A stretch of DNA of 64,000 nt from Gemmatimonadaceae bacterium (lineage in GTDB: Bacteria; Gemmatimonadota; Gemmatimonadetes; Gemmatimonadales; Gemmatimonadaceae). Position numbers and translations under genes: made by a program. The stretch is taken from the NCBI GenBank assembly GCA_020852815.1, contig JADZAN010000015.1, positions 134,840 to 198,839 on the forward strand, read 5' to 3'. Every line of letters begins with the position of its first letter. The stretch's first letter is position 1. Positions 1 through 64,000 of the stretch are shown here, one piece after another. Below the pieces are notes generated by a model, which was not told the DNA's origin, searched no databases, and worked only from the letters and a program-made list of their open reading frames with translations.

Positions 1-1
1 G

Positions 2-865
2 TTAGGCACGCAGTCGCCGGATGGCGAGGTGGAAATCAACCTCGGCGCCAAGGGGATCGTCGAGCTCGAGTTGGTGTCGACCGGTGAGAAGTGGGGGCGC
101 GGCCCCAAGCTCGACGTGCATTCCAGCTACGAGGCGCAGATCGACTCGCCGGCGTGGCACCTGGTGCAGGCGCTCAACACGCTGGTGAAGGCCGACGGAC
201 ACACGCCGGCGGTGGCGGGCTTCTTCGACAAGGTCAAGCCGCTCACGCCGGCGCAGGTGAGGATCATCGACCAGGCGATCCCGCGCAAGAACGAGGCGCT
301 CACCAAGAAGGCACTCGGCGTCGAGCGCTGGTTCGCCGACGAGCCGTGGCGCCAGTCGCTCATCCGCCTCGTCTCGCAACCGACGATCAACATCGAAGGG
401 CTTGTCGGCGGCTACACTGGTCCCGGTGGCAAGACGATTCTCCCGCACCGCGCGGTGGCCAAGATCGACATGCGCCTCGTGCCAGACATGACGGCCAAGG
501 GGACGCTCGAGTTGCTCAAGGCGCATTTGAAGAGCCGAGGATTTGGCGACATCGAGGTGAACATGACCGGCGGCTACGACCCCACGGAAACGCCGGCCGA
601 CTCGAAGCTGGTGGCGGCGATGCAGAGCGCGTACAAGAAGCTGGGGACCGAGCCGACGCTCTGGCCGCGGCTGGCGGGGTCGTGGCCCGGGGTGACGTTC
701 ACCGGCGCGCCGTTGCATCTGCCGGCAGGGCAGTACGGAATGGGGATCGGGAGCGGAGCGCATGCGCCTGACGAGTGGTACCTCATCGACTCGACCAACC
801 CCAAGGTGGCGGGGATCGACGGGGCGGTGCGGTCGTATGTGGAGTTGTTCTATGCGTTGGCGTAG
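2..865 (+). CDS. M20-family metallopeptidase/amidohydrolase, C-terminal part
   Basis: The reading frame is open to the first base of the window, so the 5' part, including the N-terminal zinc ligands, lies outside. What remains is about 287 residues: a lid/dimerisation domain (GLVGGYTGPGG and AKIDMRLVPD regions) and the C-terminal catalytic segment. The conserved late histidine is in GAHAPDEW, about 30 residues before the stop. M20 enzymes are di-zinc exo- or dipeptidases or deacylases, and the exact substrate cannot be read from this part. A GTG at 29 is only an internal in-frame codon. The gene ends at TAG 863-865 and is followed at once by a tandem repeat. Confidence 0.85.
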   Translation, partial: LGTQSPDGEVEINLGAKGIVELELVSTGEKWGRGPKLDVHSSYEAQIDSPAWHLVQALNTLVKADGHTPAVAGFFDKVKPLTPAQVRIIDQAIPRKNEALTKKALGVERWFADEPWRQSLIRLVSQPTINIEGLVGGYTGPGGKTILPHRAVAKIDMRLVPDMTAKGTLELLKAHLKSRGFGDIEVNMTGGYDPTETPADSKLVAAMQSAYKKLGTEPTLWPRLAGSWPGVTFTGAPLHLPAGQYGMGIGSGAHAPDEWYLIDSTNPKVAGIDGAVRSYVELFYALA

Positions 866-880
866 GGGGCGGGCGCAGCC

Positions 881-988
881 GTCGTGGCGTACGCGCCCGT
901 CGTGGCGCGCGCCCCCGTCGTGGCGCGCGCCCCCGTCGTGGCGTGCGCGCCCGTCGTGGCGTGCGCGCCCGTCGTGGGGCGCACGCCC
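881..988. repeat. 18-bp tandem repeat, 6 copies
   Basis: Six head-to-tail copies of an 18-bp unit, consensus GTCGTGGCGYRCGCGCCC, start 15 bp after the M20 stop codon. The unit is a multiple of three, so it gives spurious repetitive ORFs in several frames on both strands. I see no spacer variation of the CRISPR kind. Confidence 0.95.
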
Positions 989-1006
989 CACATCCCAGCG
1001 CGCCCC

Positions 1007-1100
1007 CTTCCCAGCGAAAGCTGGGATCCATTTGTCCTCGCGTCGCACGCGAACGGTCGCTCCCGGGCGAGTCAGCTCGGCCTCACACGAAGCCACGAAC
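1007..1100. repeat. Dispersed composite repeat, copy 1 (GAAA hairpin)
   Basis: The element opens with the palindrome CCCAGC-GAAA-GCTGGG (1010-1025), a six- to seven-pair stem closed by a GNRA-type tetraloop. A conserved ATCCATTTGTCC tract, a GCACGCGAACGGT tract and a degenerate TCACACGAAGCCACGA end follow. Related copies lie near 4446, 41249, 41343, 47889 and 47956. It occupies the interval between the M20 gene and the next lipoprotein gene. Confidence 0.85.
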
Positions 1101-1164
1101 CAGTTGCTACGTGACCTAGGCAACTTCCAAGTCGTGCCGTAGGCCCTCACTCTCTGCCCCTCCC

Positions 1165-1587
1165 ATGCTATCAGTGCTCTTGTTTCGCGCAGCGGGGATC
1201 AGGCGATTCTGGCTAACTATCGTTTGCCTTTCCATCGGCGCATGCGCTGACACTGAGTGTGTTTCCGGCGTCGGAGCGCCGGGCGTGCTGCTTACAGTTC
1301 GCGACTCGTTGACCGATGCGGGGCTCGACTCTGTTTCAACCGTCACGGTCGTCCGGCTGACAAATCGGCTTGCCCCTGGTCAACCGGACTCAGCCCGCGG
1401 CCCCCTCGTTTCGGGGTCCAATGCGCCACGTGGCCCGCTGTCCATCACTGACGATCATCCCGCACGATATCGTATCCTTGTCGAAGTGCCGCTATACGCT
1501 GCATGGGAGGCCAACGTTGAGGTGGAACGATCTTGCCCCTCCGTGCGCACCGTATCGTTAGTCGCCCGCATGAAGGCAGCCAGCTAG
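1165..1587 (+). CDS. Small lipoprotein, unknown function
   Basis: The product has 140 residues. The N-terminus is positively charged and hydrophobic and ends in a lipobox-like LSIGAC (cysteine near residue 27), so it is probably a lipoprotein. The rest is beta-rich: a GVLLTVRDSLTDAGL stretch, then a YRILVEVPLYAAW stretch and a late cysteine. This resembles the carboxypeptidase-regulatory-like (transthyretin-like) folds common in small exported proteins, but the match is weak. ATG at 1165 is preceded by C-rich sequence without an obvious Shine-Dalgarno. The gene stands alone between two repeat zones. I cannot assign a function. Confidence 0.6.
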   Translation: MLSVLLFRAAGIRRFWLTIVCLSIGACADTECVSGVGAPGVLLTVRDSLTDAGLDSVSTVTVVRLTNRLAPGQPDSARGPLVSGSNAPRGPLSITDDHPARYRILVEVPLYAAWEANVEVERSCPSVRTVSLVARMKAAS

Positions 1588-1702
1588 CCGTCGGCAGCTC
1601 GCGCAACCCTTCCCGAGGAAATTCGGCCTGGGCGGAATAGGTGTGCTCACCACCTCCGGCGCGCGCCCCTCTCGCATCTGCGTGTCTTTGCGCATGGCTC
1701 GA

Positions 1703-3733
1703 CTACTGCACCCGAGGGAACTCCGTCACCCTGATGTTCGTGCATCCATACGGGATGAGCGTCACCTCTTCTTCCGGCTCGTTCGTCGGCGCGCGCCTCG
1801 GATCGGCCCAGGTGTTGTCTACCGGGGAGATCTCTCCTGCCCAGCCGTTCTCCAGTCCCCACCGCGGGATGCGACGCGCGCGCACCGTCGCCGACATCCC
1901 GGCACCGTCAGGAGCAAACGGGCGCTCACCCACCGGATGCTCGGCGAATCGCACGCTCTCCGCCGGCTTGTCCGGGTCCACGATCAACCCGTAGTTCCAC
2001 GGTGTGGCCGGACGCACCTCGAAGTCGCCGTGCGGAAGCTCACGGTGCGGCTTGTCGGCGTTCACGCGGGTCCACTCCTCGCCGAGCTTGAGCGAGTAGA
2101 CCAACGGGCCGCGCTCGACGGCGACGGCGCCGTTGTAGCGGGTGGTGATCTTCGGCGCCATCGGGAGGCGCACGTCCAGCGTCGTGATGCCACTCCACTC
2201 GCGAGTTAGGCGATACACGCTCCCGGCGCGCGCGCGCATCGGCTCCCCCATCCCCACCTGCACGGTCGCCCCCTCGGCCCACGCCGGGATGCGCAACGCC
2301 AACGGAAAGCGCGTTGCGCGCTCCGTCGTTAGGGTGATGCGCACCGACTCACGGAACGGATAGTCGGTGTCGACGACGACCTTCACCGGCGTCCCCTTGA
2401 GCGTCGTCTGTACCGTGCACGGCGCCCACGCCATCGCCGCCAACCCCTCGTCTGGCGTCGTCATCCAGAGATGCTGCGCGAACTTGGGCCACCCCTGGTG
2501 CATGTTGGCGGTGCAGCAGCCGAAGTTGGGCTCCAGGCCATAGAGATTCGACTCGGGACCGTTCGTCGACCAGCCGTGCTGCGCATTGACGGTGCATTGC
2601 ACCTGGTTCACCTGCTGCACGTACTGGTGCGACCACATGTCGGGGGCAAAGGTCGCGGGGAGTGCGTTATAGGCGAGGCGCTCCAACCGATCGGCGAAGG
2701 CGCCATCGCCGAACGTGCTGGTGAGGATCTCCAGCGAGTACATGTACTCCACCACGGCGCACAGCTCACTCCCCTGCAGCGGATTCTTCCCCGACAGGCA
2801 CTCGTCGCCGCTGAACATCCCCGTCACCTGCCCGTGGTATCGATCGAGGATCTCGATCATCTCGCTGGCAAAGGCACGGTCGGCGGGGCGCTGGTCAAGC
2901 CGCCAGCTCAGCGCCGCCGCCTTGGTCGCCATCCCCATGTTCACCACGTGCTTGGTCCACTTCCACAGCCCGCGCCGTGGCGTGGGGACGCGCACGTCGT
3001 CGGTCGCCATCAGCGCCGCAAAGTCGACCCCCTGCGCGCGCAGCGTGCGTGCGTAGTCGAGGAGCCACGCCTCACCCGTCTTCTCATACGTATAGAATGC
3101 AGGGACGACTCCCTCGTACCAGCGAAAGCGCCCCCAGTCGAAGAGCGGACGCGCCGGCAGCGCCTCATGCATCGCCTTCATGCTGCGCATCGCGGCGCGC
3201 AGCGCACGATCATCGCCGGTGGCTTCGTGATGCAGCGTGAGGACCTTGTTGGCGAGGAGGATCGCCCACGGATCGTAGCGCTTTTCGTTGGCGTCGAGCG
3301 GATACGGCGCGTACCACCCGTCGGCGCGCTGGTGCGTCACGATGTGGTCAACGTGCTTCGCGATGCGCGCCGAGAGGGCGGTGTCGTTGACGAGCCTTGC
3401 GAGGGGGATCGCTCCGTCGAGCCAGTACGGCGCGCGCTCCCACCCTTCCGCCTCCCCGCCGAACCACTGCGACTCGGCGACGTCGGGCCAGAACTCGTCG
3501 AGGTGCCCCGTGAGGCCGTCGGCCTGGAGCTGCAGCTGCCGGGCGAGCCAGCCGTGCGGGCGCACGGCGCCTAACGGCAGCGGGGAGAAGGCGGGGGCGG
3601 CGAGCGCCATCGGCGTCACGTTCGATGGTTGAGGGACGGCCACCTGCGCGAGCGCGTCGACGGGGAGCGAGGCACCGGCGATTGCGCCGGCGGCGACACG
3701 GGTCAGGAAGTCGCGGCGGTCGAGATCGGACAT
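1703..3733 (-). CDS. TAT-exported beta-L-arabinofuranosidase-like protein (DUF1680/GH127)
   Basis: The product has 676 residues. It starts with a twin-arginine signal (DRRDFLTRVAAGA), so it is folded before export. The body is an (alpha/alpha)6-type DUF1680 domain. Positions expected for the GH127 zinc-thiolate site are visible: Glu311 in SGDEC, Glu323-x-Cys325 in GSELC, and the Cys406-Cys407 pair in NFGCCTANMH. In the characterised family member HypBA1, the equivalent Glu and three Cys hold zinc and one Cys is the nucleophile. The expected reaction is removal of beta-L-arabinofuranose from arabino-oligosaccharides or glycoprotein glycans. The nearby araD/araB-type genes fit that. The assignment of Glu311 as acid/base is by spacing only. 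Confidence 0.85.
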   Translation of the reverse strand: MSDLDRRDFLTRVAAGAIAGASLPVDALAQVAVPQPSNVTPMALAAPAFSPLPLGAVRPHGWLARQLQLQADGLTGHLDEFWPDVAESQWFGGEAEGWERAPYWLDGAIPLARLVNDTALSARIAKHVDHIVTHQRADGWYAPYPLDANEKRYDPWAILLANKVLTLHHEATGDDRALRAAMRSMKAMHEALPARPLFDWGRFRWYEGVVPAFYTYEKTGEAWLLDYARTLRAQGVDFAALMATDDVRVPTPRRGLWKWTKHVVNMGMATKAAALSWRLDQRPADRAFASEMIEILDRYHGQVTGMFSGDECLSGKNPLQGSELCAVVEYMYSLEILTSTFGDGAFADRLERLAYNALPATFAPDMWSHQYVQQVNQVQCTVNAQHGWSTNGPESNLYGLEPNFGCCTANMHQGWPKFAQHLWMTTPDEGLAAMAWAPCTVQTTLKGTPVKVVVDTDYPFRESVRITLTTERATRFPLALRIPAWAEGATVQVGMGEPMRARAGSVYRLTREWSGITTLDVRLPMAPKITTRYNGAVAVERGPLVYSLKLGEEWTRVNADKPHRELPHGDFEVRPATPWNYGLIVDPDKPAESVRFAEHPVGERPFAPDGAGMSATVRARRIPRWGLENGWAGEISPVDNTWADPRRAPTNEPEEEVTLIPYGCTNIRVTEFPRVQ

Positions 3734-3953
3734 CGTCTTGGGAGGCTCGTTTGGCGGTGTGGCTGGAACGTACGCGTGGCGGTTCGGGGGGGCGAGGCTT
3801 GGCTCGGCGTGGGGTGAGCAAGGGCGCTCTCACACGAAGGCACGAATGCACCAAGATGATCGTGTGATGGGCGGGCCCGGTGTGCGCGTGAAGAACTGCC
3901 GGCTCGCGCGAAGACGCGCAGAGGAGTACGGTGCGCTCTGCACGTTGCGGCGC

Positions 3954-4380
3954 GCGCCAATCACCGCCCAGTGCGCCAATCACCGCTCAGTGCGCCAATC
4001 ACCGCCCAGTACGCCAGTCGCCGCGCAGCGCGCCAGTCGGCGCGCAGCGCGCCAGTCGGCGCCCATCGCGCCAATCACCACCCAGCGCGCCAGTCGCCGC
4101 GCAGTGCGCCAGTCGCCGCGCAGTGCGCCAGTCGGCGCCCAGTGCGCCAATCACCGCCCAGTGCGCCAATCACCGCCCAGTACGCCAGTCGCCGCCCAGC
4201 GCGCCAATCGCGCCAATCGCCGCCCAGCGCCAGTCGCCGCCCAGCGCGCCAGTCGCCGCCCAGCGCGCCAGTCGGCGCCCAGCGCGCCAATCACCACCCA
4301 GCGCGCCAATCACCGCCCATCGCGCCAATCACCGCCCAGCGCGCCAATCACCGCCCAGCGCGCAACTCGCCGAGCAGCGC
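3954..4380. repeat. 19-bp degenerate tandem array, about 22 copies
   Basis: The 956-bp gap between 3734 and 4689 is dominated by a head-to-tail array of a 19-bp unit, GCGCCARTCRCCGCCCAGY. Sub-variants alternate (CAATCACC, CAGTCGCC, CAGTCGGC). Near 4205-4235 the register slips, with two truncated units. Because 19 is not a multiple of three, every frame stays open and long spurious ORFs appear. No gene is supported between 3734 and 4689. Confidence 0.95.
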
Positions 4381-4445
4381 GCGGAGTCGTCGCACAACAC
4401 GCCACGTCATCGCATCGCGCACCCACCGCCCCGGCGCACACCGCA

Positions 4446-4558
4446 CTTCCCAGCGAAAGCTGGGATCCATTTGTCCGCGCGTCGCACGCGAGCGGTGGCT
4501 TCCATGGGAGAAACTTCGGACGTACGCGATGCCTGTCCCGGCGAAGGCTGGGAACGCG
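4446..4558. repeat. Dispersed composite repeat, copy 2 with a second hairpin
   Basis: The CCCAGC-GAAA-GCTGGG hairpin (4449-4464), the ATCCATTTGTCC tract and the GCACGCGAGCGGTGG tract are arranged as in copy 1. About 70 bp further, at 4537-4553, lies a variant hairpin, CCCGGC-GAAG-GCTGGG. It follows the 19-bp array and precedes the gene at 4690 by about 130 bp. Confidence 0.85.
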
Positions 4559-4689
4559 ACGGCGCCAACGAGAAAGTGGTCGGGCGTCGCGTGGCGTGAC
4601 GCGTGGGCGGTGGGCAGGCTCGACAGGGGTTTGGATTGTCTTGATACTTGGGGGGCTGTGGGTTCGGGGCTTCCCTTTCGAGTGTTCAC

Positions 4690-6528
4690 ATGACTGAGCC
4701 GTTTTCGCGACGCGATTGGATCAGGACCGTTGGGGTCGTCGGTGCGGGGGCGATGGTCCCTGCGGGGGCGCTCGAGGCCTTGGGGACGGATGCGGGCGCG
4801 CCGACCACGGCGCCGACGATCGTTCCGCCCCCCCTCCCCGTCCGCGCGCTCTACGCACCTGGCGACATCGTCGAGCTGTACTCCACCAGCGAGGTCTTCA
4901 TCCCGCCCAAGGGCGACTCGTTGATGAAGTTCTCGTTCGACTTCCCGGAGCCGGCGGTCGTCTTCGGTGATCATCGCTTCGCCTTCCTCCTCTTCACGGA
5001 GGAGAACACCTACGCGATGGACCGGCGGGCGATGAAGGCGAGCGGGAACGGCGACGCGCTCGAGCTCAGCTGCAATCGACTCGTGTGGGCCGGCGGGCAG
5101 GAAACGTCGCCGGGAACCGTCACGGTGAAGTTCCGGCGCACCGGGCGTACGATCGAGTGGGACATCGTGGCCGAGATGCCCAAGCCGATTCGTACCATCA
5201 CCACGGTGATTCGCGACGTGCCGCGCGGCAAGGTGTCGTTCGGCGGCGGTGCGCTCATCGACCCCAAGGCAGGCGACCTGCTCGGCGGCTACACGTTCGG
5301 TGCAGGCGACCTGCACGGGGCGCAGGTGCCGTACAGCATGAACACGCCGCTTGCCATCGTACAAACCGGCGACAGCGACTTTCTCTATCTCACGTCGCGC
5401 GACACGCGGGTGCGCCCCAAGCGCTACTATTTCCAGGCTGGCGAGCGCGCCTTCCGCGCCGAGGCAATCTACGAACATGATGCATGGCGCGAGGACACAC
5501 GTCTCGTCGTCCCCACGTGGCAGCTCGGCCACACCGCCACGCTCGACGAGGCGGTGGCGCTGCACATGGCGCACATCGAGCGCGCCTTCAACATCCCCAC
5601 CTGGGAGGCGCGCACCGACGTCCCGGCGTGGATGCGCAACATCGCCCTCGTGATGACGCTGCACGGACAGCACTTCACCGGCTACATCTTCAACGACTAC
5701 GCGCAGCAGCTGGCCATCCTGCGCTGGATCGCCACGCTGATTCCCGCCGAGCGCGTGCTGGTCTTCCTCGCCTCATGGGACGGGCGCTACTACTGGGATT
5801 ACCCCAACTACATTGTGCCGGCACGCATGGGGGGCGAGGCGGGGTTCCGCACGCTCATCAAGGAGGCGCAGAAGCTGGGCTTCAGGATGATGCCCATGTA
5901 CGGGACAAACTCCGCCAACCGCAAGCTCCCCAACTGGCCGAGGCTCGCCAAGGGAGCCACGCGCAAGATCGACGGCGACGTCTACAACCTCAACTGGGTC
6001 GACTGGAACAACGACCGGCACCAGGACGGGTGGGGGGCGTACATGAACCTCGGCGATGACACCTGGCGCCACTATATGGAAGGGCGCATCGCCGAGATGA
6101 TCGAGCGTTTCGGCGTCGACGCCTACTTCATGGATATCGTGGGCGGGCACGTGAACAGCACCAACGGCGACATGCATGAGGGGACGCGACTCCTCGTGCA
6201 GAACTTGCGCGCCAAGTATCCCAAGGTGCTCGGCGTCGGCGAGATGCCGTACGATGCGCAGCACGCGTTCATCCCCGTGTACCACGCCGGCAACGGCCCG
6301 CTCTGGCGGAAGTACTCGAAGTTCTTCTCGCACCTGAGCGCGCCGGCCGCGGGGCGCGGGAGCACCGGCGTGCACGAGTGGGGCTTCTCCCAGTTCAACA
6401 ACGAGACGCTCGGGCTCAACCCCAACGCCATTCCCACGCTCCAGGTGGTTGACGACACCTTCTCCAGACATCGTGACACCATGGCGGCGATCGTTGCAGC
6501 GGCCAAGAAGCGCGCGGGGATCGCATGA
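4690..6528 (+). CDS. TAT-exported TIM-barrel glycoside hydrolase-like protein
   Basis: The product has 612 residues. The first ATG giving a proper twin-arginine signal (SRRDWIRTVGVVGAG) is at 4690, and an in-frame upstream ATG at 4648 would bury it. The N-terminal third is beta-rich, like the beta-sandwich domain of GH31/GH36-type enzymes. The C-terminal half looks like a TIM barrel: LVFLASWDGRYYW, MPMYGTNSANR, VYNLNWVDWNN, and DAYFMDIVGG at residues 477-486, where Asp482 is a natural catalytic candidate. I cannot name the family with certainty; DUF6259-like proteins look similar. It overlaps the start of araD by 4 bp, so it is probably co-transcribed and acts on an arabinose-containing substrate. 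Confidence 0.75.
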   Translation: MTEPFSRRDWIRTVGVVGAGAMVPAGALEALGTDAGAPTTAPTIVPPPLPVRALYAPGDIVELYSTSEVFIPPKGDSLMKFSFDFPEPAVVFGDHRFAFLLFTEENTYAMDRRAMKASGNGDALELSCNRLVWAGGQETSPGTVTVKFRRTGRTIEWDIVAEMPKPIRTITTVIRDVPRGKVSFGGGALIDPKAGDLLGGYTFGAGDLHGAQVPYSMNTPLAIVQTGDSDFLYLTSRDTRVRPKRYYFQAGERAFRAEAIYEHDAWREDTRLVVPTWQLGHTATLDEAVALHMAHIERAFNIPTWEARTDVPAWMRNIALVMTLHGQHFTGYIFNDYAQQLAILRWIATLIPAERVLVFLASWDGRYYWDYPNYIVPARMGGEAGFRTLIKEAQKLGFRMMPMYGTNSANRKLPNWPRLAKGATRKIDGDVYNLNWVDWNNDRHQDGWGAYMNLGDDTWRHYMEGRIAEMIERFGVDAYFMDIVGGHVNSTNGDMHEGTRLLVQNLRAKYPKVLGVGEMPYDAQHAFIPVYHAGNGPLWRKYSKFFSHLSAPAAGRGSTGVHEWGFSQFNNETLGLNPNAIPTLQVVDDTFSRHRDTMAAIVAAAKKRAGIA

Positions 6529-7286
6529 GCCGCTCGCGCAAACCTAACAAGGGACTGGGCCAGTATCGCAGCGTCGGCCGCCCCCCGGTGCGCGCCTCGC
6601 GCGCGATGCGAGAGGCGGTTTGCGAGGCCAACATCGAGTTGTTCCGGCGCGGGCTGGCACGCTTCACCTTCGGCAACGCCAGCGCCGTCGACCGCGAGCT
6701 GGGGCTCATCGTCATCAAGCCGAGCGGTGTGCCGTATGGCGCGCTCACGCCGGCCAAGATGGTGGTGACCGACCTGATGGGGGTCGTCACCGAGGGGACG
6801 TTGCGTCCGTCGTCCGATCTTCCCACGCACGCTGCACTCTTCCGCGCCTTTCCCACCATCGGCGGCGTGGCGCACACGCACTCGATGTTCGCGACCGTCT
6901 TTGCCCAGGCACGGCGCGCGATCCCCTGCCTCGGCACCACGCACGCCGACTACTTCCACGGGGCGATTCCGGTTACCAAGTCGCTCACCGCGCGCGAGAT
7001 CGCCACCGACTACGAGTTCAACACCGGCGTCGCCATCATCAAGCGCTTCGACGCGCTCGACCCGCTGGCCATGCCCGCAGTGCTCGTCGCCAACCACGCC
7101 CCCTTCTGCTGGGGCGCGACGATCGTCGACGCCGTGAACAACGCCTCGTTCCTGGAGGAAGTGGCGACGATGGCGTACCACACGCTGGTGCTCGACCCCG
7201 ACGCCAAGCCGTTAGGCGCGCCGTTGCTCGACAAGCATTTCCTCAGGAAGCACGGCGCCAAGGCGTACTACGGCCAGGGGTCGTGA
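6525..7286 (+). CDS. araD: L-ribulose-5-phosphate 4-epimerase / class II aldolase
   Basis: The 253-residue product has the hallmarks of the AraD/FucA fold. There is a phosphate-binding GNAS loop (50-53), SSDLPTH (96-102), the zinc pair His117-x-His119 (AHTHS) and a third His191 in NHAPF. In E. coli AraD the three zinc histidines are equivalent. It would convert L-ribulose-5-phosphate to D-xylulose-5-phosphate, the last step of L-arabinose catabolism. The N-terminus carries about 25 extra, Arg/Lys-rich residues. The start overlaps the previous stop (ATGA), and its own TGA overlaps the next ATG (TGATG). The araB and araA-like genes lie 3 kb away on the other strand, so the pathway is complete in this window. 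Confidence 0.85.
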   Translation: MSRSRKPNKGLGQYRSVGRPPVRASRAMREAVCEANIELFRRGLARFTFGNASAVDRELGLIVIKPSGVPYGALTPAKMVVTDLMGVVTEGTLRPSSDLPTHAALFRAFPTIGGVAHTHSMFATVFAQARRAIPCLGTTHADYFHGAIPVTKSLTAREIATDYEFNTGVAIIKRFDALDPLAMPAVLVANHAPFCWGATIVDAVNNASFLEEVATMAYHTLVLDPDAKPLGAPLLDKHFLRKHGAKAYYGQGS

Positions 7287-8305
7287 TGCATCGCCTTGCC
7301 GCCGCGGCGTGCGCGGCGTGCGCGGCCGCGCTCGTCGCCGGTTGTCACTCCAGTCCCAACCCCAACCCGCGCATCGCCCGCGACGGCGACGCCATGCTCT
7401 TCTCGTACTTCACCCGCAACGGCGAGGACGGGTTGCACCTGGCGTACAGCGAGGACGGGACGACGTGGAAGCCGATCAACGGCGCTCGCTCGCTCCTCAC
7501 CCCCGCGGTGACGGGGAACGGCATCGGCTGGCAGGAGTGGGACACCAAGGCCGCGCTGATGCGCGACCCGTCCATCCTGCGTGCACCTGACGGAACGTTC
7601 TACATGGCGTGGACCATCTCGTGGACCGACCGCGGGATTGGCGTCGCCAGGTCGAAGGACCTCATCCACTGGAGCGAGCAGCGCCGCATCGGAGTGATGG
7701 ACCACGAGCCTAACGCGCTGAATGCCTGGGCCCCCGACCTCTTCTGGGACGATGCAGCGAAGGAGTTCGTGATCGTCTGGTCGACGTCGATCCCTGGGCG
7801 CTTCCCGGCGACCGACTCGCTCGCCGAAAAGACCTCGCGCGGTCGCGCCGACCACCGGCTGTACTACACGACCACGAAGGACTTCGAGCACTTCGCCCCG
7901 GGAAAGCTCCTCTACGACGGCGGCTACCCCACCATCGACGGGACCATCGCGAAAGTGGGCACTCGTTATGTGCTGGTGATGAAGGACGAGACCTTCTTCC
8001 CCGAGCGCCGCAACTTGCGCGTCGCCTTCGCCGACAAGGCGACCGGGCCGTACGGGCCGGCGTCGCCCGCCTTCACCGACCTGCACACCGAGGGGCCGTC
8101 GATCCTGCGCACCGGCCGGTGGTGGTACGTGTACTACGACGAGTACACGCGGGGGCACTACGGCGCGGTGCGCACGCAGGACTTTGTCACGTTCGAGGCG
8201 TACCGCGATTCACTGCGCACGCCGCGGGGGATACGGCATGGGTCGGCGTTTCTGGCGCCGAAGGGGGTGTTGCAGCGTTTGCTGGCGCTGGATGGATCGA
8301 GGTAG
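7286..8305 (+). CDS. GH43-like lipoprotein (arabinosidase/xylosidase type)
   Basis: The product has 339 residues. A short signal ends in LVAGC (cysteine near residue 20), so it is an exported lipoprotein. The rest is a five-bladed propeller of the GH43 type. Asp94 in MRDPSI fits the general base, Asp218 in TIDGT the pKa modulator and Glu269 in HTEGPS the general acid. The AWAPDLFWD blade motif is also typical. GH43 enzymes release arabinose or xylose from side chains. The conserved GH43 N-terminal Asp right after the signal is not obvious, so the exact subfamily is open. Third gene of the plus-strand operon starting at 4690. Confidence 0.8.
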   Translation: MHRLAAAACAACAAALVAGCHSSPNPNPRIARDGDAMLFSYFTRNGEDGLHLAYSEDGTTWKPINGARSLLTPAVTGNGIGWQEWDTKAALMRDPSILRAPDGTFYMAWTISWTDRGIGVARSKDLIHWSEQRRIGVMDHEPNALNAWAPDLFWDDAAKEFVIVWSTSIPGRFPATDSLAEKTSRGRADHRLYYTTTKDFEHFAPGKLLYDGGYPTIDGTIAKVGTRYVLVMKDETFFPERRNLRVAFADKATGPYGPASPAFTDLHTEGPSILRTGRWWYVYYDEYTRGHYGAVRTQDFVTFEAYRDSLRTPRGIRHGSAFLAPKGVLQRLLALDGSR

Positions 8306-8319
8306 GACTCAGCGCCCGC

Positions 8320-8799
8320 CTACTCTCCGGGCTCGGCCGAGATCACCGCGACAGCCTCCGCTGGCGACCGCACGTCGATGGGGGCGCTGCGGAAGTCGCG
8401 CGCATTCCGCGTGATGAGGGTCTGCACGCCGGCGCGCAGCCCCGCCGCTACCTGCACAGCAACTTCGAAGTCGCGCAGCCCGAGTGCCAGCGCGCGATGG
8501 AAATCCTCGCTGGTGAGCGGGACAACTTTCACGACTTGCAGCAGGTCACTGACTGCGGTGGTGGCGGTAGCGCGGTCGCGCGCGCGCTCGACGATGGAGT
8601 GCACCGTGGTAACGGTCGTCCCCGCGACCCATCCGGTGATCGCCCCTCGTGCCGCGGCATCGAGCAACTCCGCCGCCGTATCGGCCCATGGTTCCCGCGC
8701 GAGCACGACGTCGAGGATGACGTTGGTGTCCAGGAGCATCCCGATCGGTGCTGCGCGCTCCGCCGAGGGCGACGGCCGCTCACGCAGACACTTGGTCAT
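8320..8799 (-). CDS. PIN-domain ribonuclease toxin (VapC-like)
   Basis: The product has 159 residues. The PIN core begins at MLLDTNVILD (Asp24), has a central acidic residue in SIVERA and ends with LITRNARDF, all typical of VapC-like RNases. ATG 8799 overlaps the TGA of the antitoxin gene by one base. Translational coupling therefore supports this start, although canonical PIN proteins start at the internal ATG near 8739. The partner gene immediately upstream completes a toxin-antitoxin module. Confidence 0.85.
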   Translation of the reverse strand: MTKCLRERPSPSAERAAPIGMLLDTNVILDVVLAREPWADTAAELLDAAARGAITGWVAGTTVTTVHSIVERARDRATATTAVSDLLQVVKVVPLTSEDFHRALALGLRDFEVAVQVAAGLRAGVQTLITRNARDFRSAPIDVRSPAEAVAVISAEPGE

Positions 8800-9056
8800 C
8801 AGGACGAGCGACCGTACTTGTCGTCCAGATGCGCTCGATACGCATCCCGCTCCGCGTCACCCCCAGCCGCAACTCCCAGCAGTCGGCGCACCGCCGGAGA
8901 GAGCGACCGACGTCTGGGCTCAAGCGGCAGGGCGCGCAGAAAGTCCCCCACCAGTCGCGAGACGCTCGTCCCGTGTTGGCGACTGTATTGCTCCCCGCGC
9001 GACATGGCTTCGTCGTCGAGGGTGAGGTTGCGCGGTTTCTTGGCGCTTCGGGTCAT
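8799..9056 (-). CDS. DUF6364/ribbon-helix-helix-like antitoxin
   Basis: The product has 85 residues. The chosen start is the ATG at 9056 (MTRSAKKPRNLTL); an upstream in-frame ATG at 9212 would add an unlikely, low-complexity N-terminus. The NLTLDDEAMSRGEQYSRQ-like helix and HGTSVSRLVGDFL match short antitoxins annotated as DUF6364, which precede PIN toxins. It should neutralise the PIN toxin and repress its own promoter. Two ATGCGCAT palindromes lie 13-44 bp upstream of the start. Confidence 0.8.
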   Translation of the reverse strand: MTRSAKKPRNLTLDDEAMSRGEQYSRQHGTSVSRLVGDFLRALPLEPRRRSLSPAVRRLLGVAAGGDAERDAYRAHLDDKYGRSS

Positions 9057-9068
9057 GGGGCGATTGGG

Positions 9069-9118
9069 ATGCGCATACTTCGAGTTCGCACAATGCGCAT
9101 GACTGTGGGTGGCGTCAA
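9069..9118 (-). promoter_or_regulatory. Candidate promoter/operator of the PIN toxin-antitoxin pair
   Basis: Two perfect 8-bp palindromes, ATGCGCAT, lie at 9069-9076 and 9093-9100, 24 bp apart (about two helical turns). On the minus strand a TTGACG box (9113-9118) stands 17 bp from a weak CATTGT -10 that overlaps the upstream palindrome. The layout fits autoregulation by the antitoxin. The function is inferred. Confidence 0.45.
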
Positions 9119-9133
9119 GGTGACAGCCCGCTA

Positions 9134-9748
9134 CTGGCCGGCCCAAGGGAAGGGCGCGCCCCCCGAACAGGCGTTCGGCTCCTGTTCTGGATCCTCGTCG
9201 CCACGTTACCAAGCTGCAGAGACCTCACCAGTCCGGCCTACATCCGCATTGCGCCTACGCCTCCCCTCCGCATGATCATTGCAGACGCGTGCATGACGGA
9301 CATAACCAACGCGTGTCATGGCACGCCGTTGATCTACGGAGGCCAACTCTACGGAGCGAGTGTGTCATACTCCAGCTGGCCATACGATTGTCCGTCCGGC
9401 TGCACAACGTATCCGCTGACGTATCCGCAGCGATCACAAATCAACCGCGCAATCGCCCTAAGTAAACCGAGCTGCGCTTGGGCCTCGACCATTCTCACCG
9501 ACATCAGCGGCCGACAGAAGTTCAAGTCGTATAACGTTGATGACACCAACGCTGGCGACTATCATGACGATCCGTTTCAGCCGAAATTCGGCGAGATTCA
9601 CATCTATATCGAAGCATTCGCTGGCGGAACCTACAATTGGAGCGACTGAGCATTCGCTGGCTTCCTGGTTCACGAAGACTGGCACGCCGCCCACCCAATG
9701 GTCTCAACCGAAGACGAAGCCAATGCAGCGATGATGGCCTGTGTGTAA
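9134..9748 (+). pseudogene. Decayed HExxH metalloprotease-like lipoprotein
   Basis: One open frame runs from the antitoxin region to TAA 9746-9748, interrupted by a single TGA at 9647-9649. Upstream of the first ATG (9272) it encodes LLFWILVATLPSC, a textbook lipoprotein signal, but with no ATG, GTG or TTG in front of it. Downstream of the TGA it continues with LVHEDWHAAHP, an HExxH zinc motif, and TEDEAN. A Trp codon (TGG to TGA) in NWSD-W-AFAGF would restore the zinc site. A 12-bp direct repeat (GCATTCGCTGGC) at 9614 and 9650 brackets the stop in frame. I read this as a broken exported zincin. Only the piece 9272-9649 is an ordinary ORF. A sequencing error at the stop is possible. Confidence 0.55.
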
Positions 9749-9787
9749 GACTCCAACAATGCCCAATCGATTCTCACTCGTGTCGCC

Positions 9788-10297
9788 GTGACCACTCCAA
9801 GAGCCGCTTGCGCGCTGATCGTCGCGCTTGCTCTGCAAGCCGACGTCGCAGCTCAGACAACCGATACATCGGACATCGAGCGCTTCGTGACTCGGCGACT
9901 CGCCGACACTCGTCCTATCGGTCGTATCGCCCTGGATGTTCGCTCACGCGTCTCGGGACGATGGGGAACAACTTCTGACTCCGCACTCGGTCGTCGACTC
10001 GCGGACAACATCGCCGCGTCGTACCGCTCGCTTGGCGCAGCAATTGTCTGCGATAGCGCCAAGCGCAAGATGCCGGGTTCGGGCTGTCGACTCAGCAGCG
10101 ATCTGGATGCGTACATCGTTGTCTCTCTCCCCGAGTCTAGCGGGGACAGTGCGCTCGTGACGGTTTCGATCGCTCGACCCCAGCGATCGCGCCAGGAGAT
10201 CCTCGGCGACATCTACTATCGTGATGAAACGCTCCTCTTCCTGCGTCGCGATTCGAAGTGGGTCTTTGTCCGTGTGAAGGATCGACGCATGACCTGA
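9788..10297 (+). CDS. Small secreted protein, unknown function
   Basis: The 169-residue product starts at GTG with a clear Sec signal (ALIVALALQADVAAQ). The mature part has no motif I recognise: an alpha/beta middle with two cysteines (IVCDSAK and GSGCRL), then DAYIVVSLPE, SVSIARPQ-like strands and KWVFVRVKD at the end. It follows the broken zincin gene and converges with araB, 10 bp between stops. Its position after a lipoprotein metalloprotease resembles the pair at 17279-19489, which suggests lipoprotein-plus-small-secreted-partner cassettes. That is inference from layout. Confidence 0.6.
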   Translation: MTTPRAACALIVALALQADVAAQTTDTSDIERFVTRRLADTRPIGRIALDVRSRVSGRWGTTSDSALGRRLADNIAASYRSLGAAIVCDSAKRKMPGSGCRLSSDLDAYIVVSLPESSGDSALVTVSIARPQRSRQEILGDIYYRDETLLFLRRDSKWVFVRVKDRRMT

Positions 10298-10307
10298 GCG
10301 CGCACCG

Positions 10308-11903
10308 TCATGCGTTACGGAGTTCGCCCCCCCGCACCCCCGCCGCAATCTCCCGTATCGCCGGCAGCACGTGCCCGATCCCCACCGGCGCCGACCCCGG
10401 CTCCCCCAGCGCGAAGTACAACTCCCGATACAGCGCATAGAGCTTCTCATACGTCGCCACATCGCGCGCATCCGGCTGGATCTCCCGGTACGCCGGGCAC
10501 AGCGCCACCTGCGCCTCCTGCACGCTGGTGAACGCCCCGCACGCCAGAAAGGCGAAGATCGCCGAGCCTAACGAGGTAATCGGCGTCTCGGGGACCAACA
10601 CGGGGAGGTTGAGCACGCTCGCATAGATCCGGTTGAGCGCTGCGTTCTTTTGCGGGATCCCGCCGCCGTGGATCACCCGCCGGATCGGCACCCCGTGCTC
10701 CCTCATCCGGTCGAGGATGATGCGCGTATGGAACGCGGTCCCCTCGATGGCGGCGAAGAGGTCGTCCTCGGCGGTCGAGTTGAGCGTCCACCCCAGCGTC
10801 ACCCCGCCCAGGAAGGGGTTCACCAGCACGGTGCGGTCGCCGTTCTCCCACGTCAGGTGCAACAACCCGGTCTGCCCGCCGCGATACGCATCGAATCCGC
10901 TCGACAGCTCGGCGGCGCTGCGCCCGGTCCGCGCCGACAGCGACTCGAACAGGTAGCCGCACGCCGAGAGCCCGGCCTCGATCCCCATCATCTGCGGGTG
11001 GATGGAACCGTCGACCACGCCGCACACGCCGGGGACGAGTCCCGTATCGCCGGCAATCGCCATCACGCACGTCGCGGTTCCGATGACGTTCACGATGTCC
11101 CCCTCGGCGATTCCCGCGCCGATCGCGTCCCAGTGCGCGTCAAAGGCACCAACAGGAACGGGGATTCCGGCGGTGAGGCCGAGCTTCTCCGCCCACTCGC
11201 TGCATAACGAGCCGGCGATCCGGTCCGAGGTGTGATAGGGGCCATCGAGCTTCTCCCGCACTCCGGCCAGCAGCGGGTCGACGGCGACGAAGAACTCCTC
11301 GGGCGGGTAGCCGCCCAGCGAGGCGTTCCACAACCACTTGTGCCCCATGGCGCAGATGGAGCGTGGCACCTGGCGGTGGTCGGTGATCCCGCACAGCACA
11401 GCGGCGACCATGTCGCAGTGCTCGAATGCCGTGACGAGCGCGCGGCGCTTGTCGGGGTTGTGGCGCAGCCAGTGGAGGAGCTTGGCCCACCCCCACTCCG
11501 ACGAGTAGACCCCGCCGCACCAGTCGATCGCTGCGACCTTCATATCGTGCGCGACCTTCGTGATGAGCGCCGCCTCGTTCTTGGCGCGATGGTCGCACCA
11601 CAGGTAGTAGTCGTCGAGCGGGACGAGCCCCTCGCCGACGGGGATCACCGTCGACCCGGTGGTGTCGAGCGCGATCGCCTTCACCTCGCTCTCCGTCACC
11701 CCCGCCGACTGCAACGCCCTGGCCATGGCATCGACCAGGGCGCGCATATGGTCGTCGTGCGACTGGGTGGCGAAGTCCGGGTCATTCCGGTCGCGCTTGA
11801 CGACGTACTCCGAAACCCCGTGCCCGATGACCGCGCTCTCGTTATGCACGATGGAGACGCGCACGCTCTGCGTCCCGAAATCCACGCCGGCAACGATGGT
11901 CAT
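10308..11903 (-). CDS. araB: FGGY-family carbohydrate kinase, probable L-ribulokinase
   Basis: The 531-residue product shows the ASKHA/FGGY core. These are the N-terminal GVDFGTQSVRVS phosphate loop, DTTGSTVIPV, the YYLWCDHRAKNEA substrate segment, VGAFDAHWDAIG with the catalytic Asp, a GTATCVMA ATP motif and the HGGGIPQKN signature. Length and motifs fit L-ribulokinase. It would phosphorylate L-ribulose to feed AraD. The next upstream gene on this strand is the isomerase, 3 bp away, so the two form a two-gene operon reading away from the transporter. A C-terminal Gly/Arg tail is unremarkable. Confidence 0.85.
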   Translation of the reverse strand: MTIVAGVDFGTQSVRVSIVHNESAVIGHGVSEYVVKRDRNDPDFATQSHDDHMRALVDAMARALQSAGVTESEVKAIALDTTGSTVIPVGEGLVPLDDYYLWCDHRAKNEAALITKVAHDMKVAAIDWCGGVYSSEWGWAKLLHWLRHNPDKRRALVTAFEHCDMVAAVLCGITDHRQVPRSICAMGHKWLWNASLGGYPPEEFFVAVDPLLAGVREKLDGPYHTSDRIAGSLCSEWAEKLGLTAGIPVPVGAFDAHWDAIGAGIAEGDIVNVIGTATCVMAIAGDTGLVPGVCGVVDGSIHPQMMGIEAGLSACGYLFESLSARTGRSAAELSSGFDAYRGGQTGLLHLTWENGDRTVLVNPFLGGVTLGWTLNSTAEDDLFAAIEGTAFHTRIILDRMREHGVPIRRVIHGGGIPQKNAALNRIYASVLNLPVLVPETPITSLGSAIFAFLACGAFTSVQEAQVALCPAYREIQPDARDVATYEKLYALYRELYFALGEPGSAPVGIGHVLPAIREIAAGVRGGELRNA

Positions 11904-11906
11904 GGG

Positions 11907-13415
<1,509 letters not shown>

Positions 13416-13444
13416 GACGGGTGTGGTGATGACGGGGAGGGAAC

Positions 13445-13544
13445 GCGTTGACGCTACAGGGACAGCGAGGGGCGCGCCATAGCGGAAACGCCCGCGCCGC
13501 GAGCCCCTGTCGCGCGTTGACGCCCCATGGCCGCTGGGTATGTT
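13445..13544. promoter_or_regulatory. Divergent control region with repeated GCGTTGACGC operator
   Basis: Between the isomerase (minus) and the permease (plus), the 10-mer GCGTTGACGC occurs twice, at 13445-13454 and 13514-13523. Its arms (GCGT..ACGC) are palindromic. The second copy contains TTGACG (13517-13522), 16 bp ahead of TATGTT (13539-13544), a plausible plus-strand promoter. A repressor bound there would cover the -35 element. This placement also argues against the permease start at 13540. Confidence 0.45.
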
Positions 13545-13599
13545 TGGGCGCCCCTCTCCCCCGCTCGCCCGTCCCATCACTCGCCCGAACACACTCGAC

Positions 13600-14661
13600 G
13601 TGACCGACGCCGATTCCTCGCCATCGCTTGCGAGCCGCCTGGGGCACTCGCTCGTTCGATCGCAGCAGTTCGGGCTCGTGATGGTGCTGTTGCTGCTGGG
13701 GGTAGCGCTCACACTCGCCGCCGGCTCGCACCCCGATCCGCGCACCGGGGAGACGGTCAACAACTTCCTCAATCGCTACACCCTCATCCAGATGGCCACG
13801 GACGCCAGCGCGTTCGCGATCATGGGAGTGGGTGCGACGCTCGTCATCATCGCCGGCGGCATCGACCTCTCCGTCGGCGCCATCTACGCCCTCGCCGGCG
13901 TGACGATGGCGATGGTGTTGCGCGCGGCGGGAGCGATGGATCCCGCGATGACCGTCCTCCTCGGACTCGGCACCTGTCTCGCCGTCTCGCTCGTCTGTGG
14001 GCTCGCCAACGGATTGATGGTGATCGGGCTTGGCGTGCACCCATTCATCATCACGCTGGGCACCATGTGGATCCTGCGCGGGATCGCCTTCGTCATATCG
14101 CGCGCCGAGAGCATCCTCATCCCCGCAGCGCTCACCTCGGTGGCCAAGGCGCCGCTGGGGTTGGGGACGGCGCTGTATCCCGTCCCGCTCCTCTGCATGC
14201 TCCTGGTGACGGTGGCGGGCGGAATCTACCTGTCGCGCACGGTATGGGGGCGCCACATCTTTGCCGTCGGGGGCAACGCGGAGGCGTCGCGCTTCTCCGG
14301 GCTCAACGTTAGGCGCATCACGCTGGGTGTCTTTGTCGTATCGGGGCTGGCCGCGGGCTTTGCCGCATTCCTTGGCGCCGCCTTCTATGGCTCGGCGACC
14401 TCTTCCGACGCCAACGGCTATGAACTCTACGTCATCGCCTCGGCGGTGGTGGGAGGGGCCTCGCTCTCCGGCGGGAAGGGGAGCGCGTTGAGCGCGATGC
14501 TTGGCGCGTTGCTCATCGTGATGATGCGCCAGGCCATCCGCACGTTGCACCTGGACCAGAACTACGAGTGGATCATCATCGGGACCGCGCTCATCGTGGC
14601 GGTGGTGCTCGACCAGCGCGGGTGGAAGCGCCTGGCCGAGAAGCTCGCCGCGCCGAAGTGA
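13600..14661 (+). CDS. Ribose/arabinose-type ABC transporter permease
   Basis: The product has about 353 residues from GTG 13600. An ATG at 13540 is in frame but lies inside the probable promoter. The RbsC/AraH-type permease has eight to ten hydrophobic helices, starting with FGLVMVLLLLGVAL. Family motifs are IAGGIDLSVGAIYAL, GLANGLMVI, HPFIITLGTMWILRGI, GGNAEASRFSG and SAVVGGASLSGGKG. It forms the channel for a pentose importer together with the next two genes. The ATPase and binding protein follow in the same orientation, 29 bp and 0 bp apart. Arabinose is the likely substrate by context. Confidence 0.9.
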   Translation: MTDADSSPSLASRLGHSLVRSQQFGLVMVLLLLGVALTLAAGSHPDPRTGETVNNFLNRYTLIQMATDASAFAIMGVGATLVIIAGGIDLSVGAIYALAGVTMAMVLRAAGAMDPAMTVLLGLGTCLAVSLVCGLANGLMVIGLGVHPFIITLGTMWILRGIAFVISRAESILIPAALTSVAKAPLGLGTALYPVPLLCMLLVTVAGGIYLSRTVWGRHIFAVGGNAEASRFSGLNVRRITLGVFVVSGLAAGFAAFLGAAFYGSATSSDANGYELYVIASAVVGGASLSGGKGSALSAMLGALLIVMMRQAIRTLHLDQNYEWIIIGTALIVAVVLDQRGWKRLAEKLAAPK

Positions 14662-14690
14662 GGCGCTTCCTTCCCTTCACCAGGACTCTC

Positions 14691-15740
14691 ATGTCGTTCG
14701 CCGCATCGCGCATCGCACGCCGCTCGTCGTGGGCTATTGCAGCTGTCACCGTCCTTGCCGCCTGCGGCGGTGGTGGCGAGAAGGGGGCGGACAAGGAAGG
14801 CGCCGGCGCCGCCGCGTCCAAGACGTTCACCATCGCCATGATCGCCAAGAGTTCCACCAACCCCGTCTTCCTCTCCGGGCGGCAGGGGGCGGAGGCGGCG
14901 GCCGCCGAGCTGTCGAAGGAGCACGGCGTCACAGTGAAGATCGACTGGCTCACCCCGCCCAACGAGGACGGTGCCGTGCAGGCGCAACGCATCTCCGAGG
15001 CGGTCAACTCCGGCGCCAACGCCATCCTCCTCTCGGCCAGCGACGCCGGCAAGGTGCGCGGCGCCGTCAATGAGGCGGTCGATCGCGGCGTCCCGGTCAT
15101 GACCTTCGACTCCGATGTCCCCGACTCCAAGCGCTTCTCCTTCTACGGCGGCGACGACGTGAAGATGGGGACGCAAGTGATGGAGGAACTGGCGACACAG
15201 ATGGGGGGGAAGGGGAAGATTGCCATCATCGCCGGCAACCAGAACGCGCCAAATCTCCAGAATCGCGTAAAGGGCGTGCGCGAGACGGCGGCGAAGTACC
15301 CTGGCATCACCATCGTCGACGCCTTCTATCACGCCGAGACGCCGCAGGACGCCGCCGCCGAGGTGCTGCGCGTGAAGAACGCCTATCCGGACGTGAACGG
15401 GATCGCGATGATTGGCGGGTGGGCGCTGTTCACGCGCACGCTCCTCACCGACCTCGATCCCAGGAAGATCAAGATCGTCTCGATCGACGGGTTGCCGGCG
15501 CAGCTGGCCTACATCGACGCCGGGCTAGCCCCGGTCCTCTTCGCCCAACCGACGTACAGCTGGGGATATGTCTCGGTGAAGACAATCTTCGACCACGTCT
15601 ACCTCAAGAAGGACGCACCGCCGATGGTACAGATGGAGCTGGTGCGCGTCTCCAAGGACAATCTCGGGACCTGGGCGCGCCAGCTGAAGGATTGGGGCTT
15701 CAGCGACGTCGACCCCAAGTTTCTCGCGCTCGAGAAGTAG
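14691..15740 (+). CDS. Sugar ABC transporter substrate-binding lipoprotein
   Basis: The 349-residue product has a lipoprotein signal ending TVLAACGG (cysteine near residue 25). A periplasmic-binding-protein type I fold follows, of the RbsB/AraF kind: FTIAMIAKSSTNPVF, NAILLSASDAGKVRG, VPVMTFDSDVPDS, KIAIIAGNQNAPN and IVSIDGLPAQLAYI. AGGA sits 7 nt before ATG 14691. It should capture a monosaccharide outside the cytoplasmic membrane and deliver it to the permease encoded just upstream. Confidence 0.9.
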   Translation: MSFAASRIARRSSWAIAAVTVLAACGGGGEKGADKEGAGAAASKTFTIAMIAKSSTNPVFLSGRQGAEAAAAELSKEHGVTVKIDWLTPPNEDGAVQAQRISEAVNSGANAILLSASDAGKVRGAVNEAVDRGVPVMTFDSDVPDSKRFSFYGGDDVKMGTQVMEELATQMGGKGKIAIIAGNQNAPNLQNRVKGVRETAAKYPGITIVDAFYHAETPQDAAAEVLRVKNAYPDVNGIAMIGGWALFTRTLLTDLDPRKIKIVSIDGLPAQLAYIDAGLAPVLFAQPTYSWGYVSVKTIFDHVYLKKDAPPMVQMELVRVSKDNLGTWARQLKDWGFSDVDPKFLALEK

Positions 15741-17231
15741 GTGAGCGCGCCCCGCGTCCGCTTTCGTGGCATTACCAAGCGCTTTCCGGGGATGGTGGCG
15801 CTGCGCGACGTCTCGTTCGACGTGGCACCGGGCGCGTGCCACGCCATCTGCGGCGAGAACGGCGCGGGGAAGAGCACGTTAGGCAGGATCCTGGCGGGGC
15901 TCCACCAGCCGGATGGCGGGGCGGTGGAGCTGGATGGGCGCGCGGTGCACTTCACCTCTCCCAGCGACGCCCTCGCCGCCGGCGTCGCCATGGTGCACCA
16001 GGAGCTCGCCTTCTGCGACAACCTCACCGTGGGCGACAACCTGTGCCTGCGGTCGCTCCCCAACCGTCGCGGCTTCGTCGACCGCGCGGCGTTGCGAGCG
16101 CGGGCGCAGGAGCTGCTCGCCGCCACCGGGGCGCAGATCGACCCGTCGCGCCTGATGGCGTCGCTCTCGGTGGCCGAGCAGCAGCTGGTGCAGATCTCGG
16201 CCGCGGTGGGCGAGGGGGCGAAGGTCATCATCTTCGACGAGCCGACGTCGTCGTTAGGTGACGCCGAGGCGGAGCGGTTGTACGCGCTCATCCGCGAGCT
16301 GCGCGCGCGGGGCGTGACGCTGCTCTACGTGTCGCACCGCATGCCGGAGATCTTCGCCCTCTGCGACAGCATCACCGTCCTGCGCGACGGGGAGCACGTG
16401 GCCACGCAGCCCACCGCGACGCTCGACGAGGCGGCACTCGTGCGGCAGATGATCGGGCGTGAGCTGGCCGAGTACTATCCGCAGCACGCGACCACCCCGC
16501 CGGGGGAGGAGCGGCTGCGCGTCGAGCGGCTCACGTCGCCGGGGAAGTTCAGCAACTTGTCGTTCCGCGTGCATGCGGGCGAGGTGGTGGGGCTGGCGGG
16601 GCTCGTCGGTGCCGGCCGCTCGGAGATTGCGCAGGCGATCTTTGGACTCGACCCGCGGGCGAGCGGTGAACTCTATGTGCGTGGCAGACGCGTCGAGATC
16701 CGTTCGCCGCGCGACGCCATGCGCCACGGCATCGGTTTCGTCCCCGAGGATCGCAAGAAGCAGGGGTTGGTGCTGGGGATGCGCTCGCGCGAGAACGCGA
16801 CGCTTCCCACGCTGTCGCGCTTTGCGCGTGCCGGTTGGGTCGATGGCGCCGCCGAGCGGACGGCGGTGGATGCGGCCTTCTCGCGGGTGTCGTTGCGGGC
16901 CAGCGGGCGGGAACTGCTCGTTTCCTCGCTCTCGGGCGGCAATCAGCAGAAGGTCGTGCTGTCCAAGTGGCTCACGGCCGAGAGCGACCTGCTCATCCTC
17001 GACGAGCCGACGCGCGGCGTCGACGTGGGGGCCAAGGCGGAGTTGCATGCGTGGATCGACCAGCGCGCGTCGGAGGGGGCGGCGGTGTTGCTGATTTCCA
17101 GCGAGCTGCCGGAGTTGATGACGTTGTCGTCGCGGATACTCGTGCTGCGGGAAGGAAAGCTGCGCGGCGAGGTGACGCGCGAGCAGGCCACGCAGGAGGG
17201 GTTGTTGCGGCTGATGGCGGGGCTGAACTAA
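15741..17231 (+). CDS. Sugar ABC transporter ATPase with two nucleotide-binding domains
   Basis: The 496-residue protein is of the RbsA/AraG/XylG type. The first domain has Walker A GENGAGKST (residues 38-46), the LSVAEQQLVQI signature and FDEPTSSLG. The second has the degenerate GLVGAGRSE loop usual for this family, FVPEDRKKQG, the LSGGNQQKV signature and [14 protein letters not shown] 15741 follows directly on the stop of the binding protein. Its last 321 bp exist in a near-identical partial copy at 19922-20245 and its last 61 bp in a third at 21261-21325. The intact gene ends GLN-stop, while both copies end in an extra Ala. Confidence 0.93.
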   Translation: MSAPRVRFRGITKRFPGMVALRDVSFDVAPGACHAICGENGAGKSTLGRILAGLHQPDGGAVELDGRAVHFTSPSDALAAGVAMVHQELAFCDNLTVGDNLCLRSLPNRRGFVDRAALRARAQELLAATGAQIDPSRLMASLSVAEQQLVQISAAVGEGAKVIIFDEPTSSLGDAEAERLYALIRELRARGVTLLYVSHRMPEIFALCDSITVLRDGEHVATQPTATLDEAALVRQMIGRELAEYYPQHATTPPGEERLRVERLTSPGKFSNLSFRVHAGEVVGLAGLVGAGRSEIAQAIFGLDPRASGELYVRGRRVEIRSPRDAMRHGIGFVPEDRKKQGLVLGMRSRENATLPTLSRFARAGWVDGAAERTAVDAAFSRVSLRASGRELLVSSLSGGNQQKVVLSKWLTAESDLLILDEPTRGVDVGAKAELHAWIDQRASEGAAVLLISSELPELMTLSSRILVLREGKLRGEVTREQATQEGLLRLMAGLN

Positions 17232-17278
17232 CCTAGTTCCGCGCTTCATTCCGACCCGGCCACACCGCATTCGCCGTG

Positions 17279-17713
17279 CTAGTGGCCCAGTCTCTTCACA
17301 AGCGTCCAGTTGGTCGTCAGCAGCAGCTCGTATGACATGGTCGGCGACACTCGGTACTCAGGGTCAACTACGTAGAAGTGGCTCGCACCTACTGCGAATA
17401 CGTAGACTCTTCCGCTCGGGGGGCTGCTCCCGCCGGCAGGGACATTCGCGCGAAAGGCCTGCGCAGCAGCTTGGCACACGGCTTCATTGGTTATCAGTAC
17501 CACTCCGCTCGCCGGCACTCGCGGAAAGCCAAGTGCTGTTCCCGCGGCGGCCCACGATGAGTCTGGCTCAGACGCGTAGTTGCGAATATTCTCGAGGTAG
17601 ACTGAATGCAGAGAGTCCGATCGAAGTGGATAGCAATACATCGACTGAGCTACTGATGCGCTGGGCATTGCGAGCAGCAGCGCCGCAATCAGATAGGCGC
17701 GCATTGTCGTCAC
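17279..17713 (-). CDS. Small secreted protein, unknown function
   Basis: The product has 144 residues with a Sec signal (YLIAALLLAMPSASVAQ). The mature protein has two cysteines (MYCYPL and EAVCQA), a GRVYVFAVGASHFYVVD strand pair and NWTLVKRLG at the end. I do not recognise the family. It lies 12 bp downstream of the large lipoprotein gene on the same strand, so they are probably co-expressed. It begins only 47 bp after the ABC ATPase stop, inside the mosaic region. Confidence 0.6.
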   Translation of the reverse strand: MTTMRAYLIAALLLAMPSASVAQSMYCYPLRSDSLHSVYLENIRNYASEPDSSWAAAGTALGFPRVPASGVVLITNEAVCQAAAQAFRANVPAGGSSPPSGRVYVFAVGASHFYVVDPEYRVSPTMSYELLLTTNWTLVKRLGH

Positions 17714-17725
17714 GGTAGGCGATGG

Positions 17726-19489
17726 TTAGCAGGTGTAGTTGCTTGGATCGTCCTCGTAAGGCAACGATGCAGGCCAAGTCTTGCACTTCGTCGTCGACGG
17801 TGAGCGCGCTACTTCCCTTGGCGGTCGCCTTCGCTCCCAGTTCGTATCTTGACTCAGGAGTGTTGGGTTGATTCTCCAAATATGTTCATCGTCCACCGTA
17901 TAGAGTGGGCACTTCATCGTATAGGCTGAGTGCCAGTCTCCACGGCTGAGTCCTTTCCCTGCCGGGAATTGATTCCCCTTGGTATCGAGGCAGGGATAAT
18001 TCATTGGCGCCCAGTGAGTATGCCAGAACGCCACAACCCTGTAGCCGGAGTACGAAGGAAACTGTGCGGGCCAACCTACGAAGCAGGCCGCGCGAAGGAG
18101 GCCCGCGATCGCCACGAGGCTGTCACGCCCTGTAGCAAGATTGCGGACGATCACGCCCCCGCGTTCGAGTTGCTCGCCTCTAGAAGCGACTTGCTCGCTG
18201 CTTAGCGCGCTTCGCAGACCTGGATCGTCAAGCGAGCCGTCGCCGATCGGTGGACATGGCACTACGTACACTCGGGCGGAGTCCACGAGTGAGTACCCGT
18301 CAAAGCTCGTCGTAACCTTCATCCACCCCGACTTCGAGATCGTCCGCGTGCACGGGTTGTCCATCCATTGGCAATTGGAGCTGATTCCGCCCGTTCCCGC
18401 GTCCGGTTTCCAGTCCCAGCTCGGCGCCCACCAAACGGTGGTAGTCGGTGTCACCGTGGCGGTGAAGGTCACGGGAGCGGCCGATTGAATCACGCCGGGA
18501 ACGGCGGTCAGTTTGAGCTTGGGAGGTGTCACCGTGATCGTTACGGACTTGTCCTTCCATTCGCCATTCACGAGCGCCTTCACGCGCATCACGCCCGACC
18601 GTTTGATGACAGTCTTGCACGTCCGGGTCGGCCCGGACGTGGTCGGCGTGAAGCTTCCAGTTCCGCAAGGGCTCATCGTCGTGCCAGCGGCTGTTTTCCA
18701 TTGCACGGAGTCAATCGACCACGGGAGCTCCAGTCCTCCTAGACTTCCTGGCGTCACTGATGCGACGACGCGTACCGTGTCACCATAGTTTACCTGACTC
18801 GGGAAGGCGTCGAGACTCAGATCGCCGACTGCGCGCTCCAGGAGCACGGTCTGCCCACCAGTTGAGTACCGGAAACATGGGCCGTACCCGGTGAAACCCG
18901 TCGACGGATACGAAGCACAGTGGCCCTCATTCGGATTGCCGCCGGATCGAATGAACGAGCCGTAGGCGTTTTGCCCGACCGGTGCCCCCGCCGAGTAGAT
19001 GTAGCCGATCGCTTGCGCGGTACCGTCCGTCGACTTGTTGGAGTTACATCCCAAAGCGAAGCTTGTTCCCCCACCTGAACTGCCGTATCCAGCCTGCAAC
19101 TGCACGCCGCATCCTGGGACCGAGCCGGGGTAGTAGAATCCGGCCGGACCGACGCTTTTTGGCGCCCCCGGGATCTGTGGTTGATTCGGAGTACCATCGT
19201 TGTACGGGGAGTTCAACGCAACATCGACGGAGCCCGACAAAGTGACACGCAGGAGCAACCTTCTGTTGAGCGCTGGCAGTTGAACCGTCGCGGCTGGGCT
19301 CGTGGAATTGGTGATGCCGAGCGAGACCAGTCCTCCCGGTACAGGGTCAAACTGGAGAGATGGGCTCGTCGGCCTGACTGTATAGGTCGGACGGACGGCG
19401 ACTCCAGTGCTCGGTTCCTGATCGGAACAGGCTGGCAACCCGAGGCCCAATAGCACGAAGCTGGCGACTACTCCCTTGCGGCAACGCAT
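17726..19489 (-). CDS. Lipoprotein with Ig-like region and C-terminal JAMM-like domain
   Basis: The product has 587 residues with a lipobox LGLPAC (Cys21). Residues 30-220 are Gly/Ser-rich with several cysteines. Residues 225-410 look like two bacterial Ig-like domains (DTVRVVASVTPG and PVTFTATVTPT), each with a Cys pair. From about 430 there is a domain with Glu442 (LERGG), His490-x-His492 (FWHTHW) and Ser515-x-x-Asp518 (SRGD). This is the E/HxH/SxxD pattern of JAB/MPN-like metalloproteases and of DUF4329. A peptidase or isopeptidase role outside the cell is possible. The 22-residue loop between HxH and SxxD is longer than in canonical JAMM. It is part of the mosaic cargo. Confidence 0.65.
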   Translation of the reverse strand: MRCRKGVVASFVLLGLGLPACSDQEPSTGVAVRPTYTVRPTSPSLQFDPVPGGLVSLGITNSTSPAATVQLPALNRRLLLRVTLSGSVDVALNSPYNDGTPNQPQIPGAPKSVGPAGFYYPGSVPGCGVQLQAGYGSSGGGTSFALGCNSNKSTDGTAQAIGYIYSAGAPVGQNAYGSFIRSGGNPNEGHCASYPSTGFTGYGPCFRYSTGGQTVLLERAVGDLSLDAFPSQVNYGDTVRVVASVTPGSLGGLELPWSIDSVQWKTAAGTTMSPCGTGSFTPTTSGPTRTCKTVIKRSGVMRVKALVNGEWKDKSVTITVTPPKLKLTAVPGVIQSAAPVTFTATVTPTTTVWWAPSWDWKPDAGTGGISSNCQWMDNPCTRTISKSGWMKVTTSFDGYSLVDSARVYVVPCPPIGDGSLDDPGLRSALSSEQVASRGEQLERGGVIVRNLATGRDSLVAIAGLLRAACFVGWPAQFPSYSGYRVVAFWHTHWAPMNYPCLDTKGNQFPAGKGLSRGDWHSAYTMKCPLYTVDDEHIWRINPTLLSQDTNWERRRPPREVARSPSTTKCKTWPASLPYEDDPSNYTC

Positions 19490-19813
19490 GGCGCGCGATC
19501 GAGTGAGTTGGTAGCACCTCGCTTGTCCGCCGATGCCGAGTTCGATGACGGGAACTGGAGTCGACGGCAGGCGTTGGCTTAGTGTGTGCGCCGCCTAGCG
19601 TACTTGGCTGTCTTCACGGTGGGCACCGGGGATCTTCCCAGTGTCATGTCGAGGGACGTCGCCCGCCGCGCCCTCTCCTGGTCCAGTGGCCACGCCCCGA
19701 TACTGAAAATGCCTTTGATCTGCACGGTATACTGCTTCATATGCGACGCAACTCGCACAACCAGGCGAGGTTGAGGCGCGTGCACAAGCGATTCAAAGCT
19801 GACGAGCGTATCG
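19490..19813. other. Non-coding stretch without recognised features
   Basis: Upstream of the lipoprotein gene there are 324 bp of mixed composition, less G+C-rich than the flanks. I see no convincing gene, hairpin or repeat, although a promoter for the minus-strand lipoprotein must lie here. Confidence 0.5.
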
Positions 19814-19921
19814 CCCGCTTAACGCCTCACCACCCGCACCTCGAGCACCGGCGCCACGCGCCCGCTCCTCACCGCCTGGAACCGCACGGTCACCATCCCC
19901 TTCCCCTGCGTGAGCTGCTGC
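19814..19921 (-). pseudogene. Duplicated 3' end of a GH127-like gene
   Basis: About 108 bp match the last part of the GH127/146-like gene at 22116-22225 with roughly 8-10 mismatches. They keep the antisense stop and the C-terminal strand region. The fragment is joined directly, at a GAA shared by both parents, to a piece of the ABC ATPase gene in the opposite coding sense. Nothing upstream of it resembles the rest of the enzyme. Confidence 0.8.
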
Positions 19922-20245
19922 GAACTGCTCGTTTCCTCGCTCTCGGGCGGCAATCAGCAGAAGGTCGTGCTGTCCAGGTGGCTCACCGCCGACAGCGACG
20001 TGCTCATCCTCGACGAGCCGACGCGCGGCGTCGACGTGGGAGCCAAGGCGGAGTTGCATGCGTGGATCGACCAGCGCGCGTCGGAGGGGGCGGCGGTGTT
20101 GCTGATATCCAGCGAGCTGCCGGAGTTGATGACGCTGTCGTCGCGGATACTGGTGTTGCGCGAGGGGACGCTGCGAGGGGAGGTGACGCGCGAGCAGGCC
20201 ACGCAGGAGGGGTTGTTGCGGGTGATGGCGGGGTTGGAGGCCTAA
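19922..20245 (+). pseudogene. Duplicated 3' third of the sugar ABC ATPase gene
   Basis: The segment matches 16911-17231 nearly base for base and encodes [26 protein letters not shown] and the C-terminal helix, ending GLEA-stop. Walker A and the whole first domain are missing, so it cannot be a functional transporter ATPase. An in-frame start-like codon at 19910 gives an accidental 111-residue ORF. Confidence 0.9.
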
Positions 20246-20315
20246 CGACGGCCGGTCGGTCGGTTCTCCATGGCAGCGGCGAGCGTTCACGTGCCGTCGC
20301 CAACGCCCGAGTCCC

Positions 20316-20804
20316 CTACACGTCTCGCATCCGGCGTAGCGCCTCGAGGACTTCGATGTCGGCGGAGTCCTGCAATCGACCAGTGCGCTTCGACTCGATC
20401 AGGTTGACCAGTGACAGGGTGGGCACCGGCACACCTTCCACCTCGAACACAACGACCTCTCGCGCCGCTTCGGACCAGGTCAGGTTCCACGCGCGCGTAA
20501 GCACGTCGACGTTCGGCGTATCGTCGATCATCGTCACGGCCCGCGCGATCAACTCTCGCGGATCGATCTCGGCGGCGATCTTGAACGGCAGGGCGGAGAC
20601 CGCGCGCACCACGCGCGCCGCGTTGGCTTCCGTCGGCTCGATCAGGATGTCGACGTCACGTGTGGCGCGGCTGGTCCCCCACAACTGCATCGCCGTAGCG
20701 CCCACGACGAGGTAGCGCGCATCTTCGGCGTTGAGCAGTTCGCACAACCGCGCCAGTTTCGAGCGAGGCGCGGCGCTCACCGTGTCTGCCGCCGTCGGCG
20801 CCAC
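20316..20804 (-). CDS. Nucleotidyltransferase-fold protein (MNT/AbiEii-like)
   Basis: The product has 162 residues. The nucleotidyltransferase core reads YLVVGATAMQLWG then SRATRDVDILIEP, the G-S/R-x-T-x-DxD arrangement of minimal nucleotidyltransferases. PTLSLVNLIESKRTGR is the usual helix late in DUF6036/AbiEii-like proteins. It overlaps the ribbon-helix-helix gene upstream by 28 bp, which suggests a two-gene toxin-antitoxin or defence module. Which partner is toxic cannot be read here. It is cargo between two copies of the ABC ATPase tail. Confidence 0.75.
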   Translation of the reverse strand: MAPTAADTVSAAPRSKLARLCELLNAEDARYLVVGATAMQLWGTSRATRDVDILIEPTEANAARVVRAVSALPFKIAAEIDPRELIARAVTMIDDTPNVDVLTRAWNLTWSEAAREVVVFEVEGVPVPTLSLVNLIESKRTGRLQDSADIEVLEALRRMRDV

Positions 20805-21136
20805 CTCCGGAAGGCGTCATACGACGCGAAGGAGCGCGGGCTCACTTGCTCGGCCAACTCGCCCCCAACAGACACGATCTCTTCGCTCTCCCGAACGCGA
20901 ACGTCTGGCGACACGCGGACGTCTCGTCGCAACTGTTCGTGGCGCGACGGTCCAAGCCGCGCCGCCGCGTCGTCAACTTCCGAGCTATCACCCAGCGACG
21001 CCGCGTACCGCCGAATCGCCTCTGCCACGATCCAGCTGCGCGACCGATCGTGCCGCTTCGCAAGTTGATCGGCGGCGCGAAGCGTCTCCGGTGGGAGCGT
21101 AATCGCAATGCGGACATGCGGGAGCTTTCGGGGCAT
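20777..21136 (-). CDS. Ribbon-helix-helix (CopG-like) regulator/antitoxin
   Basis: The product has 119 residues. Near the N-terminus VRIAITLPPETLRAADQLA, then SRSWIVAEAIRRYA, form a CopG/Arc-type ribbon-helix-helix. The C-terminal half is charged and ends in RRWRRRRQTR. The first codon lies only 5 bp from a -10-like TATGAT, so the mRNA may be leaderless. It is probably the DNA-binding antitoxin for the overlapping nucleotidyltransferase gene. Confidence 0.75.
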   Translation of the reverse strand: MPRKLPHVRIAITLPPETLRAADQLAKRHDRSRSWIVAEAIRRYAASLGDSSEVDDAAARLGPSRHEQLRRDVRVSPDVRVRESEEIVSVGGELAEQVSPRSFASYDAFRRWRRRRQTR

Positions 21137-21141
21137 GAAGA

Positions 21142-21170
21142 ATCATACTGAGTAATACCGCATCCGGCAA
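21142..21170 (-). promoter_or_regulatory. Probable sigma70-type promoter of the RHH/nucleotidyltransferase pair
   Basis: On the minus strand TTGCCG (21170-21165) stands 17 bp from TATGAT (21147-21142). Five bases separate the -10 from the ATG at 21136, so transcription would begin at or next to the A of the start codon. Confidence 0.55.
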
Positions 21171-21260
21171 TACGGGCTGCGCGGCGTCGCCCGCTCGCTC
21201 GCGGCGCATCCGCGACATGAGGCGCCGCACCGGGCGGTTTCAATCGCCTGCCTGGCGCCT

Positions 21261-21325
21261 GGTGACGCGCGCGCAGGCCACGCAGGAGGGGTTGTTGCGG
21301 TTGATGGCGGGGCTGAATGCCTAAC
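21261..21325 (+). pseudogene. Second duplicated 3' end of the sugar ABC ATPase gene
   Basis: About 61 bp match 17171-17231 with few changes and end GLNA-stop. The stop is followed by the same GCCTAACGACGGCCG that follows the copy at 20245 but is absent after the intact gene. It marks the right edge of the nucleotidyltransferase cassette. Confidence 0.85.
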
Positions 21326-21347
21326 GACGGCCGTTGCCTCGTTCCGC

Positions 21348-22058
21348 TCAGGAAGTGCGCGGGTGCACCCGCTCCAACGAGGCCTCCTCCACTTGGGGGA
21401 GCGTGCGGAGCTTCGCAACGGCGGACTTGGCGGAACGAATCGAAGTGTCCCCGTGAACCCGTACCAGGTAGTACCCATCGACGCCGAAGAGACGGTGCCC
21501 ACCGATTACCGTTCCCGATATGGATGCGACTGCGGTTTGGCGCTCCGCCTGCGTCGACGTCGCGCGAAAGAGAATGACAACCACATCGCGAACGTATCTC
21601 GATCCGGGAAGGTCGGGATCCTCAACGACTGACGACGGCGAGTAGAGTCCAGCCGGCACGCTATCCGGCGGCCCGGCTGGCGCGCTGGTCGAGTAGTCGC
21701 CGACCACTTCAACGGAAGGATCCGACCTCAGCGCAAATACGACGGAGAGAACGCCGTCCACGGTCGTTGCCGTCGGCACGCGCACGATGTACCACCCATC
21801 CCCTTGCATGCTCCGGCGTCCACCCACGACGCATCCTCCGATCGCAGTAATCGCCCTCGTGCGATCGGCAACCGTCGCCTCTCTATGAAACAGGACAACG
21901 ACCAGCTGCGCTTTCAACGTCTCACCGTTGCGCCGAGTCAGAGTCGGCAAAGTCCGTAACAGTGCCACAGGAATCGAGTCCGGCGCGACCGCCGGTACGC
22001 GCTCTTGCTGACAAATTCCGCACCAGATCCCGAGTGCAACCAGCGCTGCAAGTGTCAT
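21348..22058 (-). CDS. Exported protein with two prodomain-like repeats
   Basis: The product has 236 residues. The N-terminus is hydrophobic (LAALVALGIWCGIC), either a signal peptide or a non-classical lipobox. The mature part is an internal duplication of about 75 residues each. LVVVLFHREATVADRTRAI ... GWYIVRVPT aligns with DVVVILFRATSTQAERQ ... GYYLVRVHG, and each ends in a P-x-V-E segment. The pattern recalls subtilase I9/fervidolysin-type prodomains, which act as protease inhibitors or chaperones. No protease domain is attached. It could inhibit a neighbouring exported protease. That role is inferred. Confidence 0.6.
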   Translation of the reverse strand: MTLAALVALGIWCGICQQERVPAVAPDSIPVALLRTLPTLTRRNGETLKAQLVVVLFHREATVADRTRAITAIGGCVVGGRRSMQGDGWYIVRVPTATTVDGVLSVVFALRSDPSVEVVGDYSTSAPAGPPDSVPAGLYSPSSVVEDPDLPGSRYVRDVVVILFRATSTQAERQTAVASISGTVIGGHRLFGVDGYYLVRVHGDTSIRSAKSAVAKLRTLPQVEEASLERVHPRTS

Positions 22059-22115
22059 GTGACGTCTCGCCTCGGCTCGCGGTGCGCGCCATGCCCTTCG
22101 TGAACGTTTGCCCGC

Positions 22116-24671
22116 CTAACGCCTCACCACCCGCACCTCGAACACCGGCGCCACCCGCCCGCTCCCCACCGCCTGAAATCGCACCGTCACCACTCCCTTC
22201 CCCTGCGTGAGCTGCTGCGGAATGGGATACGTCGCCTTGTAGAACCCCGACGCCGAGTAGTTGGGGACGTGCGCCCCCACGCTCGTCCCATCGACCAGGA
22301 TGTCGAAGGGGCCAAGCTGCGGCGGAAGCCCGGGCTCCACGAAGTGCGTGACGACCAGCGCCATCTGCGTGTCCCCCTCGACCGCAAGATCGTAGGAGAA
22401 CCACCCCAACCCGTTGCGCTGGGTGCGCCCCTCGTTGCGCCCGACGGGGCGGTCGGCCGGTTCGCTGCGGTAGTTCGCCTTCTTCTCCGACTCGGCGTCG
22501 CCGGCCACCACCTTGGCCAACGTTGCGCGCTCGAGGCGCGACTCGGCGTCACGCGCCGCCGCCATCGCCGCGACCTTGGCGTCGAACTGCGCCGGCGTCA
22601 CCAGGTCGTAGTAGAGCGAGTAGCGCTTGCGGTGCGTGCGGTAGAACGGGGTGAGCGCGATGTCCGGCGCAGGACCGCTCGCCTCGGGATCGCGCGCGAC
22701 GCGCGTGATGGTGAAGTCTCCCGCCTTCCCCGCCGGCTGCACGAAGTCGGTCACGGTGCGCGACTCGGTGACGAGCATCGGGACCTTCATCCCCGGCGTC
22801 ACCTGCGAGTTCTCGTCGATGTCGGCCAGGCGCGGCCCCATGTCGCTCGCCAGCGCCAGCGGCCCCCACATAATCGCCGTCACCGTGGGATCGTCCGGGG
22901 TCGGCTCCAGCCGCAACGACTTGGGCGTCGTGATGGAGACGGTGTCCCCCGCCTTCCACGTGCGCGTGAGCTCCACGTACGTGCTCACCGGCGCCGTCGC
23001 CTCGTTGCCGATCCCCCCGGCGCGACCGCCAGCCACGGGGTCGCGCAGTGTCTCGAGCTTGGGCTGCGGGATCGGCGTCCCGTTCACCGCGATGGCGAAG
23101 CCGTCCCCCGCCCACCACGGGCGCCGCACGGCAAGCGTGAACGCCTTGGCCGCGGGGAGCACCTTCACCGTGATGGTCGCCGAGTCACCGTCGGGGAAAG
23201 ATGTCTCCATCGCCAGCGTCGCCTTCCCTAACGAGAACTCCGCGGTCGACGGGACGAAGAGGTTGCACCAGATGGTGTTGCCCGACTCGTACCAGACGCC
23301 AAGTCCGTGCAACGCGTGGCTCTCCATCCCCGACCCCACGCAGCAGGTGAAGTCGCGCTGCATGTTCTGGTACTCCTGCTGCTCGCCGCGCCCCACGGGG
23401 ACCATGTACGAGGTGCGCCCGTCGTTAGGGTCCATCGACGCCAGGATGTGGTTGAAGAGCGCGCGCTCGTGGAAGTCTGCGTACGCCGCATCCGGGCGCA
23501 GCGAGAACAACCGCCGCGTGAGCTTGAGCATGTTGTACACATTGCACGTCTCGGCGGCGCGCCCGTCGACACGGGTGCTCAGCACATCCGGGGGCCCCCA
23601 GTACTCGTTGAGCCCGTGGCCACCGCTGGCATAGCTGTGATGCCTCACGACGCGGTCCCAGAAGAACGACGCCGCCACGATGTCGTCCATCTCCCCCGCA
23701 TATGCATAACGAGACGCCGAGCCGATGAGCTTGGGGATCTGGCAGTTGCCGTGCTTCCCGGAGAGGTTGTCCTGATGGCGCTTGAGCGGCTCGGTGACGG
23801 CGTGGTGCTCGAAGCGGTGCGAGAGCTTGAGCCAGCGCACGTCGCCGGTGTCGGCGTAGAGGTCGACCATCACCTCGTTCATCCCGCCGAACTCGGTGAG
23901 GAGCATCTTCTGCACCTGTTCGTCGCTCAACGGCTTGAGCACCCCTTCGGCCCACGTCGCGAAGCCGATTTCCACCTGCAACGCCTGCTTGTTTCCCGTG
24001 TGTCGATACGCGTCGCGCAGCCCGGCGTACGTCTTGTGCAGGGTGTACCAGGGTGACCAGAGCCCGTTGAGGTCGAAGCCGCCGCTCTTGATCTCCCCTT
24101 TCGACAAACGTGCAAATGCCTCGCGCAACCCGTCGAGCGCGCCCACGTAGCCGTCGCCGTTCTTCTGCTGCACCGCCGCCAGCTCGCGCACGATGTAGTC
24201 GGCGCGCTCCTTGAAGCGCGCGTCGCCCGTGGCCTGGTACATCAGCGATACACCGGAGAGATGATGCCCGGCGATGTGCCCCGTGAGGTTGCGCCCGTTC
24301 CCGTCCCACCCGGTGTAGCCCTTGGCCTTGGGCGTGAGCCCGGCGCGCTCGCGGTAGTAGGCGAGCATGCGATCGGGATCGAGGGCAAGGAGATACTCGC
24401 GATCGAGCTCCTGCGCGTGCTTGAGCGGCCCCCCCGTCAGCTGCACTCGGCCGAGCGGTACGGCGTGCGCCTTGGTGACCGCTCGCTCGTGGGCGAGGGC
24501 GGCGGTAGTTCCCGGAGGAGCCGTCGCAGCGTCGGTCACACCGGCTACCGCGTTCTCGGTTTCGGGCAATGCCGCTGCCGCAGTCTCGGGCACCAGCGTC
24601 CCCAGCGTGAGTGCCGCCGTGGTCGAGGCGGAAGCCTTCAGGAAGTCGCGACGGGCGGAATCCATGGTCAT
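22116..24671 (-). CDS. TAT-exported GH127/GH146-type beta-L-arabinofuranosidase
   Basis: The product has 851 residues from ATG 24671 (MTMDSARRDFLKAS, a twin-arginine signal). The open frame continues upstream but without protein character. The DUF1680 catalytic domain shows Glu374-x-Cys376 in AAETCNVYN and Cys443-Cys444 in FTCCVGSG, the expected zinc-thiolate site. The HHSYASGGHGLNEYW motif is also typical. A C-terminal beta domain (about residues 720-851, DUF6805-like) begins near NYRSEPADRP. Length and motifs fit arabinan- or glycoprotein-acting GH127/146 enzymes. The 3' end exists as a second copy at 19814-19921. It is divergent from the esterase gene, 97 bp between starts. Confidence 0.88.
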   Translation of the reverse strand: MTMDSARRDFLKASASTTAALTLGTLVPETAAAALPETENAVAGVTDAATAPPGTTAALAHERAVTKAHAVPLGRVQLTGGPLKHAQELDREYLLALDPDRMLAYYRERAGLTPKAKGYTGWDGNGRNLTGHIAGHHLSGVSLMYQATGDARFKERADYIVRELAAVQQKNGDGYVGALDGLREAFARLSKGEIKSGGFDLNGLWSPWYTLHKTYAGLRDAYRHTGNKQALQVEIGFATWAEGVLKPLSDEQVQKMLLTEFGGMNEVMVDLYADTGDVRWLKLSHRFEHHAVTEPLKRHQDNLSGKHGNCQIPKLIGSASRYAYAGEMDDIVAASFFWDRVVRHHSYASGGHGLNEYWGPPDVLSTRVDGRAAETCNVYNMLKLTRRLFSLRPDAAYADFHERALFNHILASMDPNDGRTSYMVPVGRGEQQEYQNMQRDFTCCVGSGMESHALHGLGVWYESGNTIWCNLFVPSTAEFSLGKATLAMETSFPDGDSATITVKVLPAAKAFTLAVRRPWWAGDGFAIAVNGTPIPQPKLETLRDPVAGGRAGGIGNEATAPVSTYVELTRTWKAGDTVSITTPKSLRLEPTPDDPTVTAIMWGPLALASDMGPRLADIDENSQVTPGMKVPMLVTESRTVTDFVQPAGKAGDFTITRVARDPEASGPAPDIALTPFYRTHRKRYSLYYDLVTPAQFDAKVAAMAAARDAESRLERATLAKVVAGDAESEKKANYRSEPADRPVGRNEGRTQRNGLGWFSYDLAVEGDTQMALVVTHFVEPGLPPQLGPFDILVDGTSVGAHVPNYSASGFYKATYPIPQQLTQGKGVVTVRFQAVGSGRVAPVFEVRVVRR

Positions 24672-24768
24672 GCGCGAAGTGGGAGAAGGTGGAACCCCAC
24701 AAGAATTCCCCTCGCGGGCGCGCCGGGCAAGCGGTAATGTGGCATCGGCCCTCACACCCAGTCGTCCC

Positions 24769-25911
24769 ATGCGCCTCTCCTTCGCTGTCCCGCGCCCGCT
24801 GCTCCTCCTGTCCGCGTCGGCCGCGCTGTTGATCGCGTCAAACTCCACCGCCCGCGCCCAGCGATCGTTCGCCTCCTCAATAACGATCGGGACGGTCGAC
24901 TCGGTCTATTCCAGGATCATAAAGGAGCAGCGCCCCTACCTCGTCTACCTCCCGCCGTCGTACAAGGACACGACCTACACGCCGCAGCGCTATCCGGTGC
25001 TCTATCTCCTGGACGGCGATGCGCACTTCCACTCGGTCACCGGTCTCCTGCAGATCCTTGGCACGGGAGTGAACGGCACCTTCGTCGTCCCGGAGATGAT
25101 CGTTGTCGCCATCCCCAACACCAACCGGATGCGCGACCTGTCTCCGACGCTGGTCACCGCCGGCTTCGATGGGAAGCCTGACACCACGCTCAAGGGGACC
25201 GGCGGCGGGCCGAACTTCCTCTCGTTCATGAAGGACGAGCTGATCCCGCGCATCGACTCGATGTACCGCACCGCCCCGTACCGCATCTTCGTCGGGCATT
25301 CGTTAGGCGGCCTGATGGCCTTCTCGGCGCTCTACACCATGCCAGAGGTCTTCAACAGCTACGTCGCCATCGACACGTCGCTCTGGTGGGACAATCGCCG
25401 CCTCCTCAAGGACGCTCCGGCCTTCTTCTCCAAGCCGACCGTCCCGGGGCGCACGCTCTTCGTGGGGCAGGCCAACACCCTCGTCGCCAGCGATACGGCC
25501 GACAACCCGCACTACAACTCGATCATCCGCATGAATGCGCTCATCGAGCGCGAGAACAAGGCCGGGGTGCGCTACGCTTTCCGCTACTATCCCAACGACA
25601 GCCACGGCTCGGTGCCGCTCATCGCCGAGTACGATGCGCTGCGCTTCATCTTCGACGGATACTCGCCCGACCTGATGCGCGCCCTCGAGGACCCCAACTA
25701 CGTAAAGGCGCACTACGAGCAGGTCTCGAAGATCATGGGCTACACCGTGATCCCGCCGGAAGGGACAGTCGACCTGCTGGCGATGATCGAGATGGGGCGC
25801 GACAAGGCGAAGGCCAGGGCGCTGTACGAACTCAACACGCAGCTCTACCCGAAGAGCGCGCACGCCAGTGCGGCGCTGCAGCGGGCCAACGCGGTGATGA
25901 GCGCGAAGTAG
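24769..25911 (+). CDS. Secreted esterase of the Fes/esterase D alpha/beta-hydrolase family
   Basis: The product has 380 residues with a signal peptide (LLLLSASAALLIASN). The esterase-D-like fold is shown by RPYLVYLPPSYKD, YPVLYLLDGDAHFHS, nucleophile Ser178 in GHSLGG and a late His in NDSHGS. ATG 24769 fits the signal; the longer open frame starts inside the divergent gene. It may remove acyl (feruloyl or acetyl) groups from plant polysaccharide or act on ester-linked siderophores. The neighbouring GH127 enzyme favours the first. The last 70 residues carry a TPR-like helical tail (KARALYELNTQLYP). Confidence 0.8.
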   Translation: MRLSFAVPRPLLLLSASAALLIASNSTARAQRSFASSITIGTVDSVYSRIIKEQRPYLVYLPPSYKDTTYTPQRYPVLYLLDGDAHFHSVTGLLQILGTGVNGTFVVPEMIVVAIPNTNRMRDLSPTLVTAGFDGKPDTTLKGTGGGPNFLSFMKDELIPRIDSMYRTAPYRIFVGHSLGGLMAFSALYTMPEVFNSYVAIDTSLWWDNRRLLKDAPAFFSKPTVPGRTLFVGQANTLVASDTADNPHYNSIIRMNALIERENKAGVRYAFRYYPNDSHGSVPLIAEYDALRFIFDGYSPDLMRALEDPNYVKAHYEQVSKIMGYTVIPPEGTVDLLAMIEMGRDKAKARALYELNTQLYPKSAHASAALQRANAVMSAK

Positions 25912-25920
25912 GCGCGGCGA

Positions 25921-26316
25921 CTAGGCGGGCGGGGCGAGCCCCAGCATCGCCGCCATCTGCTCGCGCACGACGTTCATTCCCTTCAGCGGGCGGATCATCA
26001 CCTTGAAGTCGGTGATCCGCCCGTCGTCGTTCCAGTGGATCATGTCGACGCCATTGACGGTGATCCCGTCCATCTCGACGACGAACTCCAGCACCGCGTC
26101 GCGCTCCCCGATCACTTCCCGCACGTAGCGAAAGGAGCCGTTGAGGAAGACCTGGAGGGCGGCGCCGAGGTACTTCACGGTGAGCGCCTTTCCCACTTGC
26201 GGCGTGTGGACGACGGGGGAGTGGAAGGTGGCGTCGTCGGCGAGGAGGGCGCCTAACGCGGCGGCATCGCGCGAGGCGACGACGGCGTGCCACGCCGCCA
26301 CGGGGTGTTGCATCAT
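25921..26316 (-). CDS. NTF2-like (SnoaL-type) protein
   Basis: The 131-residue single-domain protein has the cone-shaped NTF2 fold signature: HPVAAWHAVVASRDAAALG, LLADDATFHSPVVHTPQ, FRYVREVIGERDAVLEF and the MIHWNDDGRITDFKVMIRP end. Proteins of this type bind or isomerise small hydrophobic ligands, but nothing here fixes the substrate. It is the last gene of a long minus-strand run, 73 bp after selO. The start is taken as the first of two consecutive Met codons. Confidence 0.75.
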   Translation of the reverse strand: MMQHPVAAWHAVVASRDAAALGALLADDATFHSPVVHTPQVGKALTVKYLGAALQVFLNGSFRYVREVIGERDAVLEFVVEMDGITVNGVDMIHWNDDGRITDFKVMIRPLKGMNVVREQMAAMLGLAPPA

Positions 26317-26389
26317 GGAGTGGTCCGGTTGCGGGCTGGGTGGAGCCTACACCAATCCAGGGGGCGCCACCATGCCCCCCAGGCAGGAA

Positions 26390-28000
26390 CTACGAACTGC
26401 AGGACAGCATCGAGCACCCCGCCTTGTCGCGCGCCCACTCCGGACGGCGCGCAGCAAACGCCTCGCGCCCGGGCTGGTCGTCGTAGGGGCGGCGCACCAG
26501 GTCAAGCAACTCGTGTACGCCGGCGGCATCCCCCGCCTCGGCACGGTCAATGGCCTTCTGCGCCAGGTAGTTGCGGAGGACATAGCGCGGATTGGTGGCG
26601 TGCATGCGCGCGCGTCGCGCCGCCGCCGGCTCCCCGCTGCGCGAGACGCGGGCGTGCCAGCGCCGCAGCCAGGCGGCGAGCGCCTCGCGCTGGGCATCGC
26701 GCTTCGATTCATCGTAGAAGACATCGCCAAACGCCGCGAGCAGCGCGTCATCGGCTGCGGGGAGCGTGTCACCCAGCTCGCCCAGCGCCCGGAAGGTATT
26801 GGTGTAGTCCATCGATGCCTGCTGCATTAGCAGCAGCCCATCGTTGGCCTGCGCTTCCTCGTCGGCGCCCCAGGCATCGAAGCCGAACTTCCCCTGCAGC
26901 ATCGCCGCGTAGCGCGTGGTGAACTCCTCCACGTAGCGGTCGAGCCCGCGCGAGAGCGCGGCGTCGCTGTCGAACAGGGGGCGCAGCGCGTCGGCAAAGC
27001 GCTCCAGGTTCCACTGCGCAATCGACGGCTGCGCCACGTAGCGGTAGCGCCGACCGTGCGCGTCGGTCGTGTTCGGCGTCCAGTGCGGGTCGAAGTCGTC
27101 GAGCCAGCCGTACGGGCCGTAGTCGATCGTGAGCCCGAGCACTGACATGTTGTCGGTGTTCATGACGCCGTGCACGAAACCCACGCGCATCCACTCCACG
27201 ATCATGCGCGCCGTGCGTTCGCACACCTCGGCAAACCAACGCTCACGTCGCTCGGCGGTGTCGGCGATGGTCGAGAGGTGCGCAAAGTCGCGCGTGATGG
27301 TGAAGTCGGCGAGGCGCACCAGCGGGTCGATCTCGCCGCGCGCGGTAAAGATCTCGAAGTTGCCGAAGCGGATGAACGACGGCGCCACGCGGCAGACGAT
27401 GGCGCCGGGCTCAAAGCGCACATTGCCGTCGTAGAACATGTCGCGCATCACCTCGTCGCCCGTCGCCACCAGCGACAATGCGCGTGTCGTGGGAACGCCG
27501 AGGTGGTGCATTGCCTCGCTGCAGAGAAACTCCCGAATCGACGAGCGCAGCACAGCGCGCCCGTCGGCGGTGCGCGAGTATGGCGTCGCCCCCGACCCCT
27601 TGAGCTGCAGCTCCCACCGCTCGCCCTGCGCGTTCACCACCTCGCCCAGCGTGATGGCGCGCCCGTCGCCCAGTTGCCCGGCCCAGCTCCCGAATTGGTG
27701 CCCACCGTAACATGCCGCATACGGCTGCATACCCTCCAACAACGCGTTGCCGCCAAAGACCTCGGCGAATCGCGGGGAGGCCACGAACGATTCGTCGAGG
27801 CCGACGAGCTGTGCCACTTCACGCGCGTACGCCAGGAGTCGCGGCGCCGCGACCGGCGTCGGATGCACCGCGCTCCAGCAGGCGCCGTGCACCTGACGGC
27901 GACGTGACGACGGCTCCGGCTCGCCCGGCAGCTCGCGGACGAAGCGGTTGTCGAAGGTCAACACAGAGTCGCCGATGAGCGGCAGGTTGGCGAGCGTCAC
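26390..28000 (-). CDS. selO: Protein adenylyltransferase SelO (YdiU)
   Basis: The 536-residue protein has a pseudokinase fold that AMPylates proteins. Family motifs are [62 protein letters not shown] and [13 protein letters not shown]. The C-terminus is GCSMLSCSS. The cysteine three residues from the end (Cys534) sits where eukaryotic SelO has selenocysteine, so this is the Cys form. SelO acts in redox stress signalling. The gene follows the GMC oxidoreductase gene with 34 bp between them. Confidence 0.93.
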
Positions 28001-28034
28001 GTCTGCACGAAGGGAAAGGCCGGGCCCGCGCGGC

Positions 28035-29687
28035 TCAGACCTCTCCCCGGCGCGCGAGATCGGTAATCCGGTCGCCGGCCCGGAAGGCCAGCGCCATGAT
28101 CGTCATCGTTGGCTGACCGCGCCCCGAGGTGACGAGGCTGCTCCCATCGCAGATGAACAGGTTCGGGACGTCGTGCGCACGATGATTGGTATCAACCACG
28201 CTGGTGCGCGGATCGTTCCCCATGCGGCACGTCCCGAGAAGATGCACCCCGCTTGCCGAAACCGTGATCGGCACCGGCATCACCTTCTGCGCTCCCGCCG
28301 CCGCGTGAATCTCCTTCCCGCGCTCGAGGAGAAAGCGCATCATCTTGAGGTCATCCTCGTGGTCGCGATACGTGATGCGAATGGCGGGCAGTCCGCGCGC
28401 GTCGGTGAGCGTGGGGTCGAGCGAGACGGAGTTGTCGGCGACGGGAAGCGAGGTGCAGTGCCCCATCACCGTCATCTGGCGCGTGAAGCCGTACTCGACC
28501 GACGCCTTGTAGTCGGCGCCCCAGTTGCGCTCACCGGGGGCGGCCGCGCTCATCCCCCAGAGGATGGGGAGGAGGATGTCGCCGCGCGCATCCATCCCGC
28601 CGCCGCCATAGAAGCCGCGCCTGGAATCGCTGTCGAACCAGTCGAGGGCGATGCGCGTGACCTGCGCCCCCTTGTACTCGTTGAGCGGATGCTCGTAGAT
28701 CCCCGCCACCATCGAACCGCCGTTGAACATCAGGTGCTGTCCCACCATGCCTGACGAGTTGGCCAACCCCTGCGGGAAGCGGTTGCTCTTCGACATGAGG
28801 AGGAGCCGAGCCGTCTCGGCGCCGTTGCAGGAGAGGATGATGGCGCGCGCGCGTTGCAGCTGTTCGCGCCCCTGCCGGTCGAAGTAGATCACGCCAGTCG
28901 CCCGCCCCCTGGCATCCACCTGCACCTTGCGCACGTAGCAGTTTGGGCGAATCTCGCATCGCCCCGTGCGCTCGGCCACCGGGATCATCGACGCCAGCGT
29001 CGAACTCTTGGCCCCGAACTCGCAGCCGTAGCCCTGGCAAAAGCCGCAGTTCTGGCACGGCGTGCGCCCGTTGTGCGCTCGCGAGAGGATCGCCATTGGC
29101 GCCGGGAAGGGGTGCCACCCCAACTTGCGCGCGGCGCGCTCGAACAAGACTCCCGACGACTTCACCGGGAGCGGCGGAACCGGATAGGGGCGCGAACGCC
29201 GCGGCTCGCCCCACCCACCTGCCTCCCCGGACACGCCCACGTGCCAGTCGACCTTCGTGTAGTACGGCTCGAGGTCGTCGTAGGTGATGGGCCAGTCGGC
29301 GAGTGCCGCGCCCGGAATGTCGCCCACCACGCTGCGCTCGTTGAAGTCGATGGGGCGAAAGCGCCAGAAGTTTGCGGTGAAGTGTACGCTGCTCCCGCCC
29401 ACGATGTGCGCCCCCCAGATCGCGTTCTCTCGTGGCTTGGCGACCTGGTTCGGTGTCTCGCGCCAGGTGACCGGTGTCTTGGCACCGATGTGGTTCTGGA
29501 AGAAGTACTTGTACTCGTCGTGCTCGAACTCCTCGGGACGGAGCCGCGGGCCGCGCTCGAGCACTACCACCGCAAAACCGGCGGACGACAGCTCCTTGGC
29601 CAGCACGCCCCCCGCGGCCCCCGAGCCGACGATCACGAAGTCGACGATCGACGAGAGCGGATACGTCACGCCGTATCCCTGCGTCAT
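28035..29687 (-). CDS. GMC-family oxidoreductase (gluconate 2-dehydrogenase large-subunit type)
   Basis: The product has 550 residues. The N-terminal FAD-binding motif is [15 protein letters not shown], and [19 protein letters not shown] matches the second GMC motif. A cysteine-rich [17 protein letters not shown] lies in the middle. The C-terminal [17 protein letters not shown] closes the FAD domain. The enzyme oxidises a sugar or alcohol and passes electrons to a membrane or cytochrome partner. The next gene upstream encodes the small third subunit, 3 bp away. No signal peptide is seen on this chain, so export would depend on the TAT signal of the partner. Confidence 0.88.
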
Positions 29688-29690
29688 GAC

Positions 29691-30278
29691 CTAACGCTCC
29701 CGTGCAACCTGGGCATCGTACCATCCGAATGGGGGCGTGTACGACCGGCGGTGCTCGAAGCCGATGATCTTCCACCCCACCGCCTCGCGGTTCCCGCCCC
29801 ACGACGGGTCGCCGAACATCCCGACCATCGTCAGGAAGCGCATGGCCTGGAAGAACTCTCCCCGCTCGACGTCGCCCAGCACGGCGTCCTGCTCCGCCGC
29901 AGCGAGCGCCGAGAACCGTGTCGCTCCCGGCTTGCGCCTGGCGGCACGCCGAGCGAGATCGGCGACGCCGGCACGCAGCAGCTTGAGCGAGCGCCCCTGC
30001 TCCTTCCCCAGCGCGCGGTCGATGAAGTAGATGACCCCCGCCTCGGTGGCGCCTGGGGTGGCGGTCGTGGGGACGATGCGGGCCGCGACTGCCGCAAGCT
30101 CGCGCGCCTCATCAGGCGTGAGCGTGGTGAATGGTGGCAACGGGCGCTGCTCCATCGCACTCGCGGCATGCGCCAGCGCCTCGTCGACCGTGCCCCAGTC
30201 CAGGGCAAGCCACGCGATACCAGCCCCAGCAGCGGCACCGGCAGCGCTGGCGAGGAACGAGCGTCGGCTGGGGATCAT
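29691..30278 (-). CDS. Gluconate 2-dehydrogenase subunit 3-like protein, TAT signal
   Basis: The 195-residue protein starts at ATG 30278 with a twin-arginine signal (PSRRSFLASAAGAAAG). The mature part carries the subunit 3 pattern: TLTPDEARELAAVAARIVP, AGVIYFIDRALGKEQG, MRFLTMVGMFGDPSWGGN and GWKIIGFEHRRSYTPPFGWYD. Such subunits travel with a GMC flavoprotein and assist its export. The gene ends in CGTTAG, part of the octamer discussed in the findings. It overlaps no neighbour but sits 3 bp before the GMC gene. Confidence 0.85.
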   Translation of the reverse strand: MIPSRRSFLASAAGAAAGAGIAWLALDWGTVDEALAHAASAMEQRPLPPFTTLTPDEARELAAVAARIVPTTATPGATEAGVIYFIDRALGKEQGRSLKLLRAGVADLARRAARRKPGATRFSALAAAEQDAVLGDVERGEFFQAMRFLTMVGMFGDPSWGGNREAVGWKIIGFEHRRSYTPPFGWYDAQVARER

Positions 30279-30312
30279 CGATGAGGGGGCGATGGGAGCG
30301 AAGCGCGCGCGC

Positions 30313-31953
30313 CTAACGCCCTTCGGGAGGGGCAATGTCAGGGCGTTGCTGCTGGCGGCGGATCACCGCCCCGGGGCGGGCGCCGGTCCCCTTCCCCTCA
30401 TGCCACACCTCCTGGCCGTTCACCCACACGCTGGCGATGCCGGTCGAGAGCGCGTGCGGCTCCTTCGTGGTCGCGTTGTCGACGACGCTGTTCGGGTCGA
30501 AGAGGACCAGGTCGGCATACTGCCCCGGCGCCAGCGTGCCGCGCCGCGTGATCCCGACATGCTTCGCCGAGAGCGACGTCATCTTCCGGATCGCATCCTC
30601 GATCGAGATGACCTTGCGCTCGCGCACGTACCGCCCCAGCACGCGCGTGAAGGCGCCGTAGCCGCGCGGGTGCGCGCCATCCAGCGAGCCGTCGGAGCAG
30701 ATGTTGGTGTGCGGCCATGCCATCAGCCGGGCGATGTCCTTCTCGTCCATCGACGTCGCCACGACGCTCTCCACCGTCTCGCCATCCGTTCCCGACCTCT
30801 CGCGCTCGGCGCGCATCGCCTCCGCGTCACGGATGAGCGTCATCAGCGTCACCGCCGGTGCCTCCTTGCGTTCCTTCGCAATCTCGGCGACGGTTTTCCC
30901 GGCATACGACGGGTTGGGGGCGTAGTCACCCAGCAGCAACCCCTCGGGCTTGGCAATCTCCCTGAGGATCTTCTCCGCTTCGGCGCGGTTGTCGAAGTCG
31001 CGCTTGGGGAAGAGGACGGTGAGCGTGGACTGCCAGTAGGGATACGGGTAGATGTCGGCGGTGACATCGATGCCCTGGGCGCGCGCGCGTTCCAGCGTGC
31101 GGATGAGCGAGTCGGCCTGCCCCCACAGCGGGATCATCGCCAGCTTCACGTGCCCCACCTGCACCGGGAGGTGCGCTTCGCGGCCGATGGTCAGGACTTC
31201 GTCGATCGAGTCCCAGAACCAGCGATCCTCGCTGCGGATGTGGCTGATGTAGCGCGTCTTCTCCGCGGCGGCGACTTTCGCCAGCTGCAACACCTCGGCA
31301 CGAGCGGAGTAGATCCCCGGGTCGTACTCCAGCCCCGTCGACAGCCCCAGCGCGCCGGCATCCAGCTCGCGCTTGAGGAGCTTTGCCATCGAGTCGACTT
31401 CCGCCGGCGTCGCGGTGCGCTTGAAGTCCTTCCCCATCACGGCATCGCGAAGGGTGCCATGGCCCGCATAGAAGGCGACGTTGATCACCGTCCCCTTCCG
31501 TTGCAGCGTGTCGAGCCGCGCGCCTAACGGCATGGGATGGCCTCCGTCCTGCCCGCCGACGACCGTCGTGATCCCCTGGCTCACCGCCGCGCGCGCATCG
31601 GGAGAATCGCCCAGCCCCGAGGCGTGGTGCGAGTGCGTGTCGATGAAGCCGGGCGCCACCACCATACCGCGCCCGTCGATGACCGAGTCGCCCGGCGCCG
31701 ACTCCACCTCGGAGCCAACGTCGGCGATGGTGTCGCCAACGATGCGCACCGCCCCGCTGATCGTGCTCGCCCCCGTCCCGTCGATGATCGAGACGTTGGT
31801 GATGGTGATGGGGCGCGACGGCGCGCCTGACGTGGCATCGGGTGACCTGGAGCAGGCCGCCGCGACGAGGAGCGCAACCGAAGACAGGGAGCGCAAGGCG
31901 AGTTGGATGCGGCGGCGCACGGGAACGGGGCTGAGGTTGCGAGTGACGGACAC
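30313..31953 (-). CDS. N-acyl-D-amino-acid deacylase-like amidohydrolase, lipoprotein
   Basis: The product has about 546 residues. The chosen start is GTG 31953, which gives a signal ending LLVAAAC, a lipobox. The open frame to 32016 has no good signal. The amidohydrolase core has VVAPGFIDTHSHH for the metal site, GHVKLAMIPLWGQ, CSDGSLDGAHPRGYG and the closing ITRRGTLAPGQYADLVLFD. The family removes acyl groups from D-amino acids, in line with peptidoglycan or D-peptide recycling. The product is probably anchored outside the cytoplasm. Its stop codon lies in the octamer GCCTAACG. Confidence 0.82.
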   Translation of the reverse strand: MSVTRNLSPVPVRRRIQLALRSLSSVALLVAAACSRSPDATSGAPSRPITITNVSIIDGTGASTISGAVRIVGDTIADVGSEVESAPGDSVIDGRGMVVAPGFIDTHSHHASGLGDSPDARAAVSQGITTVVGGQDGGHPMPLGARLDTLQRKGTVINVAFYAGHGTLRDAVMGKDFKRTATPAEVDSMAKLLKRELDAGALGLSTGLEYDPGIYSARAEVLQLAKVAAAEKTRYISHIRSEDRWFWDSIDEVLTIGREAHLPVQVGHVKLAMIPLWGQADSLIRTLERARAQGIDVTADIYPYPYWQSTLTVLFPKRDFDNRAEAEKILREIAKPEGLLLGDYAPNPSYAGKTVAEIAKERKEAPAVTLMTLIRDAEAMRAERERSGTDGETVESVVATSMDEKDIARLMAWPHTNICSDGSLDGAHPRGYGAFTRVLGRYVRERKVISIEDAIRKMTSLSAKHVGITRRGTLAPGQYADLVLFDPNSVVDNATTKEPHALSTGIASVWVNGQEVWHEGKGTGARPGAVIRRQQQRPDIAPPEGR

Positions 31954-32079
31954 GATCCGCACGAACAGCGCGCAAGTTGTCGCGCTCCCCCTCACTCCGC
32001 CACATCGCTCCGCCACATCGCTCCGCAGAATGGCTGCGCGATATCCCGTCTTCGGCGCGTGAGACGAAGGGTGACGCGA

Positions 32080-32397
32080 TCAACCGCCGGCGATCGCCCC
32101 CACTACCAGGTACGGCTCCTTCCCCTCGGCAACCGCCTTCGGAAGCTCGGTGTCCGGGGAGTCGAGCGACAGGTCCTCCTCGCAGGCGAAGAAGCGCAAG
32201 AATGGGCGGCGCAGTTGTGTGACGTGGTCGCGCATCGTCCCGCGCAGCATCGGATAGGCTCGCTCGACCGCGGTGAGCACCGATCGTTGCGTTATCGCCC
32301 CGTCCACCTCGACTCGCACCTCGTCGCCCACCTTGGCCAAGGTGCGCAAGTGGTAGGGGAGGACCACACGGACCGACGACACGACCGGTGCGCTCAC
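32080..32397 (-). CDS. MoaD/ThiS-like beta-grasp protein
   Basis: The product has 105 residues from GTG 32397, which overlaps the stop of the propeller gene (GTGA). The fold signature is [21 protein letters not shown], a segment with conserved Arg/His, and a C-terminal VGAIAGG. A terminal Gly-Gly is the thiocarboxylate site of sulfur-carrier proteins. The chain is longer than MoaD (about 80 residues). The translational coupling to a BNR protein is unusual. A role in sulfur transfer is inferred. Confidence 0.7.
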
Positions 32398-33509
32398 GGG
32401 AGGGTCTGCGCCTCCACGGAGAGAACGGCGGGGAGGTCGCGGGCGATCGCCTGCCAGTGGTCGCCGCTGTCTGGCGACATGTAGACCTGTCCCCCCGTTG
32501 TCCCGAAGTAGATCCCGCACGACGGGAGGCGATCGGCGCTCATGGCGTCACGCAGGACGTTCACGTAGCAGTGCTCCTGCGGGAGTCCCTTGGTGAGCGC
32601 CTCCCAGTCCTTGCCGGCGTTGCGGCTGCGGTAGACACGCAGTCTTGCATCTGGCGGATAGTGCTCGGAGTCACTCTTGATCGGGACCACGTACACGGTC
32701 TCCGGATCGTGCGCGTGCACCTGCACGGGGAAGCCGAAATCGCTCGGCAAGTTGCCGCTGATCAACTGCCACGAATCGGCACCATTGTCGCTCCGCATCA
32801 CGTTCCAGTGCAGTTGCATGTACAGCCGCTCGGGGTTGCCTGGGTTGAGCGAGAGGTTGTGCACGCAGAAGCCCACCGTCGCGTTGGGGTCGGCCATGTA
32901 CTTGGACGTGAGCCCCGTGTTGGCCGGTTCCCACGACGCACCGCCATCGTCGGTGCGGAAGACGCCAGCCGCCGAGATCGCGATCCAGAGGCGCTTCGGA
33001 TTGGTAGGGTGCTGGATGATCGTGTGCAGCCCCAAGCCGCCGGCCCCCGGCATCCAGCTCGCCCCCGAACCGTGCCTGCGCAATCCCGGCAGCTCGTGCC
33101 ATGTGTGGCCACCATCCGTGGTGCGAAACAACGCCGCGTCCTCGACACCGGCGTACACCGTGTCTGGATCGCTCAGCGACGGCTCCAGATGCCAGACGCG
33201 CTTGAACTCCCACGGATGCGGCGTCCCATCGTACCACTGGTGCGTCCCCGCCTCGCCCTCGTACGGGAACTCGTTCCCCATCGTCTCCCACGTCTTCCCG
33301 CCGTCGTTGGAGCGCTGGATGATCTGCCCGAACCACCCCGACGACTGCGAGGCGTAGATCCGGTCAGGATCCACCGGCGACCCTTTCATGTGGTAGATCT
33401 CCCAACCGCCGAATAGCGGGCCGTCGACCGTCCACACATCGCGACTGGCGTCGGACTCGAGGATGAACGCTCCCTTGCGTGTGCCAACCAGGACTCGTAC
33501 ACCACTCAT
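32394..33509 (-). CDS. BNR/sortilin-type beta-propeller protein
   Basis: The product has 371 residues starting at ATG 33509 ([13 protein letters not shown]). At least five Asp-box-like repeats are visible: [37 protein letters not shown] and SRNAGKDWE. There is no signal peptide, so the propeller is cytoplasmic. Related proteins are annotated as glycosyl hydrolase or exo-sialidase by similarity, but the catalytic residues of sialidases are not apparent. It is coupled to the MoaD-like gene. A 200-bp gap separates it from the DUF2249 genes upstream, so it may have its own promoter. Confidence 0.75.
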
Positions 33510-33708
33510 GTCGATGACCTCCACCAGGGGCGCGCGTCGATGAGGTGCGTCCGAGTGAGTCGCCTGGACGGCATGCGCGAGGCGGGCAAGGCGCACGAGG
33601 AAGACTCGTCGGACAATGCCTTACAACCATCGGGCTTCCCACCGGCCGCGTCAATCCTCAGCGACCGGTCCCGCCCGCCACGCGCCGAACTGTCACAGTG
33701 TCACGGCG

Positions 33709-33945
33709 TCACACGGCAGGCTTGCCGATGCGCACACGCCACACCTCGGGCCCCTGCTCCAGGTACGTCCAGCCGAACTTCCCCTGGTGCTCGGCCTCGA
33801 ACTGGTAGCGCAGTGGCTTGGGGTCGTGATCGTTGATGAGGACGAACGATGCGCCCGGGGCAAGCGCGTCAAACGTCTGGAAGATCGTGGGATGCTTGTC
33901 GCGCGGGGGAATCACGCGAACGTCGAGCGTCTGCGTATCGGTCAT
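33709..33945 (-). CDS. DUF2249 protein, single domain
   Basis: The product has 78 residues from ATG 33945. It is a single DUF2249 domain with LDVRVIPPRDKHPTIFQTF, GASFVLINDHDPKPLRYQF and the closing WTYLEQGPEVWRVRI. The His/Pro-rich loops recall small metal- or heme-associated TusA-like folds. The biochemical role is not known. It is downstream of the two-domain DUF2249 gene on the same strand, 28 bp apart, in a gene run containing an oxidase and Fe-S assembly factors. Confidence 0.82.
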   Translation of the reverse strand: MTDTQTLDVRVIPPRDKHPTIFQTFDALAPGASFVLINDHDPKPLRYQFEAEHQGKFGWTYLEQGPEVWRVRIGKPAV

Positions 33946-33973
33946 GCTGAAGTCACTCCTGGAGTGAGGGAAG

Positions 33974-34474
33974 TCATGCGGCGGCCGGAGACGGCCGGCG
34001 GATGACGAGATGCACGCGGTCCGGTGCCACGGTGCGGACCTCGTACGTGAAGCCCCGCTCCCCAAGCTTGGGAAGCAGGAACTGCGGCACGCGCACGTTC
34101 ACTTGCACCAGCGCGCGCCCATCGGGAAGCGCCTCGAGCGCCGCGAGCGTGTGCGCCATTGGCTCGGGTGGCTCCATGTCGCGCACATCGAGCACCGCGA
34201 CATCGGGATAGAACCAGACGCGCCAGTCGTCGTCCGCCAGCTGCTCGGTATGGTGCAGGAGTCCCTGCTTCGCCATCACCGCGTACAACGGCGCCGGTTC
34301 GAAGATCGCGCGGACCACCAGCGCCCCACCGTCGGGGAGTTCGCGCCGGGCCGCCATGATGCGCGAGAACGGCTCGCGGCCGGCGCGCAGCTCCTCGCGC
34401 ACGTCCACCTCGACCACTCGTGAGGCATCCACCACCTGCAACGCCAGCGGGAACTGCTCGACCAGGACGTTCAT
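33974..34474 (-). CDS. Protein with two DUF2249-like domains
   Basis: The product has 166 residues. The first half (VVEVDVREELRAGREPFSRI) and second half (VAVLDVRDMEPPEPMAHTL) both start with a DxR motif followed by a helix. Each carries a LPDGxALVV/QV strand and a G-x-x-x-x-V end, so two DUF2249 units are fused. The start overlaps the stop of the MIP18 gene by 4 bp (ATGA), so translation is coupled. Function unknown; the setting points to metal or sulfur handling for the respiratory chain. Confidence 0.75.
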   Translation of the reverse strand: MNVLVEQFPLALQVVDASRVVEVDVREELRAGREPFSRIMAARRELPDGGALVVRAIFEPAPLYAVMAKQGLLHHTEQLADDDWRVWFYPDVAVLDVRDMEPPEPMAHTLAALEALPDGRALVQVNVRVPQFLLPKLGERGFTYEVRTVAPDRVHLVIRRPSPAAA

Positions 34475-34779
34475 TTTGCTCTCTCCATGATCATGCCGGG
34501 ATGCCACGACGGATCCCACACGAGATTCGGTTCGACGTGCGAAATGCCGGGGACGTACGACACGGCGCGCACGATGCCGTTCGTGATGTGCGCCTGCATG
34601 GGGCACCCGCGCGTGGTGAGCGTGAAGGTGATCGTGGCCGTGTCTCCACTGACCTCCACGTCGTAGACCAGCCCAATGGTCACGATGTCGAGCCCGATCT
34701 CGGGATCGATCACGGTTCGCAGCGCGTCGCGGACCAGCGACTCGGTGCGCGACGAAGGCATCAGGCGCGATGGCGTCAT
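34471..34779 (-). CDS. MIP18/SufT-type metal-sulfur cluster assembly factor
   Basis: The 102-residue protein has the DUF59/MIP18 pattern: VRDALRTVIDPEIGLDIVTIGLVYDV, a strand pair TATITFTLTTRGCPM with the conserved Cys, and LVWDPSWHPGMI. Such proteins take part in maturation of Fe-S proteins. The start overlaps the Mrp stop by 4 bp, and its own stop overlaps the DUF2249 start by 4 bp. Mrp and MIP18 as neighbours are a common pair. Confidence 0.87.
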   Translation of the reverse strand: MTPSRLMPSSRTESLVRDALRTVIDPEIGLDIVTIGLVYDVEVSGDTATITFTLTTRGCPMQAHITNGIVRAVSYVPGISHVEPNLVWDPSWHPGMIMERAK

Positions 34780-35849
34780 GACGCGCTCTCCACTCCCTGC
34801 ACTTCCAGCTGCAATGCGCTGCGCACCATCTCGGCGATCGTTCGCAGGGCGCTCGCGATCTCGGCGTGCGGCGTCTGCACCATGATGGGGGCACCGCGAT
34901 CGCCGCCATCCACGGCCGACTCGTCGAACGGCAGCGCCCCCAGCAGCGGCACACCGGACGTGCGCGCGAGGTCTGCGCCCCCTCCCTTTCCGAACGGGTG
35001 CGATCGACGTCCGCACTCGCACGTGGCGTGACTCATGTTCTCCACCACGCCGAGCACGGGAACATCGAGCGTGCGGAACATCTCCACCGCCTTCGCCGCC
35101 TCCAGCGCGGCGAGTCGCTGTGGCGTCGTGACGACGATCGCCCCGTCCACCACGACCGACTGCGCCAGCGACAGCGGGACGTCGCCCGTTCCCGGCGGAA
35201 GATCCACGACGAGGATGTCGAGGCCGGGCCAAACCACTCCGCGAGAGAACTGCGTCACCGCCTTCCCCACCATCGGTCCACGCCACACGGCCGGCGACCC
35301 GGCGCCAAGAAAGAAGCCGAACGACACCACCGCGAGCCCGTGCGCCTCCAGCGGCACGATCTGCTTCTCCGGTGTCATCTGCGCGCGAAAGGCACCGTCT
35401 TCCAGCCCCAGCAGCACCGGAACCGAGGGGCCGTAGATGTCGGCGTCAAGAATGCCCACGCGCAGCCCCGACTCCTGCAGTGCCAGCGCGAGGTTCACCG
35501 CGACCGTGCTCTTCCCTACACCTCCCTTGCCGGCCCCGACGGCGATGATCCGCTGCGCCCCGGGCAGCCGCCCCTGCCGCGCCCACGGATCGCGCTCCAC
35601 CGGCTTTCGCTCGGGGGTCAGGAGCTGGACTTCCGTGCGGACGGCGCCCGCCAGTTGCAACCGCTCGACGATCGCGGCACGCAGCAGCCCGGGCACCTCC
35701 TCTCGCTCGGTGGAAAGCGTGAGCGAGACGTGCACGCGGCCGTCGCGCACCGCGACCGAGCGTACGAGGCCGAGTGCGACGATGTCACGTCGCAAACCCG
35801 GATAGGCCACCTCGGCGAGCGCGTCGCGCACCTGCTGCTCGGTCAGCAT
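34776..35849 (-). CDS. Mrp/NBP35 (ApbC) P-loop ATPase, Fe-S carrier
   Basis: The product has 357 residues. An N-terminal MIP18-like domain (1-80) is fused to the ParA-like ATPase. The deviant Walker A is GAGKGGVGKST (105-115), with GILDADIYGPSVP, VDLPPGTGDVPLSLAQ and VENMSHATCECG. The usual CxxC cluster motif near the C-terminus is replaced by Cys-Glu-Cys, so cluster binding may differ. It transfers Fe-S clusters to apo-proteins. It overlaps the regulator gene by 7 bp and the MIP18 gene by 4 bp. Confidence 0.88.
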   Translation of the reverse strand: MLTEQQVRDALAEVAYPGLRRDIVALGLVRSVAVRDGRVHVSLTLSTEREEVPGLLRAAIVERLQLAGAVRTEVQLLTPERKPVERDPWARQGRLPGAQRIIAVGAGKGGVGKSTVAVNLALALQESGLRVGILDADIYGPSVPVLLGLEDGAFRAQMTPEKQIVPLEAHGLAVVSFGFFLGAGSPAVWRGPMVGKAVTQFSRGVVWPGLDILVVDLPPGTGDVPLSLAQSVVVDGAIVVTTPQRLAALEAAKAVEMFRTLDVPVLGVVENMSHATCECGRRSHPFGKGGGADLARTSGVPLLGALPFDESAVDGGDRGAPIMVQTPHAEIASALRTIAEMVRSALQLEVQGVESAS

Positions 35850-36478
35850 GTCGCTCGTGCCACTTCATACGAACAACTGTCATCACCCTCGGGAATGTAG
35901 CTCACCCGCGTGAGGCGCGTCTCGAGAAGCTCGGCCAGGAAGCCGATCTCGGCGCGACAAGGGATGCGGGTCGCGCTCACGAGGTCACGCAGGGGACAAT
36001 GACAGAGCCGCAGGCGCGGCCCGTCATTCGTTTCCTGGACGACGGGCATGAACCCCAACTCGGAAAAGATCCTCGCCACTTCGTCGATGCGCTCGCGTCC
36101 CTCGAGATGCGCCACGCGCTCCGCCGCCTCGTGCCGGCGCCGGTCGATATACCCGGAGAAGAAGTCGCGCAGCAGCTGCTCGTTCCCGTGCTGTACGAGA
36201 TACGTCCCGAGTTCGCGCAGGATCTCGCCCTCGCGCCGAGGGAAGAGCACTTCCGAGGCGTCGGTGAGGGCGTAGGCGATCTCCGGCCGCCCCGGACCGT
36301 GGCGGGACGCCGGCTCGCGCCGAACGAGGTCGCGCGCGACCAGCGTCTTCAGGTGATCGCGCACCGTCTCGATGTTGAGCGCCAGCTCGTCAGCTAGCTG
36401 CGGGACAGTGGCGCGCCCCCGCCGCTTGAGTGCGTCGAGCAACAGGCGGTGGCGGGAAGTCATCGGTGCAGGTTGCAT
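35843..36478 (-). CDS. SufR-like helix-turn-helix regulator with Cys cluster
   Basis: The product has 211 residues. A winged helix lies in residues 8-72 (TVPQLADELALNIETVRDHL, then GPGRPEIAYALT). The C-terminal half has Cys159, Cys161, Cys174, Cys202 and Cys211, arranged as in Fe-S-sensing SufR-type repressors (CHCPL, IPC and GDDSCSY). It is therefore likely to sense Fe-S status or oxidants such as O2 or NO and to control the operon that contains it. The inverted repeat at 39643-39670 in front of ccoN is a candidate binding site. SufR in cyanobacteria recognises CAAC-N6-GTTG-like palindromes, and this one has the related GTTG ... CAAC ends. Confidence 0.7.
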   Translation of the reverse strand: MQPAPMTSRHRLLLDALKRRGRATVPQLADELALNIETVRDHLKTLVARDLVRREPASRHGPGRPEIAYALTDASEVLFPRREGEILRELGTYLVQHGNEQLLRDFFSGYIDRRRHEAAERVAHLEGRERIDEVARIFSELGFMPVVQETNDGPRLRLCHCPLRDLVSATRIPCRAEIGFLAELLETRLTRVSYIPEGDDSCSYEVARATC

Positions 36479-36488
36479 GGCACCTCCG

Positions 36489-37076
36489 TCATTCGAGGAC
36501 CCGACGCTTGATGTGATCCGCCTCGTGCTCGCCGGGACGGAGGAACTTCCAGATGCCTAACGCGAAAACCGCCACCACCAGCGCCACCGCCCCGCCCACC
36601 ACCAGCGCCGTCCCCACTCCGCCGGAGGGCGCCGAGGCATGATGCCCCGCCCCCTCGAGCAGTGCCGGCGATCCGTTTGGCGACCAGTTGCTCACCAGGT
36701 AGAAGAGCCCCCAGGCCACTATCAGGAGCAGGAGGACCCATGTGGCGGTCGGAATGGGTGCAGGGGTCTCGGCGCGTGCCGGTTCCCAGTGCTGCTCATA
36801 GCCGGCGCCATACGCGTTCACCAGGAGCGCGAGCTTCCCGTCCACCACGTCGCCATCGTGTACACCGTCGATGGCGATGCCCGGACCGTTGCGCACCGTG
36901 AACGAGACCGAGCGCACGCCGCGGCGCCCCGAGCCGTCGCGCGCAACGACGCGCAAGGTATGCACGCCGTCCTCGATGCGCGTGGTGTCGAGTTCAAAGC
37001 GCGCCGGCGGAACGTGAGTGGCGAATGGCTCCGCGGCGCCATCGAGATAGACCTCGACCAGCGACTCGTCAGGCAT
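36489..37076 (-). CDS. Ig-like, membrane-anchored protein of the oxidase cluster
   Basis: The product has 195 residues from ATG 37076, 4 bp after the cytochrome stop; a longer frame to 37124 would overlap that gene. The N-terminal half (about 1-85) is Ig-like (SLVEVYLDGAAEPF, DGVHTLRVVARDGSG and VRSVSFTVRNGP). Two membrane spans follow: TATWVLLLLIVAWGLFYLV near 110 and VGGAVALVVAVFALGIW near 165. The tail is charged. It may be an accessory subunit or assembly factor for the cbb3-like oxidase. I do not recognise a named family. Confidence 0.6.
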   Translation of the reverse strand: MPDESLVEVYLDGAAEPFATHVPPARFELDTTRIEDGVHTLRVVARDGSGRRGVRSVSFTVRNGPGIAIDGVHDGDVVDGKLALLVNAYGAGYEQHWEPARAETPAPIPTATWVLLLLIVAWGLFYLVSNWSPNGSPALLEGAGHHASAPSGGVGTALVVGGAVALVVAVFALGIWKFLRPGEHEADHIKRRVLE

Positions 37077-37080
37077 GAAT

Positions 37081-38112
37081 TCACTGCGCACGACGTCCTC
37101 CCTGCGCGCGAATGGTCGCGACATCGGCCGCGCTCACCAGCGGCGCCCGGTTTCCCCAGCTGCTCCGTTCGTGATTGATGACCGCGGCAATGTCGGCATC
37201 GGAGAGCGTCGCTCCCCAGGCGGGCATCGGGCTGGTGTAGCGCACCCCGCCAATCGTGCTCCCGCTCGCACCGAATAGCACGGTCTCGATGTGCCGAGTC
37301 GGGTCCGCCGCCGTCACCATCGCGTCGCCGGCGAGCGGTGGGAATGTGCCGGGAAGCCCGGTCCCCAACGGTTGGTGGCAGGCGGCGCAGTTGGACGCAT
37401 AGACTTTCGCCCCCTGCTCGCGCCACGCGGAGCCGTCATCGGTGCTCGTCGGCGTTGCAACTGGCGCCGCCGTCTCGCGCACCACGCCGGACGCGGGCGC
37501 GGACGACGAAGACGGCAGTGAAGCGCTGCGCAGCGCCAGGAGATAGGCCACCAGCGCACGCGCCGACTCCCTCGGCACCACCACGCCGCCGGTTGGCGCA
37601 TACGGCGCCGGAACCGTGATCGCCGAATCGCCGGCCGAGGCGCTGTCGCGCACCTCGAACAACCACGGGAATGACGGCATGACAGACCCCTGGACGACGG
37701 CGCGCGGCTGGTACAGGTGCAAGTAGTGCCACACCGCGCTCGGCTGTCGAGCCGCGATGTTGCTCAGGTCCGGCCCCGTGCGCTCCGTGCCGAGCACGCG
37801 CGGCGTGGGATGGAAGGGGCCGGTTGGCCGCAGGCGGGCATAATCGCCAGCAATCGACGCGCGGCCGTACCGCGTGGTGTCCTGCGCCAGTGGACGCACC
37901 TGCTGCGTATGGCAGTACACGCACCCCTCGGAGAGATAGACGTCGAGCCCCCGCTGCTCGAGCGCGGTGAGGGGGCGCGACCCGGGAGTTGGCGGCACCG
38001 CGCGCTGCAACCAGGCCGCCGGCGCCACCGCAACGACGACGCTCAGCGCAACGAAGCCGGCCAGCACTGTCCCGAACAGCAGGCGATGATCTTCATGGAA
38101 GTCGAGCCTCAT
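37081..38112 (-). CDS. Fused di-heme CcoO/CcoP-like cytochrome c oxidase subunit
   Basis: The 343-residue protein has an N-terminal membrane anchor (LLFGTVLAGFVALSVVV). A CcoO-like module has heme site Cys64-Val-Tyr-Cys67-His68 (GCVYCHTQQVRP) and candidate axial Met145 (SVMPSFPW). A second cytochrome c domain at the C-terminus has Cys242-Ala-Ala-Cys245-His246 and an SPMPAWG Met. Classical cbb3 oxidases use a mono-heme CcoO and a separate di-heme CcoP; here two hemes are in one chain. It passes electrons to CcoN. The start overlaps the ccoN stop by 4 bp. Confidence 0.83.
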   Translation of the reverse strand: MRLDFHEDHRLLFGTVLAGFVALSVVVAVAPAAWLQRAVPPTPGSRPLTALEQRGLDVYLSEGCVYCHTQQVRPLAQDTTRYGRASIAGDYARLRPTGPFHPTPRVLGTERTGPDLSNIAARQPSAVWHYLHLYQPRAVVQGSVMPSFPWLFEVRDSASAGDSAITVPAPYAPTGGVVVPRESARALVAYLLALRSASLPSSSSAPASGVVRETAAPVATPTSTDDGSAWREQGAKVYASNCAACHQPLGTGLPGTFPPLAGDAMVTAADPTRHIETVLFGASGSTIGGVRYTSPMPAWGATLSDADIAAVINHERSSWGNRAPLVSAADVATIRAQGGRRAQ

Positions 38113-39566
38113 GCGACGTGTGCCTCCAGCGCGACGACGTCGGTCACCGCTTGCACCTCACGGACCGTTGCCGGCCGCATCTGCCACAGGTTCCAGGCAA
38201 AGACGACGTGCGACGCCAGCATGAGCCCCCCTCCCACGGCGCGGCCGAGCCAGAAAGGCGCCATCAGCTGCACCGACTCGATGAAGGGCGCACCGGAGAG
38301 CCAGCTCAACCCGCGCAGCGTCCCGCCGATCGACAGCGCGCCGACGTACACCGTGAGCCCAACGACCGACAGCCAGAAGTGAAGCCCGATCGCCCCGTGC
38401 GACGGCTCCCGCCCGCTGAGGCGCGGGACGAGCGCGTAAACCCCTCCCCAGATGAGGAAGGCCACGAAGCCATACATGGTCAGGTGCGCGTGTCCGACGG
38501 TGAAGTCGGTGAAGTGCCACAGCTCGTTGAGCGATCGCAGGGCCTCCAGCGTCCCCTGCGTCGAGCCCACGAAGTACAGGACCACGCCGATGAGAATGAA
38601 GGGGAGCGAGTAGCTACGGGCAAACGAGCGCGTGCTCCCGCGCATGGTGAGGAGGAAGTTCCCCGTCCCCGCCACGACCGGCACCAGCATCCCCACGCTG
38701 AACACAATCGCGACGGTCTGCAGCAGCCACGGTGTAGGGCTGAAGACGAAATGGTGCCCGCCGATCATCGTGTAGAAGAGCAGCTGCGTCCAGAAGGCCA
38801 GCACGCCGAGCGAGTACGAGTAGATCGGCTTGTTGAGCAGCTTGGGAAGGAAATAGTACGCGAGGCCGAGCGACATCGGCGTGAACCACATCCCCACTCC
38901 CTGGTGCATGTAGTAGCCCTGCACCACCGTGTCGGCGAGGCCACTCTGGATCCACGGGACGTAGGCAATCACCACGAGGGTGATGGTCCACAGCAACGCC
39001 GCCAGGATGTACCAGTTGGAGATGTAGAGCTCGCGCGTGGCGCGCTGGGCGATGGTGCGATACAGCGTGATGGTGAGCAGGACCAGGGCAATCGCGAAGA
39101 GCCCCATCACCGGCCACGTGAACTCGCGAAACTCCCCCGCGCCGTTGGTGATCCCCGACAGGAGCTGCAACGCGCCGGCGAGCACCGAGAGGTTGATGAG
39201 TGCGAGCGCGATCCACGCCAGGCGATGGCTGGCAAGCGCAGTGCGGCAGGTGCGCGGCACGACCCACAGCGCCAATCCAAGCATCCCCGGCGACGCGAAG
39301 CCCCAGAAGACCAGGTTGACGTGGACTGGGCGCAGCCGTCCGAACGACAGCGCGGGGGCCACTCCCAGGTCGGGCCAGATGAACTTGAGCGAGAGATACG
39401 AGCCGACCAGCGTGCCGAGGAGGAGCCAGACCGCCGAGGTCGCGAGGTAGGCGTACACCAGTCGTGTGAGCCGCTGGTCGGTGTCGTACCGCTCGTCCAC
39501 TCGGCTCTTCGCCACCGTCAGGGGGCGCGCGACATGCGCCGCTATCGCTGAGGTTCCCACCGCCAA
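38109..39566 (-). CDS. ccoN: cbb3-type cytochrome c oxidase subunit I
   Basis: The product has 485 residues with twelve or so hydrophobic helices. Heme-copper residues are visible: His82 (PVHVNLVFWGF) for low-spin heme, His221 (YYMHQGVGMW), His271-His272 (GGHHFVFSPTP) for CuB, and His359/His361 (GHAHLTMYGF) for the hemes. Tyr251 in IYSYSLG matches the helix VII tyrosine cross-linked in C-type oxidases. This favours an oxygen reductase over nitric oxide reductase. First gene of the operon. A perfect inverted repeat lies 77-104 bp upstream of the start. Confidence 0.88.
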   Translation of the reverse strand: MAVGTSAIAAHVARPLTVAKSRVDERYDTDQRLTRLVYAYLATSAVWLLLGTLVGSYLSLKFIWPDLGVAPALSFGRLRPVHVNLVFWGFASPGMLGLALWVVPRTCRTALASHRLAWIALALINLSVLAGALQLLSGITNGAGEFREFTWPVMGLFAIALVLLTITLYRTIAQRATRELYISNWYILAALLWTITLVVIAYVPWIQSGLADTVVQGYYMHQGVGMWFTPMSLGLAYYFLPKLLNKPIYSYSLGVLAFWTQLLFYTMIGGHHFVFSPTPWLLQTVAIVFSVGMLVPVVAGTGNFLLTMRGSTRSFARSYSLPFILIGVVLYFVGSTQGTLEALRSLNELWHFTDFTVGHAHLTMYGFVAFLIWGGVYALVPRLSGREPSHGAIGLHFWLSVVGLTVYVGALSIGGTLRGLSWLSGAPFIESVQLMAPFWLGRAVGGGLMLASHVVFAWNLWQMRPATVREVQAVTDVVALEAHVA

Positions 39567-39642
39567 TCGCTCATCTCGTCTCGAGGACCGCCAGTCGCGG
39601 GATCGCCGCGTGGTGTGGAGAGAGAATGGACTTGGGGATTCG

Positions 39643-39670
39643 TGTTGTCAAGGGATTTTCCTTGACAACA
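39643..39670. promoter_or_regulatory. Perfect 11-bp inverted repeat, candidate operator of the oxidase operon
   Basis: TGTTGTCAAGG (39643-39653) and CCTTGACAACA (39660-39670) are exact reverse complements around the 6-bp centre GATTTT. Each arm holds TTGACA. On the minus strand TTGACA is followed, 17 bp on, by CATTCT, so a ccoN promoter would overlap the palindrome. It lies between divergent ccoN and the amidohydrolase gene and could serve both. Confidence 0.65.
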
Positions 39671-39754
39671 TACCCCTCTGTCGAGTGGAGGGTCGATGGC
39701 GTCGAGCGGCGTGCGGGGGCACTTTCACGCCTCGACCATGGCTCTACTTCATAG

Positions 39755-41239
39755 ATGGGATTCTCTCTGATGCCTTGCTTCGTCGCGTCGCGCGGTGCTG
39801 TTCGCCGTTTCCGTCGGTCCCTTGCGGCCGTTGCCCGTTCCGCCATCGCCGCCGGTGCATTCGGTGCACCGCTCGCCGCGCAATCGCGCCCGGCGGTCTC
39901 GGGCGATGTCCGCCCCTACGTGAGCATCGACGCCCCGGTCGTCGCGCTCGCGCACGTCCGCATCATCGACGGTACCGGGGCGGCGCCGAGCGACGACCAG
40001 ACGGTGATCATCAGTGGCACGCGCATAACGAGTGTGGGCGCGTCGTCGAGGACGACCGTTCCCGCCGGCGCGCGCGTGATCGACCTGTCTGGGCACACGG
40101 TGATCCCCGGCCTCGTTGGCCTGCACGAGCACACGTACTTCGGCGGGGTCAAGCGCATCACGCAGATGAGCACCTCGGCGCCGCTCCTATATCTCGCCTT
40201 TGGGGTGACGACGGCGATGAGCGCGGGGAGCATGCTCCCCTACCAGGAGCTGAACATGGCGCGCGCAGTGAACGAGGGGCGTCTCCCGGGGCCGCGCTTC
40301 CTCATCACCGGCCCGTACCTCGACGGCGGCGCCACCGCCAGCGCCAACGCCAAGGCGCTCAAGACCGAGGAGGAGGCGACGCGCTCGCTGGCCTTCTGGC
40401 ACGCCGAGGGGGTGCGCTGGGTGAAGGTGCAGGGGCGTATCTCGCGCGCGATGCTGGGGCACGTGATCCGCCAGGCGCACGCGCGGGGGATGAAGGTGAC
40501 GGGGCACCTCTGCTCCGTGACGTTCGCCGAGGCTGCCGCGTTAGGCATCGACGCGTTGCAGCACGGCTTCATCACGGCCAGCGACTACGTCCCGGGGAAG
40601 AAGCCCGACGTGTGCCCGCCGGAGAACATGCACGTCCAGACCGACGTCGACGTGGGGAGCGCGGCGGTGCAGGCGTCGATCAAGGCGCTGGCGAAGACGA
40701 AGGCGGCGGTGGTGTCGACGCTCGCCGTCTACGAGACCTTCTCCCCCGAGCGCTTCCAGCTCGACACCGCGGCGATGGCGATGCTCGAGCCGGACGTGCG
40801 GCGCGAGGTGGAGCAGAACTTCGCCAACATCCGGCAGGGCGGTCTCATCGTGACCAACAGGCTCCTCCAGAGCATGATGCGGTGGGAGCGCGACTTCGTT
40901 GCGGCTGGCGGCCTGCTCGGCGCCGGGTCCGACCCATGGGGGACGGGATTCCTCCCGGGGTTCGGGAACATCCGCAACTACGAAATGCTGCGCGAGGCCG
41001 GCTTCTCGCCCGCGCAGGCGGTGCAGATCCTCACCTACAACGGGGCGCGGATCCTCGGCATGGACCGCGACATCGGCGCGGTGACCGCAGGGCGCCAGGC
41101 CGACCTGGTCGTGGTGCGCGGCGATCCCGCGGCCAACGCGCGCGACCTGTACAACGTGGTCACCGTCTTTCGCGCGGGGGTGGGCTATGACTCGGCGAAG
41201 CTTCGCGCGGCGGCGCGGGGGTTGGTGGGGGTGCGGTAG
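39755..41239 (+). CDS. Secreted amidohydrolase (imidazolonepropionase-like)
   Basis: The product has 494 residues. The first 43 form a signal peptide (SAIAAGAFGAPLAAQ); either ATG 39755 or ATG 39770 may be the start. The amidohydrolase fold shows RIIDGTGAAPSDDQ, the metal motif VIPGLVGLHEHTYFGG (HEH in place of HxH), GWRWVKVQ-like Lys in VRWVKVQG, His in KVTGHLC, AGSDPWGTG with the catalytic Asp, and GAVTAGRQADLVV. Substrate unknown; relatives hydrolyse cyclic amides or dipeptides. It is divergent from ccoN and followed by two hairpin repeats that may end transcription. Confidence 0.8.
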   Translation: MGFSLMPCFVASRGAVRRFRRSLAAVARSAIAAGAFGAPLAAQSRPAVSGDVRPYVSIDAPVVALAHVRIIDGTGAAPSDDQTVIISGTRITSVGASSRTTVPAGARVIDLSGHTVIPGLVGLHEHTYFGGVKRITQMSTSAPLLYLAFGVTTAMSAGSMLPYQELNMARAVNEGRLPGPRFLITGPYLDGGATASANAKALKTEEEATRSLAFWHAEGVRWVKVQGRISRAMLGHVIRQAHARGMKVTGHLCSVTFAEAAALGIDALQHGFITASDYVPGKKPDVCPPENMHVQTDVDVGSAAVQASIKALAKTKAAVVSTLAVYETFSPERFQLDTAAMAMLEPDVRREVEQNFANIRQGGLIVTNRLLQSMMRWERDFVAAGGLLGAGSDPWGTGFLPGFGNIRNYEMLREAGFSPAQAVQILTYNGARILGMDRDIGAVTAGRQADLVVVRGDPAANARDLYNVVTVFRAGVGYDSAKLRAAARGLVGVR

Positions 41240-41248
41240 CCCCTCGCG

Positions 41249-41410
41249 TCCACCTTCCCAGCGAAAGCTGGGACCCATTTGTCGTTGCGTGCGGCACGAG
41301 CGGTGGCCGCTTGGCGTGAAACTACAATATCACGCGAAGCCCCCACCGTCCCAGCGAAAGCTGGGACCCATTTGTCGTTGCGCGCGGCACGAGCGGTCGC
41401 CCCCGCACGC
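41249..41410. repeat. Dispersed composite repeat, copies 3 and 4
   Basis: Two CCCAGC-GAAA-GCTGGG hairpins, near 41253-41268 and 41350-41365, are each followed by ACCCATTTGTCGTTGCG and a GGCACGAGCGGT tract. The first copy continues into a GTGAAACTACAATATCACGCGAAG end. They fill the gap between the convergent amidohydrolase gene and the broken gene at 41454. Confidence 0.85.
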
Positions 41411-41453
41411 CACCCTTCCATCACCGCCCTAACGAGTCCACCAGCTCACGACA

Positions 41454-41849
41454 CTAGAACAATTCGAGATCGCTCTTCCGAAGACGCCGGAACCAGCCGC
41501 GGCTCGCGGTGGGGGATGCGAGTGGCTCGAGGCGGACCTCGGCGGCGAGGTTGCCGACGACACGCACCTGCTGGAGCCATGACTTCATGGCGGGATGCGT
41601 GACGCCGAGTGTTGCGCTGTGGTCGCGCGGGCTGTGGATCCTGAAGATGTGAAAGCAGCCGCGCGCGTCGGTCGTCACGCTCTTGGAGGCAGAGCGGAGC
41701 ATCACGTGCACCGTCGCGCCAGCAACGGGAGCGCCGTCGGACGTCAGCACGAGTCAATCCGCGCGACTCGCCGCATCGACGAAGCGGGTCGGCGTCCTCA
41801 CCCACCAGCCAAGCACGGCCACACCCGCGAGCACTACCGCGACAATCAA
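41454..41849 (-). pseudogene. Membrane-anchored transthyretin-like protein split by a TGA
   Basis: After the stop at 41865 the same frame reopens. It encodes a TTG-started hydrophobic segment (LIVAVVLAGVAVLGWWV), then a short linker to RFVDAASRAD, then TGA at 41754-41756. Beyond the stop the frame runs on: LTSDGAPVAGATVHVMLRS, ARGCFHIFR and a C-terminal RLRKSDLELF. The second part is a carboxypeptidase-regulatory-like beta domain, usually preceded by just such an anchor. GTG 41750 would permit translation of this piece alone (98 residues). I read it as one gene broken by a nonsense change. Confidence 0.5.
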
Positions 41850-41864
41850 CGAGCGCGTGATCGA

Positions 41865-42317
41865 CTAGCCCACCTCCCCCCGAAACCGCTCAAAGATCCG
41901 CTGCAGCGCCGACGATCGCGTCCCCGCCGCGCCCACGGCGCGCGACGCCGCCAGGAAGGCGAGCAGCGCATCGGGGTGTCCGCGCACATCCAGGAGCCCG
42001 AACGTCAGCAGTTGCTCCAGCGTCACGGTACCATCCACCAGCGCCACGACGGACTGGTAGTCGAGGACAACCTGCATCAACCAGCCGTCGGGCGCAACGT
42101 CGCGCAGCGCGACGATCCCGTGGCCGGCACTGACACCGAGTGTTTCGTCACCAATGGCGAGCTGCGCCGGCGCCTGTGCCAGGAGCTCGGCCACGCGCGC
42201 GTACACTTGCGGGGATTCGTCGCGCAGCACCGCGAGGACGTCGATGGCCGCGCGCATGGCCGGGCGCATGCGTGCGTCGCGCCGCACCACGTCACGCGAA
42301 CCCCGCGGCGTACTCAC
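41865..42317 (-). CDS. Unknown protein, possible SCP2-like lipid-binding fold
   Basis: The product has 150 residues and no signal. The middle reads LAIGDETLGVSAGHGIVALRD, then VVLDYQSVVALVDGTVTLEQLL, then LLDVRGHPDALLAFLAASR. This order (a strand pair, D-x-x-S-x-x-x-L-x-D-G, a helix, L-x-V-x-G, a helix) recalls SCP2 sterol-carrier domains. The resemblance is weak and I give it low weight. It overlaps the CrtC-like gene by 4 bp, so the two are translationally coupled. Confidence 0.6.
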   Translation of the reverse strand: MSTPRGSRDVVRRDARMRPAMRAAIDVLAVLRDESPQVYARVAELLAQAPAQLAIGDETLGVSAGHGIVALRDVAPDGWLMQVVLDYQSVVALVDGTVTLEQLLTFGLLDVRGHPDALLAFLAASRAVGAAGTRSSALQRIFERFRGEVG

Positions 42318-43369
42318 CCCGCCAACTCCGCGAAGCCGACATACGAGAAGTGTATCTCGCGCCCGTCCAGCGTCCCTCGCACGGTGTACTCTCCCACCAA
42401 CTCGGAAATGGTCGTGCGCCCGTCGGTGGCCGGGTGGGGAATGAGGAACTGCATGGCCGAGTCGACGCGGAGGGTGATCTCGAGGACGTCATCGCCGTCG
42501 GCGGCGCGAATCTCGACCAACTCGGGAATGTAGGAGCGCTCGGGGACGAGCAGCGACATCACACCCGGGATGCGCGGCACGTCGCCATAGCGCCGTTCTC
42601 CGTGCACGGCGATGGTGACGGCGTCACCTACGAAGGCGCGGCTCCAGCGCTCTCCTTCCCACACCATCATCACCAGGTCCGAACGCGCCGAGGCGCGCGA
42701 CCCGTCCGTGACTTGCCCAAAGACGATGGAAAGCGGCGGCCTGGCACGCATCGCGCGCTTGCCGCGCCCGTTGGCTTGCGGCTCGAGGATGTAGCCCCAG
42801 TCCCACCCGATGTCGCGCCCCCAGTCCCAGCTCCCCCAGTTGTGGTCGTGGTAGCCGCTCGCCCCTCGCAGCGGGATCTCGCGCCCCTGCAGCACGAGCG
42901 TCCCCTCGACATCAAAGCTCGGTTGCAGGAATGAACTCACGACGCCACCGATGTGGTCGAGGCGCATGGGTGAGGCACGCGGCGTCCACCGCGCGTTAAG
43001 CGCGACCGAGCCATCCTTGAGCGCCCCACTCACCTCATAGGCGCCGCGACGCAGGCGCACCGCGTTGCCCCCGATGGCCACGTCGGCGCTCCCGCCCGAG
43101 AAGGTGCACTCCTCGAGCGGATGGAGGTTCATCGTCCCGTGCCATCCCACGCCGCGTTCGCACACGACGAGCGACACTCCGGCCCGCGCCCGTGACGGAT
43201 GATGCACGTCGCCCGACAGCGCGAGGTTGAACAGCCCGTACACCTCCGACGCGTCGTCGTTGAAGTTGAAGTGATGCCACTCGGAGTAGCGCTCGAGGTC
43301 GGGCGCGCCCGCCACCGGTGGGTGAAAGGCATCGTCGCGAGCCGCATCGAGCGAGGGACGGACTTGCAC
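42314..43369 (-). CDS. CrtC/AttH-like lipocalin-fold protein
   Basis: The product has 351 residues. ERYSEWHHFNFNDDASEVYG, GWHGTMNLHPLEECTF and GYHDHNWGSWDWG (172-184) are the hallmarks of the hydroxyneurosporene-synthase/AttH superfamily. Its members hydrate carotenoid double bonds (CrtC) or cyclise terpenoid-type substrates. The second half is the matching beta-barrel. It sits in an operon headed by a polyprenyl synthase, which supports an isoprenoid substrate. There is no phytoene synthase or desaturase in the window, so classical carotenoid synthesis is not indicated. Confidence 0.75.
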   Translation of the reverse strand: MQVRPSLDAARDDAFHPPVAGAPDLERYSEWHHFNFNDDASEVYGLFNLALSGDVHHPSRARAGVSLVVCERGVGWHGTMNLHPLEECTFSGGSADVAIGGNAVRLRRGAYEVSGALKDGSVALNARWTPRASPMRLDHIGGVVSSFLQPSFDVEGTLVLQGREIPLRGASGYHDHNWGSWDWGRDIGWDWGYILEPQANGRGKRAMRARPPLSIVFGQVTDGSRASARSDLVMMVWEGERWSRAFVGDAVTIAVHGERRYGDVPRIPGVMSLLVPERSYIPELVEIRAADGDDVLEITLRVDSAMQFLIPHPATDGRTTISELVGEYTVRGTLDGREIHFSYVGFAELAG

Positions 43370-43372
43370 GGC

Positions 43373-43828
43373 CTAACGAAGCAGCCGGCCGCCTGGCCAG
43401 TCGGCGCCGGAAGCTTCAGGCGCGGTCGCGATGGCCAGGAATCGCGATGGCGCCGCGTGTCGCGCCGGGCGACGTCGCTCGGCGGGACGCGGCGTCGGGC
43501 CGGCGTCCTCAGGGGCGAGAGCCGCCGCACCCTCGCTCGGCGACATCATCAACGCCTCCGCGCGCGTCGCGAGCTGCGCCACCTCTTGCACCACGTCGGC
43601 GGGGCGTTCGATTGCCGCCGCCAGCTTACCCGACAGCTGCTGCAGCAGCGCCCGCAGCTCCGCGCGATGCTCGAGAATCAAGCCGCCGCGATCGGTGAGG
43701 AGTTGCACCAGCACCGGCGTCGACACGAAGGCATCGACAATCACCCGCACGTCGTTGGCCGGTGAACGCGCAATGGTGACGCAGGGGAGCGCCGAAGGGG
43801 CAGCGCCCCGCGCGCGGCGCCGCGTCAT
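43373..43828 (-). CDS. Small helical protein, unknown function
   Basis: The product has 151 residues, with an Arg-rich N-terminus and a Pro/Ala/Arg-rich C-terminal third. The centre is helical and amphipathic: VLVQLLTDRGGLILEHRAEL and ALLQQLSGKLAAAIERPAD. No signal or membrane segment. The pattern resembles phasin-like or coiled-coil proteins in a general way only. It overlaps the next upstream gene by 4 bp (ATGA). Confidence 0.55.
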   Translation of the reverse strand: MTRRRARGAAPSALPCVTIARSPANDVRVIVDAFVSTPVLVQLLTDRGGLILEHRAELRALLQQLSGKLAAAIERPADVVQEVAQLATRAEALMMSPSEGAAALAPEDAGPTPRPAERRRPARHAAPSRFLAIATAPEASGADWPGGRLLR

Positions 43829-44589
43829 GCCGACGACGCCCCGCCAGGTCGCTTTCGCTTCCCCTTTGTAGGGTCACCCTTGCGCCCCGCCGCACGTGAG
43901 GCGACGCGCGCGCTGCTCCCCTTCCCTGCATCACCATTCCCGGCCTCCCCAACCGGCGCGTTCACCGAGACGGCGATCGCGATCGTCCGCGCCTGGTACC
44001 CCTTGACCCGCACGTCGCCGCGGTACGTGGTCCCCGACGTCGCGCCCGCAGGAATGGCGATCGCCGCCTGCACCACGCGCTGCCCGCGCCCGAGCGAGAG
44101 CGACGGCGGCTCGAACGACACCCGATCGACCGGGATCTCCGCGCCCCCCTCACTCCGCAGCGGCGACGCCTCGAACGAGACCTCGAGCGGGCGATCGTAC
44201 TCGTTGGCGATGAGGAAGGGGGCGCGCACCGTCTCACCGGGCGCCCCCTGCACGTGCAGGTCGATGGCCCCGGCCGACGACGCAGGCACCGTGCCGCCAT
44301 CGTCTCCCGCCGACGGTGCAGCTGACGACAGCGTACGCCCCAGCAGCGATCGCTCCGCGGCGTCGACCAACCCGCGCATCACCTCGGACGAATGCGACGT
44401 CATCAGTGTCGCCGAGGCAAGGTTGAAGTCGAGCCAACGCGCGAAGAGGTCGTTGGCGTTGGTCGGCAACCCCTCGCGCGAGGCCTGCTGCACCAACGTC
44501 GACACGCGCGACGCCAGTTGCGTGTTTGCCTCCATGTTGCGCGTGAGGAGTCCCTTGAGCTCTTCGATGAACGTTTCGGCGGTGGCCAT
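43825..44589 (-). CDS. Helical plus Ig-like protein, phasin-like N-terminus
   Basis: The product has 254 residues from ATG 44589. Residues 1-95 are helical (FIEELKGLLTRNMEANTQLA, then ARWLDFNLASATLMTSHS) and resemble phasins or PhaE-like granule proteins. Residues 110-220 form an Ig-like domain (IDLHVQGAPGETVRAPFLI, VVQAAIAIPAGATSG and TIAIAVSVNAP). The tail is Lys/Arg-rich. No signal, so cytoplasmic. Two further proteins of the operon have the same kind of Ig-like domain. Confidence 0.6.
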   Translation of the reverse strand: MATAETFIEELKGLLTRNMEANTQLASRVSTLVQQASREGLPTNANDLFARWLDFNLASATLMTSHSSEVMRGLVDAAERSLLGRTLSSAAPSAGDDGGTVPASSAGAIDLHVQGAPGETVRAPFLIANEYDRPLEVSFEASPLRSEGGAEIPVDRVSFEPPSLSLGRGQRVVQAAIAIPAGATSGTTYRGDVRVKGYQARTIAIAVSVNAPVGEAGNGDAGKGSSARVASRAAGRKGDPTKGKRKRPGGASSA

Positions 44590-44615
44590 GGTCGCTCGGG
44601 TGCGGCGGGTGATGG

Positions 44616-45335
44616 TCAGGCAACCGGTTGGTTGGGGCGTGTTCCCGTGGTCGGGACACCGGGGATGGTGCCTGGCGTGTTGGGGTTGTCCGGCGTGGTG
44701 CGCGGCGGGTCGCACGGCTCCTCGCACTGCCAGTGCCGGTACCAGTGCATCGTACGCACTCGGCGCGGCGGCTCCCCTTGCGCCACTTCGCAGGTGATCG
44801 TGGCCTCCGCCTGCACGGTGAGCGTGACCTTGACGCACTGCTCGTACGCCCCGGTGACGAGCACCTCCGCCGTCGCATCGCCCGCCTGCGCCCCTGCAGG
44901 GACGGTGTAGGCCAGCGCCACATCCCCCGCACCACCGGGGGCGAGCTGCAGCTGACCGGGCGCGACAGCGATCTTCCCCGCCAGCGGCGACGACAGGTCG
45001 GTGGAGGCGATGGCGAAACTCCGCGCCACCTTCCCCGTGTTGCGCACGCGAATCGTGGCGCGGAATGTCTCACCGGGGCTCCCCTCCCAGTGCAGCTCGC
45101 AGACGCAATGCGGCGGGCAGTCGGTCTCGGGGATGTCGCACCCACAGTCCTCGCTCCCGGTCGCCGTGCGGCGCAGCGTATCGAGTGACGGGATGGCCGG
45201 CATCGTCGCCGAGGCGCGGGAGACGAAGTCGCGCGCACTCTCCATCGACAGGACGAGGAGTCGCGGCGCCACCGTCAGCAGGTCGGCCGCCGCCGGCGCC
45301 GACGCGCTGGTGTGCTTCATGGATACACGGCTCAT
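44616..45335 (-). CDS. Ig-like protein with Cys-rich segment and Pro-rich tail
   Basis: The product has 239 residues from ATG 45335, overlapping the upstream stop by 4 bp. Residues 65-80 hold a Cys cluster (DCGCDIPETDCPPHCVCEL). An Ig-like domain follows (SPGETFRATIRVRNTGKV, LQLAPGGAGDVALAYTVPAG). Near the end are MHWYRHWQCEEPCDPP and a Pro/Thr-rich tail. The paired cysteines could bind metal. There is no signal peptide. Confidence 0.6.
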   Translation of the reverse strand: MSRVSMKHTSASAPAAADLLTVAPRLLVLSMESARDFVSRASATMPAIPSLDTLRRTATGSEDCGCDIPETDCPPHCVCELHWEGSPGETFRATIRVRNTGKVARSFAIASTDLSSPLAGKIAVAPGQLQLAPGGAGDVALAYTVPAGAQAGDATAEVLVTGAYEQCVKVTLTVQAEATITCEVAQGEPPRRVRTMHWYRHWQCEEPCDPPRTTPDNPNTPGTIPGVPTTGTRPNQPVA

Positions 45336-46138
45336 AACGCCCTCCGCTTGGTGGACGCCGCGCTGCCATCGCAGGTGAGGGCGACGAACAGGCGGGCATG
45401 CATGAATGAGATGGAACGCACGTAGTCGCGCCCCTTGCGCAGTTCCTCCGGCAGGTGCAAGCGCAGGTGCAACGCTGCGCTGGCGCCAGCGGCCAGCTCC
45501 TCCTCCTTCGACTCCACATCGACGCGCATCGGGCGGATGTCGGTGTCCTTGAGCTCGGCGAGCAACTTGTCCAGGAAGGCGGTCGCGCCGGCGTCGCGCG
45601 AGATGTCGCGCAGCACGTAGGTCAGCGAGCGCCCCATCCAGAACTTCTCCTCCAGGTGAACGAGCGCCGCACGCGGGATGGCCACGGGCACATTGCCGCG
45701 GTTGCTGACCCACAGCGCGGCCTCGAGCACGTCGCCAGGAGCACCGCGCAGTTCGAGCCGCGACGGCGTGAGCTGCACCGACACGCGTTCCAGCACCTCG
45801 AGCACCACTCCGCCCTCGGCGAAGCCCTCGGCGTCCACCGTGTAGCGCCCCGGCGGCGTCTGCGGATCGATCGTCATCGAGGCGCGCGCGCGCGTCGCCA
45901 CGCGTGGCGCCAACCGCGCCCCGATGCGCAACGCACTGGGTGCCAGTGCCGCATGCGTTCCATACTCCGCATCGCCGTCGCGACGCGCTCTCACTTCGAG
46001 GTGTCGCACCTTCACCTTCTCGTCGCTCTCGTTCACGAGCGTCACGTCGCCCCACAGCACCGGAGGAGCACCGCGCAGGACGATCGACTCGTGACCGGTG
46101 CGCCATCCCTCGCCGGGCGGTAATGAATAGCGTTGCAT
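45332..46138 (-). CDS. Two-domain Ig-like protein
   Basis: The product has 268 residues. Two Ig-like units are visible: GDVTLVNESDEKVKVRHLEV with RASMTIDPQTPPGRYTVDAE, and LRGAPGDVLEAALWVSNRGN with LAAGASAALHLRLHLPEEL. Between and after them are short helical parts. No signal peptide. ATG at 46138, with a GGAGG-like stretch a few bases upstream. Function unknown; together with the next two genes it makes a family of three cytoplasmic Ig-like proteins. Confidence 0.6.
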   Translation of the reverse strand: MQRYSLPPGEGWRTGHESIVLRGAPPVLWGDVTLVNESDEKVKVRHLEVRARRDGDAEYGTHAALAPSALRIGARLAPRVATRARASMTIDPQTPPGRYTVDAEGFAEGGVVLEVLERVSVQLTPSRLELRGAPGDVLEAALWVSNRGNVPVAIPRAALVHLEEKFWMGRSLTYVLRDISRDAGATAFLDKLLAELKDTDIRPMRVDVESKEEELAAGASAALHLRLHLPEELRKGRDYVRSISFMHARLFVALTCDGSAASTKRRAL

Positions 46139-46180
46139 CGCGTCACCCTCCCTGGGCGATCGGTGGGATGTCGCGCGTCG

Positions 46181-46549
46181 TCATGGGCAGCGCTCCGCCG
46201 GGCGCGGAATGTAGTCCTCCACGATCACCATGCTCTCCCCGCACACGTGGAAGCAGAACAGTTCCATCCCCATGCTCTTCACGCCGAACTTCATGTTCAC
46301 GGGGAACGAGATGCGCGTGGGACGCATCGCCATCGTCACGTCCAGCGCAATGCGCGGCAGCCGCTCGACACTCAGAGAGAGCGCGTTGGTCGTCGTGAGG
46401 GCGCTTGTGCTCGTGAGCACGCTCGTACTGTTGAGCGTGATCGGCGGGAGCGCATTGATGCGGATGTCGTCCAGCCCCATGTCCACGCCACCGGCGAGCG
46501 TGAGGTCCATGTGGGTGGTGTATTCACTGGGGATGTCCGGGCTGCTCAT
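46181..46549 (-). CDS. Small protein, unknown function
   Basis: The product has 122 residues. A Leu/Thr/Ser-alternating central strand region (LNSTSVLTSTSALTTTNALS) is followed by ALDVTMAMRPTRISFPVNMK and MELFCFHVCGESMVIVEDY. The repeating LTST/LTTT pattern suggests a beta-solenoid or shell-like strand array. No family recognised. It lies between the polyprenyl synthase gene (53 bp) and the Ig-like gene (42 bp) in the same direction. Confidence 0.6.
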   Translation of the reverse strand: MSSPDIPSEYTTHMDLTLAGGVDMGLDDIRINALPPITLNSTSVLTSTSALTTTNALSLSVERLPRIALDVTMAMRPTRISFPVNMKFGVKSMGMELFCFHVCGESMVIVEDYIPRPAERCP

Positions 46550-46602
46550 GGTGGCTCCGTGATGCGGGTCGTGAGCGGGAGGATCCTGGGACTACACAGC
46601 GC

Positions 46603-47709
46603 CTACAGGTCGCGGTGGATCACGTAGTCGATCATCGACTCGATGAAGTCGAGGTGCGTGGACGGCGGGAGTGAGGCGGTGATGGTCTCGAACTCGCGCC
46701 GGGCCTGACGGGCGAAGTCGCGCGACAGCTCGCGTCCATGGTCCAGCGCACCGTGGCGTTCCATGGCGGAGAGCACCATGTCGACCTCGTCCTGCGTTTT
46801 GCGGGCGCGCGGCGTGCCGAGGACGCGCAGGATGCGCTGTCGCTCCCGCCCACCTGCGCGCTGCAGCAACTGGATGAGCATCAGCGTGCGCTTCCCCTCC
46901 CAGATGTCGCCCGCGCGCTCCTTGCCATAGCGCTCCTCTTCCCCAACGAGGTTGAGCAGGTCATCCTGGATCTGGAACGCGACGCCGAGGTGGTATCCGA
47001 ACTCCTCCCACGGCTCGAGGGAGACGTCGAGCGGCCCGCCGAGCAGGGCGCCGAGTCGGCAAGGGGTGATGGTTGTGTACCAGCACGTCTTCTTGCACGA
47101 CATGCGGAAGTAGTGCGCGTCGCGCAGCTCCCACGCGTTGGCGCGCACCCACTCCAGCTCCATTGCCTGTCCTTCCACCGACTCGCGCGCCATCCGCTCG
47201 ATCTCTCGAAAGATCCGCAGCGTCTTCTCCAGCCCCACCACTTCGAGGTTGTTGAGGAGCGGCGTCATCGCCAGGACGTTGAGCGCATCGCCCACGTTCA
47301 CCGCGATCGCGATTCCCCAATCCTGGTGCATGGTGGGGGCGCCGCGACGGTGCAACGATTCATCCTCCACGTCGTCATGCACGAGAAAGGCGTTGTGGAA
47401 GAGTTCGAGCGCCACCGCGGTGGGAAGGGCGTGCGCCGCCTCACCGCCGTAGGCCTGGCAGGTCGCGAGGCAGAGCGCCGGGCGCAGCCCCTTGCCTGTA
47501 CGCAACGGGTAGTCCGACATGCGGCGCGCCAGCACATCGTCGAAGCCCTTCTCCGCAATGATGGATTGCATCTCGCCGATGACCGCGTCGCGATAGCGCA
47601 GCAGGTCGGCGACAAAGCCGGGAGGGGATGCGACGGCGACGGAAGGCGCGCCGCGCGGCGCGACTGGAGGAGCGACGGGGGCGGCGGGGGCGGCGACAGC
47701 GGGGGACAC
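46603..47709 (-). CDS. Trans-polyprenyl diphosphate synthase
   Basis: The product has 368 residues from GTG 47709; a longer open frame to 47802 lacks protein character. The Ala/Pro-rich N-terminus (about 30 residues) is not part of the fold. First Asp-rich motif Asp112-Asp113-x-x-Asp116 (HDDVEDESLHRR), GKGLRPALCLA, KTCWYTTITPCRLGALLGG and second motif QDDLL (Asp249-Asp250) identify an active-type isoprenyl synthase. The second motif is DDLLN rather than DDxxD. Expected product: a short- to medium-chain prenyl diphosphate. It heads the operon and gives the best clue to the system's chemistry. Confidence 0.85.
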   Translation of the reverse strand: MSPAVAAPAAPVAPPVAPRGAPSVAVASPPGFVADLLRYRDAVIGEMQSIIAEKGFDDVLARRMSDYPLRTGKGLRPALCLATCQAYGGEAAHALPTAVALELFHNAFLVHDDVEDESLHRRGAPTMHQDWGIAIAVNVGDALNVLAMTPLLNNLEVVGLEKTLRIFREIERMARESVEGQAMELEWVRANAWELRDAHYFRMSCKKTCWYTTITPCRLGALLGGPLDVSLEPWEEFGYHLGVAFQIQDDLLNLVGEEERYGKERAGDIWEGKRTLMLIQLLQRAGGRERQRILRVLGTPRARKTQDEVDMVLSAMERHGALDHGRELSRDFARQARREFETITASLPPSTHLDFIESMIDYVIHRDL

Positions 47710-47888
47710 GGCAGCGTCTCGGTGACGACGTTGATCGTGTGAGGGGAGTCGGGCGAGTCGACACGACGGGCAAAGTCTGTACCTCGTTCCCGAATGGTGC
47801 AACCAAACTCGGCGGTGCCTAAGCGATGAAAGCAGGCACGACGGGAGGCAAGGGCGCGAGCGTTCTCAGCCGTGGGCTCCCGCGCCCA

Positions 47889-48060
47889 CCTTCCCAGCGA
47901 AAGCTGGGATGTCGGCGTCGATGGACGTCGCACACCCCGCCTCGCCCCCACGCCCACCTTCCCAGCGAAAGCTGGGACCCATTTGTCCTGGCGTACGGCG
48001 CGAGCGGTGGCGAGCGGGTGGAGAACTACGGTCTCACGCGAAGGCACGAAGGCACAAAGA
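47889..48060. repeat. Dispersed composite repeat, copies 5 and 6
   Basis: A short copy (hairpin near 47895-47910) is followed by a full copy (hairpin near 47962-47977). The full copy has ACCCATTTGTCCTGGCG, GGCGCGAGCGGTGG, GAGAACTACGGTCTCACGCGAAGGCACGA in pieces, and a GGCACAAAGAACGAAG end. This is the most complete example. Similar GAAGGCACGAAKGCAC ends occur near 3828 and 1082. Confidence 0.85.
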
Positions 48061-48590
48061 ACGAAGATCGTTGCGAGAGTCGGCGTCCCGCTTCGATTTC
48101 CGCGTGGCTCGTGAAGTGGGCGCCACCAGAGGGGACGTCACGGTGTCATGTGGTTCCCGGCGGCGGAACCTGCCCCTGCTTGCAGTGGGATGTTGTTTCA
48201 TTTGCGGAGCTTCAAGCACGTGCCCGGCCGCGTAACCCTCTCCACCGCAAACACTTGCTGCGCTGTTCCGATCGCGTTCTCCGTTGAATCGTCTACTGAC
48301 CCGTCCCGGTAGCCGACTGCGCCGTCCGCAGCGACGGCCTCGCCGTCCGCAGCAACGACTGCGCAGCGCTAACGAGCGACAGCGAGTCGCGCACGACCAA
48401 CCCCGCAACGCGCACGAACGACCGTGCAACGCGGCCAGTCTACCGCTCCATCACTGCGACCAACGCTGCGAGCTGCCCAGATCGCCTTACGATCTTGCGA
48501 AGGGGGGCGGTAGGTCGGACGTTGGAGCGCGCGCGCCAGTCATCACGTCGCGCGCTCCGACTCGCCAACGCTTCTCACCGCCCCGCGCGC
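48061..48590. other. Non-coding stretch with low-complexity direct repeats
   Basis: I see no gene here. At 48327-48365 CCGTCCGCAGCRACGRCCT occurs twice in tandem, and the surrounding sequence is rich in CGCACGA/CGACCAAC-like short repeats. The promoter for the gene at 48591 should lie in the last 100 bp. Confidence 0.5.
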
Positions 48591-51500
48591 ATGCACTCCC
48601 CCGCCACGCCCTGCCTCCTCGCGCTCTCCCTGGCCGCGGCCGCCGCGAGCAACCTCGCCGCGCAACGCCCGGCCGCCACAGGCGCGGCCGACTCTGCCGC
48701 TCGCTGGGACGTGACCCTCGCTCGCGGAACGACGCGCACGATCGAGTTCACCACGAGCGAGGGAACCTGGATGGCCTCCGATCTCTCGCCGGACGGGCGC
48801 TGGGTCGTCTTCGACCTCCTCGGTCACATCTATAGGATGCCCGCTGCGGGCGGGACGGCGGAGGTGCTGACGCAATCGAGTGGCGTCGCCCTCAACTTCC
48901 AACCGCGCATCTCACCCGACGGGAAGTCGATCGCCTTCATCAGCGATCGACGCGGGCAATACAACCTGTGGATCATGGATGCCGACGGCGCCAACGCGCG
49001 CGCCGTCTTCACCGACCTCAACGTCGCGGTCTTCGAACCGGCGTGGACACCGGACGGGCGCTTCATCGTCGTGCGGCGCGCGGTGCGCGGGAACTTCGGC
49101 GGAGGGGGCGGCGGCGCTGGCGCCGCCGGCAACGGCCTCTGGATGTACCACAAGGACGGGGGGAGCGGCGTCTCGCTCGTCGCCGCCGGCCAGGGGGGCG
49201 CCAACGCCACGCCCTCATGGCCCACGATCTCCGGTGACGGACGCTTTCTCTACTACCAGGTGGGGATGAACGCCGAGCCGCGCGAGATCCTCGGCGGGAC
49301 GTTGCAGCTGCGACGCTTCGCGTTCGACGGCGGCGACATCATCGACATCACCAACGGGGAGAGCGGGAGCGCCGCGGCGTCGCGCTTCTCGTCAGGCGGC
49401 GCCGCCGCGCCGGAAGTCTCCCCCGACGGGCGCTGGCTCGCCTTTGCCCGGCAGATCCCCGACGGGACGCTCGCCTTCAAGGGACACGAGTTCGGCCCGC
49501 GCACCGCCCTTTGGCTGCGCGACCTCCGCGCGGGGAGCGAGCGCCTCCTCATGGACCCGATCGAACCGATGACCGCGGTGGCGGGGAAGACGCTTGGCAT
49601 CCTCCCGCGCTACAAGTGGGCAGCAGACGGTCAGTCGATCGTCATCACGCAGGGGGGCAAGCTGCGGCGCGTTGACGTGTCGACGGGGAACGTGACGACG
49701 ATTCCCTTCACGGCGACGGTCAAGCGCACCATGTCGCAGATGGCGCGGCGCGAGTTCCGCATCCGTGACGACTCGCTCGCGGCGCGCTACTTCCGCTGGC
49801 CGAGTTCCTCGCCGGACGGGAAGCGCATCGCCTTCCAGGTGGTGGGGCGCGTCTACGTGCAGGACGGGATCACCGGCACGCCGCGCCGCGTGACGCCCGC
49901 CGGCTTTTCGCCGTTGGAGTTCGCCCCCACGTGGAGCCCCGACGGGCGTTCGCTTGCCTTCGTGACCTGGGACGACACCGGGCGCGGGCACGTGTGGACG
50001 GCGCTCGCCGACGGCGGCGCCCCGCGGCGCCTCACGCGCGAAGCTGGAGACTACACCGTGCCGGTGTGGAGCGCCGACGGGCGCCATGTGATCGTCGCCC
50101 GCGGCGAAGGTGCCACCGCGCGCGGTCGCACGATGACGCACAACACCTGGTTCGACGTCGTGCGCCTCGATGTCAACGCGGCGCAGGGCGACACCGGCGT
50201 CATCGTCGGGACCATCGAACGCCCCACCGGCGTCTCGGTGGGCGGGGAGGCACGCCGTCAGCTGCCACGCCCCTCCATCGGCCCCGAGGGGCGCATTTTC
50301 TGGCCTGAGCAGCGCGTCGCGAACGCCGGCCGCCCAGCGGGGACAGCGCTGGTTTCGATCGCGCCGGACGGGAAGGACCGCCGGGAGCACCTCTCCTTTC
50401 CTGCGGCCGACGAGATGGTCCCGTCGCCGGATGGGGAATGGGTCGCCTTCCAGGAGGGGGACAACGTCTATGTCGCGCCCATGGCATACGGCGGCGTCGG
50501 CAGCGATCCGCAGCGCGTGGAGAAGCGCCGCGGCCAGTTCCCGATCACCGCGCTCACGCGCGACGGCGGACTCTACCCGCGCTGGCGCGACCACCTGACG
50601 CTGGAGTTCTCCAGCGGCCCGCACTTCTACGTCCATCACCTCGACACGAAGCGCACCGACACGCTCGTGTTGCGTCTGACGGTGCCGCGCGCGACGCCCT
50701 CGGGGAGCATCGCCCTCACCAACGCCCGCCTCGTCACGCTCGACAAGCGGCGCGTCATCGAGCGCGGGACGATCGTGGCGCGCAACGGGCGCATCGCCTG
50801 CGTCGGGTCGTGCAGCACCGCGGGGGTCGACCGCGTCGTGAACGCCAGCGGGAAGACGATCATCCCCGGGTTCGTCGACATGCACTCGCACCACTATCGC
50901 GAGTGGCGCGGCATGCGTCCGCGGCACGACTTCGAGCAGGCCGTTTATCTGGCCTACGGCGTCACTACCACGCACGACGTGTCGATGCACGCGCAGAACA
51001 TGTTCCCCACCGCGGAGCTCATCGAGGCGGGGGAGATGGTGGGGCCGCGCGGCTTCAGCACCGGCGACAACATCACCGCCGGCGACGCCACGCGCGCCAA
51101 CGAGATCAACAACCCGCGCGACGCGCTCGCCGCCGTGCGCCGCATGGCCGACTGGGGAGCTAACTCGATCAAGCAGTACGCCCAGCCGCGTCGCGACCAG
51201 CGGCAGTGGATGGCCGAGGCGGCACGCACGGTGGGAATGAACCTCACGTCGGAGGGAGGCTTCTTCCTCGAAGACCTGGGCTTCATCATGGACGGACAGA
51301 CCGCCTTCGAGCACGCCTTCGAGGAAGTGCCGATGTACAGCGACGGCGCCAAGTTCCTCGGCAAGGCGGGGGCCACGTACTCCCCCACCCTCGTCGTCTC
51401 CGGCGCCGGTCCGTCCAACATCGACTACTGGTTCCAGGAGTCGAACGTCTGGCAGGACGCCAAGCAGCGGCGCTGGTTCCCGTGGCGCGCGCTGGTCCCG

Positions 51501-51974
51501 CACACGCGCGTACGCATGACGCGACCGGTGACAGACTACTCGTATCCGGTGGTGGCGCAGTCGATGGCCGACATCATCGCCGAGGGTGGGTGGGGAGCGT
51601 TAGGCTCCCACGGCGAGCATCACGGGCTGGCCCCGCACTGGGAGCTGTGGATGGGGGCGTCGGCGTTAGGCAACCATGGCGCGCTGGAAGTCGCCTCGCT
51701 GCACGGTGCGCGCCTGCTCGGCGCCGACAAGGACCTCGGCTCGCTCGAGGTCGGGAAGCTCGCCGACCTCGTGGTGCTCAACGGCAACCCGCTGCAGAAC
51801 ATCCGTGCGACCGCCGATGCACAGTACGTGATGAAGGGCGGGGTGCTGTACGACGCGATGTCGCTCGACCAGCTGTGGCCGAAGCAGGTACCGTTCGGCC
51901 CGGCCTACTGGGTGAACGAGGATATGCTGCAGCGGAACGTGAAGGGGGTGGAGACGTTCGACAAGAAGCGATAG
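48591..51974 (+). CDS. Secreted PD40 propeller-amidohydrolase fusion
   Basis: The product has 1127 residues from ATG 48591, which gives a signal peptide (LALSLAAAAASNLAAQ). The N-terminal 650 residues are a TolB/PD40 propeller with repeated SPDGRW/SPDGK motifs (at least seven). The C-terminal part is an amidohydrolase with IIPGFVDMHSHHYREW, GVTTTHDVSMH, GANSIKQYAQPRRDQ, HGEHHGLAPHWELW and LGSLEVGKLADLVVLNG. Such fusions probably process peptides or cyclic amides outside the cytoplasm. A Gly-rich insert (FGGGGGGAGAAGN) lies near residue 165. The permease gene follows 9 bp later. Confidence 0.85.
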   Translation: MHSPATPCLLALSLAAAAASNLAAQRPAATGAADSAARWDVTLARGTTRTIEFTTSEGTWMASDLSPDGRWVVFDLLGHIYRMPAAGGTAEVLTQSSGVALNFQPRISPDGKSIAFISDRRGQYNLWIMDADGANARAVFTDLNVAVFEPAWTPDGRFIVVRRAVRGNFGGGGGGAGAAGNGLWMYHKDGGSGVSLVAAGQGGANATPSWPTISGDGRFLYYQVGMNAEPREILGGTLQLRRFAFDGGDIIDITNGESGSAAASRFSSGGAAAPEVSPDGRWLAFARQIPDGTLAFKGHEFGPRTALWLRDLRAGSERLLMDPIEPMTAVAGKTLGILPRYKWAADGQSIVITQGGKLRRVDVSTGNVTTIPFTATVKRTMSQMARREFRIRDDSLAARYFRWPSSSPDGKRIAFQVVGRVYVQDGITGTPRRVTPAGFSPLEFAPTWSPDGRSLAFVTWDDTGRGHVWTALADGGAPRRLTREAGDYTVPVWSADGRHVIVARGEGATARGRTMTHNTWFDVVRLDVNAAQGDTGVIVGTIERPTGVSVGGEARRQLPRPSIGPEGRIFWPEQRVANAGRPAGTALVSIAPDGKDRREHLSFPAADEMVPSPDGEWVAFQEGDNVYVAPMAYGGVGSDPQRVEKRRGQFPITALTRDGGLYPRWRDHLTLEFSSGPHFYVHHLDTKRTDTLVLRLTVPRATPSGSIALTNARLVTLDKRRVIERGTIVARNGRIACVGSCSTAGVDRVVNASGKTIIPGFVDMHSHHYREWRGMRPRHDFEQAVYLAYGVTTTHDVSMHAQNMFPTAELIEAGEMVGPRGFSTGDNITAGDATRANEINNPRDALAAVRRMADWGANSIKQYAQPRRDQRQWMAEAARTVGMNLTSEGGFFLEDLGFIMDGQTAFEHAFEEVPMYSDGAKFLGKAGATYSPTLVVSGAGPSNIDYWFQESNVWQDAKQRRWFPWRALVPHTRVRMTRPVTDYSYPVVAQSMADIIAEGGWGALGSHGEHHGLAPHWELWMGASALGNHGALEVASLHGARLLGADKDLGSLEVGKLADLVVLNGNPLQNIRATADAQYVMKGGVLYDAMSLDQLWPKQVPFGPAYWVNEDMLQRNVKGVETFDKKR

Positions 51975-51983
51975 GACTTCGAG

Positions 51984-54374
51984 ATGATCCTCTTCTCGTT
52001 TCGCAATGCCTGGAGATCGCTTCGAGCAGCTCCCGCTTTTTCCGCACTCGTGGCGCTCACGATGGCGGTGGCGATTGCGCTCAGCGCGCTTGTACTTGGC
52101 ACCGTGAATGCGGTCTTGCGACCGGCGAGCGTCGCCCGGAGGGCTGAGTTACTCTATCGCGTACAGGCGACCGTTAGCGGGAAACAGAGCGCAACGCCTT
52201 CCGCCATCGACCTTCGTCAGATGCGAGCGTCGGTGCCGTCGCTGGAAGTCATTTCGACCGTTCGTGGGGACTACGCCGCGGTGGTTTCACGAGGCGAGGC
52301 AGAACAGCGACATGTGATGTATGTCGACGAAGACTTCTTCGAGGTGCTCGAGACGCGACCGAGCGCTGGGCGCTTCTTCCTACCAACCGATCGCGCGTTC
52401 GGCGAGGCACCTCTCGCAGTTGTCAGCGATCGCTTCTGGCGTGAACGACTCCACGGTGCCAGCGACCTCTCGGCAGGCACTATCGAGGTAGACGGCACTA
52501 CCTTCCGAGTCGTCGGCGTCGCGCCCCCGGGCTTGGAGCGAATGCTGGGAGCGGACTTGTGGCTGCTTTCGATGCGCGGTGCGGTTCAGTCAACAAGCGG
52601 TCTGATGCCGCCGGAGTTCGTCGCGCGATTACGCCCGCGCGCGTCACAGGCCACGCTGGAGCGCGACCTGCGCGCCATGGGGCTACACGTTGCCGCGCAG
52701 GCGCCGAGTGCGACCGCGCCCCGCTTCCATGTTCGAGCGCTCGCCGTCGCGTTGGCGGAGTTCTCGGAGTTGCAGCGGTCGCTGGCATGGTCGACCAGAG
52801 CCATCGTGCTCATTGCGTGCGCCAACCTGGCGAACCTGGCGCTTGCACGGGCGCTTAGCCGGGAGAGCGCCCACGCGATCGCCCGAGCGATTGGCGCCAC
52901 ACGGGGACGTATCGTGATGGACATTCTCGCGGAGTGCGCGATTCTGTCCGTGGTGGGAGGAGCCATCGGTACGCTATGTGTGTTCGCATTGCAGGGCGCA
53001 CTCCGAACGGCGATTCCCACAGACGTTCCCTACATCGGAAGACTCGACCTTCGCCTCGACTGGATGGTGGTGACAGGCGCCATCGTCGTCTCGATCCTCG
53101 CTGCATGCCTCTTCGGGATATTCCCCGCCCTTCGAGCGTCTGCGTCGGATCCATCCATATCGCTGGCACGGGCTGCCGTCGAGCGGACGGGTGGTTCGCG
53201 ACGCCTCTATACAGGGATTATCGTCGCGCAGTTGGCCACCAGCCTTGCAATGCTCGTCAGTGCAGGGTTGTTGGCGCGCGCGAGTGGCCGACTGTCAACG
53301 GTGGGTCTGGGCTTCGAGCGCCGCGGGCTCTACGAGGCACGCGTGCTGCTTCCCGCCGCTTACAGGACCGACAGCGGCTCGGCGAACAAATCCTTCATGG
53401 CCGCGGAGTCGGCAGTGCGTGCTACGCCCGGCGTCGTTGACGTGAGTTGGTGGGTGCAGCCACGAGTCGTCGGGCTATCCGTCATGGGATTCGGCTCGGG
53501 AGGCTCGACCCACGTGCTCTATAACCCCGAGCTGCTCACGGTCGGGGCGGGCTTCCTCGGGACGATGCGAACGCGCATCAGTCGAGGGCGCGATCTTCAG
53601 GTCGGCGACGACGAGGGCCCGGCGAAGGTGGTCGTCGACGAGCGTGTGGCGCGAGAGCTTTGGCCCGACGAGGACGCCTTGGGCCGACAGCTCGCCGTGC
53701 TGGGGCCAAACGGGATGCGATCATACGCAACCGTGATCGGTGTGTCGTCCCGAATGCGCCGCATGTTCTCGAGCTTCGACGTCTTCGACGTCGCGCCGGG
53801 CGCGGTGTACTTGTCGCGTGATCCCACAGGAACGACGCGGCATCTCGTCATCCGCGTGGACGAGAGCACTGCGGCAAGCGCCGTGGCGCGTCTCGCGAAC
53901 CGCCTGCGTGATGCCCTGCCGCCCGGAACGCAGGTCGGCATCGAGCGCGCCGACCGTGCCCAGCGTCGCCTCGAAGACGCACATCGCTTCATCACGATGC
54001 TGTTCGTCGCGCTCGCCGTGTGCGCCGTCTCCTTGTGTATGCTCGGCATCTACTCCGTCCTCGCCTACGCAACGGTGACGCGCCGTCGTGAACTCGCCAT
54101 ACGACTCGCGGTCGGGGGAACACCGGTGGACTTGATGCGCCTGGTGAGCCGTGACGCGACGGTGCTGGCGCTCGCCGGTACTGCCTTCGGCGGTCTGCTT
54201 TCGCTCGGCGTAGCGCGACTCATCGATCCGTTCCTGCTGGACCTGTATCACGTGAATGCATGGACGCTCGGCGCAGCTGAGTGTGTGCTGCTGGCGGCGA
54301 CGGTTCTCGCGGCGTTCATCCCAGTGCGCCGCGCGATGGCGACCGATCCCGCTTCCATGTTGCGGGCGCCGTGA
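51984..54374 (+). CDS. MacB/FtsX-type permease with duplicated domain (ADOP-like)
   Basis: The product has 796 residues. Two FtsX-like units are visible. The first has an N-terminal span (FSALVALTMAVAIALSALV), a large periplasmic MacB-like domain and three spans (ending LFGIFPALRASASDP). The second starts at GIIVAQLATSLAMLVSAGLL and ends with FITMLFVALAVCAVSLCML ... AAFIPVRRAMATDPASMLR. No ATPase gene is next to it. Codon use has less extreme G+C than neighbours, hinting at different origin. Export of a peptide or small molecule is the family role. Confidence 0.82.
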   Translation: MILFSFRNAWRSLRAAPAFSALVALTMAVAIALSALVLGTVNAVLRPASVARRAELLYRVQATVSGKQSATPSAIDLRQMRASVPSLEVISTVRGDYAAVVSRGEAEQRHVMYVDEDFFEVLETRPSAGRFFLPTDRAFGEAPLAVVSDRFWRERLHGASDLSAGTIEVDGTTFRVVGVAPPGLERMLGADLWLLSMRGAVQSTSGLMPPEFVARLRPRASQATLERDLRAMGLHVAAQAPSATAPRFHVRALAVALAEFSELQRSLAWSTRAIVLIACANLANLALARALSRESAHAIARAIGATRGRIVMDILAECAILSVVGGAIGTLCVFALQGALRTAIPTDVPYIGRLDLRLDWMVVTGAIVVSILAACLFGIFPALRASASDPSISLARAAVERTGGSRRLYTGIIVAQLATSLAMLVSAGLLARASGRLSTVGLGFERRGLYEARVLLPAAYRTDSGSANKSFMAAESAVRATPGVVDVSWWVQPRVVGLSVMGFGSGGSTHVLYNPELLTVGAGFLGTMRTRISRGRDLQVGDDEGPAKVVVDERVARELWPDEDALGRQLAVLGPNGMRSYATVIGVSSRMRRMFSSFDVFDVAPGAVYLSRDPTGTTRHLVIRVDESTAASAVARLANRLRDALPPGTQVGIERADRAQRRLEDAHRFITMLFVALAVCAVSLCMLGIYSVLAYATVTRRRELAIRLAVGGTPVDLMRLVSRDATVLALAGTAFGGLLSLGVARLIDPFLLDLYHVNAWTLGAAECVLLAATVLAAFIPVRRAMATDPASMLRAP

Positions 54375-54837
54375 GGTGTTAGGCACGACTAGGGTCAGCG
54401 CTCTTGAACCACAGCGCTGCTCGTTGAACTGCGCGGCGTCCCTGTCGGCTGTTTCTCTTCTCAGCTGAAGTCACCAACGTCTCGCGGCACGGCTTCTGGC
54501 TGCTGATGGCCGACGCCGGACAAACCTCTCCTGGCCGCAGTTGGACGTCGACCTCTCGGTGACGTCGAGTCGAGATCCGATCGCGTATCCGCTGATGACA
54601 CCGCCTTCAGGAGCCAGCGGGGACCAATCCGGCGAGACACAGCGCGTCGCGGAGCGCCGAAGCGGCATCGGCCGGCGATTGTCGGCCTTTGTCGGCGTTT
54701 GCCGAGGTCTGCAGGCCGTGCGCCGGTCCCGGCGGTGTGGCGAGGGGTCCGGCTCCGCCTGTAGCTTCTTCTCGCATCTCCAGCCCTTCCCTGTGTCCGT
54801 GCTCCCTTCTCGTCCGTTTCTCGCGCCTCCCAGGACC
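54375..54837. other. Intergenic region, no gene recognised
   Basis: 463 bp between the permease and the peptidase. One frame stays open from 54541, but it lacks a protein-like composition and a credible start. The stretch around 54640-54720 has repeats of CGGC/GTCGGC without clear order. It begins with TGTTAGGCACG just after the permease stop. Confidence 0.5.
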
Positions 54838-57186
54838 ATGCGCCCGTATCGCGTTTCCGTCACGCTGCGCGCTCTCGCCGTCGCTCCGCTACTCCCGCTC
54901 GCGCTTGGCGCGCAGGGGGCCCCGCCCAAGGGCTACCAGTTCGCCATCGAGGACTACGCCCGCGCCGAGCGATTCCTCGGCGCCACCATGAACCCGCTGG
55001 TGAGCGGGACCACCGGTCGGCCAACGTGGCTTCCGGATGGGCGCTTCCATTACCGAGTGACCACGGCCAACGGCGCCTCGTTCGTCCTGGTGAATCCGGC
55101 CAAGCGCGCGCGGGGGGCCGCCTTCGACCAGGCACGCCTCGCCACCGCACTCGGCGCCGCCACCGGGGGGACGTTCGAGGGAGAGCGCCTTCCGTTCACG
55201 ACCATGGATTTTGCGGCTGACGGCAAGTCGCTGGTGGCCACCGTGCGCGCCCAGCGATACCGCTGCGACCTCACCGGCTACGCCTGCGCCCCGCTCCCCA
55301 AGGGGATCGCGGCGCCACCCAACGCCTCCACCTCGCCCGACGGGAAGTCGGCGGTCTTCATTCGCAGCTACAACCTCTGGCTCAAGGACCTCGAGGCGGG
55401 GAACGAAGTGCAGCTGACGACCGACGGGATCAAGGACTTCGGCTACGCCACCAACAACGCGGGGTGGGTGCATAACGACTCGCCGGTCGTGACCTGGTCC
55501 GACGACTCGCGCCAGATCGCGACCTTCCAGCACGACGGGCGCGGGGTGCGCGACATGTACCTCGTCAGCACCAACGTGGGGAGCCCGAAGCTGGAGGCGT
55601 GGAAGTACCCGATGCCCGGCGACAGCGTGATCTTCCGCGTCTCGCGCGTCATCCTGCGCAAGGGAGGCGACGGCACGTGGGCGATGACGCGGCTGCAGAT
55701 GGCGCCCGATGCGCATCGCTCGACCGTGAGCGACCACATTGCCTGCGGCGACATCATCTGCGACACGCAGTGGTATCCAGACGGCTCCCGCTTTGCCTTC
55801 ATCTCGTCGTCGCGCGATCACAAGCAGGCGTGGCTTCGCATTGCCGATCCCGCATCGGGCGAGGTGCGCACGGTGCTCGAGGAGAAGAGCGCCACGCAGA
55901 TCGGCGACGCGTCGCAGCCGGAGAACCTCTGGCGCATCCTTCCCGGGACGAACGAGTTCATCTGGTGGTCCGATCGCGACAACTGGACGCACCTCTACCT
56001 CCACGATCTCACCACCGGTGCGCTCAAGAACCGCATCACGACCGGCGACGGCAACGTGACCGACATCGTGCGCATCGATGAGAAGAAACGGTTGATCTGG
56101 TTCACCGCCAACGGGCGCGAAGCAGGGCGCGACCCGTATCACCAGCTCTTCTATCGCATCGGCTTCGACGGCAAGGGGCTGACGCTGCTCACGCCCGAGG
56201 TGGGCAACCATACGGTCTCGCTTTCACCTGACGGGAGGTACTTCGTCGATACGTACTCCACGCCCGACACACCCCCCGTGACGGTGCTGCGCGACGCCAA
56301 CGGGAAGGTGGTGCTCCCGCTGGAGAAGGGCGACATCTCCCGATTGTTAGCCTCCGGGTGGCGCGCCCCGATCCCCGTGACGGCCAAGGCGCGTGACGGG
56401 AAGACGGACGTATACGGCCTCATGTACGTCCCCACGAAGCTCGACTCGGCGAAGAAGTACCCGATCATCAACCACATCTACCCCGGGCCGCAGTCGGGAA
56501 GCGTGGGGCCGCGGATGTTCATCCCGTCGCGCGGTGACAACCAGGCGCTGGCCGAGCTGGGGTTCGTCGTGGTCGAGATCGACGGGCTGGGGACGCCGGG
56601 GCGCTCCAAGGCCTTGCGCGACTTCTACTATGGGCGCATGGGGGACAACACGCTCCCCGACCAGGTGTCGGCCATGAAGGACCTGGCGACGCGCTATGCG
56701 TTCATCGACATCGACAAGGTGGGGATCTGGGGGCACTCGGGCGGCGGCTTCGCTACCGCGTCGGCGATGTTCCGCTACCCCGACTTCTTCAAGGTCGGCA
56801 TTGCGGAGTCGGGAAACCACGACAACCGCAACTACGAGGACGACTGGGGAGAGCGTTACCAGGGATTGCTCACCAGGTCCGGGCCTAACGACAACTACGC
56901 CGCCGAGGCCAACCAGACGTATGCAGGGAACCTCAAGGGGAAGTTGTTCCTGATTCACGGGCAGATGGACGACAACGTTCCGCCGGTGAACACGCAGCTC
57001 GTGGTGGACGCGCTGATGAAGGCGGGGAAGGACTTCGACCAGATCATGCTCCCGCACGCCCGCCACGGCTTCGGCCCCGACGCGGCGTACATCATGCGCC
57101 GGCGCTGGGACTACTTCGTGACCAACCTGCAGGGGAACACGCCACCCAGGGAGTACCAGATCGGCAAGCCGCGGGTGGTGCCGTGA
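54838..57186 (+). CDS. S9B prolyl oligopeptidase / dipeptidyl-peptidase IV-like
   Basis: The 782-residue protein starts at ATG 54838 with a signal (LAVAPLLPLALGAQG). Residues 40-530 are the DPP IV-type propeller (PTWLPDGRFHYRV, NNAGWVHNDSPVVTWS). The C-terminal hydrolase domain has Ser634 in GHSGGG, Asp711 or Asp712 in HGQMDDNVPP and His743 in ARHGFG. It would release dipeptides from proline-containing peptides in the periplasm. The stop overlaps the start of the next gene (GTGA), so the two are coupled. Confidence 0.9.
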   Translation: MRPYRVSVTLRALAVAPLLPLALGAQGAPPKGYQFAIEDYARAERFLGATMNPLVSGTTGRPTWLPDGRFHYRVTTANGASFVLVNPAKRARGAAFDQARLATALGAATGGTFEGERLPFTTMDFAADGKSLVATVRAQRYRCDLTGYACAPLPKGIAAPPNASTSPDGKSAVFIRSYNLWLKDLEAGNEVQLTTDGIKDFGYATNNAGWVHNDSPVVTWSDDSRQIATFQHDGRGVRDMYLVSTNVGSPKLEAWKYPMPGDSVIFRVSRVILRKGGDGTWAMTRLQMAPDAHRSTVSDHIACGDIICDTQWYPDGSRFAFISSSRDHKQAWLRIADPASGEVRTVLEEKSATQIGDASQPENLWRILPGTNEFIWWSDRDNWTHLYLHDLTTGALKNRITTGDGNVTDIVRIDEKKRLIWFTANGREAGRDPYHQLFYRIGFDGKGLTLLTPEVGNHTVSLSPDGRYFVDTYSTPDTPPVTVLRDANGKVVLPLEKGDISRLLASGWRAPIPVTAKARDGKTDVYGLMYVPTKLDSAKKYPIINHIYPGPQSGSVGPRMFIPSRGDNQALAELGFVVVEIDGLGTPGRSKALRDFYYGRMGDNTLPDQVSAMKDLATRYAFIDIDKVGIWGHSGGGFATASAMFRYPDFFKVGIAESGNHDNRNYEDDWGERYQGLLTRSGPNDNYAAEANQTYAGNLKGKLFLIHGQMDDNVPPVNTQLVVDALMKAGKDFDQIMLPHARHGFGPDAAYIMRRRWDYFVTNLQGNTPPREYQIGKPRVVP

Positions 57187-58754
57187 AGCGGCATCTCGTT
57201 CTCCCACTGCTCACACTCGTTGCGCCTGCCCTGCAGGCGCAACGTTCGTCCGCTCCTGCGCCGCTCGCCGCGCGCACGGTCGACTCCATCGTCGCCGTCG
57301 CACTCAGGACCTTCCCCACGCCCGGGGTCGCCGTCGCCGTCATCCAGGATGGCAAGGTGGTCGTCGCGAAGGGGTATGGCGTGAAGAAGGTCGGCGAGTC
57401 CGCGCCGGTGACGCCGCAGACGCGCTTCGGCATCGCGTCCAACACGAAGGTCTTCACCGCGATTGCGCTGGGGATGCTGGTGGAGGAGGGGAAGCTTGCA
57501 TGGGACGCGCCGGTGATTCGCTACCTGCCGCAGTTTGCCATGTACGATCCCTTCGTCACGCGCGAGATCACGGTGAAGGATCTGCTCGTGCATCGCAGTG
57601 GGCTCGGACTCGGCGCTGGCGATCTGCTCTGGTGGCCGGCCTCGACGTACAACCGCGCCGAGATCATGCGGCGGCTGCGCTACATCAAGCCGGCCACGTC
57701 ATTTCGCTCGGCGTACGCCTATGACAACGTGCTCTATCTCGTGGCCGGCGAGATCATCGAGGCGGTGAGTGGGATGCCGTGGGAGCGGTTCATCGAGACG
57801 CGCATCCTGCACAAGGTAGGCATGACGCACAGCACGTCGCGACATGGCGACGCCGTCTCGCCGGGCGACGTGGCGCAGACGCACACGCTCCTCGAGGGGA
57901 GGCTCACGGCGATCGCTCCCATGACGAGTGACAACACCAATCCTGCCGGCGGGATCAACAGCGGCGCCGAGGACATGGCGAAGTGGGTGCTGTCGCTCCT
58001 GGATTCGGGCAAAGTGGGAGATGGGAGCCGGTTGTACCTGCCGGCGACGGCACGGATGATCCAGGCACCGGTGACGCCGATGCCTAACGGCTCCCCGCCA
58101 GCGGAGCTCGCCCCGCTGGCCAGCGACTTCTCGTTCTACGCGCTGGGGCTCGACGTGGGGACGTATCGCGGGCGCAAGATCCTGCACCACACCGGAGGGC
58201 TTCCCGGCTACCTGTCGTCGGTGGCGTGGATCCCGTCGGAGCGCGCGGGCGTGGTGGTGCTCACCAACGATGAGTCGCCGACCTTCCTGGCGCTCACGTG
58301 GACGCTGATGGAGCGCGTACTGCGTGTGTCACGGCCGTTCGACTTCCTGGCCGGTTACGATGCGTTGCTCAAGCGCCAGCGGCAGGGTCTCGCCGCCGCA
58401 GCCCGCGAGGCGCACGCGGCGCGCGATTCGCTCTCGCGTCCGTCTCTGGCGCTGGAGAAGTACGCGGGCGGCTACGAGGACGCCTGGTATGGCGACATCG
58501 ACATCGCGCAGGAGAAGGGAGGACTGGCGATTCGCTTCTCACACAGCCCGCAGCTGGTCGGCGATCTGGTCCCCTGGCAGCATGACACCTTCCTGGTGCG
58601 GTGGCGCGACCGCGAACTGCGCGCCGACGCCTACATCACCTTCATGCTCACGCCGGACGGAGGCGTCGATCACGCGAAGATGGTGCCGGCGTCACCGGAT
58701 GTGGATTTCTCGTTCGATTTCCAGGACCTGGAGTTGAAGCCGCGGCGGCGCTGA
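57183..58754 (+). CDS. Exported serine hydrolase, class C beta-lactamase fold
   Basis: The product has 523 residues, GTG start and a signal (LPLLTLVAPALQAQ). Catalytic Ser86-x-x-Lys89 (SNTK), Tyr180-x-Asn182 (YDN) and His336-Thr-Gly (HHTGG) fit the penicillin-binding/esterase family. A C-terminal DUF3471-like beta domain follows (YAGGYEDAWYGDI). Substrates of this group include D-amino acid peptides and esters. Translationally coupled to the S9 peptidase. A strong hairpin just past the stop may end the transcript. Confidence 0.85.
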   Translation: MKRHLVLPLLTLVAPALQAQRSSAPAPLAARTVDSIVAVALRTFPTPGVAVAVIQDGKVVVAKGYGVKKVGESAPVTPQTRFGIASNTKVFTAIALGMLVEEGKLAWDAPVIRYLPQFAMYDPFVTREITVKDLLVHRSGLGLGAGDLLWWPASTYNRAEIMRRLRYIKPATSFRSAYAYDNVLYLVAGEIIEAVSGMPWERFIETRILHKVGMTHSTSRHGDAVSPGDVAQTHTLLEGRLTAIAPMTSDNTNPAGGINSGAEDMAKWVLSLLDSGKVGDGSRLYLPATARMIQAPVTPMPNGSPPAELAPLASDFSFYALGLDVGTYRGRKILHHTGGLPGYLSSVAWIPSERAGVVVLTNDESPTFLALTWTLMERVLRVSRPFDFLAGYDALLKRQRQGLAAAAREAHAARDSLSRPSLALEKYAGGYEDAWYGDIDIAQEKGGLAIRFSHSPQLVGDLVPWQHDTFLVRWRDRELRADAYITFMLTPDGGVDHAKMVPASPDVDFSFDFQDLELKPRRR

Positions 58755-58776
58755 TACCGTCAGCCGCAACGCCGAC

Positions 58777-58803
58777 GGGCGCCGGTGTCGCTCACCGGCG
58801 CCC
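58777..58803. terminator. Bidirectional hairpin terminator between convergent genes
   Basis: GGGCGCCGGTG (58777-58787) pairs perfectly with CACCGGCGCCC (58793-58803) around TCGCT. It sits midway between the convergent stops at 58754 and 58832. Only a short CTGTTG follows, so the T-tract is weak. Confidence 0.6.
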
Positions 58804-58831
58804 CTGTTGCAACATCGAGCGCGTCGCTCAA

Positions 58832-60526
58832 TCAGGGAAGACGTTCGAATCGTACCCCGCGCACGCGGCCATCGGCGAGGGTGAAACCGCTCACCATTCC
58901 CGCCTTGTTGCGCGTGAACTGCACGGTCGCGCCGAAGTTGGCCACGAAGCCGTCGCGAAACGCCGGGACCATCGAGGCGCCATCGAGCTTCCGGTTGAAG
59001 ACGGCAAGCGTCGAGTCCTTTACCGAGAGGTCATAGCGGACGTCGAGCTCCTGGCTGTAATAGGATCCGGCAAAGGAGGCCAGCGTGGCCGAGTCGGCCG
59101 TGAACGGCGCTTCCTTGCGGTAGAACAGCTCGCGGGTGGAGCGCGGCAGTTGCGTCACGCCAACGGTGTTTGCACCTGACGACCGGAGCACCAGCGCTCC
59201 CGGGCCCAGGCGCAAGGTGGTGTCGCTCGTGGGCGTGAGCGTGCGACCGTCGGCCAGCTTGATCGTCTCGCCATCGAGCCGGATGCGGAGGACGGACTGG
59301 CTGATGGTGTCCCGGTAGGTACCGACCCAGCGCTGCCGGAGTTCCGCGGAGATCGGGCGTTCCACCGTGTCGACCATCGCCACGGCGCTCGGAGCGCTGC
59401 TCCCAAGCAGGACGTCGGCGACGTTACGCAGCAGGGCGTTAGGTACCGCGCTGGCGGCGTTGCAGAGCACCGCGATGGCGATGCCGCGCCCCGGGTAGCG
59501 CTCCACTTGCGCGCGATAGCCGGCGTCGGCGCCGCCGTGGCCGACGGCCGACAGCCCGCGATAGGTGAGGACCGAGAGGCCGTAGCCATAGTTGGCCGGC
59601 GTTCCGTCGTTGAGCGTGGCGCTCGTCTGCGCCGCGGCGACGAGCGACTTGCTCCCCACCATGGGCGAGTCGAGGTTGGCCATCCACTTGAGGAGGTCGC
59701 CCGCGGTGGTGAAGAGCGACGTGGCCCCGTACGTGTCGAAGACGGGGATCGAGATCTTCCACCCGCCGTCCCGGCGCGGTTCGTACGCCGAGGTGCGTCC
59801 AAGGACAATCATCGCGTGATCGTCATGGAAGTGCGTCGACGTCATCCCTAACGGTTCGAAGATCCGCTCCTGCGCGAACTCGCGCAGTGACTTTCCGCTG
59901 ACGCGCTTCACGATCACCGCCAGCAGTGTGTAGCCGGTGTTCGAGTACACCCACTCCGCGCCGGGCTTGAAGTTCGTCCCCTTCTGCCGGGTGACGATGC
60001 GCATCACGTCCTGCTCGGTGATCAGGTCCTCGGGGAAACGCCAGCCGGCGTAGCCGAGCAGCTGCCACTGGTCGCGCAAGCCGCTGGTGTGATGGATGAG
60101 GTGGCGGATGGTGATCGTGGTGCCGTAGTCGGGTATCTCGGGGATGAACTTGCGGATGTCGTCGTCCAGCGTGAGCCGACCGTCCTCGGCCAGGAGGGCC
60201 ACCGAGTAGGCGGCGAACTGCTTGGAGATCGAAGCGACGTGGAAGATCGACTGCGGCGTGATGGCGATCGCGTGTTGCAGGTCGCTCATGCCGTACCCGC
60301 GGGCGTAGACCTCGCGAGCATTCTGCGAGATGGCGAGCGAGCAGCCGGGGGAGTCGGTGCGATCCCATCGGGCGAAGACGGCGTCGATCCGGGCGCGTGA
60401 ATCGGCGGAGAGCGGCGCCTGCGCCGTTGCCGCTGCTGGTGCCGTTACTGTTGCCGCTGTGGGGACAAGGAACAGCGCGAGGCGCAACGCGGACGGAAGG
60501 ATCCGTGGAAGGAACGACGCACGCAT
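58832..60526 (-). CDS. Exported serine hydrolase, class C beta-lactamase fold
   Basis: The product has 564 residues from ATG 60526, with a signal (LRLALFLVPTAATVTAP). Ser99-x-x-Lys102 (SISK), Tyr195-x-Asn197 (YSN) and a HGG motif (GHGGADAGY) are present. The C-terminal part is a DUF3471-like domain (SPSTRELFY-like, ASFAGSYYSQELDVRYD). It is a paralogue in type of the protein at 57183 but not a recent duplicate. Convergent with that gene, divergent from the M28 gene. Confidence 0.85.
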   Translation of the reverse strand: MRASFLPRILPSALRLALFLVPTAATVTAPAAATAQAPLSADSRARIDAVFARWDRTDSPGCSLAISQNAREVYARGYGMSDLQHAIAITPQSIFHVASISKQFAAYSVALLAEDGRLTLDDDIRKFIPEIPDYGTTITIRHLIHHTSGLRDQWQLLGYAGWRFPEDLITEQDVMRIVTRQKGTNFKPGAEWVYSNTGYTLLAVIVKRVSGKSLREFAQERIFEPLGMTSTHFHDDHAMIVLGRTSAYEPRRDGGWKISIPVFDTYGATSLFTTAGDLLKWMANLDSPMVGSKSLVAAAQTSATLNDGTPANYGYGLSVLTYRGLSAVGHGGADAGYRAQVERYPGRGIAIAVLCNAASAVPNALLRNVADVLLGSSAPSAVAMVDTVERPISAELRQRWVGTYRDTISQSVLRIRLDGETIKLADGRTLTPTSDTTLRLGPGALVLRSSGANTVGVTQLPRSTRELFYRKEAPFTADSATLASFAGSYYSQELDVRYDLSVKDSTLAVFNRKLDGASMVPAFRDGFVANFGATVQFTRNKAGMVSGFTLADGRVRGVRFERLP

Positions 60527-60772
60527 GTCGGTGACTCGAGCGGGGGTGACTGGACGGGGCGATCGCCGGTGGGATGCGCAGCCGGTCGCACACGATGATG
60601 CGGCACGATTCGGCTTTGCGCGAGGGCGAGCCGACGCGACGTGGCGGCGATTCGCGGGGATCGCCAACGCGCCGTTCGTTGCGACAACCTGACGGCGCGG
60701 CCACTGGCGGGCGGCGCGGGGTGGTGCGAGAGTGCAGGGAGCGTCGTCGCCTCACTCCGTCACGAACCCTCC

Positions 60773-62632
60773 ATGCATCGTCAACCCATGCTCCGCCAGC
60801 CACAGTTCCGCCGCATCGCAGGTTCCGCGCGCCTCGTGCAGGCGTTGGCGGTGGTCGCGCTTTCGTTCGTCGCTGCGCCGCTCGCGGCGCAACAGGAAGT
60901 GGTCGACTCCACCACGCTGCGCCAGCTCTACGCCGACGAGATGGCCAAGGGCGAGGTGATGTCGATTGCCAGTTGGCTCACCGACGTGCACGGCCCGCGC
61001 CTCACCGGGTCGCCAGGCGCAAGGGCGGCGGGGGAGTGGGCGGTGAAGACGATGAAGGAGTGGGGGCTGGCCAACGTCGGCTTCGAGTACTGGAGCCCCA
61101 AGTTTCCCGGGTGGCGCAACGACCATCTGACGTTGCGCGTGGTGGCACCGCTGGCGTTCGACGTCGCCGTGGCGCCGCGCGCCTGGTCGCCGAGCACCAG
61201 GGGAGCGGTGAAGGGGGAGGCGGTCGTGGCAATGCTGGGCTCGTGGGGCGATACGGCGAAGTACGCCGGGACGCTCAAGGGGAAGTTCGTCCTCCTTGGC
61301 GCGGCGCCGACGCTCGCGCCGCACGCCAAGCCCGACGCCAAGCGCTACTCTGACGAGGAGCTCGACAAGATGGCCGGCGCCGGCGTCCCCGACCCTCGCA
61401 CGGGTGGCTTCGCGATCCCGCGCGACCCGGCGGCCATGGGAAACATGGCGCGCCGCTTTGGCGGAAACGCCTTCCGTCCGGCGAACGACACCGCGGCGCT
61501 GCGCTGGTTCGCGAGGCAGGGTGTGGTGGGGATCCTCCTCCCCGCGCGCGGCGACGATGGGACCATCTTCACCGACAACGGCTATCCGCGAACGGCCGGC
61601 GTGGCGCTGGTGCCGATGGTGCACGTGGCGGGGGAGCACTACGGGCGCATTGCGCGCATCCTCGAGAAGGGCGTTCCCGTCACGCTCTCGCTCGACATGG
61701 CCAATACCCAAACGCCGGAAGCCGAATCGTTCAACATTGTCGCCGAGATCCCGGGGAGCGATCCGGCGCTCAAGGACGAAGTCGTGATGCTTGGCGCGCA
61801 CTTCGACTCGTGGCATGCGGCCACGGGGGCGACCGACAACGCCGCGGGGTCTGCGGTGATGATGGAGGCGATACGGTTGATCAAGGCGAGCGGGCTCAAG
61901 CCGCGCCGCACCATCCGCATCGGCTTGTGGACCGGCGAGGAGCAGGGCTTGTTCGGGTCGCGCGAGTACGTGGCGCGCCACTTCGGCGAGCGCGTCTTCA
62001 GGAGCGACTCGTCAGGCTTTGCCCCTACCGATACCGTGCGGGCGCTGCCGGAGTACGAGAAGCACGCCGGCTACTTCAACGTCGACAACGGGACTGGGCG
62101 CATCCGCGGTGTGTATCTGCAGGGGAACACGCAGGTGCAGGATGCATTCAGCGCCTGGATCACCCCGTTCAAGGACAAGGGAGTGACGACCGTGACGCCG
62201 GCCAACACCAGCGGGACCGACCATCAGGCGTTCGACGCCGTCGGGCTGGGCGGGTGGCAGTTCATCCAGGACCCCGTCGACTACGACACGCGCACGCACC
62301 ACTCCAACCAGGACGTGTACGAGCGGCTGGTGCCGGACGACATGAAGCACAACGCCGCGGTGGTCGCGGGCTTCGTGTGGCAGGCGGCGCAGCGGTCGAC
62401 CAAGCTGCCCGGGAAGGCGGGGTGGCCGGTTGTGGTGAGCGACAAGAAGGCGAAGGCGGTGTCGGAGTGGGGGGGGCGAATTCTGGGGGTCGAATTTGGG
62501 GCGAATTTGGGGTCAGAGTCAGCGAGAATTTGGTTCGCTGACTCTGACCCCAAACGGCGGATTCTCAACTGGCGTCGGCGAGGATCTCCCGAATTCCCTG
62601 TACGATCTCGTCCGCCGTCGCCTCGTACTTGA
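60773..62632 (+). CDS. M28-family aminopeptidase with altered C-terminus
   Basis: The product has 619 residues with a signal (VQALAVVALSFVAAPLAAQ). The di-zinc site is visible: His343 (GAHFDSWH), Asp355 (GATDNAAGS), Glu389-Glu390 (GEEQG) and His509 or His510 (THHSNQD). A PA-like insert lies before it (residues 190-290). The natural protein seems to end near residue 565; from there a 49-bp palindrome and antisense sco1 3' sequence supply about 50 extra residues (GGRILGVEFG onward). It overlaps the 3' end of the convergent sco1 gene by 68 bp. Confidence 0.85.
   Translation: MHRQPMLRQPQFRRIAGSARLVQALAVVALSFVAAPLAAQQEVVDSTTLRQLYADEMAKGEVMSIASWLTDVHGPRLTGSPGARAAGEWAVKTMKEWGLANVGFEYWSPKFPGWRNDHLTLRVVAPLAFDVAVAPRAWSPSTRGAVKGEAVVAMLGSWGDTAKYAGTLKGKFVLLGAAPTLAPHAKPDAKRYSDEELDKMAGAGVPDPRTGGFAIPRDPAAMGNMARRFGGNAFRPANDTAALRWFARQGVVGILLPARGDDGTIFTDNGYPRTAGVALVPMVHVAGEHYGRIARILEKGVPVTLSLDMANTQTPEAESFNIVAEIPGSDPALKDEVVMLGAHFDSWHAATGATDNAAGSAVMMEAIRLIKASGLKPRRTIRIGLWTGEEQGLFGSREYVARHFGERVFRSDSSGFAPTDTVRALPEYEKHAGYFNVDNGTGRIRGVYLQGNTQVQDAFSAWITPFKDKGVTTVTPANTSGTDHQAFDAVGLGGWQFIQDPVDYDTRTHHSNQDVYERLVPDDMKHNAAVVAGFVWQAAQRSTKLPGKAGWPVVVSDKKAKAVSEWGGRILGVEFGANLGSESARIWFADSDPKRRILNWRRRGSPEFPVRSRPPSPRT
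62506..62554. repeat. Perfect 20-bp inverted repeat (GGGGTCAGAGTC type)
   Basis: TTTGGGGTCAGAGTCAGCGA (62506-62525) is followed, after a 9-base loop, by its exact reverse complement (62535-62554). Upstream, GTCGAATTTGGGGCGAATTTGGGG repeats GAATTTGGGG. GGGGTCAGAGTC/GACTCTGACCCC palindromes are familiar as REP-like elements near transposases in many bacteria. It lies at the join of two convergent genes and could act as a terminator. Confidence 0.85.
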
Positions 62633-63185
62633 GAATCAGCCGTACCCGCCCGTCGCGGTCGAGCGCGTAGAGATTGGTCGAGTGCGTGACGGTATACTTG
62701 GCCGCGGAGTTGGGCGTGGGAATGATTTGGTACGACGCCCCGTACAGTCTCACCACGGGGTCGATCTCACCCCTGCTTCCCGTCAATCCCAGCGCGTCGA
62801 GGTTGAAGTTCGAGAGGTCGAGCTTGAGCACATCCGGCGTGTCGCGCTCCGGATCGACGGTGATGTAGAGCGTCTTGACCTTGTCGCGATCCTCGCCGAG
62901 CAACTGCGCCACCGTGGTGAGCTTGGAGAGCGTGGTGGGGCAGACGTCGGGGCAGAACGAGTAGCCGAAGAAGATCAGGACGACCTTGCCGCGCTGCGAG
63001 GCGAGCTCGAAGCGCTGGCCGTTGTGGTCGGTGAGGGTGAAGTCGCCGCCGATCGGCTCGATGGGGAGCGAGGGCTTCTTCGAGCATCCCGTGCTCGCGG
63101 CGAGCAACGCGAGCGCGAGGAGCGCGTTGCGCGCCTGACGAGCCACGTGCCTCGCGCCTGGCAGCGGCACGCAGCAACCGTTCAT
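62565..63185 (-). CDS. SCO1/SenC-type copper chaperone lipoprotein
   Basis: The 206-residue product starts at ATG 63185; the longer open frame is not real. Lipobox Cys34 (AASTGCSKK), Cys78-x-x-x-Cys82 (FCPDVCP) and His168 (TVTHSTN) form the copper/redox site of the thioredoxin-like SCO family. It inserts copper into the CuA or CuB centre of terminal oxidases. Start overlaps the PCuAC stop by 4 bp. Confidence 0.92.
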   Translation of the reverse strand: MNGCCVPLPGARHVARQARNALLALALLAASTGCSKKPSLPIEPIGGDFTLTDHNGQRFELASQRGKVVLIFFGYSFCPDVCPTTLSKLTTVAQLLGEDRDKVKTLYITVDPERDTPDVLKLDLSNFNLDALGLTGSRGEIDPVVRLYGASYQIIPTPNSAAKYTVTHSTNLYALDRDGRVRLILKYEATADEIVQGIREILADAS

Positions 63186-63661
63186 CGCATCCCTCCCATC
63201 TTCCGCACCTCGGCGGCCACCTGGAGCTTTGTGCCATCGTCGAGGGTGAGCGTCACCTGCACGGTGTCGCCGGCGGCCAGCGGCTTCTTCACGCCGAAGA
63301 TCATCAGGTGCAATCCGCCCGGCCTGAGCTCGGCCTTCCCGCCCGCGGGGATGGCGATCTGCTTCACGGGCGACATGCGCATCATCTCGTTCTCGCGAAT
63401 CATCTCGTGCAGCTCGAGCGTGTCGGCGACTTCGGTTGAACCGCTGACGAGGGCGCGGGCCACCGTTCCCTTGTTCTCGAGGGTCAGGAAGATACCCGTC
63501 ACCTTGCGGCCGGCGGGGACTTCGCGGACCCAGGCATCGTGGGCTGTGACAGAGATGCCCTGCGCGTCGACACCTGCCGCCGACAGCGTGCATAGCGCAA
63601 CGGCGCCGACGAGGGCGCGTGTGATGTTCGAAAGCGTGATGTTCGAAAGCGTGATGTTCAT
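63182..63661 (-). CDS. PCuAC-type periplasmic copper chaperone
   Basis: The 159-residue product has the complete H-x10-M-x21-H-x-M signature: His85, Met96, His118, Met120. Signal peptide at residues 15-34. The first 15 residues are a tandem repeat (MN-ITLSN-ITLSN-ITR) encoded by 15-bp units at 63621-63660. With SCO1 it delivers Cu(I) to a cytochrome oxidase. Overlaps neighbours on both sides by 4 bp. Confidence 0.92.
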   Translation of the reverse strand: MNITLSNITLSNITRALVGAVALCTLSAAGVDAQGISVTAHDAWVREVPAGRKVTGIFLTLENKGTVARALVSGSTEVADTLELHEMIRENEMMRMSPVKQIAIPAGGKAELRPGGLHLMIFGVKKPLAAGDTVQVTLTLDDGTKLQVAAEVRKMGGMR

Positions 63662-64000
63662 GGGAGCGTGGATGATGAGGTGTTTGGTCGAGCCAGTGAA
63701 AGGACGTACAGCGCCAGCGAGCGGCGCTGCGTCTCGGAGAGGTGTGGATAGCGCGGCATGGAGCCGCCGTTGGGAATACCGGTGCCAATGGTCTGGGCGA
63801 TGGCGCGTTCGTCGAGCCCGGTGCGGAAGGCCGCCGCGGCGCGGAAGTCACGCGGCGGTGGGTTGAGCGTCACCGCCACAGGTCCATCACCGTGGCCGTT
63901 GAGGCCGTGGCACGAAATGCACCCGTTGGCCGCGTAGAGATCACGCCCCGCCTGCACTGTCGCTTTGGGATTGCGCGCGCGGTTCGGCACGCCCGGAGCT
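63658..64000 (-). CDS. Cytochrome c, N-terminus outside the window
   Basis: The frame is open to the window edge. A GTG at 63990 exists but the signal peptide is presumably beyond it. Heme site Cys-Ile-Ser-Cys-His (NGCISCHGLNGHG) and an axial Met in GGSMPRYP define a class I cytochrome c. The end is YVLSLARPNTSSSTLP. First visible gene of the copper operon; probably an electron carrier to, or subunit of, an oxidase. Confidence 0.85.
   Translation of the reverse strand, partial: APGVPNRARNPKATVQAGRDLYAANGCISCHGLNGHGDGPVAVTLNPPPRDFRAAAAFRTGLDERAIAQTIGTGIPNGGSMPRYPHLSETQRRSLALYVLSLARPNTSSSTLP

Follow-up and report, generated by a model that had tools for sequence, protein, structure and literature searches.

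A conserved inverted repeat before ccoN in a Gemmatimonadaceae genome as a putative operator for the SufR-like regulator encoded in the same operon

Genes, repeat and promoter at the ccoN locus

The window analysed here, a 64,000-nucleotide stretch of a Gemmatimonadaceae genome, contains an unstranded inverted repeat (TGTTGTCAAGG-GATTTT-CCTTGACAACA, positions 39643-39670) between the diverging ccoN (minus strand) and amidohydrolase (plus strand) genes. Its 11-bp arms, at 39643-39653 and 39660-39670, are perfectly complementary, as a sequence-only reading of this DNA had stated, but the "perfect 28-bp palindrome" of that reading is strictly an interrupted inverted repeat, since the 6-bp centre GATTTT is not self-complementary. 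On the strength of its sequence and its conservation we regard it as a putative operator, with TCAAGG-N6-CCTTGA (39648-39665) as the conserved core.

Downstream of the repeat, the minus strand carries a tight run of called genes, with overlaps or gaps of no more than 28 bp between neighbours. The run begins with ccoN, for a cbb3-type oxidase subunit I (38109-39566; COX1, PF00115; closest solved structure 3mk7; NCBIfam ccoN model below cut-off), and a ccoO with a fused cytochrome c domain (37081-38112; FixO, Cytochrom_C and Cytochrome_CBB3). These are followed by a membrane protein with no Pfam or NCBIfam match that is kept in the relative G260 (36489-37076), a SufR-like winged-helix regulator with the cysteine pattern C161-X12-C174-X27-C202, which is the proposed binder of the repeat (35843-36478), an Mrp/ApbC-type Fe-S carrier (34776-35849; ParA/NUBPL, PF10609; ApbC model below cut-off), a DUF59-type Fe-S assembly protein (34471-34779; PF01883) and two DUF2249 proteins (33974-34474 and 33709-33945). 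The second of these is the final gene of the run, separated by 184 bp from the next called gene.

When CcoN was aligned with the solved cbb3 subunit (3mk7), the histidines for heme and CuB, like the tyrosine of the helix, fell in register at what we take to be their positions in the solved protein, and an oxygen reductase is therefore the plain reading. The same alignment places TQGT of CcoN (window 38109-39566) where 3mk7 has FEGP, with Gln in place of the Glu of the solved cbb3 enzyme. In G260, G242, G096, G223 and G181 a protein of ~409 aa separates Mrp from DUF59; it is missing from the window operon (at ~34776); in G260 (L032:10364-11593) it looks membrane-like by eye and has no Pfam or NCBIfam match.

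A promoter TTGACA-N17-CATTCT overlapping the repeat had been proposed for the ccoN strand. The minus strand does read so, with the -35 box TTGACA (39646-39651) inside the ccoN-side arm and the -10 box CATTCT (39623-39628) 17 bp from it, and both the spacing and the -10 box proved conserved. Across 15 aligned sites, which share descent and therefore do not amount to 15 independent cases, although their spacer sequences differ widely, the proximal arm oriented to the regulator or operon reads TTGACA in seven and TTGA in all 15. The A2 and T6 of the -10 box occur together at spacer 17 in 14 of the 15, and in at most two at each of the other spacers from 12 to 22; a first site set, scanned over spacers 10 to 30, had them at spacer 17 in 10 of 11. 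This promoter is absent from the listing of a sigma-70 scan of the window because CATTCT matches TATAAT in only three of six positions. An alternative sigma-70 promoter from the generic scan, on the same strand at 39684-39655, was rejected, its features being found in one of the 15 aligned sites, the window's own. The centre of the repeat precedes the inferred start of the ccoN transcript by ~40 bp.

In the 5.38-Mb window genome the inverted repeat occurs once, even with 3 mismatches allowed in its 16 fixed bases; the idea of a global regulon was therefore dropped. When the whole window was shuffled 12 times with its dinucleotides preserved, perfect repeats with arms of at least 11 and loops of at most 12 (nested repeats counted separately) numbered 0, 0, 0, 0, 1, 0, 0, 0, 0, 0, 1 and 5, as compared with 6, at 4 places, in the real one, and just 23 of 3000 shuffles of the 188-bp intergenic stretch contained even a 9-bp arm. 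By itself, therefore, the repeat is unusual yet not unheard of, and it is not decisive; what is decisive is conservation.

Other repeats were observed in the window. Two further perfect inverted repeats with short loops lie at 57218-57244 and 58777-58803 (12- and 11-bp arms), and a REP/REPIN-like inverted repeat with 20-bp arms (TTTGGGGTCAGAGTC...) lies at 62506-62554, its 15-mer arm having 21 genomic copies, several of them as facing pairs ~34 bp apart. A 59-bp direct repeat (41250-41308 and 41343-41401), with copies 95% alike, contains the inverted repeat CCAGC-GAAA-GCTGG.

Occurrence of the site among regulator loci

Three sources supplied 24 regulator loci: the order (288 genomes), a sample of the phylum (395 genomes) and named genomes covered by a pattern-limited scan. 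Of the 288 order genomes, 11, the window's among them, encode the regulator or a close relative of it, the other ten being 47-77% identical; the other SufR-type matches listed have 25-35% identity. The sequence-only reading had turned on whether the palindrome is absent from orthologous loci that keep the regulator, and the answer is divided: the exact core (CAAGR-N6-YCTTG) is present at the promoter in 12 of the 24, degenerate copies in G181 and an acidobacterial bin (L096) raise this to 14, and the other 10 hold no recognisable site. Self-control by the Cys-rich regulator, which the same reading had put forward, is supported by the 12 exact sites, all of which lie at the promoter of the regulator or its operon, 10 of them within 600 bp before the regulator and 2 heading a ccoN operon. 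An estimate made for 24 stretches, each of 600 bp, with equal base frequencies, two versions and 10 fixed bases, gives ~0.03 sites as the chance expectation. Among the site-less loci, four (G397, G359a, G313a and G313b) have a regulator start less than 50 bp from the upstream gene. The others (G282, L095, G374, G376, G359b and G401) do not have a close upstream gene as an explanation. At the Thermoleophilia locus L095, where no site was found, just 146 bp precede the called regulator start.

Within the order, TCAAGG-N6-CCTTGA is exact at the promoter in 9 of the 11 regulator genomes, carries one mismatch in a tenth (G181) and is absent in G282. The core also stands before ccoN on a short contig of G261, a member of the window's genus in whose 74%-complete assembly a close relative of the regulator was not found. 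Both arms have changed together, from GG/CC to GA/TC, in G438, G345 and G366, which belong to one family; the arms read CAAGA/TCTTG there, and the corresponding regulators form one clade (support 100/98); such a symmetrical change is as expected for a site read by a dimer. In the window and in G260 the site lies ~3.2 kb from the regulator gene, and its link to the regulator there thus rests on operon structure.

Some loci show further arrangements of operator-like sequence. Two near-identical operator regions occur in G242 (L033:6261 and L033:8955), one preceding the regulator and one an intact ScdA_N gene, and an ScdA_N-like start beside the first copy continues into unrelated sequence. In G282 (L041:6800-6860), which does not have the TCAAGG core, GGTGGTATTTACCACC lies before the regulator with TTGTCAAT and ATTGACA on its flanks, and may be an operator that has drifted. 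In G401 (L184:4158-4200), TGTCAAGGTTGTG is followed 20-odd bases on by CCTTGACA and 17 bases later by CAATCT, as if half-sites had moved apart.

Scanning the order for exact TCAAGG-N6-CCTTGA returned 60 copies in 48 of the 288 genomes, and no genome had more than one copy at the promoter. All 11 copies in the 12 locus-bearing genomes fall in the locus, 10 at the promoter and 1 before a neighbouring ScdA_N gene; of the remaining 49 copies, 45 were examined, and 40 of these are inside called coding sequence. The surroundings of 20 SufR-type paralogue loci, 81.5 kb in all, contained no CAAGR-N6-YCTTG. Relatives of ccoN are present in 52 of the 288 order genomes at E 1e-60 or better, and the exact core lies beside ccoN only in the three members of the window's genus; the genome with the next closest ccoN (G202, 55%) has no core copy. 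At nine other tested order regulator loci (L033-L041), a ccoN of this kind was not found. The core is thus present at regulator loci without ccoN and absent at other ccoN genes, which ties the site to the regulator, whose gene it accompanies through otherwise differing neighbourhoods. The site, its promoter geometry and its link to the regulator can be regarded as established at the level of sequence, and it is very likely that 39643-39670 is the site of the operon's own regulator.

The regulator and described systems

The regulator matches the Pfam models HTH_20, HTH_24 and HTH_IclR above cut-off and MarR models below it, and had no match to Rrf2 (NsrR/IscR) at E 0.001 or better in the Pfam search. 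Against TIGR02702 (SufR_cyano), a model made for cyanobacteria, it scores 45.6 bits, the curated cut-off being 178.8. An AlphaFold2 model (mean pLDDT 84.9, pTM 0.62) contains the winged helix. The 50 Foldseek matches shown were partial and mostly to winged-helix proteins (query TM 0.23-0.34), and 8 sequence matches among solved structures covered at most the first 82 residues, so that the C-terminal half gained no information from these comparisons. C161, C174 and C202 are invariant in both regulator alignments (A1, 11 rows; A2, 13 rows) and are the probable ligands of an Fe-S cluster.

In a tree, the 24 regulators split at 100/100 from 15 SufR-type proteins of the order, among them the window genome's own suf-linked SufR. 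This second SufR-like gene stands elsewhere, before sufB (G000:C39), where apparent sufC, D, S and U were also seen by eye; among Pfam and NCBIfam matches, no suf genes were found in the window operon. The earlier statement that the operon encodes a SufR-type repressor holds as far as the SufR-like winged helix and the cysteine spacing are concerned, but the protein belongs to a separate clade and is encoded outside a suf operon. Judged by its clade, by the suf-linked SufR encoded elsewhere and by a site unlike CAAC-N6-GTTG, the regulator is not SufR itself.

SufR is reported to bind CAAC-N6-GTTG (PMC8593673; PMC11995493). The GTTG ... CAAC ends of the repeat had been likened to such sites, a resemblance that fails: their order is reversed, and the outer bases are present on both sides in one of the 15 sites, the window's own. 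A SufR-type site is ruled out, the conserved part being TCAAGR-N6-YCTTGA; the window has a single CAAC-N6-GTTG, which lies far from the repeat, at 44621. What the regulator does share with the SufR of cyanobacteria, Mycobacterium and Streptomyces is the winged helix, an autoregulatory (here putative) site over its own promoter, and C-terminal cysteines; their X12/X27 spacing is also that of M. tuberculosis SufR, where C203, C216 and C244 are described as needed for complementation (PMC6034842). It differs in forming a clade apart from the 15 suf-type proteins, in an operon of cbb3, Mrp, DUF59 and DUF2249 genes without suf, and in a site that covers the -35, whereas S. avermitilis SufR is reported over the -10 (PMC11995493).

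Another described protein with shared features is ArnR of Corynebacterium, a SufR-reminiscent winged helix with three cysteines and a [4Fe-4S] cluster, which is described as repressing nitrate-respiration and nitric-oxide genes and as losing DNA binding with NO (PMC12343034). Compared by description in that source, it differs in its cysteines (179, 193 and 223, thus X13/X29) and in its targets, narKGHJI and hmp. The NsrR-NsrS-NsrT set of the Thermus nic cluster, a nitrite/NO cluster, is reported to place an Fe-S regulator beside ScdA-domain and cupin genes (PMC5748679), an arrangement comparable to that in G242, G252, G237 and G345. Thermus NsrR is, however, of the Rrf2 type, whereas the regulator here matches HTH_20/HTH_24/IclR-type helices.

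FNR, CRP and FixK boxes are inverted repeats before ccoN operons, near -35/-41, and the present site is likewise an inverted repeat in that region of a ccoN promoter. It differs in half-site and spacing and is tied to a local regulator; the sequence-only reading had rightly set it apart from TTGAT-N4-ATCAA, the conserved core being TCAAGR-N6-YCTTGA. In a MerR-type operator the repeat lies within a long -35/-10 spacer, whereas here the spacer is 17 and the repeat lies over the -35. FNR and MerR boxes are thus ruled out by spacing and place. Among the papers listed from open-access literature on SufR, DUF2249, ScdA/DUF59 with NO, Gemmatimonad cbb3 and the operator sequence, we recognised no description of this site or regulator.

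Proposed control of the operon and its signal

From these observations we infer that a dimer binds and represses, that it has an Fe-S cluster, and what it senses. A regulator homodimer would place one winged helix on each TCAAGG half-site, the half-site centres being 12 bp apart, about one helical turn. As the ccoN-side half-site doubles as the -35 box, bound regulator would block RNA polymerase and thereby repress the unit ccoN-ccoO-ORF-regulator-mrp-DUF59-DUF2249-DUF2249, its own gene included. The Fe-S cluster would be held on C161, C174 and C202; damage to it, most likely by nitric oxide, would free the DNA, and this release would switch on the oxidase along with the Fe-S carrier proteins. 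As a whole, the explanation that the operon's SufR-like regulator autorepresses at the inverted repeat, with a dimer covering the -35, seems reasonably likely on the comparative evidence.

The same regulator could instead activate from the same site, a dimer ~40 bp upstream of the start and touching the -35 recruiting RNA polymerase, as class II activators do, and helping the poor -10 CATTCT. A weak -10 and an operator centred near -40 would suit such a role, and the Thermus regulator NsrR, whose gene neighbours in the nic cluster include ScdA-domain and cupin genes, is reported to act both ways (PMC5748679). We nevertheless consider activation unlikely, in view of a -35 box (TTGACA in 7 of 15 sites, TTGA in 15 of 15) better than expected of an activator-dependent promoter and of the repression ascribed to SufR proteins in the descriptions available; provided that the site is the regulator's, repression is the probable mode.

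It is quite improbable that another trans factor, of the CRP/FNR/DNR, Rrf2 or MerR type, uses the site and that the SufR-like gene is linked to it by operon membership alone. The half-sites do hold TTGA/TCAA like FNR-type boxes, and SoxR-type boxes contain the similar TCAAG...CTTGA, but the N6 between TCAAGG and CCTTGA is unlike the N4 of TTGAT-N4-ATCAA, MerR-type sites sit within the spacer rather than over the -35, and the promoter copies, at most one per genome in the order scan, track the SufR-like gene across differing neighbourhoods. Least probable of all is a role as RNA, either as a terminator or as a hairpin in the 5' UTR: a perfect stem of 11 bp closed by a 6-base loop would fold, yet on the inferred start site the repeat is upstream of the ccoN transcript, and in relatives it keeps the same promoter position before the regulator. 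The diverging flanking genes need no terminator, a scan found no terminator-like site, and a terminator or RNA hairpin was rejected on these grounds.

As to what autorepression by the SufR-like regulator would respond to, the gene neighbours in relatives offer indications. ScdA_N genes lie near the regulator in G242, G252, G237, G345, G438 and G374, accompanied in the first four by a cupin gene, and in G242 a nirK above cut-off lies ~6 kb from the regulator. DUF59 and DUF2249 genes near the regulator were identified in relatives, partly by eye (PF01883 in G260), and COX1-related membrane proteins near it score above cut-off in G252 and just below in G242 and G345. Together with Mrp, the ScdA_N-cupin pairs, nirK, DUF2249 and DUF59 suggest an NO or Fe-S damage signal. 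DUF2249 proteins have been tied to Haloferax denitrification and to Thermus nitrate respiration (PMC11218638, PMC6282519), and M. tuberculosis SufR is stated, in a paper citing other work (PMC9045647), to lose repression when NO or ROS damage the cluster. Given these neighbours and the Thermus NsrR, DUF2249, SufR and ArnR precedents, nitric oxide is our best guess, with oxygen or Fe-S shortage next. Several observations speak against the NO reading: no ScdA_N gene was found in the window genome, so that the link to NO comes from relatives; the window operon has no ~409-aa gene; and some regulator loci, such as G231, have none of the Mrp, DUF59 and DUF2249 genes. We regard the case for nitric oxide as the main signal as evenly poised.

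More tentatively still, and with slightly less than even confidence, the regulators may form a clade of SufR-like Fe-S repressors that is distinct and apparently undescribed, extends across Gemmatimonadota and, as outliers, into bins of Acidobacteria and Thermoleophilia, has its own operator and works as an NO/Fe-S-damage switch where NsrR or FNR is used elsewhere, the window's genus having placed a cbb3 oxidase under this switch. To our knowledge, gene control in Gemmatimonadota is little studied, and the present analysis yields a testable regulator-operator pair for the phylum. It predicts that a terminal oxidase would be switched jointly with Fe-S carrier and repair-type genes. As a part in nitrogen-oxide turnover is under discussion for the Gemmatimonadota of soils, an NO switch there would be useful.

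Follow-up and report, generated by a model that had tools for sequence, protein, structure and literature searches.

The bacterial inclusions whose cores are known (PHA, triacylglycerol, polyphosphate and sulphur) have been discovered one by one, and in the PHA granule (carbonosome) small helix-bearing cytoplasmic proteins, such as PhaF and PhaI in Pseudomonas and PhaM in Ralstonia, adjoin the core-making enzyme. PhaF joins a PHA-binding helix to an AAKP-repeat DNA-binding tail (PMC5658603), the KPAA tail of AlgP, the polyphosphate granule spacing protein of Pseudomonas aeruginosa, is required for granule spacing (PMC9239181), and family-2 encapsulins with a polyprenyl transferase as cargo are known (PMC8346489). 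The operon described here contains a conserved cassette of four genes, A-B-C-D, that resembles each of these systems in part. As in the PHA granule, and at the level of the genes only, small helix-bearing cytoplasmic proteins adjoin a core-making enzyme; as in family-2 encapsulins, a prenyl diphosphate synthase is tied to dedicated structural proteins; and D shares with AlgP a histone-H1-like basic tail, the tail alone being compared. However, the PHA granule has no equivalent of A, B or C, the cassette lacks the HK97 shell protein of the encapsulins, and AlgP serves a different core and has no known relationship to the Ig domains. The first-pass annotation had known of no described system with this composition, and our literature searches, which covered open-licence papers, likewise found none that matches the cassette, which thus probably represents an undescribed system.

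The window, the whole stretch of 64,000 nucleotides from a Gemmatimonadaceae bacterium that was analysed, carries eight coupled open reading frames on the minus strand from 47709 to 41865. An ORF check re-found these eight genes and one broken gene as annotated, with the same lengths, 4-bp overlaps at 45332, 43825 and 42314, and intergenic gaps of 53, 42, 26 and 3 bp, and hydropathy revealed no TM or signal segment in the operon proteins, bearing out the annotation of six of them as lacking signals. The first gene (46603 to 47709) encodes a prenyl diphosphate synthase of 368 aa that belongs to PF00348 (E=7.6e-59); it has a GTG start at 47709, but the start is uncertain, an ATG at 47571 being possible too. 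Both Asp-rich motifs had been ascribed to it, and the first indeed reads DDVED, whereas the second is DDLLN and not DDxxD, its last Asp being Asn. There follow A (122 aa, 46181 to 46549), B (268 aa, 45332 to 46138), C (239 aa, 44616 to 45335) and D (254 aa, 43825 to 44589), and then a helical protein of 151 aa (43373 to 43828), whose orthologues adjoin the CrtC-like gene at the related loci L042 and L048. The next product, a CrtC/AttH/tocopherol-cyclase-type protein of 351 aa (42314 to 43369), aligns with its L042 and L048 orthologues. Its assignment as CrtC/AttH-like agrees with the motif GYHDHNWG and with weak matches of a three-sequence profile to AttH 2ich (0.0065) and to the CrtC-domain protein 7a0q (0.027), but the window protein itself has no Pfam match at E<1; the L042 orthologue weakly matches Tocopherol_cycl (0.006). 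The 150-aa protein that ends the operon (41865 to 42317) has orthologues directly 3' of CrtC at L042 and L048 and no Pfam match over the cut-off. Its description as faintly SCP2-like found no support, as Pfam returned no SCP2 match and a PDB profile search only weak, unrelated ones. Finally, the broken ORF (41454 to 41843, minus strand), consisting of a TM segment, an in-frame TGA and a CarboxypepD_reg domain, probably lies outside the system, because it has no counterpart at L042 or L048.

The unit that is conserved is A-B-C-D and not the whole operon. The four genes recur in the same order at 19 loci (one of them, L045, is cut and ends after C), with relatives of A first and orthologues of B second in every cassette, and their hosts span Gemmatimonadota, Acidobacteriota, Alpha-, Gamma- and Deltaproteobacteria, Neomarinimicrobiota and Dormibacter. 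Such a recurrence of gene order across phyla is far beyond chance, even though the cassette is rare, being found in ~1% or less of the sampled genomes. A plasmid search with protein C gave no match. Gemmatimonadota also yielded weak matches to C (E 1e-5 to 1e-3), which were rejected as cassette members and taken as general Ig-domain similarity. The complete eight-gene composition is found also in Roseobacter cerasinus and Dormibacter.

The genes around the cassette fall into four enzyme settings. A prenyl synthase is adjacent at 12 of the 19 loci, two further loci are cut by contig ends, and five have no prenyl synthase nearby. In setting 1 (10 loci), the prenyl diphosphate synthase is joined by a small helical protein with a basic tail and by a flavoenzyme of the geranylgeranyl reductase family (TIGR02032; BchP/ChlP, DGGGPL reductase, MenJ). 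This enzyme passes the family cut-off (166.9 vs 158.8 bits) and carries the YxWxFP...GxG motif as YGWMFPMSNGRANVGVG, but stays under the cut-off for every equivalog of the family; the window operon has no member of it. Setting 2, comprising the window, Roseobacter cerasinus and Dormibacter, combines the prenyl synthase with the CrtC-like, helical and 150-aa proteins. Accordingly, a CrtC-like gene accompanies only 3 of the 19 cassettes, so that the refutation test set in the first-pass annotation gave a mixed outcome: the cassette occurs mostly with a synthase and mostly without CrtC. A search of 198 Rhodobacteraceae for the setting-2 CrtC returned the known protein and four weak matches, and elsewhere in the window genome the setting-2 methyltransferase has no close relative (best E 1.6e-9, 29% identity). 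Setting 3 (4 loci) contains DUF362, an HpnA-like reductase and an SRPBCC-like protein, but no evident polymer- or prenyl-making enzyme. In setting 4, seen in a single Acetobacteraceae MAG (L050), a PHA synthase lies directly downstream of D, with a SACAGG lipase box, a PhaC_N match of 3.5e-52 and 557 bits to TIGR01839.

The cassette tree conflicts with these enzyme sets, grouping by enzyme set being rejected by the AU test (p=1.7e-5 and 6.2e-5). Among the synthases, those of setting 2 form a distinct subfamily (45-56% identity vs 18-26%); the window synthase is 45-48% identical to those of L042 and L048 and 18-23% to those of setting 1. The cassette therefore pairs with different core enzymes, and it behaves as an independent module whose partners have been swapped. 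A general role as a PHA accessory was ruled out, because the window genome lacks PhaC (PF07167), as do 17 of the 19 cassette genomes; those of L050 and L042 encode it. The usual cassette partners are isoprenoid enzymes.

Scans of A-D against Pfam, NCBIfam and PHROG gave no match over the cut-off, and when A, B, D and the small helical protein were searched as profiles against the PDB, no convincing relative emerged. Protein A has a repetitive, beta-type N-terminus of LPxVxV motifs (39 across the family vs 7.3 in shuffles) and a conserved C-terminal hairpin with the motif CGExxxIxExYxPxxxE. Its structure model is confident only for this hairpin (~residues 78-118) and mostly of low confidence elsewhere, and its Foldseek matches were dismissed as meaningless. 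B, C and D, all three cytoplasmic, are Ig/PapD-like proteins, with an additional N-terminal helix in C and D; the three Ig-like proteins of the first-pass annotation are thus recovered, with B more weakly so, its sequence pointing to probably two Ig-like domains (4 of 17 members weakly match NPCBM_assoc). The model of C shows a helix at residues 16-44 and a PapD/ASH-type domain (most of the Ig domain at pLDDT 81-92), with Foldseek matches to HYDIN, CEP192, OCRL ASH and PapD folds at E down to 4e-7 and a profile match to Hydin at 6e-4. C also has conserved CDIP and HWYxHxxCxxxC motifs; its numerous conserved Cys could mean disulphides and hence export, but no signal is seen. In the D family, 7 of 18 members match fn3_5 and two match HYDIN Ig. 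The first-pass annotation had given one Ig-like protein a phasin-like helical N-terminus. The N-terminus of D is helical, but no cassette protein matches Phasin_2 over the Pfam cut-off (best 16 bits against a cut-off of 24.9, for a single member of the D family; E 0.014). Judging from its sequence, D usually ends in a histone-H1-like Lys tail similar to those of PhaF and AlgP, e.g., AKKTAAKKTAAKK (HC2 at 9.3e-6 in one member), whereas the D proteins of L036, L050 and L082 have no clear basic tail. The tail of the window protein is rich in Lys and Arg. D thus resembles PhaF in its helix and Lys/Ala-rich tail and differs by the Ig/Fn3 domain between them.

From what is shown, namely gene conservation and order, partner swapping, domain architecture, the lack of signal or TM segments and the basic tails, we infer a product, an inclusion, surface binding and tethering. 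That the cassette provides the coat and nucleoid tether of hydrophobic cytoplasmic inclusions, most often isoprenoid ones, is to us an evenly balanced proposition. A-B-C-D would be a horizontally moving coat cassette around an inclusion whose core is made by the neighbouring enzymes. In the window, the synthase would elongate an isoprenoid diphosphate, which the CrtC/AttH-type enzyme and the 151- and 150-aa proteins may modify or handle; in setting 1, saturation of the chain would fall to the geranylgeranyl-reductase-family enzyme, whereas the core in L050 would be made by the PHA synthase. The N-terminal helices of C and D and the amphipathic beta repeats of A may pack on the hydrophobic surface, with B, C and D supplying an outer protein layer through their Ig/PapD-like domains, while the Lys/Ala-rich tail of D may bind DNA and so anchor the inclusion at the nucleoid, in the manner of PhaF on PHA granules. 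The annotation had proposed an operon for synthesis, modification and packaging of an isoprenoid, perhaps in a granule. The cytoplasmic Ig-like proteins and the co-occurring prenyl synthase agree with this, the scarcity of CrtC-like genes does not, and the granule itself, still a matter of inference, gains independent support because a PHA synthase lies directly 3' of one cassette and the basic tails are PhaF/AlgP-like. The more specific claim, that isoprenoid granules under a modular coat of Ig-domain proteins form a new inclusion class, and that evolution has passed this coat among prenyl-lipid, DUF362-type and PHA synthesis while it spread sparsely between phyla, is a tentative one that falls somewhat short of an even chance.

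Alternatively, A-D could be a scaffold (metabolon) that holds membrane-associated isoprenoid enzymes, the product being a membrane lipid, a quinone-like compound or a pigment rather than a stored inclusion. Most cassette partners handle isoprenoids, the neighbouring genes include one for a methyltransferase that has UbiE-type matches and, in L082, one for a UbiB-like kinase, and Ig/ASH domains often serve as protein-protein modules. However, a scaffold specific for isoprenoid enzymes leaves the swap to a PHA synthase unexplained, and the H1-like tails better match nucleoid tethering, so that we consider this explanation rather unlikely. An exported structure of the cell surface or envelope, for which the isoprenoid would serve as anchor or pigment, would fit the Ig/PapD-like domains and the many conserved Cys of C, both common in exported proteins, but is very unlikely given that hydropathy finds no signal or TM segments in A-D and that the conserved neighbourhood has no secretion genes.

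We hold a closed, encapsulin- or microcompartment-like shell with the prenyl synthase as cargo to be highly improbable. Within NCBIfam, the window synthase does score best against the family-2 encapsulin cargo polyprenyl transferase (NF041169), a cargo type with precedent (PMC8346489), but its 193 bits are far below the 450-bit cut-off; the cargo identity was rejected, no HK97-fold shell gene being present among the operon proteins. Moreover, the cassette proteins, which are Ig-like with helices, match no encapsulin, HK97 or BMC family. Carotenoid clusters can hold CrtC-like and prenyl synthase genes, and 57 of 150 Gemmatimonadota have CrtC relatives, which would suit an ordinary carotenoid-type pathway with unrelated genes adjoining by chance. 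This reading is scarcely credible and is already contradicted by the cross-phylum conserved order, with A-B-C-D at 19 loci and the same eight families together in an alphaproteobacterium and in Dormibacter, while neither the cassette nor a synthase lies within ~1.5 kb of ordinary CrtC loci.

The coat and tether reading could be tested directly in Roseobacter cerasinus, which has the full setting-2 operon and whose genome is listed as the named strain AI77. If true, it would mean a new organelle-like compartment, isoprenoid at its core and coated with unrelated Ig-domain proteins, and a new lipid class to seek. The coat would then be a modular one that serves different core-making enzymes, with possible use in storing hydrophobic products.

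ORF inspection of the window bore out the first-pass annotation in its eight coupled minus-strand genes (47709-41865), with their lengths, 4-bp overlaps, and short gaps, and in the broken gene beside them, a ninth ORF (41454-41843, minus strand) in which a transmembrane segment and an in-frame TGA precede a CarboxypepD_reg (carboxypeptidase regulatory-like) domain and for which no counterpart was found in related operons. Among the operon proteins, only the prenyl synthase exceeded a curated cut-off (PF00348, 7.6e-59), confirming its proposed identity. The putative CrtC/AttH-like protein carries the GYHDHNWG motif, and a three-sequence profile weakly matched AttH and one CrtC-type structure, while a Pfam search with the window protein gave no match. 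The palindrome TCCCAGCTTTCGCTGGGA occurs in seven copies in the window, six of them perfect (0.01 expected), as doublets flanking the operon at both ends (41256-41366 and 47892-47977) and at 1009, 4448, and 4536; among the fetched loci, it is confined to those from the window’s own genome. These palindromes are REP-like elements that perhaps mark transcription boundaries.

Four of the operon proteins, A (122 aa), B (268 aa), C (239 aa), and D (254 aa), form a cassette whose order on a single strand is kept in all 19 distinct loci, except that the contig of locus L045 ends after C. These loci comprise 15 from a scan of ~85,000 species genomes with A as the query, the window, L035, and two later Acidobacteriota; the 15 come from Gemmatimonadota, Acidobacteriota, Gamma- and Deltaproteobacteria, Neomarinimicrobiota, Dormibacter, a Roseobacter strain, an Acetobacteraceae MAG, and a MAG titled Planctomycetia. 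A was found in 3 of 150 Gemmatimonadota genomes, the window’s own included, and in all three the next genes are the orthologues of B, C, and D. The cassette is rare in the sampled groups: a strong C match occurs in 4/395 Gemmatimonadota, and the counts elsewhere are 3/347 Acidobacteriota, 1/296 genomes in the Roseobacter’s family, 1/201 in the Dormibacter phylum, and 1/180 in the order that includes the Acetobacteraceae MAG. The cassette of the MAG titled Planctomycetia (L037, JAUXCH010000040.1) clusters tightly with those of Gemmatimonadota, which points either to a transfer in the recent past or to a contig that was misbinned or mislabelled.

By hydropathy, A–D lack signal segments, as previously claimed, and also transmembrane segments. 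The proposed Ig-like domains were supported in C and D and less strongly in B. C is predicted to form a helix (residues 16-44) followed by a PapD/ASH-type Ig domain, with Foldseek matches to HYDIN, CEP192, OCRL, and PapD-type domains; its family motifs CDIPxPCW and HHWYDHFYCxRPC are conserved and partly diverged in the window. D has a helix and an Ig/Fn3 domain, with a Lys/Ala/Arg-rich tail in most members and a histone-H1-like HC2 match (9.3e-6) in one. B probably contains two Ig-like domains, judging from weak family matches. A carries LPxVxV-type repeats above chance (39 versus 7.3) and a C-terminal hairpin.

The enzymes beside the cassette fall into four settings. Setting 1 (L035, L038-L041, L043, L044, L046, L051, and, at a contig edge, L037) combines a prenyl synthase of 312-316 aa, a geranylgeranyl-reductase-family flavoenzyme (TIGR02032 over cut-off, YxWxFP motif), and a small, basic-tailed helical protein. 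A 116-118 aa protein with no family match adjoins the reductase (L035:8745-9095, L038:8574-8927, L039:3706-4062) and is restricted to Gemmatimonadota-like setting-1 loci and L037. Setting 2 (the window, L042 of Roseobacter cerasinus, and L048 of Dormibacter) has a prenyl synthase of another subfamily (45-56% mutual likeness versus 18-26% to setting-1 synthases), a helical protein, a CrtC-like protein, and a 150-aa protein, to which L042 and L048 add a methyltransferase and a helix-plus-Ig protein. Setting 3 (L036/L049, L047, L082, and L083) has a DUF362-type protein, joined in the untruncated loci by an HpnA-like reductase and an SRPBCC-like protein. Spanning L036:5428-9352, L047:77-2311, L082:2549-9318, and L083:2658-9310, it is a second conserved neighbourhood without explanation; its DUF362-type protein has a long uncharacterised C-terminus, an unassigned 408-409-aa protein is also encoded, and L082/L083 add a UbiB-like kinase. 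In setting 4, L050/L084 of the Acetobacteraceae MAG, a PHA synthase gene with a SACAGG lipase box lies directly 3′ of D.

Cassette and enzyme histories appear to differ. In the A+B+C tree, the window cassette joins those of L082/L083 (support 100), apart from the other setting-2 cassettes; these cassettes are divergent, so long-branch effects are possible. Constraining setting 2 or setting 3 to one clade was rejected (AU 1.7e-5 and 6.2e-5), and, by eye, the window and L082/L083 proteins A, B, and C have traits in common without parallel in the others, such as CDIPxTxCPPxCxCxxxW in C. Read most simply, this would mean that cassette and partner enzymes have been re-combined. The expected association with the synthase and CrtC-like genes held for the former, a prenyl diphosphate synthase adjoining 12 of the 19 cassettes, and not for CrtC (3/19). 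Of 150 Gemmatimonadota genomes, 57 encode CrtC relatives (28-38% identical); those of their loci that were read (among L006-L034) have no cassette or synthase within ~1.5 kb.

Membership in two known systems was rejected: for PHA granules, the window genome lacks PhaC and no phasin match exceeded the cut-off; for family-2 encapsulins, the synthase scores 193 versus 450 bits and the operon has no shell gene. PhaC is missing from 17 of the 19 cassette genomes. Among open-licence papers, we found no published description of such a cassette, in line with the earlier remark that no described system was known to have this composition. With prenyl synthases as frequent neighbours, A–D might act as a scaffold for isoprenoid enzymes, a reading we consider less likely than the following one. 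Most likely, A–D would coat a hydrophobic inclusion, with D as its tether to the nucleoid. This reading draws its main strength from the exchange of the core enzyme, even for a PHA synthase, and from the likeness of the D tail to those of PhaF (PMC5658603) and AlgP (PMC9239181). The cassette may work in a way similar to a carbonosome coat, and in the window the synthase and CrtC-like gene suggest that the product is probably a modified prenyl compound.
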